DNA of 33,948 bases from Flavobacteriaceae bacterium (GTDB lineage Bacteria; Bacteroidota; Bacteroidia; Flavobacteriales; Flavobacteriaceae), in NCBI GenBank assembly GCA_009926065.1, contig RFPP01000022.1, forward strand, positions 1 through 33,948. The letters are read 5' to 3'. Shown here piece by piece: positions 1 through 33,948 of the stretch (its first letter is position 1; the number at the start of each line of letters is the position of its first letter). Both the position numbers and the translations under genes were made by a program. The notes beneath the pieces were generated by a model. The model saw only the letters and a list, made by a program, of their open reading frames with translations. It was not told the DNA's origin and did not search any database.

Positions 1-87
1 ATCTTGATCGTAATACAACTCGAAAGTTTCCTTAGAAACAGAATAATCGGTTACGGTAAGAAAGTGTTTTTTATTAGAAATATCCAT
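1..87 (-). CDS. Partial CDS, 5' end only, putative SAM-dependent methyltransferase
   Basis: Reading leftward from an ATG at 87-85, the frame stays open to the window edge and encodes 29 residues beginning MDISNKKHFLTVTDYSVSKE. The rest of the gene lies outside the window, so no domain is visible. From memory, Flavobacterium genomes often carry a class I SAM-dependent methyltransferase with this kind of N-terminus next to mnmG. That recollection is the only basis for the name. It lies 112 bp downstream of the mnmG stop on the same strand, and the gap holds a parS-like site. The coding call is fairly sure; the function is tentative. Confidence 0.55.
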   Translation of the reverse strand, partial: MDISNKKHFLTVTDYSVSKETFELYYDQD

Positions 88-152
88 ATTTTAATTTTGT
101 AATTATTAACTGAAAATCGGAACAGCTCAATAATAACGGGATTTAACAAATT

Positions 153-168
153 AGTTTCACGTGGAACA
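153..168 (-). other. parS-like ParB-binding site 1
   Basis: On the minus strand this reads TGTTCCACGTGAAACT, which matches the bacterial parS consensus TGTTNCACGTGAAACA at all but the last base. It lies between mnmG and the partial methyltransferase gene. Two further perfect copies at 2102-2117 and 2265-2280 make chance occurrence very unlikely. ParB binding here would load the chromosome segregation complex. Confidence 0.8.
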
Positions 169-199
169 TTAGCATTCTGAAATCTAAAATCAGAAATTA

Positions 200-2071
200 T
201 TAACGACCCATGTAAACTAATAATACTGATATATCGCTTGGTGAAACTCCACTAATTCTAGACGCTTGTGAAATAGTAACGGGTCTGATTTTTGAGAGCT
301 TTTGTTTTGCCTCAATCGACATTGATTTAATGTTATTGTAATCAAAATCTTCTGGAATTTTTAAGTCTTCCAGTCGCTGTAACTTATTAGCATTATTTCT
401 TTCTTTTTCAATGTATCCCGAATATTTAACTTGGATTTCTGCTTGTTCTAAAATCTCTAAGTCGATACCTTTGATTTCCACATATTCTTTTACTTTATCA
501 ATTTTCATCATGTCTTCAAGGTCAATTTGGGGGCGAGAAAACATTTTAAACATCTTGTCGGACTGATCAATTAACGCGGTTTCTTTAGCTTCTAAAATCG
601 GATTTGCTTCTGCTGGAGTAATGCTTGTTTCTTTAAAGAAAGCCACCATTTTTTCAGATTCATTTAGCTTGTATTCCATTCTTCGAAGCCGTTTTTCTGA
701 TGCTAAACCAATTTCATAAGAAAGCGGAGTCAATCTAAAGTCGGCATTATCCTGACGTAATAACGTTCTGAATTCGGCTCTTGAGGTAAACATTCTATAA
801 GGTTCCTCTGTCCCTTTTGTAATTAAATCGTCAATTAAAACACCAATATAAGCTTCGTCTCTTTTTAATATTAATGGGGCTTTTTCTTGCACTTTTAAAG
901 CGGCATTAATACCCGCCATTAATCCTTGTGAAGCAGCTTCTTCATAACCCGTTGTGCCGTTTATTTGTCCCGCAAAATAAAGTCCTTCAACCAACTTCGT
1001 TTCTAAAGTATGTTTTAATTGTGTAGGAGGAAAATAATCATATTCTATAGCATACCCAGGTCGGAAAAACTTAACTTTTTCAAAGCCTGCTACTGAGCTT
1101 AAAGCTTTAAATTGGATGTCTTCAGGTAAAGAAGTTGAAAATCCGTTTACATATACTTCTACGGTATTCCAACCTTCTGGTTCTATAAACAACTGATGTC
1201 TTTCTTTATCGGCAAAACGATTAATTTTATCTTCAATTGAGGGACAATACCTCGGGCCGAGGCTTTTAATTCTTCCATTAAACATCGGAGATCTGTCAAA
1301 ACCTTCTCTTAATATGTCGTGAACATCCAAAGAAGTATAGGTCATATAACACGATTTCTGATGAGTTAGCGGATGAGTAATATCTGAATAAGAGAATTTA
1401 TCTGGTTTTAAATCGCCTTTTTCCTCATTCATTTTAGAATAGTCCAATGATCTTCCGTCTACTCTTGGTGGGGTCCCTGTTTTCATTCTTCCGGACTCAA
1501 AACCTGCATTTACTAAATCTTCGGTTACTCCGTATGCAGCACTTTCGCCGGCTCTACCTCCTCCAAATTGTTTTTCTCCTATGTGGATTAAACCATTAAG
1601 GAACGTACCATTAGTGAGCACTACCGTTTTGGCTTTTATTTGAATTCCTAATGAGGTTTTGATTCCTTTAATTTGTCCGTTTTCGATAATTAATCCCGCA
1701 ACCATTTCTTGATAAAAGTCAAGATTTGGAGTTTGCTCCAACATTAATCTCCATTCTTCGGCAAAACGCATACGATCGCTTTGAACTCTTGGAGACCACA
1801 TGGCAGGCCCTTTCGACTTATTTAGCATTTTGAATTGGATCGCAGTTTTATCAGAAACAATTCCAGAATAACCTCCAAGCGCGTCTATTTCTCTTACAAT
1901 TTGTCCTTTTGCAATTCCTCCCATTGCAGGATTACATGACATTTGGGCAATGTTCTGCAAGCTCATGGTAACCAATAAAGTTTTGGCACCTAGATTCGCG
2001 GCAGCGGCAGCGGCTTCTGAACCGGCATGGCCTGCGCCAACAACAATAACATCGTAGGTATCTTGAAACAA
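200..2071 (-). CDS. mnmG: MnmG (GidA), tRNA uridine-5-carboxymethylaminomethyl modification enzyme
   Basis: The 623-residue product is the usual MnmG length. This FAD protein works with MnmE to place the carboxymethylaminomethyl group on wobble U34 of certain tRNAs. The N-terminal Rossmann motif VGAGHAGSEAA lies at residues 11-21. It is followed by the family signature MSCNPAMGGIAKGQIVREID near residues 44-63, the conserved YCPSIEDK segment near 277, and a C-terminal helical domain ending near SGVSPSDISVLLVY. The start codon is TTG (complement of 2069-2071): an in-frame stop lies a few codons upstream, and no in-frame ATG precedes the FAD-binding strand, so TTG is the only reasonable start. 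parS-like sites flank it on both sides. mnmG is classically found near bacterial replication origins, which agrees with the candidate oriC at 14.9-15.7 kb. Confidence 0.97.
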   Translation of the reverse strand: MFQDTYDVIVVGAGHAGSEAAAAAANLGAKTLLVTMSLQNIAQMSCNPAMGGIAKGQIVREIDALGGYSGIVSDKTAIQFKMLNKSKGPAMWSPRVQSDRMRFAEEWRLMLEQTPNLDFYQEMVAGLIIENGQIKGIKTSLGIQIKAKTVVLTNGTFLNGLIHIGEKQFGGGRAGESAAYGVTEDLVNAGFESGRMKTGTPPRVDGRSLDYSKMNEEKGDLKPDKFSYSDITHPLTHQKSCYMTYTSLDVHDILREGFDRSPMFNGRIKSLGPRYCPSIEDKINRFADKERHQLFIEPEGWNTVEVYVNGFSTSLPEDIQFKALSSVAGFEKVKFFRPGYAIEYDYFPPTQLKHTLETKLVEGLYFAGQINGTTGYEEAASQGLMAGINAALKVQEKAPLILKRDEAYIGVLIDDLITKGTEEPYRMFTSRAEFRTLLRQDNADFRLTPLSYEIGLASEKRLRRMEYKLNESEKMVAFFKETSITPAEANPILEAKETALIDQSDKMFKMFSRPQIDLEDMMKIDKVKEYVEIKGIDLEILEQAEIQVKYSGYIEKERNNANKLQRLEDLKIPEDFDYNNIKSMSIEAKQKLSKIRPVTISQASRISGVSPSDISVLLVYMGR

Positions 2072-2101
2072 TTTCTTTAAATTTAATAATCGTTATAACT
2101 A

Positions 2102-2117
2102 TGTTTCACGTGAAACA
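2102..2117 (+). other. parS ParB-binding site 2 (perfect palindrome)
   Basis: TGTTTCACGTGAAACA is a perfect 16-bp palindrome and an exact match to the parS consensus TGTTNCACGTGAAACA. It lies 30 bp upstream of the mnmG start codon, in the mnmG-ybeY gap, so ParB bound here could also affect mnmG transcription (inference). Confidence 0.92.
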
Positions 2118-2158
2118 TTTTTTTTTGACAATTCAAATGCAAAAATACAAAAAATAAT

Positions 2159-2240
2159 TAGCCCCGATTGAAAGGAAAATCCTCGAGAATTTTTTCGAGA
2201 GATTTGGAATGAACGCGGCAAAATAAATTCTCGAGAAGCC
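2159..2240 (+). other. Possible conserved structured intergenic element between mnmG and ybeY
   Basis: The 143 bp between the two parS sites are more GC-rich than the surrounding intergenic DNA. They contain TAGCCCCGATTGAAAGGAAA, a short hairpin CTCGA-GAATTTTT-TCGAG at 2182-2199, a GATTTGG...GCGGCA stretch and a second palindrome TTCTCGAGAA at 2228-2237. From memory, similar TAGCCCCGAT-GAA...ATCC...AGATT...GCGG blocks recur in intergenic regions of Flavobacterium genomes. Whether this is an RNA, a repeat or a regulatory site cannot be told from one copy. Confidence 0.35.
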
Positions 2241-2260
2241 TAAAAATTCGCTTCTGCAAA

Positions 2261-2680
2261 TTATTGTTCCACGTGAAACATTTTCATTTTTTCTTCCTCT
2301 TTAGATCTCATAACAAGTTCGTCGGATTTGGTTTTGTCTCTATATCCGCTAAAATGCAAAATTCCATGAACCAAAACGCGTTGGATTTCTTCCTGGAAAG
2401 TAACATTGAATTCGGATGCGTTCTCTTTTACCCTTTCAACAGACACAAAAATATCTCCATTTAGCTCATTTCCAACGGAATAGTCGAAACTTATTATGTC
2501 TGTAAGCGTGTCATGATCTAAATACTGCTGGTTTAGTTTCAATAAATAGTCGTCGTCACAAAAAATGTAATTAATTTCGCCTTCTTTTTTGTTTTCAGAA
2601 AGAATTACTGCTGAGAGCCATTGGGTAAAATGAGACTCGTTGTGCAATTCAAAATCGGTTTCGTAATTAAAACTAATCAT
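2261..2680 (-). CDS. ybeY: YbeY, endoribonuclease for rRNA maturation
   Basis: The 139-residue product matches the YbeY/UPF0054 family, metal-dependent RNases needed for 16S rRNA 3'-end maturation and ribosome quality control. The metal-site segment is HGILHFSGYRDK, with His105 and His109. The third position, His in E. coli, is Asp115 here; as I recall, this substitution is usual in Bacteroidota. The LDHDTLTDIISFDY stretch near 54-67 is also typical. The ATG start overlaps the end of the upstream DUF4175-like gene by 8 bp, so the two are probably co-translated. The final codons (FHVEQ, residues 135-139) lie inside a perfect parS site, so the C-terminal tail is set by the ParB motif rather than by protein function. 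Confidence 0.95.
   Translation of the reverse strand: MISFNYETDFELHNESHFTQWLSAVILSENKKEGEINYIFCDDDYLLKLNQQYLDHDTLTDIISFDYSVGNELNGDIFVSVERVKENASEFNVTFQEEIQRVLVHGILHFSGYRDKTKSDELVMRSKEEEKMKMFHVEQ
2265..2280 (+). other. parS ParB-binding site 3, embedded in the ybeY 3' end
   Basis: TGTTCCACGTGAAACA matches the parS consensus exactly. It lies entirely within the ybeY reading frame; its minus-strand copy encodes the last residues M/F-H-V-E-Q, just before the TAA stop at 2261-2263. It is 163 bp from site 2, close enough for ParB spreading between sites. Confidence 0.92.
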
Positions 2681-5600
2681 TGTTTTTAAAATATTCTTGA
2701 ACCTTTTGGTTAAAATTTGATCGCAAAGGTAAGGTTTGTCGGTTTAAAATTTCAATGCTATTGATATATTCTTGTAAATTTACAGGAAGTGGTTTGCTTT
2801 GATTGTTGAATTCTTTTTTGTTGGTTTGAGATTGGCGCTTCTTTTCTTCGCCTTGTTGTTGGGTTGCTTTTTCCAATTTTAACAGCTCGTATTGTAAATT
2901 TAATATTTTTTGAAGCGTCTCGTTATTAAAGCCTTTATTTAATAATTGCTTTTCTATTTGCTTCATTTGTTCAACTGCATTTTTTCCGTTACCTCCGATT
3001 CCTTCTTTATTTAAGGCGTTTTCTAACGCCTCGCGGAGTTGCTTTTGCTCTTGATAAATTTTCATGATTTCGCCCGCATTTCCTTCGCCGTCATCACCTT
3101 CTTCGCCACTAGTTGAAGTTCCGCTTCCCGGTTTTCCATCGCCTTTTGACCTGCCTTTTTCACCCTCTCCAGGCTTGGTACCCTCTCCGGGCTTATTGCC
3201 TTTTTTCATTCCGTCTTTCATCTTTTCGCCAAGTCCCTGTTGCTTTTTGATGATGTCTGGAAGTTGCATTCCCGACCCTTGACCTTTTCCTGGTTTTGGC
3301 TTGCCTCCTTTGCCAGAACCCGACATTTTCATTTCGGTTTGCATATTATTTAATGCGTCACTTAGAAAATCAGCTAGTTTATTTGAGGCAGAAATAACAT
3401 ATTGCTGGTGAGAAAGCCCTTTTGATATTTGAGAATCAACAAAACTTCCTAGTGCTTTGTCTATATTATAATGAACGTTTCCTATTTCTTTAGTCACGTT
3501 TTCGGCGATTTTTGGGTTTCTGAGTGACATTGCAAACAAACTGTCGTCAACATGTTTGAATTGTTGTTTTAGATTTTGCTGCGTTTTTAAATCCTTATTA
3601 AAAGAAGGAGAACCTCGTTTTAATCCTTTAAATTGCTTCATTAAATCTTCTTGAGAAAAAGAAAATGCAAGTAAATTATCTAATATTTGGCGGAGCATTT
3701 TTACATCCTCTTCAAGCTGATCCATTTCTGCGGCCGCCATGCCTTCCATCATTTCGCCACTCATTTCTTTCATTTTCTTTGAGGCGCTTTTCTGTTTTGG
3801 CTTGGCTTTTGACTGGTTTTGTTTTTGCAATTCGTCTGTGGCTTTTTTCAAATCATCGTCAATATTTTTTTGTTTATCGGCATTGTTCGGGATATCTACC
3901 GGCGTTTTTAGTTCTTTATTTTCTTTTTCCAAATCTTTCAAATCTTGTTGGATTTTATCAAACTCTTTATTGATAGCTTCTTGCTTTTCTACTTTATTTT
4001 CTTTTTCGCTTTCAGCTAATTTATCCTGTTTGTCGGCCAATTTATTCAGGTTGTCGGCAATTTGTTCGGCCTTTTTCTCTACGTAATATTTCTTGGTAAG
4101 CTCAACTAATTGCTCTAAAGTTTTAGTTTGATTTTTGGTAATTTGTTTGAATTTTTCTAATTTCTCAAACAATTCTTCGCTATTAATTTTGTCATTTAAC
4201 TCTTTAAGTTCGTCTAGAAGTTTCTTGTTTTTTTCTAATTCTTTGTCGGCGTTTTCCAATCTTTTTTGAAGTTCTTCTTTAAATTCATCTTTTTTATCTG
4301 ACTTGAATTTATCTAGGTTTTCTTCCATTTTTTTAGAAAACTCTTTCATAATTTCGTCTTGTTGCTTTTGACGTTTAATAAAATCGTTGATTTTTTGTTG
4401 GTCTTTAAACTCTAAACTCTCTTTCTCATTGCCACTTTTTTGCAACTTTTCAATTTCTGAAATTTGCTTATCTTGGTTTTTCAAAGACTTTTCTAAGCTG
4501 TTGATATTGTTATTTTGCTCTTGTAAAATTTTCTCTTCCTTTTCCTGATCAGTCTCGATTCTGTTGTAAAACACCGCCGATCTAGAGCTTTTATAATTAT
4601 GAATGGCATCATTATCAAAAACTTCGAAATAATATTCATAAGCAATTCCTTGCTCTACCGGAAGGTTGCTAGGAAACGCAAATATAAATTGATCATAAAT
4701 GTCTTTTTTAACTGAAATAAAGCCTCTTTTTTGAGTTTGAGGTTGGTTCTTTTCGTAATATACTATTTGCAGTTTACTGAGTCCATAATCATCCGAAACT
4801 TGGCCTAAAACATAGTTTTTAGGAACCTTCAAGCTGTCGGGTGCGTGATTCACATTGATTGTTGGAAATTGATCTTTAATTACTGATATCTGGTAACTTA
4901 AACGTTCATAATCTTTAACTTTATTATTTGAAGTGATAATATTGTATTCTGTATTTTGAGAGATGTTTTTAGATAATCTGAATAGGTTCTCCTTTTTTAA
5001 AAAAGATAATTTAGATTTCGTATCGGTCCAATTTACGCTTTGGGTTGCTACGGTGCTAATTTTCCAAGTAACCGAGGTGCCTTCAGGAATAATAGCGTTG
5101 CCTGTTCCTTTTATAGTTTCTGATTTCTTATTTAAATAGGAAGGGAAATTAAGGGTCATTTCTAAATTGGTGATTGCAGGAACGTTTATCACATTTAACT
5201 CATACTCCGAAGAATTGACGCCATTGGCCTCCATAAAAAAAGTAACGTTAGAATTTGGTTTTTCAATTTTATATTGGAACTCTCCACGTCCATTGCTTTC
5301 CATAAAGTAACTTTCAGAACCGATGTTAATCATAACATTTTCGGGGATTATTTTCCCTTCCGACCTTACTTTGATGATATAATCTATGTTTTGTTCGGTT
5401 TGCAATTCCTTATTTAGTACTACTAATTTAAATGGCGCTGGCGGTAAAAATTGCTTTTTAAAATTAACCACTCGTTCAAAACTTTGAGAAATTACATAGC
5501 TGTTTCCTGAAACATAGAAAAACAAGAAAAACAAAATCGGGAGAATGGCTAGCGGCAAATATTTCTTGTTTACATTGAAATTTATCGCGTTGCTAAACGG

Positions 5601-6032
5601 AATTGGGCTTAGTAATTTTGCCTTTTGATCGATGGAAGCTAAAAGTAATTCTGATTTATCCTGATTATTATTTTCCGAAAGTTGAAGAAAATTAATTAAT
5701 TTATCATCTACTTCGGTGAAATGTGTTCCTATAATTGAGGATGCTTCATTAAAATTAATTCCCTTTTGAAGTTTAAATAATTTAAATATTGGAAAAGCAA
5801 CAAATCTAATAAGCAAGAAGCTTTCGACTAATATGAAAAGCACAAACAATATCGTTCTTCCCATTGGTTTCAACCATAGGAAATATTCTATAAAAAGCGT
5901 GAACAAAAAATACAACAATCCTAAACCAACAAAGAAAATACATCCCTTAATTAGTTCATTGGCATAAAATTTCTTGATAAAAAAATCTAGCTTTTGAAAA
6001 ATAAAATTTGACTGCTCCAAAATTTGCTGCAT
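2673..6032 (-). CDS. DUF4175-like large membrane protein with coiled coil
   Basis: This 1119-residue protein resembles the DUF4175 family recalled from Flavobacteria; its function is unknown. Hydrophobic segments at about 29-53, 58-80 and 158-175 suggest three membrane spans, with most of the chain on one side of the membrane. Residues about 180-490 look like beta-rich extracytoplasmic domains. Residues about 495-790 are a very long Lys/Glu/Gln-rich coiled coil. Around 915-1000 there is a Gly/Lys/Pro/Glu low-complexity stretch with repeated KPGEG-type units, followed by a second helical region. It overlaps ybeY by 8 bp and is probably the first gene of a ybeY operon. Two TAnnTTTG elements precede the ATG on the minus strand (TAAATTTG at 6062-6055 and TACTTTTG at 6054-6047). 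A structural or scaffolding role in the envelope is only a guess. Confidence 0.85.
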   Translation of the reverse strand: MQQILEQSNFIFQKLDFFIKKFYANELIKGCIFFVGLGLLYFLFTLFIEYFLWLKPMGRTILFVLFILVESFLLIRFVAFPIFKLFKLQKGINFNEASSIIGTHFTEVDDKLINFLQLSENNNQDKSELLLASIDQKAKLLSPIPFSNAINFNVNKKYLPLAILPILFFLFFYVSGNSYVISQSFERVVNFKKQFLPPAPFKLVVLNKELQTEQNIDYIIKVRSEGKIIPENVMINIGSESYFMESNGRGEFQYKIEKPNSNVTFFMEANGVNSSEYELNVINVPAITNLEMTLNFPSYLNKKSETIKGTGNAIIPEGTSVTWKISTVATQSVNWTDTKSKLSFLKKENLFRLSKNISQNTEYNIITSNNKVKDYERLSYQISVIKDQFPTINVNHAPDSLKVPKNYVLGQVSDDYGLSKLQIVYYEKNQPQTQKRGFISVKKDIYDQFIFAFPSNLPVEQGIAYEYYFEVFDNDAIHNYKSSRSAVFYNRIETDQEKEEKILQEQNNNINSLEKSLKNQDKQISEIEKLQKSGNEKESLEFKDQQKINDFIKRQKQQDEIMKEFSKKMEENLDKFKSDKKDEFKEELQKRLENADKELEKNKKLLDELKELNDKINSEELFEKLEKFKQITKNQTKTLEQLVELTKKYYVEKKAEQIADNLNKLADKQDKLAESEKENKVEKQEAINKEFDKIQQDLKDLEKENKELKTPVDIPNNADKQKNIDDDLKKATDELQKQNQSKAKPKQKSASKKMKEMSGEMMEGMAAAEMDQLEEDVKMLRQILDNLLAFSFSQEDLMKQFKGLKRGSPSFNKDLKTQQNLKQQFKHVDDSLFAMSLRNPKIAENVTKEIGNVHYNIDKALGSFVDSQISKGLSHQQYVISASNKLADFLSDALNNMQTEMKMSGSGKGGKPKPGKGQGSGMQLPDIIKKQQGLGEKMKDGMKKGNKPGEGTKPGEGEKGRSKGDGKPGSGTSTSGEEGDDGEGNAGEIMKIYQEQKQLREALENALNKEGIGGNGKNAVEQMKQIEKQLLNKGFNNETLQKILNLQYELLKLEKATQQQGEEKKRQSQTNKKEFNNQSKPLPVNLQEYINSIEILNRQTLPLRSNFNQKVQEYFKNND

Positions 6033-6054
6033 GTTTAAATACCCCTCAAAAGTA

Positions 6055-6062
6055 CAAATTTA
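6055..6062 (-). promoter_or_regulatory. Bacteroidota-type -7 promoter element for the DUF4175-ybeY genes
   Basis: TAAATTTG on the minus strand fits the TAnnTTTG -7 consensus and ends 22 bp before the ATG at 6032. A second match (TACTTTTG) lies directly next to it at 6054-6047. No clear -33 TTG was found. Confidence 0.4.
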
Positions 6063-6141
6063 TCTTAATCAGAAAACGTTAAAAGTTTCGAATCCCTAGT
6101 CAGTTGGAGATTACAAAAGTTTTAGTAATTTTAGAAAAAAA

Positions 6142-7176
6142 ATGACTATGAAATATTTATGGGCTTATAGCATTCCTGTTGTTGGTGTTTTAGGTATTTA
6201 TATTGGAGGTTACTGGTCTTTTTCGGCATTAATTTTTGCTTTTGTTGTGATTCCGTTTCTAGAATTACTCTTGCCGATTGACGAAAAAAATTATGACGAG
6301 GAGTCTGTTTCTGAAAGAATAACAAATAAATTATATGATGTTTTACTGTACTTAAATGTACCTATAGTTTATGGAGCTCTATTATTTTGTTTGTATAAAA
6401 TTACTCAGACTAATTTGTCACTGTCTGAAATTATTGGAATACTTATAAGTTTGGGAATTATTCTTGGAGCTAACGGAATAAATGTAGCACATGAATTAGG
6501 CCATAGAACAACTCTTTTTGAAAAAATACTTGGAAAAACACTTTTAATTCCAAGCCATTATATGCATTTTTTTATTGAGCACAACCACGGGCATCATTTA
6601 CATGTTGCGACTCCCGAAGATCCGTCAACAGCAGCATACAATCAAAATCTATATGCTTTTTGGTTTCAAACCGTGACCGGGACGTATAAAAAGGCTTGGA
6701 AAATTCAAAAAAAATTAAACACATTTAATAATGTATATTTCTTTTCTTTAAAAAATGATATGTTTTGGTTTACAATTATTCAAATTAGTTATTTAAGTAT
6801 TATCTATATTGTCTTTGGAGTTAAAGGATTTTTGTTGGCGTCATTTGCCGGAATAGTTGGTTTCCTTTTGTTAGAAACCATCAATTATATTGAGCATTAT
6901 GGATTAAAAAGAAACCGGCTGGCCTCCGGAAGATTTGAACGTGTAACCGAGAAACATTCGTGGAATTCAAATCATATTCTAGGAAGAATTATTCTTTATG
7001 AACTCACACGTCACAGTGATCACCATTATAAATCTCAAAAGAAATATCAAATTCTGGAATATCATGATGTTTCTCCACAAATGCCTTATGGTTACCCAAC
7101 ATCGATGGTTTTGTCTTTTTTTCCGCCGCTTTGGTTTAAGGTTATGAATAAAAGAGTTCCTCTAGAAATGAAGTAG
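6142..7176 (+). CDS. alkB: AlkB-type membrane di-iron hydroxylase (alkane 1-monooxygenase family)
   Basis: This 344-residue polytopic membrane protein shows all the AlkB histidine boxes: HELGHR near residues 116-121, HNHGHHLHVATPEDP near 146-160, NYIEHYGL near 250-257 and RHSDHHY near 290-296. These bind the di-iron centre that hydroxylates terminal methyl groups of alkanes or related hydrophobic chains. No rubredoxin or rubredoxin reductase gene is nearby, so electron donors must be encoded elsewhere. The physiological substrate may not be an alkane; Flavobacteria often carry this gene without an alkane-degradation locus (recollection). It is divergent from the DUF4175-like gene. A TTG at 6104-6106 and TAATTTTA at 6126-6133, 19 bp apart, form a near-consensus promoter. 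The frame could also start at the second ATG two codons later. Confidence 0.9.
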   Translation: MTMKYLWAYSIPVVGVLGIYIGGYWSFSALIFAFVVIPFLELLLPIDEKNYDEESVSERITNKLYDVLLYLNVPIVYGALLFCLYKITQTNLSLSEIIGILISLGIILGANGINVAHELGHRTTLFEKILGKTLLIPSHYMHFFIEHNHGHHLHVATPEDPSTAAYNQNLYAFWFQTVTGTYKKAWKIQKKLNTFNNVYFFSLKNDMFWFTIIQISYLSIIYIVFGVKGFLLASFAGIVGFLLLETINYIEHYGLKRNRLASGRFERVTEKHSWNSNHILGRIILYELTRHSDHHYKSQKKYQILEYHDVSPQMPYGYPTSMVLSFFPPLWFKVMNKRVPLEMK

Positions 7177-7227
7177 CTTTTATTTTCTTTTTTTTATAGA
7201 AAAACTCCTAACTGCCAACTTCTAGTT

Positions 7228-7235
7228 ATCTTTGC
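7228..7235 (+). promoter_or_regulatory. Bacteroidota-type -7 element upstream of gltX
   Basis: TATCTTTG is an exact TAnnTTTG match ending 15 bp before the gltX ATG, so the transcript would have a very short leader. No obvious -33 TTG was found. Confidence 0.45.
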
Positions 7236-7250
7236 TAAAAATTTATAAAA

Positions 7251-8756
7251 ATGTCAAAGCAAGTTCGTGTTCGTTTTGCGCCAAGCCCCACAGGACCATT
7301 ACATATTGGTGGGGTTCGCACCGCGTTATTTAATTATTTATTTGCCAAAAAAAATGACGGTGTTTTCTTTTTAAGAATTGAAGATACCGATCAAAATAGA
7401 TTTGTTCCTGGAGCTGAAAGTTATATTTTGGAAGCTTTGGAATGGCTAGGAATTTCACCTGATGAAACGATTGAGAAAAATGAAAAATTTGGACCTTATC
7501 GTCAAAGTGAAAGAAAGCATTTGTACAAACAATATGCAGATCAGTTGATTAATTCAGGTTGGGCATATTATGCTTTTGATACTGCAGAAGCACTAGATTC
7601 ACATAGAAAACAACATGAAGAACAAGGCAAAACTTTTATTTACAATCATCATAATCGAGAAAAATTAGATACTTCTTTAGTTATTTCAAATGAAGAAACG
7701 GAAAAGAGAATTGCAAATGGAGAGGAATATGTAATCCGTTTTAAAACCCCTACTAATAAGACTTTGTATTTGCACGACATTATCAGAGGAGATATAAAGT
7801 TTGATACTAATTTATTAGACGATAAAGTATTATTTAAAAGTGATGGGATGCCTACCTACCATTTAGCGAACATTGTGGACGATCATTTAATGGAAACTTC
7901 TCACGTGATTCGAGGGGAAGAATGGTTGCCATCAATGCCTTTACACGTTTTATTGTACCGTGCATTGGGTTGGGAAGCGCCAGAATTTGCTCACTTGCCA
8001 CTTATTTTAAAACCTGTAGGAAATGGGAAATTATCCAAACGTGATGGAGACAAATTAGGGTTTCCGGTATTCCCTTTAGAATGGAAAACAAACGAAGGAA
8101 TTTCATCAGGCTATAGAGAAACGGGATTTTACCCTGAAGCGGTAATTAACTTTTTGGCCTTATTGGGGTGGAATGACGGAACAGAACAAGAATTGTTTTC
8201 TTTAGAAGAGTTAGTAAAAAAATTCGATTTAACTCGTGTACATAAAGCGGGGGCAAAATTTGATCCTGAAAAAAACAAATGGTTCAATCATCATTATTTA
8301 CAAATGCAAAGCGATGTAGATTTAGCAAAATCATATGCGCCGTTTTTAGAATCGAAAGGAATTTCTATTTCTGAAGAGCGATTAACAAAACTAGTTTCTT
8401 TAATAAAAGAACGTGCAAATTTCGTATCTGAATTTTGGTCGCTTTCTGATTACTTTTTCGAAGCGCCTACTTCCTACGATGAAAAAGCAACAAAAAACTG
8501 GAAAGAAGATACTGGCGATTTGATGAAACAATTAATTCTTGTTTTGGAAAGTATTAATGATTTTTGTTCAGAGAAAATAGAAACCATCGTAAAAGATTGG
8601 ATGGCTGAAAATGAAATTGGAATTGGAAAAATTATGCAACCGTTTCGATTGAGTTTGGTTGGCGCATTAAAAGGGCCACATCTTTTTGATATCGCTGCAT
8701 TTATCGGAAAACAAGAAACGATCAATCGAATTCAAAAAGCAATTTCGGTTTTATAG
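7251..8756 (+). CDS. gltX: Glutamyl-tRNA synthetase
   Basis: The 501-residue class I synthetase charges tRNA-Glu with glutamate. The nucleotide-binding motif is PSPTGPLHIGG (residues 11-21) and the KMSKS-equivalent loop is KLSKRDG (260-266). About 25 extra residues follow the KLSKRDG loop before the usual GFYPEAVINFLALLGW segment, an insertion I associate with Bacteroidota GltX. No zinc-binding cysteine cluster is visible in the acceptor-binding region. It is preceded by alkB on the same strand with a 74-bp gap holding its own promoter element. glnS lies convergently downstream, so the two related synthetases share one intergenic terminator. Confidence 0.97.
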   Translation: MSKQVRVRFAPSPTGPLHIGGVRTALFNYLFAKKNDGVFFLRIEDTDQNRFVPGAESYILEALEWLGISPDETIEKNEKFGPYRQSERKHLYKQYADQLINSGWAYYAFDTAEALDSHRKQHEEQGKTFIYNHHNREKLDTSLVISNEETEKRIANGEEYVIRFKTPTNKTLYLHDIIRGDIKFDTNLLDDKVLFKSDGMPTYHLANIVDDHLMETSHVIRGEEWLPSMPLHVLLYRALGWEAPEFAHLPLILKPVGNGKLSKRDGDKLGFPVFPLEWKTNEGISSGYRETGFYPEAVINFLALLGWNDGTEQELFSLEELVKKFDLTRVHKAGAKFDPEKNKWFNHHYLQMQSDVDLAKSYAPFLESKGISISEERLTKLVSLIKERANFVSEFWSLSDYFFEAPTSYDEKATKNWKEDTGDLMKQLILVLESINDFCSEKIETIVKDWMAENEIGIGKIMQPFRLSLVGALKGPHLFDIAAFIGKQETINRIQKAISVL

Positions 8757-8947
8757 GTTGGTTTTTGGAAAACTAAAGAAAACCTTAGTCAAAACTTAAA
8801 ATAAAAGCGTAGAATTAATTGTTTTTAAAAAGACAAGCGATTTGCCCTAAAAATTAAAAAAACTCTTAAAAACTCAGCTATAAAGGCCAATTTTAATCAT
8901 TTAAATTTATAACTCAACTTCATTCGATAGTTAAAATCAATAATAGA

Positions 8948-8972
8948 AAAAGCGCCTCAATTGGGCGCTTTT
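8948..8972. terminator. Bidirectional rho-independent terminator between gltX and glnS
   Basis: The inverted repeat AAAAGCGCC / GGCGCTTTT pairs perfectly over 9 bp around a 7-nt loop, with T-runs on both strands. It lies between two convergent genes, 20 bp beyond the glnS stop and 191 bp beyond the gltX stop, and can end both transcripts. Nothing else recognisable is seen in the rest of the 236-bp gap. Confidence 0.85.
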
Positions 8973-8992
8973 ATATTTGGAATAAAAAATTA

Positions 8993-11104
8993 TTATTTCA
9001 GTTCTTCTAAAACTATTTCATTCTTTTCAGACTGTCTTAATTCTGAAAGTTGTAAATTAAAAACGTTAAAATTATCGGTGTCATTTTTCAAATTGCGAAT
9101 CGCAAAAACTCGAACTGCGGGCATTTGACTTTTTAAGGACATGGAATATAATTTTGTTAAAACATCAGAATCGATATCTTTAAAATTAACTTTTTCAGAA
9201 AAATGTAAAATCAAATTTGAAAACAATAACGCATTATTATCGTTTTTCACGTTTTTAATAATCGTTTGACAAATCAAACTGAAATTATCGATGCTTTTTA
9301 TGGTTTTTATTATAACATCAAGAGTAACATTTGCAACAGCATCGTCTTTTTCTTTTACATATTTATTAATCTCTTTTTGCATCGACATCAATAAATTTTC
9401 TTCTTTTTTGCCTTTTTCTTCCCAAGCGTCTTTCAATCCAACAGTTCGATTGAATACCAAATTTTCAGCGGTTGAATCCTTATCAACGTTGAAATATCCA
9501 ATGCGTTGGAATTGGAATTTATCTCCTGGGTTAACGTTTGCCAAACTAGGTTCTACGAAGCCTTTTACGATTTGTAAAGAATTAGGATTCATAAATTCTA
9601 GGAAGTTTTTCTCTTTGTGACTGTCTGGCGCTTCATCAATAAACAAACGATCGTACATTCTAACTTCGGCTGGAATAGCGTGCTTAATCGAAACCCAATG
9701 TAAGGTTCCTGCCACTTTTTTCTGACTTGCTTCGCTTCCGCTTCCGCTTCTACTATCGCTGTCGTAAGTAACGTGAATTTCGGCAATATTACCTGCTGCA
9801 TCTTTTACAACGCTTTCCCCTTTAATGATATACGCGTTTTTCAAACGGACTTCTCGACCTAAAGACAAGCGGAAAAATTTAGCGGGCGCTTCTTCTAAAA
9901 AGTCTTCTCTTTCGATATATATTTCTCTTGAAAACGGTACTTTTCTATAACCTGCACTTTCATCTTCTTGGTTGTTTTCGGCGTCTAATAATTCTTCTTT
10001 CCCTTCAGGATAATTGGTAATTACCACTTTCACAGGATCTAAAACGGCCATAACTCGAGGAGCTGTTTTATTTAAATCTTCGCGCAAGCAAAATTCTAAA
10101 AGCGAAACGTTAATAACATTTTCGCGCTTAGCAACTCCAATGGTTTCGCAGAATTTACGAATAGAATTCGCGGTATATCCACGTCTTCTTAATCCTGAAA
10201 TGGTTGGCATTCTGGGATCGTCCCAACCATTTACAATATTTTCTTGAACTAATTGTAGGAGCTTTCGTTTACTCATTACAGTATAATTCAAGTTCAATCT
10301 TGCAAATTCGTATTGGTTTGGTCTTACTTTATATGTGTTAGACACTGAACTTGATTCAGTGCAAATCTGATCTAAAAACCAATTGTACAATTCGCGGTGC
10401 ATTACAAATTCGAGTGTGCAAATAGAATGTGATATTTGTTCAATATAGTCGCTTTCGCCGTGAGCGTAATCGTACATTGGATAGATTTTCCAATCGTTTC
10501 CTGTTCTGTGGTGATGGCGGTGTAAAATACGATACATCAAAGGATCGCGCATCAACATATTGGTAGATTTCATGTCAATTTTAGCTCTCAAAACGTGACT
10601 TCCTTCTGGGAAATCACCATTTTTCATCGCTTCAAATAAAGATAAATTTTCTTCTATCGAACGATTTCTGTAAGGTCCGTCAACTCCTGGTTGTGTAGGT
10701 GTTCCTTTTTGAGTAGCCATTTCTTCAGAGGATTGGCTGTCAACATAGGCCTTTCCTTTTTTTATCATTTCAACTGCCCAATCGTATAATTGTTGAAAAT
10801 AATCTGACGCGTATCTTTCTTCAGCCCATTCAAAACCAAGCCATTGCAAATCTTCTTTTATAGCGTCAACATATTCTTGTTCTTCTTTTGCGGGATTGGT
10901 ATCGTCAAAACGCAGATTAACCGGCGCATTGTAGCGCAATCCTAATCCAAAATTCAAACAAATTGATTTGGCATGGCCAATATGCAGATAGCCGTTGGGT
11001 TCTGGTGGAAATCGAAAGCGTAATTTATCTTGAGGAAAACCACTTGTTAAGCTATCTTCTATAATTTGTTCAATAAAATGAAGCGATTTATCTTCGGTTG
11101 ACAT
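8993..11104 (-). CDS. glnS: Glutaminyl-tRNA synthetase with C-terminal helical extension
   Basis: The 703-residue product charges tRNA-Gln directly with glutamine. The nucleotide-binding motif FPPEPNGYLHIGHAKS covers residues 32-47, the KMSKS-type loop is VMSKRKL (276-282), and the anticodon-binding beta barrels end at LVFNRTVGLKDAW near 560. This core matches the E. coli enzyme (about 550 residues). The last 140 or so residues (564-703) are an extra, mostly helical domain with no cysteines or catalytic motif that I recognise. It may aid tRNA binding, as appended domains do in other GlnRS enzymes such as the YqeY domain of Deinococcus; homology to that domain is not established here. An exact TAnnTTTG element lies upstream on the minus strand. 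Confidence 0.95.
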   Translation of the reverse strand: MSTEDKSLHFIEQIIEDSLTSGFPQDKLRFRFPPEPNGYLHIGHAKSICLNFGLGLRYNAPVNLRFDDTNPAKEEQEYVDAIKEDLQWLGFEWAEERYASDYFQQLYDWAVEMIKKGKAYVDSQSSEEMATQKGTPTQPGVDGPYRNRSIEENLSLFEAMKNGDFPEGSHVLRAKIDMKSTNMLMRDPLMYRILHRHHHRTGNDWKIYPMYDYAHGESDYIEQISHSICTLEFVMHRELYNWFLDQICTESSSVSNTYKVRPNQYEFARLNLNYTVMSKRKLLQLVQENIVNGWDDPRMPTISGLRRRGYTANSIRKFCETIGVAKRENVINVSLLEFCLREDLNKTAPRVMAVLDPVKVVITNYPEGKEELLDAENNQEDESAGYRKVPFSREIYIEREDFLEEAPAKFFRLSLGREVRLKNAYIIKGESVVKDAAGNIAEIHVTYDSDSRSGSGSEASQKKVAGTLHWVSIKHAIPAEVRMYDRLFIDEAPDSHKEKNFLEFMNPNSLQIVKGFVEPSLANVNPGDKFQFQRIGYFNVDKDSTAENLVFNRTVGLKDAWEEKGKKEENLLMSMQKEINKYVKEKDDAVANVTLDVIIKTIKSIDNFSLICQTIIKNVKNDNNALLFSNLILHFSEKVNFKDIDSDVLTKLYSMSLKSQMPAVRVFAIRNLKNDTDNFNVFNLQLSELRQSEKNEIVLEELK

Positions 11105-11123
11105 AATTTTTATTTAATTTTAG

Positions 11124-11131
11124 CAAAGGTA
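11124..11131 (-). promoter_or_regulatory. Bacteroidota-type -7 element upstream of glnS
   Basis: TACCTTTG on the minus strand is an exact TAnnTTTG match, 19 bp before the glnS ATG. The same 8-mer is found upstream of tatA at 16338-16345. Confidence 0.45.
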
Positions 11132-11136
11132 AAAAA

Positions 11137-11236
11137 GTTTAAGGTTTATTGTTTAATGTTTATCAATAAACCGATAAAAAAACTAAGGAATGCAAAAGAA
11201 CTTCAATTCTTAAACACTTAACTTTAAACCTTAAAC
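11137..11236. repeat. Inverted repeat arms in the glnS-folB gap
   Basis: GTTTAAGGTTTA at 11137-11148 and its exact reverse complement TAAACCTTAAAC at 11225-11236 lie 76 bp apart between divergent glnS and folB. Looser GTTTAA-type words extend the similarity on both arms. The composition is simple, so it may be a chance product of T/A-rich sequence or a degenerate repeat. Confidence 0.4.
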
Positions 11237-11254
11237 ATTTAAACAAAAAACAAA

Positions 11255-11614
11255 ATGGGTACTATAAAATTACAAAATATAAGAACGTTTTCCTTTCACG
11301 GGTGTTTGGTTGAAGAAAGTAAAATAGGTTCGAATTACTCAGTTGATTTAGAAATTAAAACTGATTTAAGAAAATCGTGCCTTTCAGACAACCTAAAAGA
11401 TACGGTTGATTATGTGTTGTTGAACCGAATTGTAGTGGAGGAAATGGCAATCCGATCGAATTTATTAGAGCATGTAGGACACAGAATTATTGTGAGAACT
11501 TTTGCTGAAATCCCTTCGGTATCTAGAATTCTATTACGGGTTTCCAAATTAAATCCGCCAATTGGTGGAGATGTTGAAGCTGTTAGTATTGAATTGGAAG
11601 AATATAGAAATTAG
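11255..11614 (+). CDS. folB: Dihydroneopterin aldolase (folate synthesis)
   Basis: The 119-residue product fits FolB, which cleaves dihydroneopterin to 6-hydroxymethyl-dihydropterin and glycolaldehyde in folate biosynthesis. It has the N-terminal FHGCLVEESKIG segment (residues 14-25) with the conserved Gly and Glu, the DTVDYVLLNRIV helix and the C-terminal RVSKLNPPIGG segment that carries the active-site lysine in this family. Length is normal. No other folate gene is adjacent; it stands alone between glnS (divergent) and tRNA-Cys. Confidence 0.93.
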   Translation: MGTIKLQNIRTFSFHGCLVEESKIGSNYSVDLEIKTDLRKSCLSDNLKDTVDYVLLNRIVVEEMAIRSNLLEHVGHRIIVRTFAEIPSVSRILLRVSKLNPPIGGDVEAVSIELEEYRN

Positions 11615-11671
11615 GATTTAATACCAAATTAAATAATTGAAGATATAAAATTTAAAATTCAAAATAATTTC

Positions 11672-11679
11672 TATATTTG
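11672..11679 (+). promoter_or_regulatory. Bacteroidota-type -7 element for tRNA-Cys
   Basis: TATATTTG matches TAnnTTTG exactly and lies 16 bp before the tRNA 5' end, a normal distance for a stable RNA promoter in this phylum. No good -33 TTG at standard spacing was found. Confidence 0.5.
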
Positions 11680-11695
11680 CAATCCGTTAAATAAT

Positions 11696-11766
11696 GGCGT
11701 CGTGGCCGAGCGGCTAGGCTGGGCTCTGCAAAAGCTCCTACTCCGGTTCGAATCCGGACGATGCCT
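11696..11766 (+). tRNA. tRNA-Cys (anticodon GCA)
   Basis: The sequence folds as a complete 71-nt cloverleaf. The acceptor arm pairs GGCGTCG with CGATGCC (one G-T pair), the D-stem is GCC/GGC, and the anticodon stem is GGGCT/AGCTC around loop CTGCAAA with anticodon GCA. The variable loop is 4 nt and the T-arm is TCCGG-TTCGAAT-CCGGA. The discriminator base is T, as expected for cysteine tRNA. The CCA end is not encoded. Confidence 0.95.
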
Positions 11767-11769
11767 CTA

Positions 11770-11799
11770 AAGCCTTCAAGGAAACTTGAGGGTTTTTTT
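11770..11799 (+). terminator. Rho-independent terminator of tRNA-Cys (copy 1)
   Basis: The stem CCTTCAAG / CTTGAGGG closes a GAAA tetraloop and is followed by seven T. It begins a few bases after the tRNA 3' end. An identical copy lies 90 bp downstream. Confidence 0.88.
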
Positions 11800-11859
11800 G
11801 TTTAAATTTTTAGAAAAAATTGATTAAAGTTATGTTCGAATCCGAACGATATGATTCTA

Positions 11860-11889
11860 AAGCCTTCAAGGAAACTTGAGGGTTTTTTT
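11860..11889 (+). terminator. Duplicate terminator (copy 2)
   Basis: The hairpin, GAAA tetraloop and T-run are identical to the copy at 11770-11799, here downstream of a decayed tRNA T-arm fragment. It can act as a backup stop for the tRNA-Cys transcript. Confidence 0.8.
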
Positions 11890-11930
11890 ATATGTCATTC
11901 TGACGAAGGATAGTATATTGAAAAAAAATA

Positions 11931-12000
11931 ATTAAAGTAAGGTTAGAATCAGTAAAGATTAGATACTTCAAAGATCTTGAAATGTGGTTTTTTTAATTTT
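11931..12000 (+). repeat. Degenerate third copy of the tRNA-tail/terminator unit
   Basis: ATTAAAGTAAGGTTAGAATC (11931-11950) matches ATTAAAGTTATGTTCGAATC before copy 2 (11823-11842) at 17 of 20 positions. It is followed by CTTCAAAGATCTTGAA and a T-run, resembling a worn version of the terminator hairpin. It abuts the 3' end of the LysE-type gene at 12009. Confidence 0.4.
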
Positions 12001-12008
12001 TTTGGGTT

Positions 12009-12686
12009 CTACTCTATCTTCTCCAGCGCCTTTTTTACTATTTTTTGATCGCTAGGAAACCATCCTTGAAGCATTATAGCTATTCCAAAAAGTATCAATA
12101 AAACACTAATTATCTTTTTTATATTTAGGATGTTTTTTGGAGTCATTTTATGTTTTAATTGTTTGGCTAATAATATTTTACCCATATCAACAATTAAATA
12201 AGTAATAATTAAGGAACCGAAAAAAGTAATCATTCTGGAAGTTTCTAATTCTAGTTTTGGTCCTACCGTAATTAATATTAAAAACCAGAAAAGTAAAACG
12301 CCAACATTAATAAAATTCAATAAAAATCCTTTAATGAATAAGGCTTGGTAATTTATTTTTTGGAAGACTATTTTAATCTCTTCTTCAGAAACTTCGTTTT
12401 TTAATTTATTAAGTTTAATAAAAGAGATTATTCCATATGTGAGCATTAAAATTCCTCCGAAAATAAATATTGCAGGGTCGTTTTTTAAATTCTGTATTAA
12501 TTTATAACTGCTAAAATAAGCAATCAATATAAATAAAATATCAGCAAAAACTACTCCCAAGTCAAAAACTAAAGCAGCTTTAAATCCTTTAACAGCACTA
12601 GTTTCAAGTAATACAAAGAAAACTGGGCCAATTAAAAAACTTAAAAATATTCCAAGTGGAATGGCTGTTAAAATATCTTGAATCAT
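12009..12686 (-). CDS. LysE/RhtB-family exporter
   Basis: This 225-residue membrane protein has about six hydrophobic segments. Its N-terminus, with IPLGIFLSFLIGPVFFVLLE followed by KGFKAALVFDLGVVFADI, is characteristic of the LysE translocator family, which exports amino acids and related small molecules. The substrate cannot be assigned from sequence. It lies 53 bp downstream of rnr on the same strand and may be cotranscribed with it. Coding sequence here and in rnr is more A/T-rich than in mnmG or glnS. Confidence 0.88.
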   Translation of the reverse strand: MIQDILTAIPLGIFLSFLIGPVFFVLLETSAVKGFKAALVFDLGVVFADILFILIAYFSSYKLIQNLKNDPAIFIFGGILMLTYGIISFIKLNKLKNEVSEEEIKIVFQKINYQALFIKGFLLNFINVGVLLFWFLILITVGPKLELETSRMITFFGSLIITYLIVDMGKILLAKQLKHKMTPKNILNIKKIISVLLILFGIAIMLQGWFPSDQKIVKKALEKIE

Positions 12687-12739
12687 TTAATTTTATTGAT
12701 TGTTATATTCAAATATATAATTAAAAAATGAATTTAAAA

Positions 12740-14920
12740 TTATTCTTTTTCTCTTATAAAATGAAAATCTAATTGTTTTTTAACTAAATCGGCGTTTTTT
12801 ACTTTTACATAAATTTCATCTCCTAATTGCAATAAATTATGTGTTGTAGCGCCAACTAAAGCATATTGTTTTTCATCAAAAGTATAATAATCATCTTTAA
12901 TTTCTCTGATTCTTACCATTCCCTCACATTTGTTTTCTATAATTTCTACGAAAATTCCCCACTCGGTAACTCCTGAAATTACTCCTAAAAATTCTTGATC
13001 TTTATGGTCTTGCATATAGCGAACTTGCATGTATTTTATACTGTCGCGCTCGGCATGTGTTGCTAGATTTTCCATATTTGATGAGTGTAAACATTTAATT
13101 TCATAAGTTTCTTCATCTGCTGATTTTCCACCATCTAAATAATATTGTAGTAATCGATGTACCATAACATCTGGATAACGACGAATGGGTGATGTAAAAT
13201 GAGAATAGTAATCAAATGCTAATCCGTAATGTCCAATATTATCAGTTGAATATTTAGCTTTACTCATACTTCGAATCGCTAAAGTATCTATTAAATTCTG
13301 CTCTTTTTGACCTTGAACGTCGTTTAATAATTTATTTAAAGACATTGAAATATCGCCTTTTGATTTAAAATTAATACTGTAACCAAATTTTGAAATCACA
13401 TTTTGAAGCGCTATTAATTTATCATCATTAGGTTCATCGTGAATTCTATAAATAAAAGTTTTCTTTTGTTTTCCTATAAATTCTGCTACTTTTTTATTTG
13501 CTAAAAGCATGAATTCTTCAATCAAATGATTTGCATCTTTTGAAGTTTTAAAGAAAACCCCTATAGGTTCATGATTGGTATTTAAATTGAATTTCACTTC
13601 TACTTTATCAAATGAAATAGCACCTTGAGCCATTCTATTTTTTCTTAAAATTTTAGCTAATTCATCTAATTTAATAATAGCATTTACAATCTCATCTGAA
13701 ACTTTATAAGCAGCTCCAGTTATTGATGTTTCTATTGGAATAATATTATTGTTAGTTTCAATAATATATTGTGCTTCCTCGTAGGCAAATCGTTGATTAG
13801 AATAAATTACCGTTCTTCCAAACCAATTATTTATTACTTGCGCTTTTTCGTTTATTTCAAAAATAGCGGAGAAGGTATATTTTTCTTCATTTGGTCGTAA
13901 GGAACAAGCAAAATTAGATAATACTTCCGGTAACATTGGAACTACACGATCTACTAAATATATAGAAGTGGCGCGTTGGTAAGCTTCATCATCTAATATA
14001 GTACCTTCTTGTAAATAGTAGGAAACATCGGCAATATGAATTCCAACTTCGTAATTTCCATTTTCTAATTTTTTAAAAGATAATGCATCATCAAAATCTT
14101 TAGCGTCTTTTGGATCAATAGTAAAAGTTAAAGTATCACGAAAATCTCTCCTTTTTTTTATTTCACTTTCTTTTATTGAGGTGTCTATTTTTTTAGCGTA
14201 TAATTCTACTTCTAATGGAAATTCTGCAGGTAAGCCATATTCAGCTAAAATAGCGTGAATTTCAGTGTTATGTTCTCCTTGTTTTCCTAAAATTTTAATT
14301 ACTTTTCCAAAAGGACTATCAGCTCTTGTAGGCCAATCTTCTATCTGAACTAAAACTACATCACCGTTTTCAGCATCTCCTAATTTATCTTTTGAAATAA
14401 AAATATCAGTATACATTTTAGGATTTGCAGTCGATACAAATGCAAAGTTTTTCTGAATATCAATTACCCCAACAAAATCAGTTTTCTTTCTTTCTATTAT
14501 TTCAATTACTTCACCTTCTACACGTTTTCCTTTTCTACGATTGTAAACATATACTTTTACTTTATCACCATCTAAAGCATGATTTAAATTATTGGTTGGA
14601 ATAAATACATCATCTTTAAAATCTGGAGAAATAAAGTAGGCTGTTTTTCTTCCAGTCATATCAATTACACCTTCTGAATAATCTTTACTACTTTCAATAA
14701 TTAAATATTTTCCAGGTTCTGATTCTGTAATTTGTTTTTGAGCTGCTAAAATCTTTAAATCTTTAATTATTTGATTTCTACTTTGTGTATCATCTAATTC
14801 TAATTTAGCTGCTATTTGTTTGTAGTTGAAGGATTTATTACTATTTTGATTTAGTATTTTTAATATTTTTTTTGTAAAATCAAGCTTATTTTTATCTGAT
14901 TTTCTTAATCTTTTACTCAT
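12740..14920 (-). CDS. rnr: Ribonuclease R (RNB-family 3'-5' exoribonuclease)
   Basis: This 726-residue processive exoribonuclease degrades structured RNA. The domain order is typical: a basic N-terminal winged-helix region (about 10-75), two cold-shock-type RNA-binding domains (about 80-215), the RNB catalytic domain, and a C-terminal S1 domain (about 640-722). The catalytic aspartates lie in IDPKDAKDFDDAL at 268-280. The downstream HYGLAFDYYSHFTSPIRRYPD signature is intact. It lies immediately left of the large AT-rich gap proposed as oriC and is transcribed away from it. Codon use is strongly A/T-ending. Confidence 0.97.
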   Translation of the reverse strand: MSKRLRKSDKNKLDFTKKILKILNQNSNKSFNYKQIAAKLELDDTQSRNQIIKDLKILAAQKQITESEPGKYLIIESSKDYSEGVIDMTGRKTAYFISPDFKDDVFIPTNNLNHALDGDKVKVYVYNRRKGKRVEGEVIEIIERKKTDFVGVIDIQKNFAFVSTANPKMYTDIFISKDKLGDAENGDVVLVQIEDWPTRADSPFGKVIKILGKQGEHNTEIHAILAEYGLPAEFPLEVELYAKKIDTSIKESEIKKRRDFRDTLTFTIDPKDAKDFDDALSFKKLENGNYEVGIHIADVSYYLQEGTILDDEAYQRATSIYLVDRVVPMLPEVLSNFACSLRPNEEKYTFSAIFEINEKAQVINNWFGRTVIYSNQRFAYEEAQYIIETNNNIIPIETSITGAAYKVSDEIVNAIIKLDELAKILRKNRMAQGAISFDKVEVKFNLNTNHEPIGVFFKTSKDANHLIEEFMLLANKKVAEFIGKQKKTFIYRIHDEPNDDKLIALQNVISKFGYSINFKSKGDISMSLNKLLNDVQGQKEQNLIDTLAIRSMSKAKYSTDNIGHYGLAFDYYSHFTSPIRRYPDVMVHRLLQYYLDGGKSADEETYEIKCLHSSNMENLATHAERDSIKYMQVRYMQDHKDQEFLGVISGVTEWGIFVEIIENKCEGMVRIREIKDDYYTFDEKQYALVGATTHNLLQLGDEIYVKVKNADLVKKQLDFHFIREKE

Positions 14921-15167
14921 AGTTCTTTCTTATAAGGTTGAAATTTACAAAATACTTTACAGTTCATTGTAGATAAATATTATTATTAAATAAATTAAAA
15001 TAATTTAATAAGATAAATTTCAAAAATCTAAATTAAGATGATATTTTAAAAAAAATATAAAATTTAAGATTAATGTTATCAACAAGTACTAAAAACAATA
15101 AAAATAAAATTTAATTTAAAATTATTTTATAATGGTTATTATTGCTTGTTAATAGTTATTATAAGTT

Positions 15168-15187
15168 TATTTCATATATATGAAATA
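15168..15187. repeat. Perfect 20-bp palindrome in the AT-rich gap
   Basis: TATTTCATAT is followed directly by its reverse complement ATATGAAATA. It lies between the two clusters of DnaA-box-like words. It could be a protein-binding site or a cruciform-prone sequence; no known operator is recognised. Confidence 0.6.
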
Positions 15188-15644
15188 TTAAGTTATAATT
15201 ATTTACCACAAGTTATAAACAACCTAATTTTATATAAAACAGTTTGAAATTAAGAATTTTTAATTTTAATTAACAACGGTTAATAATTAAAAACAACACT
15301 ATTTTGTAGATAATTCAAATTTCAAAATTTGTTAATAAACAGAAAATAATTTGTAATAACTTTTATAAAAATTATTCAAACTTTTATTGTTTTATTCAAA
15401 GTAATTTTTGCTTATAAATTTTTATCAAACCTCAAAAAAAACTTATTATTTTATATATAAAGTTATAAACATTTAATGTTAAATTAATATAAACTGATTA
15501 TCAATAAGTTAAGAATTTATATTAACATTATAAAAAATTAACATATTTATTATATAAAATAAATAGATAAAATTTAATAAGTATTGATTATTAGGTGTTT
15601 ATAATTTATTTAATTTATTACCTCAATTACCAGTTAAGATTTGG

Positions 15645-15652
15645 TAAATTTG
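15645..15652 (+). promoter_or_regulatory. Bacteroidota-type -7 element for rpiB
   Basis: TAAATTTG is an exact TAnnTTTG match 25 bp before the rpiB ATG, at the right edge of the AT-rich gap. Confidence 0.4.
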
Positions 15653-15677
15653 TAAAAAATAAACAATAATTTTAGTT

Positions 15678-16106
15678 ATGAAAATTTCTATTGGAAATGA
15701 CCACGCAGGCCCAGAATATAAAATAGCAATAGTTGAAATGCTAAAAGCAAATGGATATGAAGTTATAAATTATGGTACTGATTCTAAAGATAGTGTGGAT
15801 TATCCTGATTTTGCTCACCCTGTAGCATTAGATGTAGAGAAAAAAGTTTCTGATTTTGGAATTATCATTTGTGGTAGCGGAAATGGAATAGCAATGACAG
15901 CAAATAAACACCAAGGAATAAGAGCTGCATTGTGTTGGAATAAAGAGATTGCTGTATTAGCGCGCCAACATAATGATGCTAATATTATAAGTATTCCAGC
16001 TCGATTTACTTCAATACCTCAAGTATTAGAAATGGTTCAAACTTTTCTTAATACCGACTTTGAAGGAGGAAGACACCAAAATAGAATAAACAAAATAGGT
16101 TGTTAA
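15678..16106 (+). CDS. rpiB: Ribose-5-phosphate isomerase B
   Basis: This 142-residue member of the RpiB/LacAB family interconverts ribose 5-phosphate and ribulose 5-phosphate in the pentose phosphate pathway. Visible motifs are GNDHAGPEYK (residues 6-15), the GTDSKDSVDYPDFAH phosphate/ring-opening segment, the catalytic-cysteine loop IICGSGNGIAMTANK, and RAALCW. The length is typical. It is the first gene right of the candidate oriC. It converges with tatA, whose stop codon lies only 15 bp away. Confidence 0.95.
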   Translation: MKISIGNDHAGPEYKIAIVEMLKANGYEVINYGTDSKDSVDYPDFAHPVALDVEKKVSDFGIIICGSGNGIAMTANKHQGIRAALCWNKEIAVLARQHNDANIISIPARFTSIPQVLEMVQTFLNTDFEGGRHQNRINKIGC

Positions 16107-16121
16107 TTTTCTTAAAATTAA
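16103..16121. terminator. Weak AT-only inverted repeat between convergent rpiB and tatA
   Basis: TTAATTTT-CTT-AAAATTAA forms an 8-bp stem with a 3-nt loop. It overlaps the end of rpiB and stops one base short of the tatA stop codon. T-rich sequence follows on the plus strand. With no G/C pairs it would be a poor terminator, but it is the only candidate in the 15-bp gap. Confidence 0.3.
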
Positions 16122-16292
16122 CTATTTTTCTTCTTCTTTTTTTTCTGTAGAAGAATTATCTTTTGATGCATTTTTGAATTCTTTAATTCCAGTTCCTAAT
16201 CCTTTCATTAATTCTGGAATTTTTTTACCTCCAAACATTAACAAAATTACAGCAACGATTAAAATTATTTCAGTTGGTCCTAATCTTCCCAT
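16122..16292 (-). CDS. tatA: TatA/E-type twin-arginine translocase subunit
   Basis: A 56-residue frame runs on the minus strand from the ATG at 16292 to the TAG at 16122. It encodes [20 protein letters not shown], then [20 protein letters not shown] and a charged Lys/Glu/Ser tail. This is the classic TatA layout: a short N-terminal membrane helix, an FGxxKxPxL hinge, an amphipathic helix and an acidic/basic tail. TatA oligomers form the pore that passes folded twin-arginine proteins across the inner membrane. No tatC is nearby. An exact TAnnTTTG element (TACCTTTG) lies 45 bp upstream. Confidence 0.93.
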
Positions 16293-16337
16293 AACACTAT
16301 ATTTTATGCTTTCGCAAATTAAAATTAATTTCTAGAA

Positions 16338-16345
16338 CAAAGGTA
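16338..16345 (-). promoter_or_regulatory. Bacteroidota-type -7 element for tatA
   Basis: TACCTTTG on the minus strand is an exact TAnnTTTG match, 45 bp upstream of the tatA ATG and identical to the element before glnS. Confidence 0.4.
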
Positions 16346-16455
16346 AATAGAAATATTGGTATTTTTTTTTTCTCACTAACAAATTTATATGTTGTAGTTA
16401 TAATTATTATAAATAACAGTTTAAAATCTTAATTTAGCTATGATTGTTTTATCAT

Positions 16456-16463
16456 TATATTTG
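16456..16463 (+). promoter_or_regulatory. -7 element that decides the start of the 16483 gene
   Basis: TATATTTG matches TAnnTTTG and lies 19 bp before the ATG at 16483. It falls inside the longer frame that could begin at a TTG at 16444, so the downstream ATG is preferred. Confidence 0.45.
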
Positions 16464-16482
16464 TAGTAATTATTATAACAAT

Positions 16483-16977
16483 ATGTCAGAAAAAATAAAT
16501 AAAAGGAAAATACTAAAGAGAAAATTATTTACAAAAAACCGTTTGGTTATTTTAAATGAAGACACTTTTGAAGAAATTTTTTCTTTAAGATTAACCTTAA
16601 TGAATGTTTTTGTTGTAGCCTCAACAGCAGCAATACTAATCATTTTTTTTACCACTTATATTATTGCATTTACCCCTCTTCGAGAATATATTCCTGGATA
16701 TGCTTCTACTAAATTAAGGAAAGAAGCGACAGAATTAGCTTTAAAATCCGATTCATTGGCATTAGCTTTAAAGAAAAACGACGCCTATTTAAAATCGGTG
16801 GTTAAAGTACTAAATGGAGATTTAGAATATGAGCAAATTAATAAAGATTCTATTATGAATTCAGACAAAATTAATTCTACAATTAAAAATGATGAACCCT
16901 CCAAAGCGGAATTACAACTGAGAGAACAAATTTTACAAGAAGAAAAATTACTCTCAAAAGAAAAAAAAGGAAAATAA
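16483..16977 (+). CDS. Membrane protein resembling an M23 peptidase N-terminal region, catalytic domain absent
   Basis: From the ATG at 16483 the product has 164 residues: a basic N-terminus (MSEKINKRKILKRKLF), one membrane helix at about 39-63, the segment IAFTPLREYIPGY and then a helical Glu/Lys-rich tail ending KEKKGK. From memory, Flavobacterium proteins with a very similar N-terminus (NRLVILNEDTFEEIFSLRL, TPLREYIPGY) continue into a LytM/M23 peptidase domain of over 100 residues, and sit between tatA and a GH3-family gene as here. In this genome the frame stops before that domain, and the next gene starts 31 bp later, so no M23 domain can be encoded in any frame. It is either a truncated remnant or a short non-catalytic form. 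Confidence 0.75.
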   Translation: MSEKINKRKILKRKLFTKNRLVILNEDTFEEIFSLRLTLMNVFVVASTAAILIIFFTTYIIAFTPLREYIPGYASTKLRKEATELALKSDSLALALKKNDAYLKSVVKVLNGDLEYEQINKDSIMNSDKINSTIKNDEPSKAELQLREQILQEEKLLSKEKKGK

Positions 16978-17008
16978 TAGCTTAAATAAGCAATAAAAAA
17001 AGGTATAA

Positions 17009-18496
17009 ATGTCTTTAAAATCCTTCTTAGCTAAACAATTTGCTAAATCTATTTATAAACAAACTAAATCTTGGGCAGATAATCCAGTTGAAACACAGCA
17101 GATGGTTTTTAAAAAGATTATTAGTCAAGCTAAAAAAACGCAGTTTGGTATTGATCATCATTTTGATACTATAAATACATTTCAAGATTTCACAAAAAAA
17201 GTACCTATTCGTGATTACGAAGCTTTAAAACCATATGTTGACCGAGTGGTTCAAGGCGAGGAAAACGTACTTTGGAAAGGAAAACCGTTGTATTTTGCTA
17301 AAACTTCAGGAACCACTTCTGGTGCAAAATACATTCCACTAACCAAGGAATCGATGCCGTATCACATTGAAGCCGCTCGAAACGCCATTTTACATTATAT
17401 ATACGAAACTGGAAATGCAGATTTTGTAAACGGGAAAATGATTTTTCTTCAAGGAAGTCCAATTTTAGAAGAAAAAAATGGTATTCAAATAGGAAGATTA
17501 TCAGGAATTGTTGCCCATTTTGTACCTAAATATTTACAAAAAAATAGAATGCCATCCTTTGAAACTAATTGCATTGAAGATTGGGAAACCAAAGTGGATG
17601 CTATTGTTGAAGAAACGTTCCATGAAAACATGACGGTGATTTCAGGAATTCCGTCTTGGGTACAAATGTATTTTGAAAAGTTACATCAAAAAGGAGGAAA
17701 ACCCGTTGGAGATCTATTCAAAAACTTTAATTTATTCATATATGGAGGAGTAAATTTTGAGCCTTATCGAGCAAAATTTGAGAATTTAATTGGTCGTAAA
17801 GTTGATTCTATAGAATTATTTCCCGCTTCGGAAGGGTTTTTTGCCTACCAAGATTCGCAAATAGAAAAGGGAATGTTATTGCTTTTAAACTCTGGAATTT
17901 TCTACGAATTTATTAAATCCGAAGAGTTTTTTACCGAAAGCCCAAGGCGATATACTATTGGTGAAGTTGAATTAAACGTAAATTATGTTTTGATAATTTC
18001 AACCAACGCTGGACTTTGGGGTTATAATATTGGCGATACCGTTCAATTTACTTCTTTAAAACCCTATCGTGTTATAGTTTCTGGACGAATAAAACATTTC
18101 ATTTCTGCTTTTGGAGAACACGTGATTGGAAAAGAAGTTGAATTTGCTTTGAAACAGGCTATGGAAAACACCTCAATTCAAATTAATGAATTTACCGTTG
18201 CACCACAAATTACGCCTTCGGATGGTTTGCCTTACCATGAATGGTTTATAGAATTTGAAAAAGAACCTGAAAACAAAATAGCATTTGCGGAAGCGATAGA
18301 CAACGCAATGAGAACCCAAAATACCTACTATAACGACTTGATTGTGGGGAAAGTTTTACAAAAATTGGTGGTTACTAAAGTAGCTAAAAATGGTTTCCAA
18401 GACTATATGAAATCGATAGGTAAATTGGGCGGACAAAACAAAATACCAAGGTTGAGTAACGACAGAACGATTGCCGATTTATTAAAAACAGAATAG
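17009..18496 (+). CDS. GH3-family acyl-adenylate-forming enzyme
   Basis: The 495-residue protein fits the GH3 family, which in plants joins amino acids to jasmonate or auxin through an acyl-adenylate. The bacterial substrates are unknown. The ATP/AMP-binding loop AKTSGTTSGAKYIPLTKESM lies at about residues 97-116. FPASEGFFAYQD (near 271) matches the second adenylate motif, and YRVIVSGRIKHFISAFGEHV (near 352) is the hinge leading to the C-terminal domain. The length is normal for Bacteroidota members. It is 31 bp downstream of the M23-like remnant and only 4 bp upstream of the next gene, suggesting one transcript. Confidence 0.9.
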   Translation: MSLKSFLAKQFAKSIYKQTKSWADNPVETQQMVFKKIISQAKKTQFGIDHHFDTINTFQDFTKKVPIRDYEALKPYVDRVVQGEENVLWKGKPLYFAKTSGTTSGAKYIPLTKESMPYHIEAARNAILHYIYETGNADFVNGKMIFLQGSPILEEKNGIQIGRLSGIVAHFVPKYLQKNRMPSFETNCIEDWETKVDAIVEETFHENMTVISGIPSWVQMYFEKLHQKGGKPVGDLFKNFNLFIYGGVNFEPYRAKFENLIGRKVDSIELFPASEGFFAYQDSQIEKGMLLLLNSGIFYEFIKSEEFFTESPRRYTIGEVELNVNYVLIISTNAGLWGYNIGDTVQFTSLKPYRVIVSGRIKHFISAFGEHVIGKEVEFALKQAMENTSIQINEFTVAPQITPSDGLPYHEWFIEFEKEPENKIAFAEAIDNAMRTQNTYYNDLIVGKVLQKLVVTKVAKNGFQDYMKSIGKLGGQNKIPRLSNDRTIADLLKTE

Positions 18497-18500
18497 AGAA

Positions 18501-19379
18501 ATGATGCTAGAAAAAAAACTTTGGTTGGTATTTCTATTAATAAGTTATTTTGTTTCCGCTCAAACCAAAGGCGTTGTAGTTGACGAATCGGGTAAGCCCA
18601 TTCCGTATGTGAATATTTGGGTTGAAAATGAGAATATCGGAACTACTTCTGAAGAAAACGGGGAGTTTTCGATTGCTGCTTCCGCAAATAAAAACTTGAT
18701 ATTTTCTATTTTGGGATTTGAAAAAAGAATCATAAAAGCCTCTGATGTTTCTAATGTAATTATGAAAGCGGTTTTGTTTCAATTGGACGAAGTGGTAATC
18801 GCCCGACATTTTGAAACTAAAAAAATAGAAATCGGACAAATCAATAATTCTATTTTAGAAGCTTTCGATAACGGACCGCGAATTGACGTAAAATTTTTCC
18901 CCTACGAAGCCGCTTACAAAAAGACCAAATTCATTAAGAAAGTGAGCATTTTAACCGATAGCAGGATTGACAATGCCACCGTTAAAATCCATTTTTATAA
19001 GGCTGATGCAAATGGTTTTCCTGGTGAGGAATTACTCACAAAAGATTACATTGTTATTATTCAGAAAGGGGTAGTTCGAAATAGTTTTGATTTAACTGAT
19101 TTGAATTTGATAATGCCAAAAACGGGGCTTTTCATAGGTTTTGAAAAGCTATTAATTTCTAAAAACAAATTAGAAAAAACGATTGTCAATTCAAATACTC
19201 AGAAAACAACGATTCAAGTAATTTATTACCCGTTGGTATTGTATAATTATGTTGAAAGAGACTATTTATTTACTTTTTCAGGCGGGAAATGGAATAGACA
19301 ATCAATCGATAAAACAACTTCACAATCCGGTAAAATTAAGGTTTATGAACCCGCAATAAATTTGGTTTTAACCAACTAA
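18501..19379 (+). CDS. Secreted protein with carboxypeptidase-regulatory-like domain
   Basis: The 292-residue product begins with a signal peptide (MMLEKKLWLVFLLISYFVSAQ). The CarboxypepD_reg-like beta sandwich follows at about 22-100: TKGVVVDESGKPIPYVNIWV, then GTTSEENGEFSI and an LDEVVI end. Such domains often start TonB-dependent receptors in Bacteroidota, but here no receptor barrel follows. The remaining 190 residues look beta-rich and are of unknown function. Translation may begin at either of two adjacent ATG codons. It starts 4 bp after the GH3 gene stop, so the two are likely cotranscribed. A periplasmic or surface location is inferred from the signal peptide. Confidence 0.8.
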   Translation: MMLEKKLWLVFLLISYFVSAQTKGVVVDESGKPIPYVNIWVENENIGTTSEENGEFSIAASANKNLIFSILGFEKRIIKASDVSNVIMKAVLFQLDEVVIARHFETKKIEIGQINNSILEAFDNGPRIDVKFFPYEAAYKKTKFIKKVSILTDSRIDNATVKIHFYKADANGFPGEELLTKDYIVIIQKGVVRNSFDLTDLNLIMPKTGLFIGFEKLLISKNKLEKTIVNSNTQKTTIQVIYYPLVLYNYVERDYLFTFSGGKWNRQSIDKTTSQSGKIKVYEPAINLVLTN

Positions 19380-19392
19380 ACCATAAAAACCT

Positions 19393-19400
19393 TACATTTG
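19393..19400 (+). promoter_or_regulatory. Bacteroidota-type -7 element for the DUF6909-like gene
   Basis: TACATTTG matches TAnnTTTG exactly and ends 22 bp before the ATG at 19423. It may also drive the downstream polysaccharide genes, since only 7 bp separate this gene from the next. Confidence 0.45.
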
Positions 19401-19422
19401 TAAGTTAATAAATAAAATCCAT

Positions 19423-21102
19423 ATGAAAGAAATCAAGAATATTGTCCGTTCAAGAGCACAAGAATCATCGAGTGCAGTTGAGAAATTATACATTACAATG
19501 CGCCATTTGTTTAATAGAGGATTCTATAAACCAATGGGAGTTTCTGGAGAAACACTTCGTGAGGCACTATTGTCGCTTCGCCCAGAAATATATGGGACTA
19601 TTGCAGAAGATAAAGTAGAATTAAGCGGACTTTTGTATGTAATTGAAAGACTTCCAATAGGGATTGAAGAATGCCGTTTCATCAATTTAACTTCAGATGA
19701 AGGCTACTCAAAATCCCATTTTCAAGCGATAATTCCACCGAAAAGAAGAAGAAACTGTTATCGAATTGATGACGAACAAATGAATGTAGAAATTACCCGA
19801 GGAAGGTCTGATATTTATGATATATTAACCCATTTAACTTTTATTTTTATAGAATCTCATAAAATTAAAGATAGGGTATTATTTGATGAAAATGCTGAGG
19901 TTTCTCGAGATTGGAAAAAACTAGAACAAGCGGTTTTATCTAATAAAAAATTAACTCTAGCTGATAAAGAAAAAACAATTTCGCATACGGCAAATATTTT
20001 AGGAAGAACATTCGTAGAAATTTTAGATATTTATGATGCTTTTGGAACAACAGAAAAACCAGACCGTTTTTTACATGTTATTTATTGGTTAGGGAAACTT
20101 GCGATTGAAGAAGTGGTTGAAAACAACAAAAGAACCATCACTTTTAGTCCGATTTTAAGAGAACGATTAGGGCATCATATTCACGGTGAAATTTGGGCTA
20201 CTAATATTAAAGAGGTTCTTAAAACAAATGATTTATTAGACAGACCAATTCATATTATAAGTGCCAACATGCACTCAGTGATGAATTCTATATTTGCCAC
20301 CTATGTATTAAAGTCTAAATTCAAAGACAAATCAGATTTCTTCATTTTTGAAGAATTGAGTAAATCAGGTGCTGATGACGTTAGAAACAAAGTGGAAGAA
20401 TTTGCCAAATTGAACGGCATGATTTCATTGCCAGATACTTCAGGAACCAATATCGATGTTCAGATTTTTGACACTGCGAAAATAGACTGGAAGAAATCAG
20501 CGTTTCCAAATGCTAAAATGCACAATAAAAACCCAGTAATTATCGTTATGGACTACGCTTTTGGAGAGCAAGCTTATGAAACTATTGACGAGTTGTTAAA
20601 ACCATTCAAAAAAGACATATTTTTGAATGTAGAATCGATTTCAATAATGGGTAAAGCAGGAATTCTTCAAGGCGGAAAAGGAGACATTATGATTCCGTCG
20701 GCGCATATAAACGAAGGAACAGGAGATAATTATTTCTTCCATAATGAATTGTCGGCAGAGATGTTAAAAGGAAACGACATTGCTGTTTTTGAAGGCCCTA
20801 TGATAACAGTTTTAGGCACGTCATTACAAAATAAAGACCTTTTGAAGTTTTTTCACGAGTCAACATGGGGCGCAATTGGATTGGAAATGGAAGGGGCCTA
20901 TTATCAAAAAGCAATACAATCGGCATCAAAAATCAGAAAAAGTATCAACCCTGATGTAAAAGTAAGATATGCTTATTATGCATCAGACAACCCGCTTGAA
21001 ACCGGTAGCACTCTAGCTTCAGGGGGATTAGGAACAACAGGAGTAAAGCCAACATATTTAATTACAATTAAAATACTAGAACAAATTTTTAACATAAAAT
21101 AG
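19423..21102 (+). CDS. DUF6909-like protein with nucleoside-phosphorylase-like C-terminal domain
   Basis: This 559-residue cytoplasmic protein appears to be a Bacteroidota conserved family (I recall the label DUF6909). The N-terminal 360 residues are helical, without motifs I recognise. The C-terminal part resembles the nucleoside phosphorylase/nucleosidase superfamily. PVIIVMDYAFGEQAYETIDE opens the domain near 369, and GKAGILQGGKGDIMIPSA gives a glycine-rich strand-turn. LEMEGAYY at 487-494 matches the EME motif that binds the ribose hydroxyls, and YYASDNP near 518-524 matches the catalytic SD motif. This suggests cleavage or sensing of a nucleoside or nucleotide; the assignment is inference. 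The gene ends 7 bp before the Wzz-like gene. Confidence 0.75.
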   Translation: MKEIKNIVRSRAQESSSAVEKLYITMRHLFNRGFYKPMGVSGETLREALLSLRPEIYGTIAEDKVELSGLLYVIERLPIGIEECRFINLTSDEGYSKSHFQAIIPPKRRRNCYRIDDEQMNVEITRGRSDIYDILTHLTFIFIESHKIKDRVLFDENAEVSRDWKKLEQAVLSNKKLTLADKEKTISHTANILGRTFVEILDIYDAFGTTEKPDRFLHVIYWLGKLAIEEVVENNKRTITFSPILRERLGHHIHGEIWATNIKEVLKTNDLLDRPIHIISANMHSVMNSIFATYVLKSKFKDKSDFFIFEELSKSGADDVRNKVEEFAKLNGMISLPDTSGTNIDVQIFDTAKIDWKKSAFPNAKMHNKNPVIIVMDYAFGEQAYETIDELLKPFKKDIFLNVESISIMGKAGILQGGKGDIMIPSAHINEGTGDNYFFHNELSAEMLKGNDIAVFEGPMITVLGTSLQNKDLLKFFHESTWGAIGLEMEGAYYQKAIQSASKIRKSINPDVKVRYAYYASDNPLETGSTLASGGLGTTGVKPTYLITIKILEQIFNIK

Positions 21103-21109
21103 TTTTATC

Positions 21110-22114
21110 ATGAGTCAAAACTCAATTAATCAAGACAATCAAGAAATTGATTTAACAATGATTTCAAATAAAATTAAAGGTTTTAATGACAGAATAGGAA
21201 TGTCAATTTATAATTACATTTTATTTTTTAAAAGAAATATTTTAATAGTAGGATTTTTAATAATTGTAGGAACCTCTTTAGGAATTTATTTAGACTTCAA
21301 CAACGAAAAGTACGACTCTAAAATTATTGTAAGACCAAATTTTGGAAGTACTGATTATCTTTATTCCAAAATAGAATTATTAAACTCTAAAATAAAAAAT
21401 AAAGACACAATTTTTTTAAATTCGATAGGGATTGAAAATCCGGAAGATTTAATAAAAATTGAAATCGAACCTGTTGTTGATATTTATAGCCTGGTGAATT
21501 ATAATGAGAAAAATGCTAGCGTAACAAACAACACACAGAATTTTGAATTACTGAAACTATTATCAGAAGATGGAGACATTAATAAGGTAATTAAGGACAA
21601 AACAACCAGCAAAAATTATTACTCACACACAATTCTCCTTATAACTAAAGGATTTGCAACAGAAGAAAAAACAATAAAACCTATTTTAGATTATTTAAAT
21701 AACAACAGTTATTTCGACAAGTTAAAGAATATTTACATTGACAATGTTAATATAAATATTAAAAAGAACGAAGAAATGATAGTTCAAATTAATACTTTAC
21801 TAGAAAAATTTTCAACTGCATCTGGTCAAAAATCCGACAAATTAGTTTTCTATAATGAGAATACAGAATTAAACGAAGTGCTAAAAACCAAACAAGCTTT
21901 AATATACGAAATTGGCACAAAAAAAGAACAATTAGTAAATTATGAAAACACCATCAAAAAAAATAGCAGCATTCTTAATATAAAAAATACAGACAGCATT
22001 AATGGTAAACTAAAGTTATTTTTACCATTGATACTTATTTTTGGGTTTGTTTTCTTCCGAGGATTATCTAATTTTTATAAAATCCAATCAATAAAGGCCC
22101 AACAAAACAATTAA
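21110..22114 (+). CDS. Wzz-like polysaccharide chain-length determinant/co-polymerase
   Basis: The 334-residue protein has membrane helices near both ends (about 43-66 and 302-320) and a large hydrophilic, partly coiled-coil periplasmic part between them. This is the layout of polysaccharide co-polymerases. There is no C-terminal tyrosine kinase domain, so it is Wzz-like rather than Wzc-like. Sequence similarity to named Wzz proteins is not obvious by eye, and the assignment rests on topology and on its place at the head of a surface polysaccharide cluster. It is separated from rfbA by 2 bp. Confidence 0.7.
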
Positions 22115-22116
22115 TC

Positions 22117-22974
22117 ATGAAAGGAATTATTTTAGCCGGAGGATCAGGAACTAGATTACACCCCCTTACACTTGCTGTTAGCAAACAATTGATGCCAATT
22201 TATGATAAACCGATGATATATTACCCTCTATCATCGTTAATCTGGTCTGGAATAAGAGAAATATTAATCATTTCTACACCACACGATTTACCATTATTTA
22301 GACAATTATTAGGTGACGGCACCCGATTAGGATGTCGTTTTGAATATGCAGTTCAAGAGCATCCAAATGGTTTAGCAGAAGCATTTATTATTGGAAAAGA
22401 ATTTATAGGAAATGACAAAGTCGCCTTAGTTTTAGGAGATAATATTTTTTACGGAACGGGATTATCAGATTTATTACAGTCAAATAATAATCCAGAGGGC
22501 GGTATAATTTATGCGTATCACGTTAATGATCCGGAAAGATATGGAGTCGTAGATTTTGATGCCCATGGAAATGTACTTTCTATTGAAGAAAAACCATTAA
22601 ATCCAAAGTCAAACTTTGCTGTTCCTGGAATTTATTTTTATGATAATGATGTGGTAGAAATCGCCTCCAACATTAAACCTAGCCATCGAGGAGAAATTGA
22701 AATTACTGACGTAAATAAGGAATACCTTCGAAGAGGAAAATTAAAAGTTAGTATCTTAGATAGAGGAACAGCCTGGTTTGACACAGGAACTTTTAAATCT
22801 TTAATGCAAGCCTCACAATTTGTTCAAGTAATTGAAGAAAGACAAGGTTTAAAAATCGGTTCAATTGAAGAAGCGGCCTACAAAATGGGCTTCATCAATG
22901 CAAAACAATTAAAAGAATTAGCGCAGCCATTACTGAAAAGCGGTTACGGAAAACATTTATTAGAAATTATATAA
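22117..22974 (+). CDS. rfbA: Glucose-1-phosphate thymidylyltransferase (RmlA)
   Basis: The 285-residue enzyme makes dTDP-glucose from dTTP and glucose 1-phosphate, the first step of dTDP-rhamnose synthesis. The nucleotide-binding signature [17 protein letters not shown] (residues 2-18) is intact, followed by [17 protein letters not shown], the metal-binding LGDNIFYG segment and [20 protein letters not shown]. Length is normal. It is followed without any gap by rfbC, and then rfbD overlaps, so the three are surely cotranscribed. Confidence 0.97.
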
Positions 22975-23526
22975 ATGAATTTTATACCTACAAAATTAGA
23001 AGGATGTTTTGTTATTGAACCTAAAATATTCAATGACGAAAGAGGATATTTCTTAGAAAGTTATAATGAAAACACTTTTCAAAACGGCATCGATCAGCAA
23101 GTTCATTTTGTTCAAGACAATCAATCGTTTTCTAAAAAAGGGGTTTTACGCGGGCTACATTATCAAACAGGAGAACACGCACAGGCTAAGCTAGTTCGTG
23201 TTTTGCAAGGAGAAGTTTTGGACGTAGCAGTAGACATAAGGCCTAATTCAAAAACCTATGGCGAACATGTTTCGGTTCTGCTTTCAGCAGAAAAACAAAA
23301 TCAATTTTTTATTCCTAGAGGCTTTGCACACGGATTTTTAGTGCTTAGCCAAACGGCGACTTTCTTCTACAAATGTGATAATTTTTACAATAAAGAAAGT
23401 GAAGGCGGAATAATTTATAATGATAATTCGTTAAAAATTGATTGGCAGATTCCTTTAAACGAACTCATTATATCAGAAAAAGACACCACATTACCCACAA
23501 TTGAAAATGCCAAAAAAGTATGGTAG
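22975..23526 (+). CDS. rfbC: dTDP-4-dehydrorhamnose 3,5-epimerase (RmlC)
   Basis: The 183-residue cupin enzyme epimerises C3 and C5 of dTDP-4-keto-6-deoxyglucose. Diagnostic stretches are FVQDNQSFSKKGVLRGLHYQ, with the catalytic His in RGLHYQ, and LDVAVDIRPNSKTYG. FIPRGFAHGFLVLS and FFYKCDNFY carry the conserved Tyr. The start directly abuts rfbA. The last 7 bp overlap the start of rfbD. Confidence 0.97.
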   Translation: MNFIPTKLEGCFVIEPKIFNDERGYFLESYNENTFQNGIDQQVHFVQDNQSFSKKGVLRGLHYQTGEHAQAKLVRVLQGEVLDVAVDIRPNSKTYGEHVSVLLSAEKQNQFFIPRGFAHGFLVLSQTATFFYKCDNFYNKESEGGIIYNDNSLKIDWQIPLNELIISEKDTTLPTIENAKKVW

Positions 23527-24377
23527 TCTTAGTTACAGGAGCCAGCGGTCAATTGGGTCAGGCAATACAATTTATTGCAAAAAACCATTCCGAAATTAAA
23601 TTTGTTTTTTGTAGTTCATCAGATTTAGATATTACAAATAAGGAAAATTGTCAAACTGTTTTTCAAAACACAAAACCTGATTTTTGTATTAATACTGCAG
23701 CTTATACCGCAGTAGATAAAGCAGAATCGGAACGGAATAAAGCCGAATTAATTAACGTATTGGGCTCAAAAAACATCGCTGAGGCTTGTAAAGATTTCGA
23801 TGTTACATTAATTCATATTTCAACCGATTTTGTTTTTGATGGATCAAATGACAAGCCGTATACCGAATCCCAAATTACAAATCCAAAAGGGATTTATGGA
23901 CAAACAAAATTAGAAGGCGAAAAAGCAATTCAACAAGTATTTTCAAAATATTATATTATTAGAACTTCTTGGGTTTATTCTCAATTCGGTAATAATTTTA
24001 TGAAAACAATGCTCCGATTGTCATCTGAAAGAACAGTTTTAAGCGTTGTAAATGATCAAATTGGAACCCCAACAAACGCAGTTGATTTAGCGGAAACCCT
24101 AGTTCAGATTATTTTATTCCACAACCAACAACCAACAATCAACAACTACGGAATCTATAATTTTAGCAATGAAGGCGAATGTTCGTGGTATGATTTTGCA
24201 AAAAAAATATTTGAAATCAACAATGTTAACATTGATTTATCAGCCATTCCAACAGAACAATTTCCCACTCCAGCTCAACGACCAAAGTATAGCGTTTTAG
24301 ATAAAAGCAAGATAAAAACTACTTTTGGAATTTCAATTAAAACTTGGGAAGATAGTTTAAAATCAATTAAAATATGA
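23520..24377 (+). CDS. rfbD: dTDP-4-dehydrorhamnose reductase (RmlD)
   Basis: The 285-residue SDR enzyme makes dTDP-L-rhamnose with NAD(P)H. The N-terminal VTGASGQLGQAI binds the cofactor. INTAAYTAVDKAES, STDFVFDGSNDKPYTE and the YGQTK catalytic pair are in the expected order. The start overlaps rfbC by 7 bp and the end overlaps epimerase 1 by 4 bp (ATGA). The pathway's dehydratase, RfbB, is not encoded in the window, so it must be elsewhere in the genome or left unlinked. Confidence 0.96.
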   Translation: MVVLVTGASGQLGQAIQFIAKNHSEIKFVFCSSSDLDITNKENCQTVFQNTKPDFCINTAAYTAVDKAESERNKAELINVLGSKNIAEACKDFDVTLIHISTDFVFDGSNDKPYTESQITNPKGIYGQTKLEGEKAIQQVFSKYYIIRTSWVYSQFGNNFMKTMLRLSSERTVLSVVNDQIGTPTNAVDLAETLVQIILFHNQQPTINNYGIYNFSNEGECSWYDFAKKIFEINNVNIDLSAIPTEQFPTPAQRPKYSVLDKSKIKTTFGISIKTWEDSLKSIKI

Positions 24378-25435
24378 AAATTGTAGTAACCGGAGGAGCA
24401 GGATTTGTAGGCTCAACCCTTTGTTTGCAACTAAAAAGCAACTATCCGTCCTACGATATTGTAGCTTTTGACAACCTTAAAAGAAGAGGTTCAGAATTAA
24501 ATATAACGGATTTTCAAAAAAAAGGAATTCTATTTTTTCATGGAGATATTCGAAACAATGAAGATCTTTCAGCGCTTGGAAGTTTTGATGTTTTAATTGA
24601 GGCATCTGCAGAACCATCGGTAACTGCAGGACTTGATTCTGACCCAACGTATGTGATAAACAACAATCTTTACGGATCAATTAACTGTTTTAATGCATGT
24701 TTAAAGAACAATGCAAAACTAATTTTTCTTTCTACAAGCCGAGTTTATCCAATTGAAACAATAGAAAAAGCGAATTATATTGAAGAATCCACCCGATTTT
24801 CATTTGATGTAAATCAAAGCCAAATAGGTATTTCTAACAAAGGTATTTCAGAAAAATTAAGTCTTGAAGGAGCTAGATCTTTTTACGGAACAACCAAACT
24901 TTCTTCAGAAATGTTTATTCAAGAATATGCTGCTTTTTATGGATTGAAAGCGGCAATTACAAGGTTTGGAGTTATTGCAGGACCTCGACAAATGGGGAAA
25001 ACCGATCAAGGCGTTGTTACGCTTTGGATGGCAAAACACTATTGGAATCAATCTTTAAAATACATTGGTTACGGCGGCGAAGGAAAGCAAGTTCGTGACC
25101 TTCTTCACGTAGACGATGTGGTAAAATTAATTGATTTACAAATTCACCAAATAGAAAAATTTGAAGGTAAAATTTATAATGTAGGTGGCGGAATTGAAAA
25201 TAGCGCGTCCTTATTAGAAATGACTTCGATTTGTGAAAAAATAACAGGAAATAAAATCAAAATTGGTTCAGAACCGGAAACGAGAACTGCCGATTTAAGA
25301 ATTTATATCACCGATAATAGCCTTATTGAAAAAGAAATTGGCTGGAAACCAACAAAAAATGTAGAGCAAATTTTCACCGATATTTTCCATTGGATAAAAG
25401 AAAATGAAAATCACTTGGAACCCATTTTGAAGTAA
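24374..25435 (+). CDS. NAD-dependent epimerase/dehydratase 1 (CDP-paratose 2-epimerase-like)
   Basis: This 353-residue extended SDR is probably a nucleotide-sugar epimerase. The cofactor loop is TGGAGFVGS (residues 6-14), the active-site Ser/Thr strand is FLSTSRVYP (118-126), and the catalytic pair is Tyr171 and Lys175 in FYGTTK. It is not RfbB, because the AAESHVDRSI-type signature is replaced by IEASAEPSVTAG. The overall pattern (long insertion before YGTTK, then GYGGEGKQVRDLLHVDDVV) resembles the CDP-paratose/tyvelose 2-epimerase group. The substrate is unknown; no other CDP-dideoxyhexose genes are present. It overlaps rfbD by 4 bp and is followed after 1 bp by a polytopic membrane protein. 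Confidence 0.88.
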   Translation: MKIVVTGGAGFVGSTLCLQLKSNYPSYDIVAFDNLKRRGSELNITDFQKKGILFFHGDIRNNEDLSALGSFDVLIEASAEPSVTAGLDSDPTYVINNNLYGSINCFNACLKNNAKLIFLSTSRVYPIETIEKANYIEESTRFSFDVNQSQIGISNKGISEKLSLEGARSFYGTTKLSSEMFIQEYAAFYGLKAAITRFGVIAGPRQMGKTDQGVVTLWMAKHYWNQSLKYIGYGGEGKQVRDLLHVDDVVKLIDLQIHQIEKFEGKIYNVGGGIENSASLLEMTSICEKITGNKIKIGSEPETRTADLRIYITDNSLIEKEIGWKPTKNVEQIFTDIFHWIKENENHLEPILK

Positions 25436-25436
25436 G

Positions 25437-27344
25437 ATGAAAGAAACGCTATTAAAATTTTGGAATGTTAAATCCGCCTATTTAGTGTTTTCACTTTTAG
25501 CCGCTTTTTTAGTTTTTCCTTCCTTTTTTGAATATAATGTTACGCCATTGGCTTCAGACAAACACCTTTGGAACTCCTTAGATCCTTCATGGGCACTTAC
25601 TTTAAATTACATTAATAACCATAACTTTATTTGGGGGAAGGAATTTGCATTTACCTACGGGCCACTTTCTTATTTATCTACAAGAATTGCATGGGGTTGT
25701 AATAAATATATTTTCTTTTTATACGATCTATTTTGTTATTTAAACTACTTTTTACTTTTTTATTATAGCCTTTGTAATAACAAAAACAAGATTTTAACAT
25801 TCATCAGTATTATTATAATTGCAACTGTAGTTCCAACCTATTTAGGTGGTGCAAATGCCTTAGTGCTCTTTTTATTTTTAGTGTTTTGGTTGGTTCGAAA
25901 TATAGAAGAAGTTAAGAAAATCAATTATATTTTTCAGATAATTTTATTGTGTTTACTTTTCTTCATAAAATTTAATACAGGACTAATTTCGATTATTTTA
26001 TACACAATTGTTTTTGGATATTTAATGATTAAAGGAGTTGAAAATAGGGTAAAAACAGCCCTGATTTATCCAATTCCGTTTGTATTAATTTTGTTGCTTT
26101 CCTATGTTTTTAATGTAGAAATTATAAGTTATGTAATTTCAGGAATCGAAGTTGTTTCGGGCTATAACGAGATAATGTTTAATAACAATTCCGCTTTTAT
26201 TTTCGATTTATCTTCGCAATTAATTTTATTTTTATCGGTATTGATTTTGGTTATAAATCTAATTACCCAAAGAAATAAAGAGCAGTTTTTAAAGAACATT
26301 ACCTACTTAGCCATTTTCTCAATATCAATTTTTATCTTGTATAAGCAAGCATTTGTAAGAGCCGATAACGGACATATAATGGAGTTTTTTAAATATGTTG
26401 TTTTGTTAATTTTATGCACGAAAATATTTTTTGATTACAAATGGTTTAATCCAAAATCGATTATTATTACAATAGCGGTATTGATATCCTTTTATATTTG
26501 TTTTAATAATTATGGTTCAACTTTATTTGATTATAAAGAGAAATCCAATAAAACAGTCTATTTTAATCAGTTTTCTTCATTTTCAGAAACATCTGGCTTT
26601 CAGTTGCATCCTAACAATAATCAATTACCAGACACTATAAAACAAAAAATAGGAAGCAATACGGTAGACGTTTTCCCCTGGGACATTTACATGCTACTTG
26701 AAAATAAACTAAATTATTTGCCAAGGCCAATTATCCAGTCTTATTGTGTTTACACCAAATACCTAGAAGAACAGAATTTTAATTTTTATAATAGCGAAAA
26801 AGCGCCCAAATTTGTATTGTATGATTATGTTTCACTAGATTACAGATATCCATTGTTTGACGAAGCTAAAGTAAATTTGGTTTTATTTAAAAATTATAAA
26901 GTGGCAGAAACGTTTACTTTTAAAGAAAGACAGATCATTTTATTAGAAAGAAAAGAAAATGCAAAGCCAGTAAAACTTATATTTAATAAAGAATATGCCA
27001 TTCTTTCAGGAGCGCCATTAATTCCAAAAAATGACATTTTCTATGAAGTTGAATTTTTCCCAACATTAAAAGGGAAAGCGGTTTCGATTATCAATCATGC
27101 GCCAGAAATTAAAGTTAATATTAAGAAAAATAACAACGGATCAAATGAATACAGAACATCAAATTCGCTATTAAAATCTGGTATTTTTTCTGAATATCAA
27201 TTCAATTCAACCCAGGATTATTTGAATTATTATAACAACATTTTTAAAGAAAAAAATAAGATAAAATACTATTCTTTTTTTCCTTTGCACGAAGGATATT
27301 ATAATGAGAAAGTAAAAATCACAGAATATAAAATAACACAATAA
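25437..27344 (+). CDS. Polytopic membrane protein of unknown function, possible GT-C-type glycosyltransferase
   Basis: The 635-residue protein has about ten hydrophobic helices in its first 370 residues and a soluble, probably periplasmic C-terminal part of about 260 residues. After the first helix comes an acidic loop with DPSW (residues 49-52) and then [13 protein letters not shown] (68-80). An acidic residue in the first periplasmic loop is typical of GT-C glycosyltransferases, which use polyprenyl-phosphate sugars. I do not recognise a named family. The gene is packed between two epimerase genes with 1-bp gaps, and a polyprenyl-phosphate-type GT2 is encoded downstream. Both fit a role in transferring a lipid-linked sugar. 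The function is inference. Confidence 0.75.
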
Positions 27345-27345
27345 A

Positions 27346-28410
27346 ATGAATATTTGTATCATCACAGGTTCATCGGGATTAATAGGAAGCGAGTCGGTTT
27401 CTTTTTTCGCGCCAAAATTTGATAAAATCATTGGAATCGATAATAACATGCGCCAAGTCTTTTTTGGAGCAGACGCATCGACGGAATGGAATACTAAAAA
27501 ACTAACCGAATCCATCCAAAATTTTGAACACCACCACGCTGATATTCGAAACATCGAAGAATTAGAAAAAATATTCTCAAAATACGGCGCCGAAATCAAA
27601 TTAGTGATTCACACCGCTGCTCAACCAAGCCATGATTGGGCAGCAAATGAACCAATTACAGATTTTACCGTCAATGCAAACGGGACATTAAATTTGCTGG
27701 AAGCAACAAGGTTACATTGCCCTAAAGCAACATTTATTTTTACATCGACTAATAAAGTTTATGGCGATACTCCAAATTATTTACCCTTAATAGAAAAGGA
27801 AAAAAGATGGGAAATTGACGAAAGTCATCCCTATTTCGTAAATGGAATCGATGAAAAAATGAGTATCGATCAAACGAAACATTCTTTATTTGGTGCTTCA
27901 AAAGTGGCGGCCGATGTTTTGGTTCAAGAATATGGAAAGTACTTTGGGATGAATACGGGAATTTTCCGAGGCGGCTGTTTAACTGGGCCAAATCATTCAG
28001 GAACTAAGCTTCACGGGTTTTTATCCTATTTAATGAAATGCGCCATTACAGGCGATAAATATACCGTTTTTGGCTACCAAGGAAAACAAGTTCGCGACAA
28101 CATTCACAGTTGGGATTTGGTAAATATGTTTTGGCATTTTTATCAAAATCCGCGACAAGGAGAAGTTTACAATGCCGGCGGAGGAAGACATTCCAATTGT
28201 TCAATGGCCGAGGCTATCGAAATGTGTGAGGCTATAACCGGAAAACCTATGAATTACGAATATTCTGAAGCCAACCGAATAGGAGATCACATTTGGTGGA
28301 TTACCGATGTTTCTAAATTTAAAGCTCATTACCCAGAGTGGAATTGGAAATACAATATCAATGATATTTTAATCCAAATCTATGAGAATACCATAAAAAG
28401 ACAAGAATAA
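27346..28410 (+). CDS. NAD-dependent epimerase/dehydratase 2 (CDP-paratose 2-epimerase-like, Phe at the catalytic Tyr site)
   Basis: The 354-residue extended SDR has the cofactor loop TGSSGLIGS (residues 7-15) and [15 protein letters not shown] (89-103); the AQPSHDWA block is a hallmark of the CDP-paratose/tyvelose 2-epimerase group. The Ser/Thr strand is [10 protein letters not shown] (131-140). The YxxxK position reads LFGASK, with Phe182 in place of the usual Tyr and Lys186 kept. It may therefore use a different acid/base or act only on an already oxidised substrate. It is similar in size and motif order to epimerase 1, from which it is separated by the membrane protein gene. It abuts the FkbM gene with no gap. 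Confidence 0.88.
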
Positions 28411-29136
28411 ATGAAGTTAAGAACGAAATTAATTCAAAGTCTGATTCATATAAACGAAGCGATTTTCTTTTATCCGAAACTAAAAAAGTTTTATAAAGAA
28501 AATTTGAAAAACGCCTCAGTTTCAATTCTTGATATAGGCGCTAACAAAGGGCAATCTATCGATTTTTTTCTAGGAATAAATACAAATGCTAAGATTACGG
28601 CATTTGAACCAAACAAAAAATTATTTCAATTATTAGAAGCAAAATACAAGAACAAAGGTAATATCATTTTGCATAATTTGGGCGTTAGCAATACCAATGG
28701 AGAATTGGAGTTCAACGAAAACATTTTAGATGAAACATCTACTTTTGAATCTTTAAATTTAGATTCGAAGTATCTTCAAAAAAAGGCAAAAGTACTTGGC
28801 GTTACTAAAGAATCTATAATTGTAGATAAATATAAAGTAGCGGTAGTTACATTATCAGAATTTTTAAAATCGAATGAAAGTAGTTATTTTGATGTTTTAA
28901 AAATTGATGTTGAAGGACATGAATTACCAGTTTTAGAAGGGTTGTTTATAAATGGAAATCAAATTAAAATTCGATTAATTCAATTGGAAAGTCACAACGA
29001 TGATATGTATTTAAGTAATAGTAAACACGAAGAAATCGATCAATTATTGAATAAAAATGGGTATTTTGAAATTACTAAAATCAAACATGGATTTGGGGAT
29101 TTTGCAGAAATAATATACGAGAATAAAGACAAATGA
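28411..29136 (+). CDS. FkbM-family methyltransferase
   Basis: The 241-residue SAM-dependent methyltransferase has motif I as ILDIGANKGQSIDFF (near 38-52), followed by ITAFEPN (motif II). The FkbM signature FDVLKIDVEGHELPVLEGL lies near 169-187. Members O-methylate sugars or polyketides. In this cluster a sugar hydroxyl of the surface glycan is the likely target. It starts directly at the epimerase 2 stop and overlaps the next GT2 gene by 4 bp. Confidence 0.9.
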   Translation: MKLRTKLIQSLIHINEAIFFYPKLKKFYKENLKNASVSILDIGANKGQSIDFFLGINTNAKITAFEPNKKLFQLLEAKYKNKGNIILHNLGVSNTNGELEFNENILDETSTFESLNLDSKYLQKKAKVLGVTKESIIVDKYKVAVVTLSEFLKSNESSYFDVLKIDVEGHELPVLEGLFINGNQIKIRLIQLESHNDDMYLSNSKHEEIDQLLNKNGYFEITKIKHGFGDFAEIIYENKDK

Positions 29137-29867
29137 AACTAAGTATTGTTATTCCAGCATATAACGAAGAAGAGTCTATTACTGAAACAATAGATCAAAT
29201 TGAAGAAGCTTTTTCACAAGTTGCAATCGATCATGAAATACTTGTTGTAAATGATAATTCAAAAGACAATACCGCGCAAGTTTTGGAGGGATTATCCAAA
29301 AAATATTCAGTTGTAAAGTATGTAACCAATTTAGGTCCAAATGGTTTTGGGTACGCAGTTCGTTACGGATTAGAAAGATATTCTGGTGATTGTGTGGCGG
29401 TTATGATGGCCGATTTATCTGACTCTCCGTTCGATTTGATCCGTTATTATACCACAATGTTGGAAGGAAATTACGATTGTGTTTTTGGCAGCCGATTTAT
29501 GAAAGGCGGAAAAGTGGTAGATTATCCATTTGTAAAAAAAGTGATAAATAGAATTGCCAATTTAATCATTAGAGTGGTAATGAGAATTAAATATAACGAC
29601 ACTACTAATGCGTTTAAATTGTACAAACGAGAGGTAATAGAAGGAGTAAAGCCTATCTTATCGCCACATTTTAATTTAACCATCGAATTGCCTTTAAAAG
29701 CAATAATTAGAGGATATTCTTATGCGGTTGTGCCGAATTCATGGACTAATAGAAAGTACGGCGTTTCCAAATTAAAAATCAAAGAAATGGGTAGCCGTTA
29801 TTTCTTTATTTTGGTTTATTGTTTTGTAGAAAAGTATTTTTCAAGAGGTGATTTTACCAAAAAATAA
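29133..29867 (+). CDS. Family 2 glycosyltransferase, dolichyl/polyprenyl-phosphate sugar synthase type
   Basis: The 244-residue GT2 begins LSIVIPAYNEEESITETI. It has ILVVNDNSKDNT, NLGPNGFGYAVRYGL, an acidic metal site MMADLSDSP (the usual DAD is MAD here), and GSRFMKGG, close to the DPM1/polyprenyl-phosphate glycosyltransferase pattern. No C-terminal GtrA or membrane domain is seen. These enzymes move a sugar from a nucleotide donor to polyprenyl phosphate on the cytoplasmic side, making donors for GT-C enzymes. This fits the membrane protein two genes upstream. It is the last gene of the tightly packed block; a 61-bp gap follows. Confidence 0.9.
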   Translation: MKLSIVIPAYNEEESITETIDQIEEAFSQVAIDHEILVVNDNSKDNTAQVLEGLSKKYSVVKYVTNLGPNGFGYAVRYGLERYSGDCVAVMMADLSDSPFDLIRYYTTMLEGNYDCVFGSRFMKGGKVVDYPFVKKVINRIANLIIRVVMRIKYNDTTNAFKLYKREVIEGVKPILSPHFNLTIELPLKAIIRGYSYAVVPNSWTNRKYGVSKLKIKEMGSRYFFILVYCFVEKYFSRGDFTKK

Positions 29868-29904
29868 AATGATAATAAATTAACACTTAACTAAAAATAA
29901 TAAT

Positions 29905-29912
29905 TATTTTTG
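29905..29912 (+). promoter_or_regulatory. Bacteroidota-type -7 element for the lipoprotein gene
   Basis: TATTTTTG matches TAnnTTTG and ends 16 bp before the ATG at 29929. Together with the terminator at 30480-30510 it makes the lipoprotein a separate transcription unit inside the cluster. Confidence 0.4.
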
Positions 29913-29928
29913 TAAAAAAAAGAAGAAA

Positions 29929-30465
29929 ATGAGAACAAAAGTTATAATAGCTGTTGTATTATTTAGCACCCTATCAATAAGTTGTAAAAACGAAAAATCA
30001 GTTGACCAACTTCCGGTTGTTGAGGAAAAAGTTGCGGAAAGCAAGGTTAATGTAACCGTTGATATGGTTGTACCGGTTGATGATTCGTTTCAATTATTTT
30101 ACACCGAAGACAACACACTTAATTTTAGCGAAGAAAAATGTGTTAGAGTAAATGTTCAAGGTAAAGAAAAAAGCCAAAAAATTGTATTTGAATTACCTGA
30201 CGACGTTGCTTTCACTTACATGCGTTTTGATGTTGGGGAAAATAAACAACAAAAGGAAATGAAAATCGATAATTTTACTATTAAATATTACGACAGAAAA
30301 TTTGAAGCAAAAGGTAATTTATTTTTCCAATATTTTTCACCTAACAATCAACTTAAACTGGATCTTCAAAAATCGACTTTTGTTGTAGAAGAAAAAGAAA
30401 CTCACGACCCAATTTTTTATCCTTTAGAACCTTTAGGTGTAGAGTTAAACAAGTTAATCAAGTAA
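29929..30465 (+). CDS. Hypothetical lipoprotein
   Basis: The 178-residue product starts with a lipoprotein signal, MRTKVIIAVVLFSTLSISC, with lipobox LSIS-C and the modified Cys at residue 19. The mature part begins KNEKSVDQ, is rich in charged residues and looks like a single beta-sandwich domain. No known family is recognised. The segments FSEEKCVRVNVQGKEKSQKI and VAFTYMRFDVGENKQQKE suggest beta strands with alternating polar residues. It has its own promoter element and a strong terminator, so it may be expressed apart from the glycan genes around it. A periplasmic or outer-membrane location is inferred. Confidence 0.8.
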   Translation: MRTKVIIAVVLFSTLSISCKNEKSVDQLPVVEEKVAESKVNVTVDMVVPVDDSFQLFYTEDNTLNFSEEKCVRVNVQGKEKSQKIVFELPDDVAFTYMRFDVGENKQQKEMKIDNFTIKYYDRKFEAKGNLFFQYFSPNNQLKLDLQKSTFVVEEKETHDPIFYPLEPLGVELNKLIK

Positions 30466-30479
30466 TTATAAAATAAAGA

Positions 30480-30510
30480 AAAGTTATCTAAAAATAAGGT
30501 AACTTTTTTT
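30480..30510 (+). terminator. Rho-independent terminator after the lipoprotein gene
   Basis: AAAGTTATC pairs with GGTAACTTT over 9 bp (one T-G pair) around a 9-nt loop and runs into a T-tract. It separates the first block of polysaccharide genes and the lipoprotein from the methyltransferase gene that starts 17 bp later. Confidence 0.8.
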
Positions 30511-30527
30511 ATTTAGTTTTCTTAAAT

Positions 30528-31187
30528 ATGAACTATAACGAAAAATCTCCAGATTATTTTTCTAATATTCGAAAAGACCTTATAAATTTAATTGACGCGA
30601 ATGCAAAAGATTTAAAAATCTTAGAAGTAGGGGCTGCTTATGGGGAAACTTTATATTATTTAAAACAAAACGGAATTGCTTGTGAAGCAGTAGGAGTTGA
30701 TATTTTTGAAGACGAAAAAAACAAACAAAATTACAAACCATTGGACCGATTTATTTTTGGAGACATTGAAAAAATGGAACTCCCAGAATACAATCAACAC
30801 TTCGATTTAATATTACTTCCAGACGTTTTAGAGCACCTTTTTGAACCTAAAAGAGTTCTAGAAACTCTGAAAAAATATTTAAAAGAAGACGGAAAAATAA
30901 TTATTAGCATGCCTAATATCCGTTATTATTCTGCGTTATATAAAATAGTTTTTAAAGGCGATTTTAAATACGAAGAAAGCGGAATTTTTGATTACACCCA
31001 CGTTCGTTTTTATTGCCGAAAAAACATTCAAGAGTTACTCGAAACTTCAGGGTATAAAGTTTTAAAACAAGAAAGTTCAATTGTAAACTATCAAGGAAAA
31101 TCAATATTCAAGCTGATAAATTTGATTACTTTTGGAATATTAGAAGAATTTTTTAGTACCCAATATTTTTTTGTAGTTGAAAAATAA
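30528..31187 (+). CDS. Class I SAM-dependent methyltransferase
   Basis: The 219-residue protein shows motif I ILEVGAAYGETLYYL (near 31-45), an acidic strand end GVDIFEDEK, and motif IV FDLILLPDVLEHLFEP (near 88-103). The segment DGKIIISMPNIRYYSALYKI comes next. This is the Methyltransf_23-like pattern common in O-antigen loci, where members modify sugars or lipid-linked intermediates; the acceptor is unknown. It lies 28 bp before the flippase gene. No clear TAnnTTTG element was seen between the preceding terminator and the ATG. Confidence 0.88.
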   Translation: MNYNEKSPDYFSNIRKDLINLIDANAKDLKILEVGAAYGETLYYLKQNGIACEAVGVDIFEDEKNKQNYKPLDRFIFGDIEKMELPEYNQHFDLILLPDVLEHLFEPKRVLETLKKYLKEDGKIIISMPNIRYYSALYKIVFKGDFKYEESGIFDYTHVRFYCRKNIQELLETSGYKVLKQESSIVNYQGKSIFKLINLITFGILEEFFSTQYFFVVEK

Positions 31188-31215
31188 AAGAATTATTTAA
31201 AGTAAATACTATAAA

Positions 31216-32490
31216 ATGATTCAACTAAATAGTAGTTTTAAAGAGTTAATTTCATCATCGGGTCTAAATTTTATTTTTAGAATCTTCGGACTAGGAACTT
31301 CATTTCTAACCACGGTTTTAATTACTCGTTTTTTTGGTGTTGGAACTTTTGGCGACTATTCTTTAGTGTTTGCGCTGTCGCAAATAATTGCATTATTATT
31401 CACTTTAGGGATACCAAATACCTTAATAAAAATTATAGGTAACAATGATTTCACTTTTTCACAAGCTAAAAAGCTATTGATAAAAGGGTTAAAAGGATCT
31501 TTGGTTTTCTCGATAATTCCAATTTTATTTTTCTATTTTCGTTCGGAATATTTATCAGACATCGTTTTTCACAACCTACAATTAGTCAATTATTTTTTTA
31601 TTGTATCCATTTCAATTCCACTGTTTATTGTTCACGAAATTTTCCTTTATTTTTTAATTGCAACCAAAAATTTCAATAAGTACAACTTATTTATGTTTGT
31701 AATTCCGAACCTATTATTACTACTTTTCTTGTTTCTGTTTTACACACTAGACAAACAAAATTACTTCAGCTTTATTGCTTTTTCTTTAGCAATTTTAATT
31801 ACAGTTTTGTTAGAAGCATTTACAATTTTCGAATTAAATCCCAAAAAAGAAACTATTTCAATTTCTACGTTATCGCTTATTAAATCGGCTTCGCCACTTC
31901 TATTTAGCGGGTTGTTCATGTATTTGTTAAACTACACCAATGTAATTTTGTTAGGGATAATGTCTAATAATACGCAAGTTGGAATTTATAATATCGCCTA
32001 TAAAATAGGAAGCGTTGGGTTTTTAGGGGTAGTTTCTGTAAGCACTATAATAACACCTAAAATTGCCGAACTTTATGGTAAAGGCGATTTTGATCAATTA
32101 AAAAAGCTCACACAAAATTCAACACGACTAATTGCTGTTTTTTCATTACCAATAGTACTTTGTTTGATTTTTTTTAATGAATTTATTTTGTCTTTTTGGG
32201 GCCCAGAAGCCACTTCTGGCGGAACCACATTAATCATAGTTTCAATTGGTGTGCTTTTTAGCGCTATGGCTGGAAATGTAGATCAAATTTTAAACATGAC
32301 AGAGAATCAAAATATTTTTAGAAATATTACCATTTTTAGTTTTTTCGTAAACCTAATTTTGAGTTATCTGCTAATTCCAAAATACAACATTGAAGGAGCT
32401 GCAATCGCAAGTTTGATTACCAATATTATAATTAATGTATTGTGTTTGTATTTTATTAAAAAGAAACTAGGGTTTTATACGTTATTTTAA
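31216..32490 (+). CDS. Wzx-type polysaccharide flippase
   Basis: This 424-residue integral membrane protein has about 12 predicted helices and belongs to the MATE-like polysaccharide transporter superfamily. The N-terminal segment SGLNFIFRIFGLGTSFLTTVLITRFFGVGTFGDYSL, described by its key residues RxxG and FGxxxFGxYS, is typical. The late segment with NQNIFRNITIF and the YNIEGAAIASLIT block also fits. It should move the lipid-linked oligosaccharide unit to the periplasmic face. The gene is followed after 1 bp by a glycosyltransferase. The symbol wzx is not assigned because these proteins share little sequence identity. Confidence 0.87.
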   Translation: MIQLNSSFKELISSSGLNFIFRIFGLGTSFLTTVLITRFFGVGTFGDYSLVFALSQIIALLFTLGIPNTLIKIIGNNDFTFSQAKKLLIKGLKGSLVFSIIPILFFYFRSEYLSDIVFHNLQLVNYFFIVSISIPLFIVHEIFLYFLIATKNFNKYNLFMFVIPNLLLLLFLFLFYTLDKQNYFSFIAFSLAILITVLLEAFTIFELNPKKETISISTLSLIKSASPLLFSGLFMYLLNYTNVILLGIMSNNTQVGIYNIAYKIGSVGFLGVVSVSTIITPKIAELYGKGDFDQLKKLTQNSTRLIAVFSLPIVLCLIFFNEFILSFWGPEATSGGTTLIIVSIGVLFSAMAGNVDQILNMTENQNIFRNITIFSFFVNLILSYLLIPKYNIEGAAIASLITNIIINVLCLYFIKKKLGFYTLF

Positions 32491-32491
32491 A

Positions 32492-33304
32492 ATGAAAATA
32501 GAATTATCAGTTATTATTGTCAACTACAATGGCGTTCAATATCTTAAAGAATGCTTGGATTCGTTGTATAAAAAGTTAAGCGACATTGCTTTTGAGATCA
32601 TTGTATTGGACAATAATTCTTCTGACGATAGTTGCAATTTTCTGAAAACTAATTATCCCGATGTTAAATTAATTGAATCTAAAATCAACCATGGTTTTGG
32701 AAAAGGAAATAATGAAGCCGTTAAAGAAGCTCAAGGTTTTTTTTTACTATTAATTAATAACGACACCGTTGTTTTAGATCCTATTTCACCCGCTTTAGAA
32801 ATATTAAAATTCGACAATTCTATTGGAGTAATTGGAATAAATATGCTGAACGGGAATAGGGAATATCTTCCCGCAGCTGGGAATTTCCCAAATTTTAATA
32901 ATATGTTTCAAATGAAGAAATTACTTCAAATTGGAACTGAATTTAAAACAGGAAAATTTACAAATACTCAATACGAAGTTGATTGGCTTGGAGGCTCTTT
33001 TTTATTACTTAGGAAGGAGACATATGAACTGATTAAAGGCTTCGACGAAGATTATTTCTTGTATGTTGAAGATGTTGATTTTTCCAAAAAAATAGCAAAT
33101 TTAGGCCTAAAGAGAATTTTCTTACCAAACTACAGTTATATCCATTTTGTAGGTTTTACCAAAGCTAAAAACCTGACGCTAATTAAAGGCTATGAAATTT
33201 ATATTTCAAAACATTTTAAAGGATTTGACAAATTAGTAATTACGGCTGCACTCAAAATTAATAAATTAGTGAAAACTTTTAAAAAAGGTTTAAAACTAGA
33301 TTAA
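32492..33304 (+). CDS. Family 2 glycosyltransferase, rhamnosyltransferase-like
   Basis: The 270-residue GT2 begins LSVIIVNYNGVQYLKECLDSL. It contains IIVLDNNSSDDS, NHGFGKGNNEA, the metal-binding LLINNDTVVLD, WLGGSFLLLRKETYELI and the catalytic-region block GFDEDYFLYVEDVDFSKKI. This resembles the WbbL/rhamnosyltransferase subgroup. With rfbA, rfbC and rfbD nearby, dTDP-rhamnose is a plausible donor, though not proven. It starts 1 bp after the flippase gene. Confidence 0.9.
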   Translation: MKIELSVIIVNYNGVQYLKECLDSLYKKLSDIAFEIIVLDNNSSDDSCNFLKTNYPDVKLIESKINHGFGKGNNEAVKEAQGFFLLLINNDTVVLDPISPALEILKFDNSIGVIGINMLNGNREYLPAAGNFPNFNNMFQMKKLLQIGTEFKTGKFTNTQYEVDWLGGSFLLLRKETYELIKGFDEDYFLYVEDVDFSKKIANLGLKRIFLPNYSYIHFVGFTKAKNLTLIKGYEIYISKHFKGFDKLVITAALKINKLVKTFKKGLKLD

Positions 33305-33310
33305 ATCTCT

Positions 33311-33318
33311 TATTTTTG
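33311..33318 (+). promoter_or_regulatory. Possible -7 element before the polymerase-like gene
   Basis: TATTTTTG matches TAnnTTTG and lies 19 bp before the ATG at 33338. In such T-rich sequence a chance match is possible. Confidence 0.3.
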
Positions 33319-33337
33319 AATACACTAAAAATGAAAA

Positions 33338-33948
33338 ATGAAGGTCAAATCTAAAGAATTTTATTCAGCACTTTTTATATTTATAATTCTTTTACAATTA
33401 TACTTACCGTCATTTAAAGCAAATGTGCTTTTTCAGGTTTTTACATTAGGGTTGTTTTTTCTATTTGAAAAAGTACAAATCAATAAATCGTTTTTTAAAA
33501 CAATACTGCCAATTTTATTAATTTTTCTATTTGGATTTGTTGGATTTTTATTCAACAAAGTTACCTTTTTTAACGTTTTTAAAGATATCTTTCATTTTCT
33601 AAAACCCCTCACCGGATTATTAATAGGTTATTTTTTCTATAGAAAAATTGATGATTTTAAAATGTTTGTAAAAACAATTGTCATCGTAGGATTGCTATCT
33701 GCAGTAATTCATTTGGACATCTTATTTTTCATAAGCGGATTTTCTTCAGTGAATAAAATACGAGAATTTGGCAGAGATAATTTTCTAGAACTCTTTTCAT
33801 TGTTTTTCTTACTATTTTATAAGAAATTTCAAAACGACACCCTATTTAAAAACCAATTTCAACACTTATTTTTGGTTGTTTTATTATTTGCATCAAATGT
33901 TCTTTATTTTTCTAGAACAATGATTGTGGCTGCAATAATTTTATTAAT
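33338..33948 (+). CDS. Partial CDS, O-antigen polymerase/ligase-like membrane protein
   Basis: A frame open from the ATG at 33338 to the window edge encodes 203 residues beginning MKVKSKEFYSALFIFIILLQ. It is highly hydrophobic, with about five membrane helices so far, and includes the basic periplasmic-loop type segment SSVNKIREFGRDNF and FSRTMIV at the cut end. In Wzy/WaaL-type proteins an SR(T/S) stretch often starts a conserved helix. The position after flippase and glycosyltransferases fits a polymerase or ligase. An upstream ATG at 33331 is out of frame and stops after seven codons. The 3' end is outside the window. Confidence 0.72.
   Translation, partial: MKVKSKEFYSALFIFIILLQLYLPSFKANVLFQVFTLGLFFLFEKVQINKSFFKTILPILLIFLFGFVGFLFNKVTFFNVFKDIFHFLKPLTGLLIGYFFYRKIDDFKMFVKTIVIVGLLSAVIHLDILFFISGFSSVNKIREFGRDNFLELFSLFFLLFYKKFQNDTLFKNQFQHLFLVVLLFASNVLYFSRTMIVAAIILL

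Follow-up and report, generated by a model that had tools for sequence, protein, structure and literature searches.

The bacterial replication origin, oriC, is a known kind of object, and that of Escherichia coli consists of A+T-rich DNA with clustered DnaA boxes. A position of oriC beside dnaA is common but not required, and parS sites near oriC are usual, not universal. The gap between rnr and rpiB described here resembles E. coli oriC, which occupies the mnmG-mioC gap, in being intergenic, in lying away from dnaA (by annotation) and in having mnmG in the region. It differs in its bordering genes, in its box, which is TTATCAACA and not TTATCCACA, in the presence of parS nearby and in a G+C content of about 13%. 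In the Bacteroidetes, oriC commonly lies far from dnaA, and one was predicted from skew and DnaA boxes in Prevotella intermedia OMA14, according to the accessible part of PMC4755523. No genus-wide address is given for such predicted origins in that part of the paper, whereas the origin proposed here occupies one gap common to Flavobacterium. The rnr-rpiB address was not found in the titles and opening abstract lines of the papers listed on Flavobacterium and Bacteroidetes origins, and DoriC may already list the gap.

The window, which is the whole stretch of 33,948 bp analyzed, covers positions 1-33948 of contig C15 in a draft genome of 2.04 Mb and 72 contigs. The genus was taken to be Flavobacterium because the named relatives of its Rnr (identity up to 84%) nearly all belong there. 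We consider the rnr-rpiB gap very likely to be oriC, the predicted single chromosomal origin of this Flavobacterium, because it carries a box cluster, because many of its boxes keep fixed places in relatives, because the skew minimum falls in the gap of single-contig relatives, and because parS lies 13-19 kb away. That replication starts in this gap had been proposed in a preliminary description of the DNA; the skew minimum, the box cluster and the conservation of the gap all support the proposal at the level of sequence comparison. Predicted features are collected in Table 1.

Table 1. Features of the window, with position, strand and basis of assignment
Feature	Position	Strand	Basis
Degenerate parS-like site AGTTTCACGTGGAACA	153..168		Pattern search; 2 mismatches
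mnmG	200..2071	-	TIGR00136, 843 bits; lies between the two good parS sites and the degenerate one
parS site TGTTTCACGTGAAACA	2102..2117		Pattern search; perfect
parS site TGTTCCACGTGAAACA	2265..2280		Pattern search; one mismatch
rnr, ribonuclease R, left border of gap	12740..14920	-	TIGR02063, 744 bits (cut-off 598)
Predicted oriC, gene-free rnr-rpiB gap	14921..15677		13.5% G+C; cumulative G-C minimum of the window at 15442; divergent gap in 73/80 of the best-matching relatives' loci
Predicted DnaA box TTATCTACA	14968..14976	-	Exact word; not conserved in the wider set of relatives
Predicted DnaA box TTATCAACA, best conserved site of gap	15076..15084	+	Exact word; consensus TTGTCAACA in 70 relatives, nearly invariant except for the third base
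Candidate unwinding element, conserved triplets with central A directly 3' of best box	15085..15110	+	Inferred from column frequencies in 71 sequences including the window
Predicted DnaA box CTATTAACA, in conserved block	15147..15155	-	Position-matrix match; relatives' plus-strand consensus TGTTAATAT
Predicted DnaA box TTATAAACA	15213..15221	+	Relatives' consensus TTATCAACA
Predicted DnaA box TTATCTACA	15305..15313	-	Exact word; relatives' alignment
Predicted DnaA box TTATTAACA	15330..15338	-	Relatives' plus-strand consensus TGTTGATAA
Predicted DnaA box TTATAAACA	15463..15471	+	Relatives' consensus TTATTAACA
Predicted DnaA box TTATCAATA, weaker	15498..15506	+	Box scan
Predicted DnaA box TTATAAACA, weaker	15596..15604	-	Box scan
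rpiB, ribose-5-phosphate isomerase B, right border of gap	15678..16106	+	TIGR01120, 148 bits (cut-off 139)
TatA-like ORF	16122..16292	-	Named by reading, without a profile

The gap measures 757 bp and extends exactly from the start codon of rnr to that of rpiB. Its extreme A+T content and lack of genes, both pointed out beforehand, are borne out by a G+C content of 13.5%, against 25-38% in those 1-kb steps of the window that are clear of the gap, and by a longest open stretch of 57 codons. The described switch of gene direction also holds: ORFs to the left sum to about 10.6 kb on the minus strand against 2.9 kb on the plus strand, and on the right the TatA-like ORF is on the minus strand. Promoter and terminator scans were uninformative (16 against 14.1 expected and 0 against 0.1 expected, respectively). 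A 20-bp palindrome reported for the gap is present at 15168-15187, but we rejected it as a functional element, as 58 of 1000 shuffles contain one as long and all four of the closest gaps examined lack it. Separately, 15097-15271 resembles its own reverse complement (71%), centred near the palindrome, which may be a chance effect of low complexity.

Sites within one mismatch of TTATCAACA occur eight times in the gap against a shuffle mean of 0.82, and none of 2000 dinucleotide shuffles reaches eight. The narrower pattern TTATC[AT]ACA (TTATCWACA) occurs three times against a mean of 0.05, again with no shuffle among 2000 reaching that number. These three sites are TTATCAACA once and TTATCTACA twice, the words named in the preliminary description, which had read them against the E. 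coli box; sites within one mismatch of TTATCCACA likewise number three, against 0.18 in shuffles (p 0.0025). The sites it named are real; the box to be used is TTATCAACA, and these three belong to a set of about eight to nine. Several boxes of the window appear worn towards A and T, reading TTATAAACA where relatives show TTATCAACA or TTATTAACA. Over the whole genome TTATCWACA occurs at 121 places against 106 for the backwards pattern, which is not a clear excess, and it is therefore the clustering that counts. Among the 100 of these 121 places that were listed, the only three lying within 800 bp are those of the gap; the other 21 might still include a second cluster elsewhere in the genome. 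A position matrix for the boxes broadened with each round, from 337 to 987 sites, and was used as support only.

The divergent rnr-rpiB gap is kept, together with its box cluster, in 73 of 80 relatives' loci (the best 80 of 593 confirmed Rnr matches), as expected from the preliminary description. Five of the other seven have less than 1.6 kb of contig beyond rnr, and two gave no rpiB match within 10 kb. Among ten additional stretches, two lacked both genes and one ended at rnr, none of which gave a gap. When all 9-mers of 74 gaps (73 relatives and the window) were compared with 30 rounds of shuffling, with no motif given, TTATCAACA ranked first by excess, with 83 occurrences against 2.8 expected and a presence in 50 gaps. 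In the same gaps TTATCCACA occurred just 3 times against 0.87 expected, and it was rejected as the box of Flavobacterium. Sites within one mismatch of TTATCAACA exceed the gap's own shuffles in 72 of 73 relatives (means 6.5 and 1.1), counts that ignore common descent. An alignment of 71 sequences of 600-1400 bases (the window and 70 relatives), out of 84 gaps, revealed conserved blocks holding boxes at 15072-15110, 15123-15171, 15207-15225, 15264-15287, 15303-15317, 15325-15335, 15350-15378, 15428-15505 and 15519-15542. Ten relatives have gaps of 1.8-3.1 kb instead of about 1 kb, corresponding to extra DNA in or beside the predicted origin.

As the genome itself is a draft of 72 contigs, skew was read in single-contig relatives, around rnr over 40 kb in ten genomes and over joined stretches of 160 kb in three (G012, G182 and G138). 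A skew minimum close to the gap had been anticipated; in addition to that of the window, the cumulative G-C minimum was placed inside the gap for 12 of the 13 single-contig Flavobacterium; in the remaining genome it falls 12 bp past the gap, and all 13 turn from minus to plus there. Over 160 kb the minimum falls 408 bp into a gap of 1076 bp in G012, 319 bp into one of 1025 bp in G182 and 891 bp into one of 1159 bp in G138. Each of the ten further genomes is minus on the left and plus on the right, with the 40-kb minimum in the gap in nine, although a local minimum in the window or in the relatives' 40-kb stretches partly reflects gene direction. Of the 20-kb stretches sampled in G182 (2.99 Mb), all 20 fit one origin at the gap: the nine on one side are minus and the eleven on the other side are plus, and the skew turns back somewhere between 0.62 and 0.85 Mb. 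In four of the plus-skew stretches the plus strand carries no more than half of the long-ORF length, so the skew of this genome is not explained by gene direction alone. The skew of G012 fits in the vicinity of the gap, with mixed signs past 2.1 Mb; in G138 (6.10 Mb) there is a switch at the gap and a mixed pattern in the other stretches. In the shorter loci of relatives the minimum was in the gap in only 37 of 62, these being the loci among the 73 with enough flank for the count.

The preliminary description counted mnmG and parS sites as typically origin-proximal, and parS was sought by its consensus motif. Exact TGTTYCACGTGRAACA occurs at 28 places in 14 genomes (this one and 13 single-contig Flavobacterium), and all 28 lie 12,655-19,409 bp from the start of rnr, on its 3' side; the backwards control occurs nowhere in the same genomes. 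When one mismatch was allowed in 30 single-contig genomes from other genera of the Flavobacteriaceae, parS was found in 29, each with at least one site within 60 kb of rnr. Altogether 64 of their 67 sites lie within that distance, 62 of them on the rnr 3' side, while the backwards control gave 6 places. The arrangement is like that of ParB-parS segregation systems, in which the motif clusters near the origin, and differs within them in that nearly all parS sites lie to one side of the predicted origin, near mnmG in the window. Many Flavobacteriaceae genomes have two parS sites about 1.9 kb apart near rnr, a spacing close to the size of the window's mnmG gene. One single-contig genome of the family, G625, has no parS within one mismatch and a reversed local skew at rnr; a rearrangement of the origin or a loss of ParB-parS is possible there.

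A position beside dnaA, as in many bacteria, would reduce the gap to a mere divergent promoter region. Some Flavobacterium records do start at dnaA (base 25 or 37 in 8 of 25 genomes), and in G138 the dnaA flanks are minus and then plus, with a local minimum at the boundary. This local turn is the exception, however, as 9 of 10 single-contig relatives have no turn from minus to plus across the 20 kb on either side of dnaA, and in G182 dnaA sits within the plus arm. The gene is canonical and of full length (475 aa; TIGR00362, 500 bits) and lies in this genome on another contig (C72:9110), where its 4.4-kb locus has one TTATCWACA, inside the gene itself. In all ten relatives the kilobase upstream of dnaA contains 1-2 boxes of a six-word set and no cluster. 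In G012, G138 and G182 dnaA lies about 0.8-1.2 Mb from the gap, and the exact parS sites of these genomes are near rnr and not dnaA. In agreement with the preliminary description, the predicted oriC does not adjoin dnaA; an origin at dnaA is highly improbable.

A true origin close to the gap, for example at mnmG about 13 kb away, would make the box cluster a site that titrates DnaA or is regulated by it. The parS sites of the window do surround mnmG, and the accessible part of PMC12843772 names mnmG as the Ori-Finder-predicted origin of a Flavobacteriaceae strain of another genus. Given, on the other side, that 12 of 13 single-contig genomes have their skew minimum in the gap and that the densest 1-kb box cluster of 40 kb starts within the gap in 10 of 10, we regard this arrangement as very improbable. 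Conservation for the sake of an overlooked small gene or RNA would suit a gap of considerable length for so compact a genome (2 Mb), gaps of 2-3 kb in some relatives, and conserved blocks without a recognised box (e.g. 14927-14955 and 15399-15418). Many of the conserved blocks hold boxes, though, the gap has no Rfam match at gathering score, and with its short open stretches a hidden gene or RNA was rejected as hardly credible.

With the gap as oriC, the cluster of TTATCAACA-type boxes would be the binding place of DnaA, which is encoded on another contig, and the extremely A+T-rich DNA would be unwound by it, possibly within the conserved A-centred triplets that follow the 15076 box on its 3' side. 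Two forks would then assemble and leave the gap in opposite directions, and ParB would capture the origin region at parS near mnmG and move the copied origins apart. The order of best box and A-centred triplets recalls the basal unwinding system (BUS) of Bacillus subtilis, which is made up of DnaA boxes and DnaA-trios, and the available part of PMC8287927 describes a conserved middle adenine in the latter. The match is partial: by a raw count, seven of eight consensus triplets 3' of 15076-15084 are A-centred, in a region that is itself A-rich, and the usual 3'-GAT-5' triplet was not seen.

In ten genomes outside the genus, nine from the same family and one from a different family within the order, rpiB lies within 4 kb of rnr (turned round in G319); by a raw count, the stretch between the two genes contains one or more box words in every case. 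A minus-to-plus skew at 20 kb is present in only 2 of these 10, and G625 is reversed. Exact parS occurs in five of 11 genomes from the wider class, nine of which are in a single contig and one of which (G413) belongs to the same family. Only G319, a member of the same order, has it near rnr, and there it lies 4-6 kb away on the rnr 5' side, opposite to Flavobacterium; the other four have it about 70 kb to 1.8 Mb from rnr; by the parS test the arrangement is therefore not phylum-wide. The rnr-rpiB address is well supported for Flavobacterium, and for the Flavobacteriaceae as a family the support comes from parS and gene order.

The recognition helix of DnaA reads GDRDHATV in this genome and in G002 (two intact proteins) against GGRDHTTV in E. 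coli, and the residue by which DHATV differs from DHTTV is one that we take to touch the box. The change could go with the box shift from TTATCCACA to TTATCAACA. A module shared by the Flavobacteriaceae, in which mnmG/parS, rnr, oriC and rpiB are combined with DHATV for DHTTV and the shifted box as a co-evolved initiator and origin, is a tentative and rather doubtful extension.

If the gap is indeed oriC, the genus Flavobacterium has one predictable, testable origin address. Growth rate could then be read from origin-to-terminus sequencing depth in Flavobacterium genomes and metagenome bins, chromosome sequences could be made to start from the real origin and not from dnaA, and the gap would be a short fragment clonable as an oriC plasmid. 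Should the box be TTATCAACA, origin finders strict on TTATCCACA would miss most sites here. Elsewhere in the window, starting about 6.4 kb to the right of the gap, 22117-33304 carries polysaccharide-type genes (sugar-nucleotide synthesis, glycosyltransferases, flippase-like), as judged from ORF translations only.
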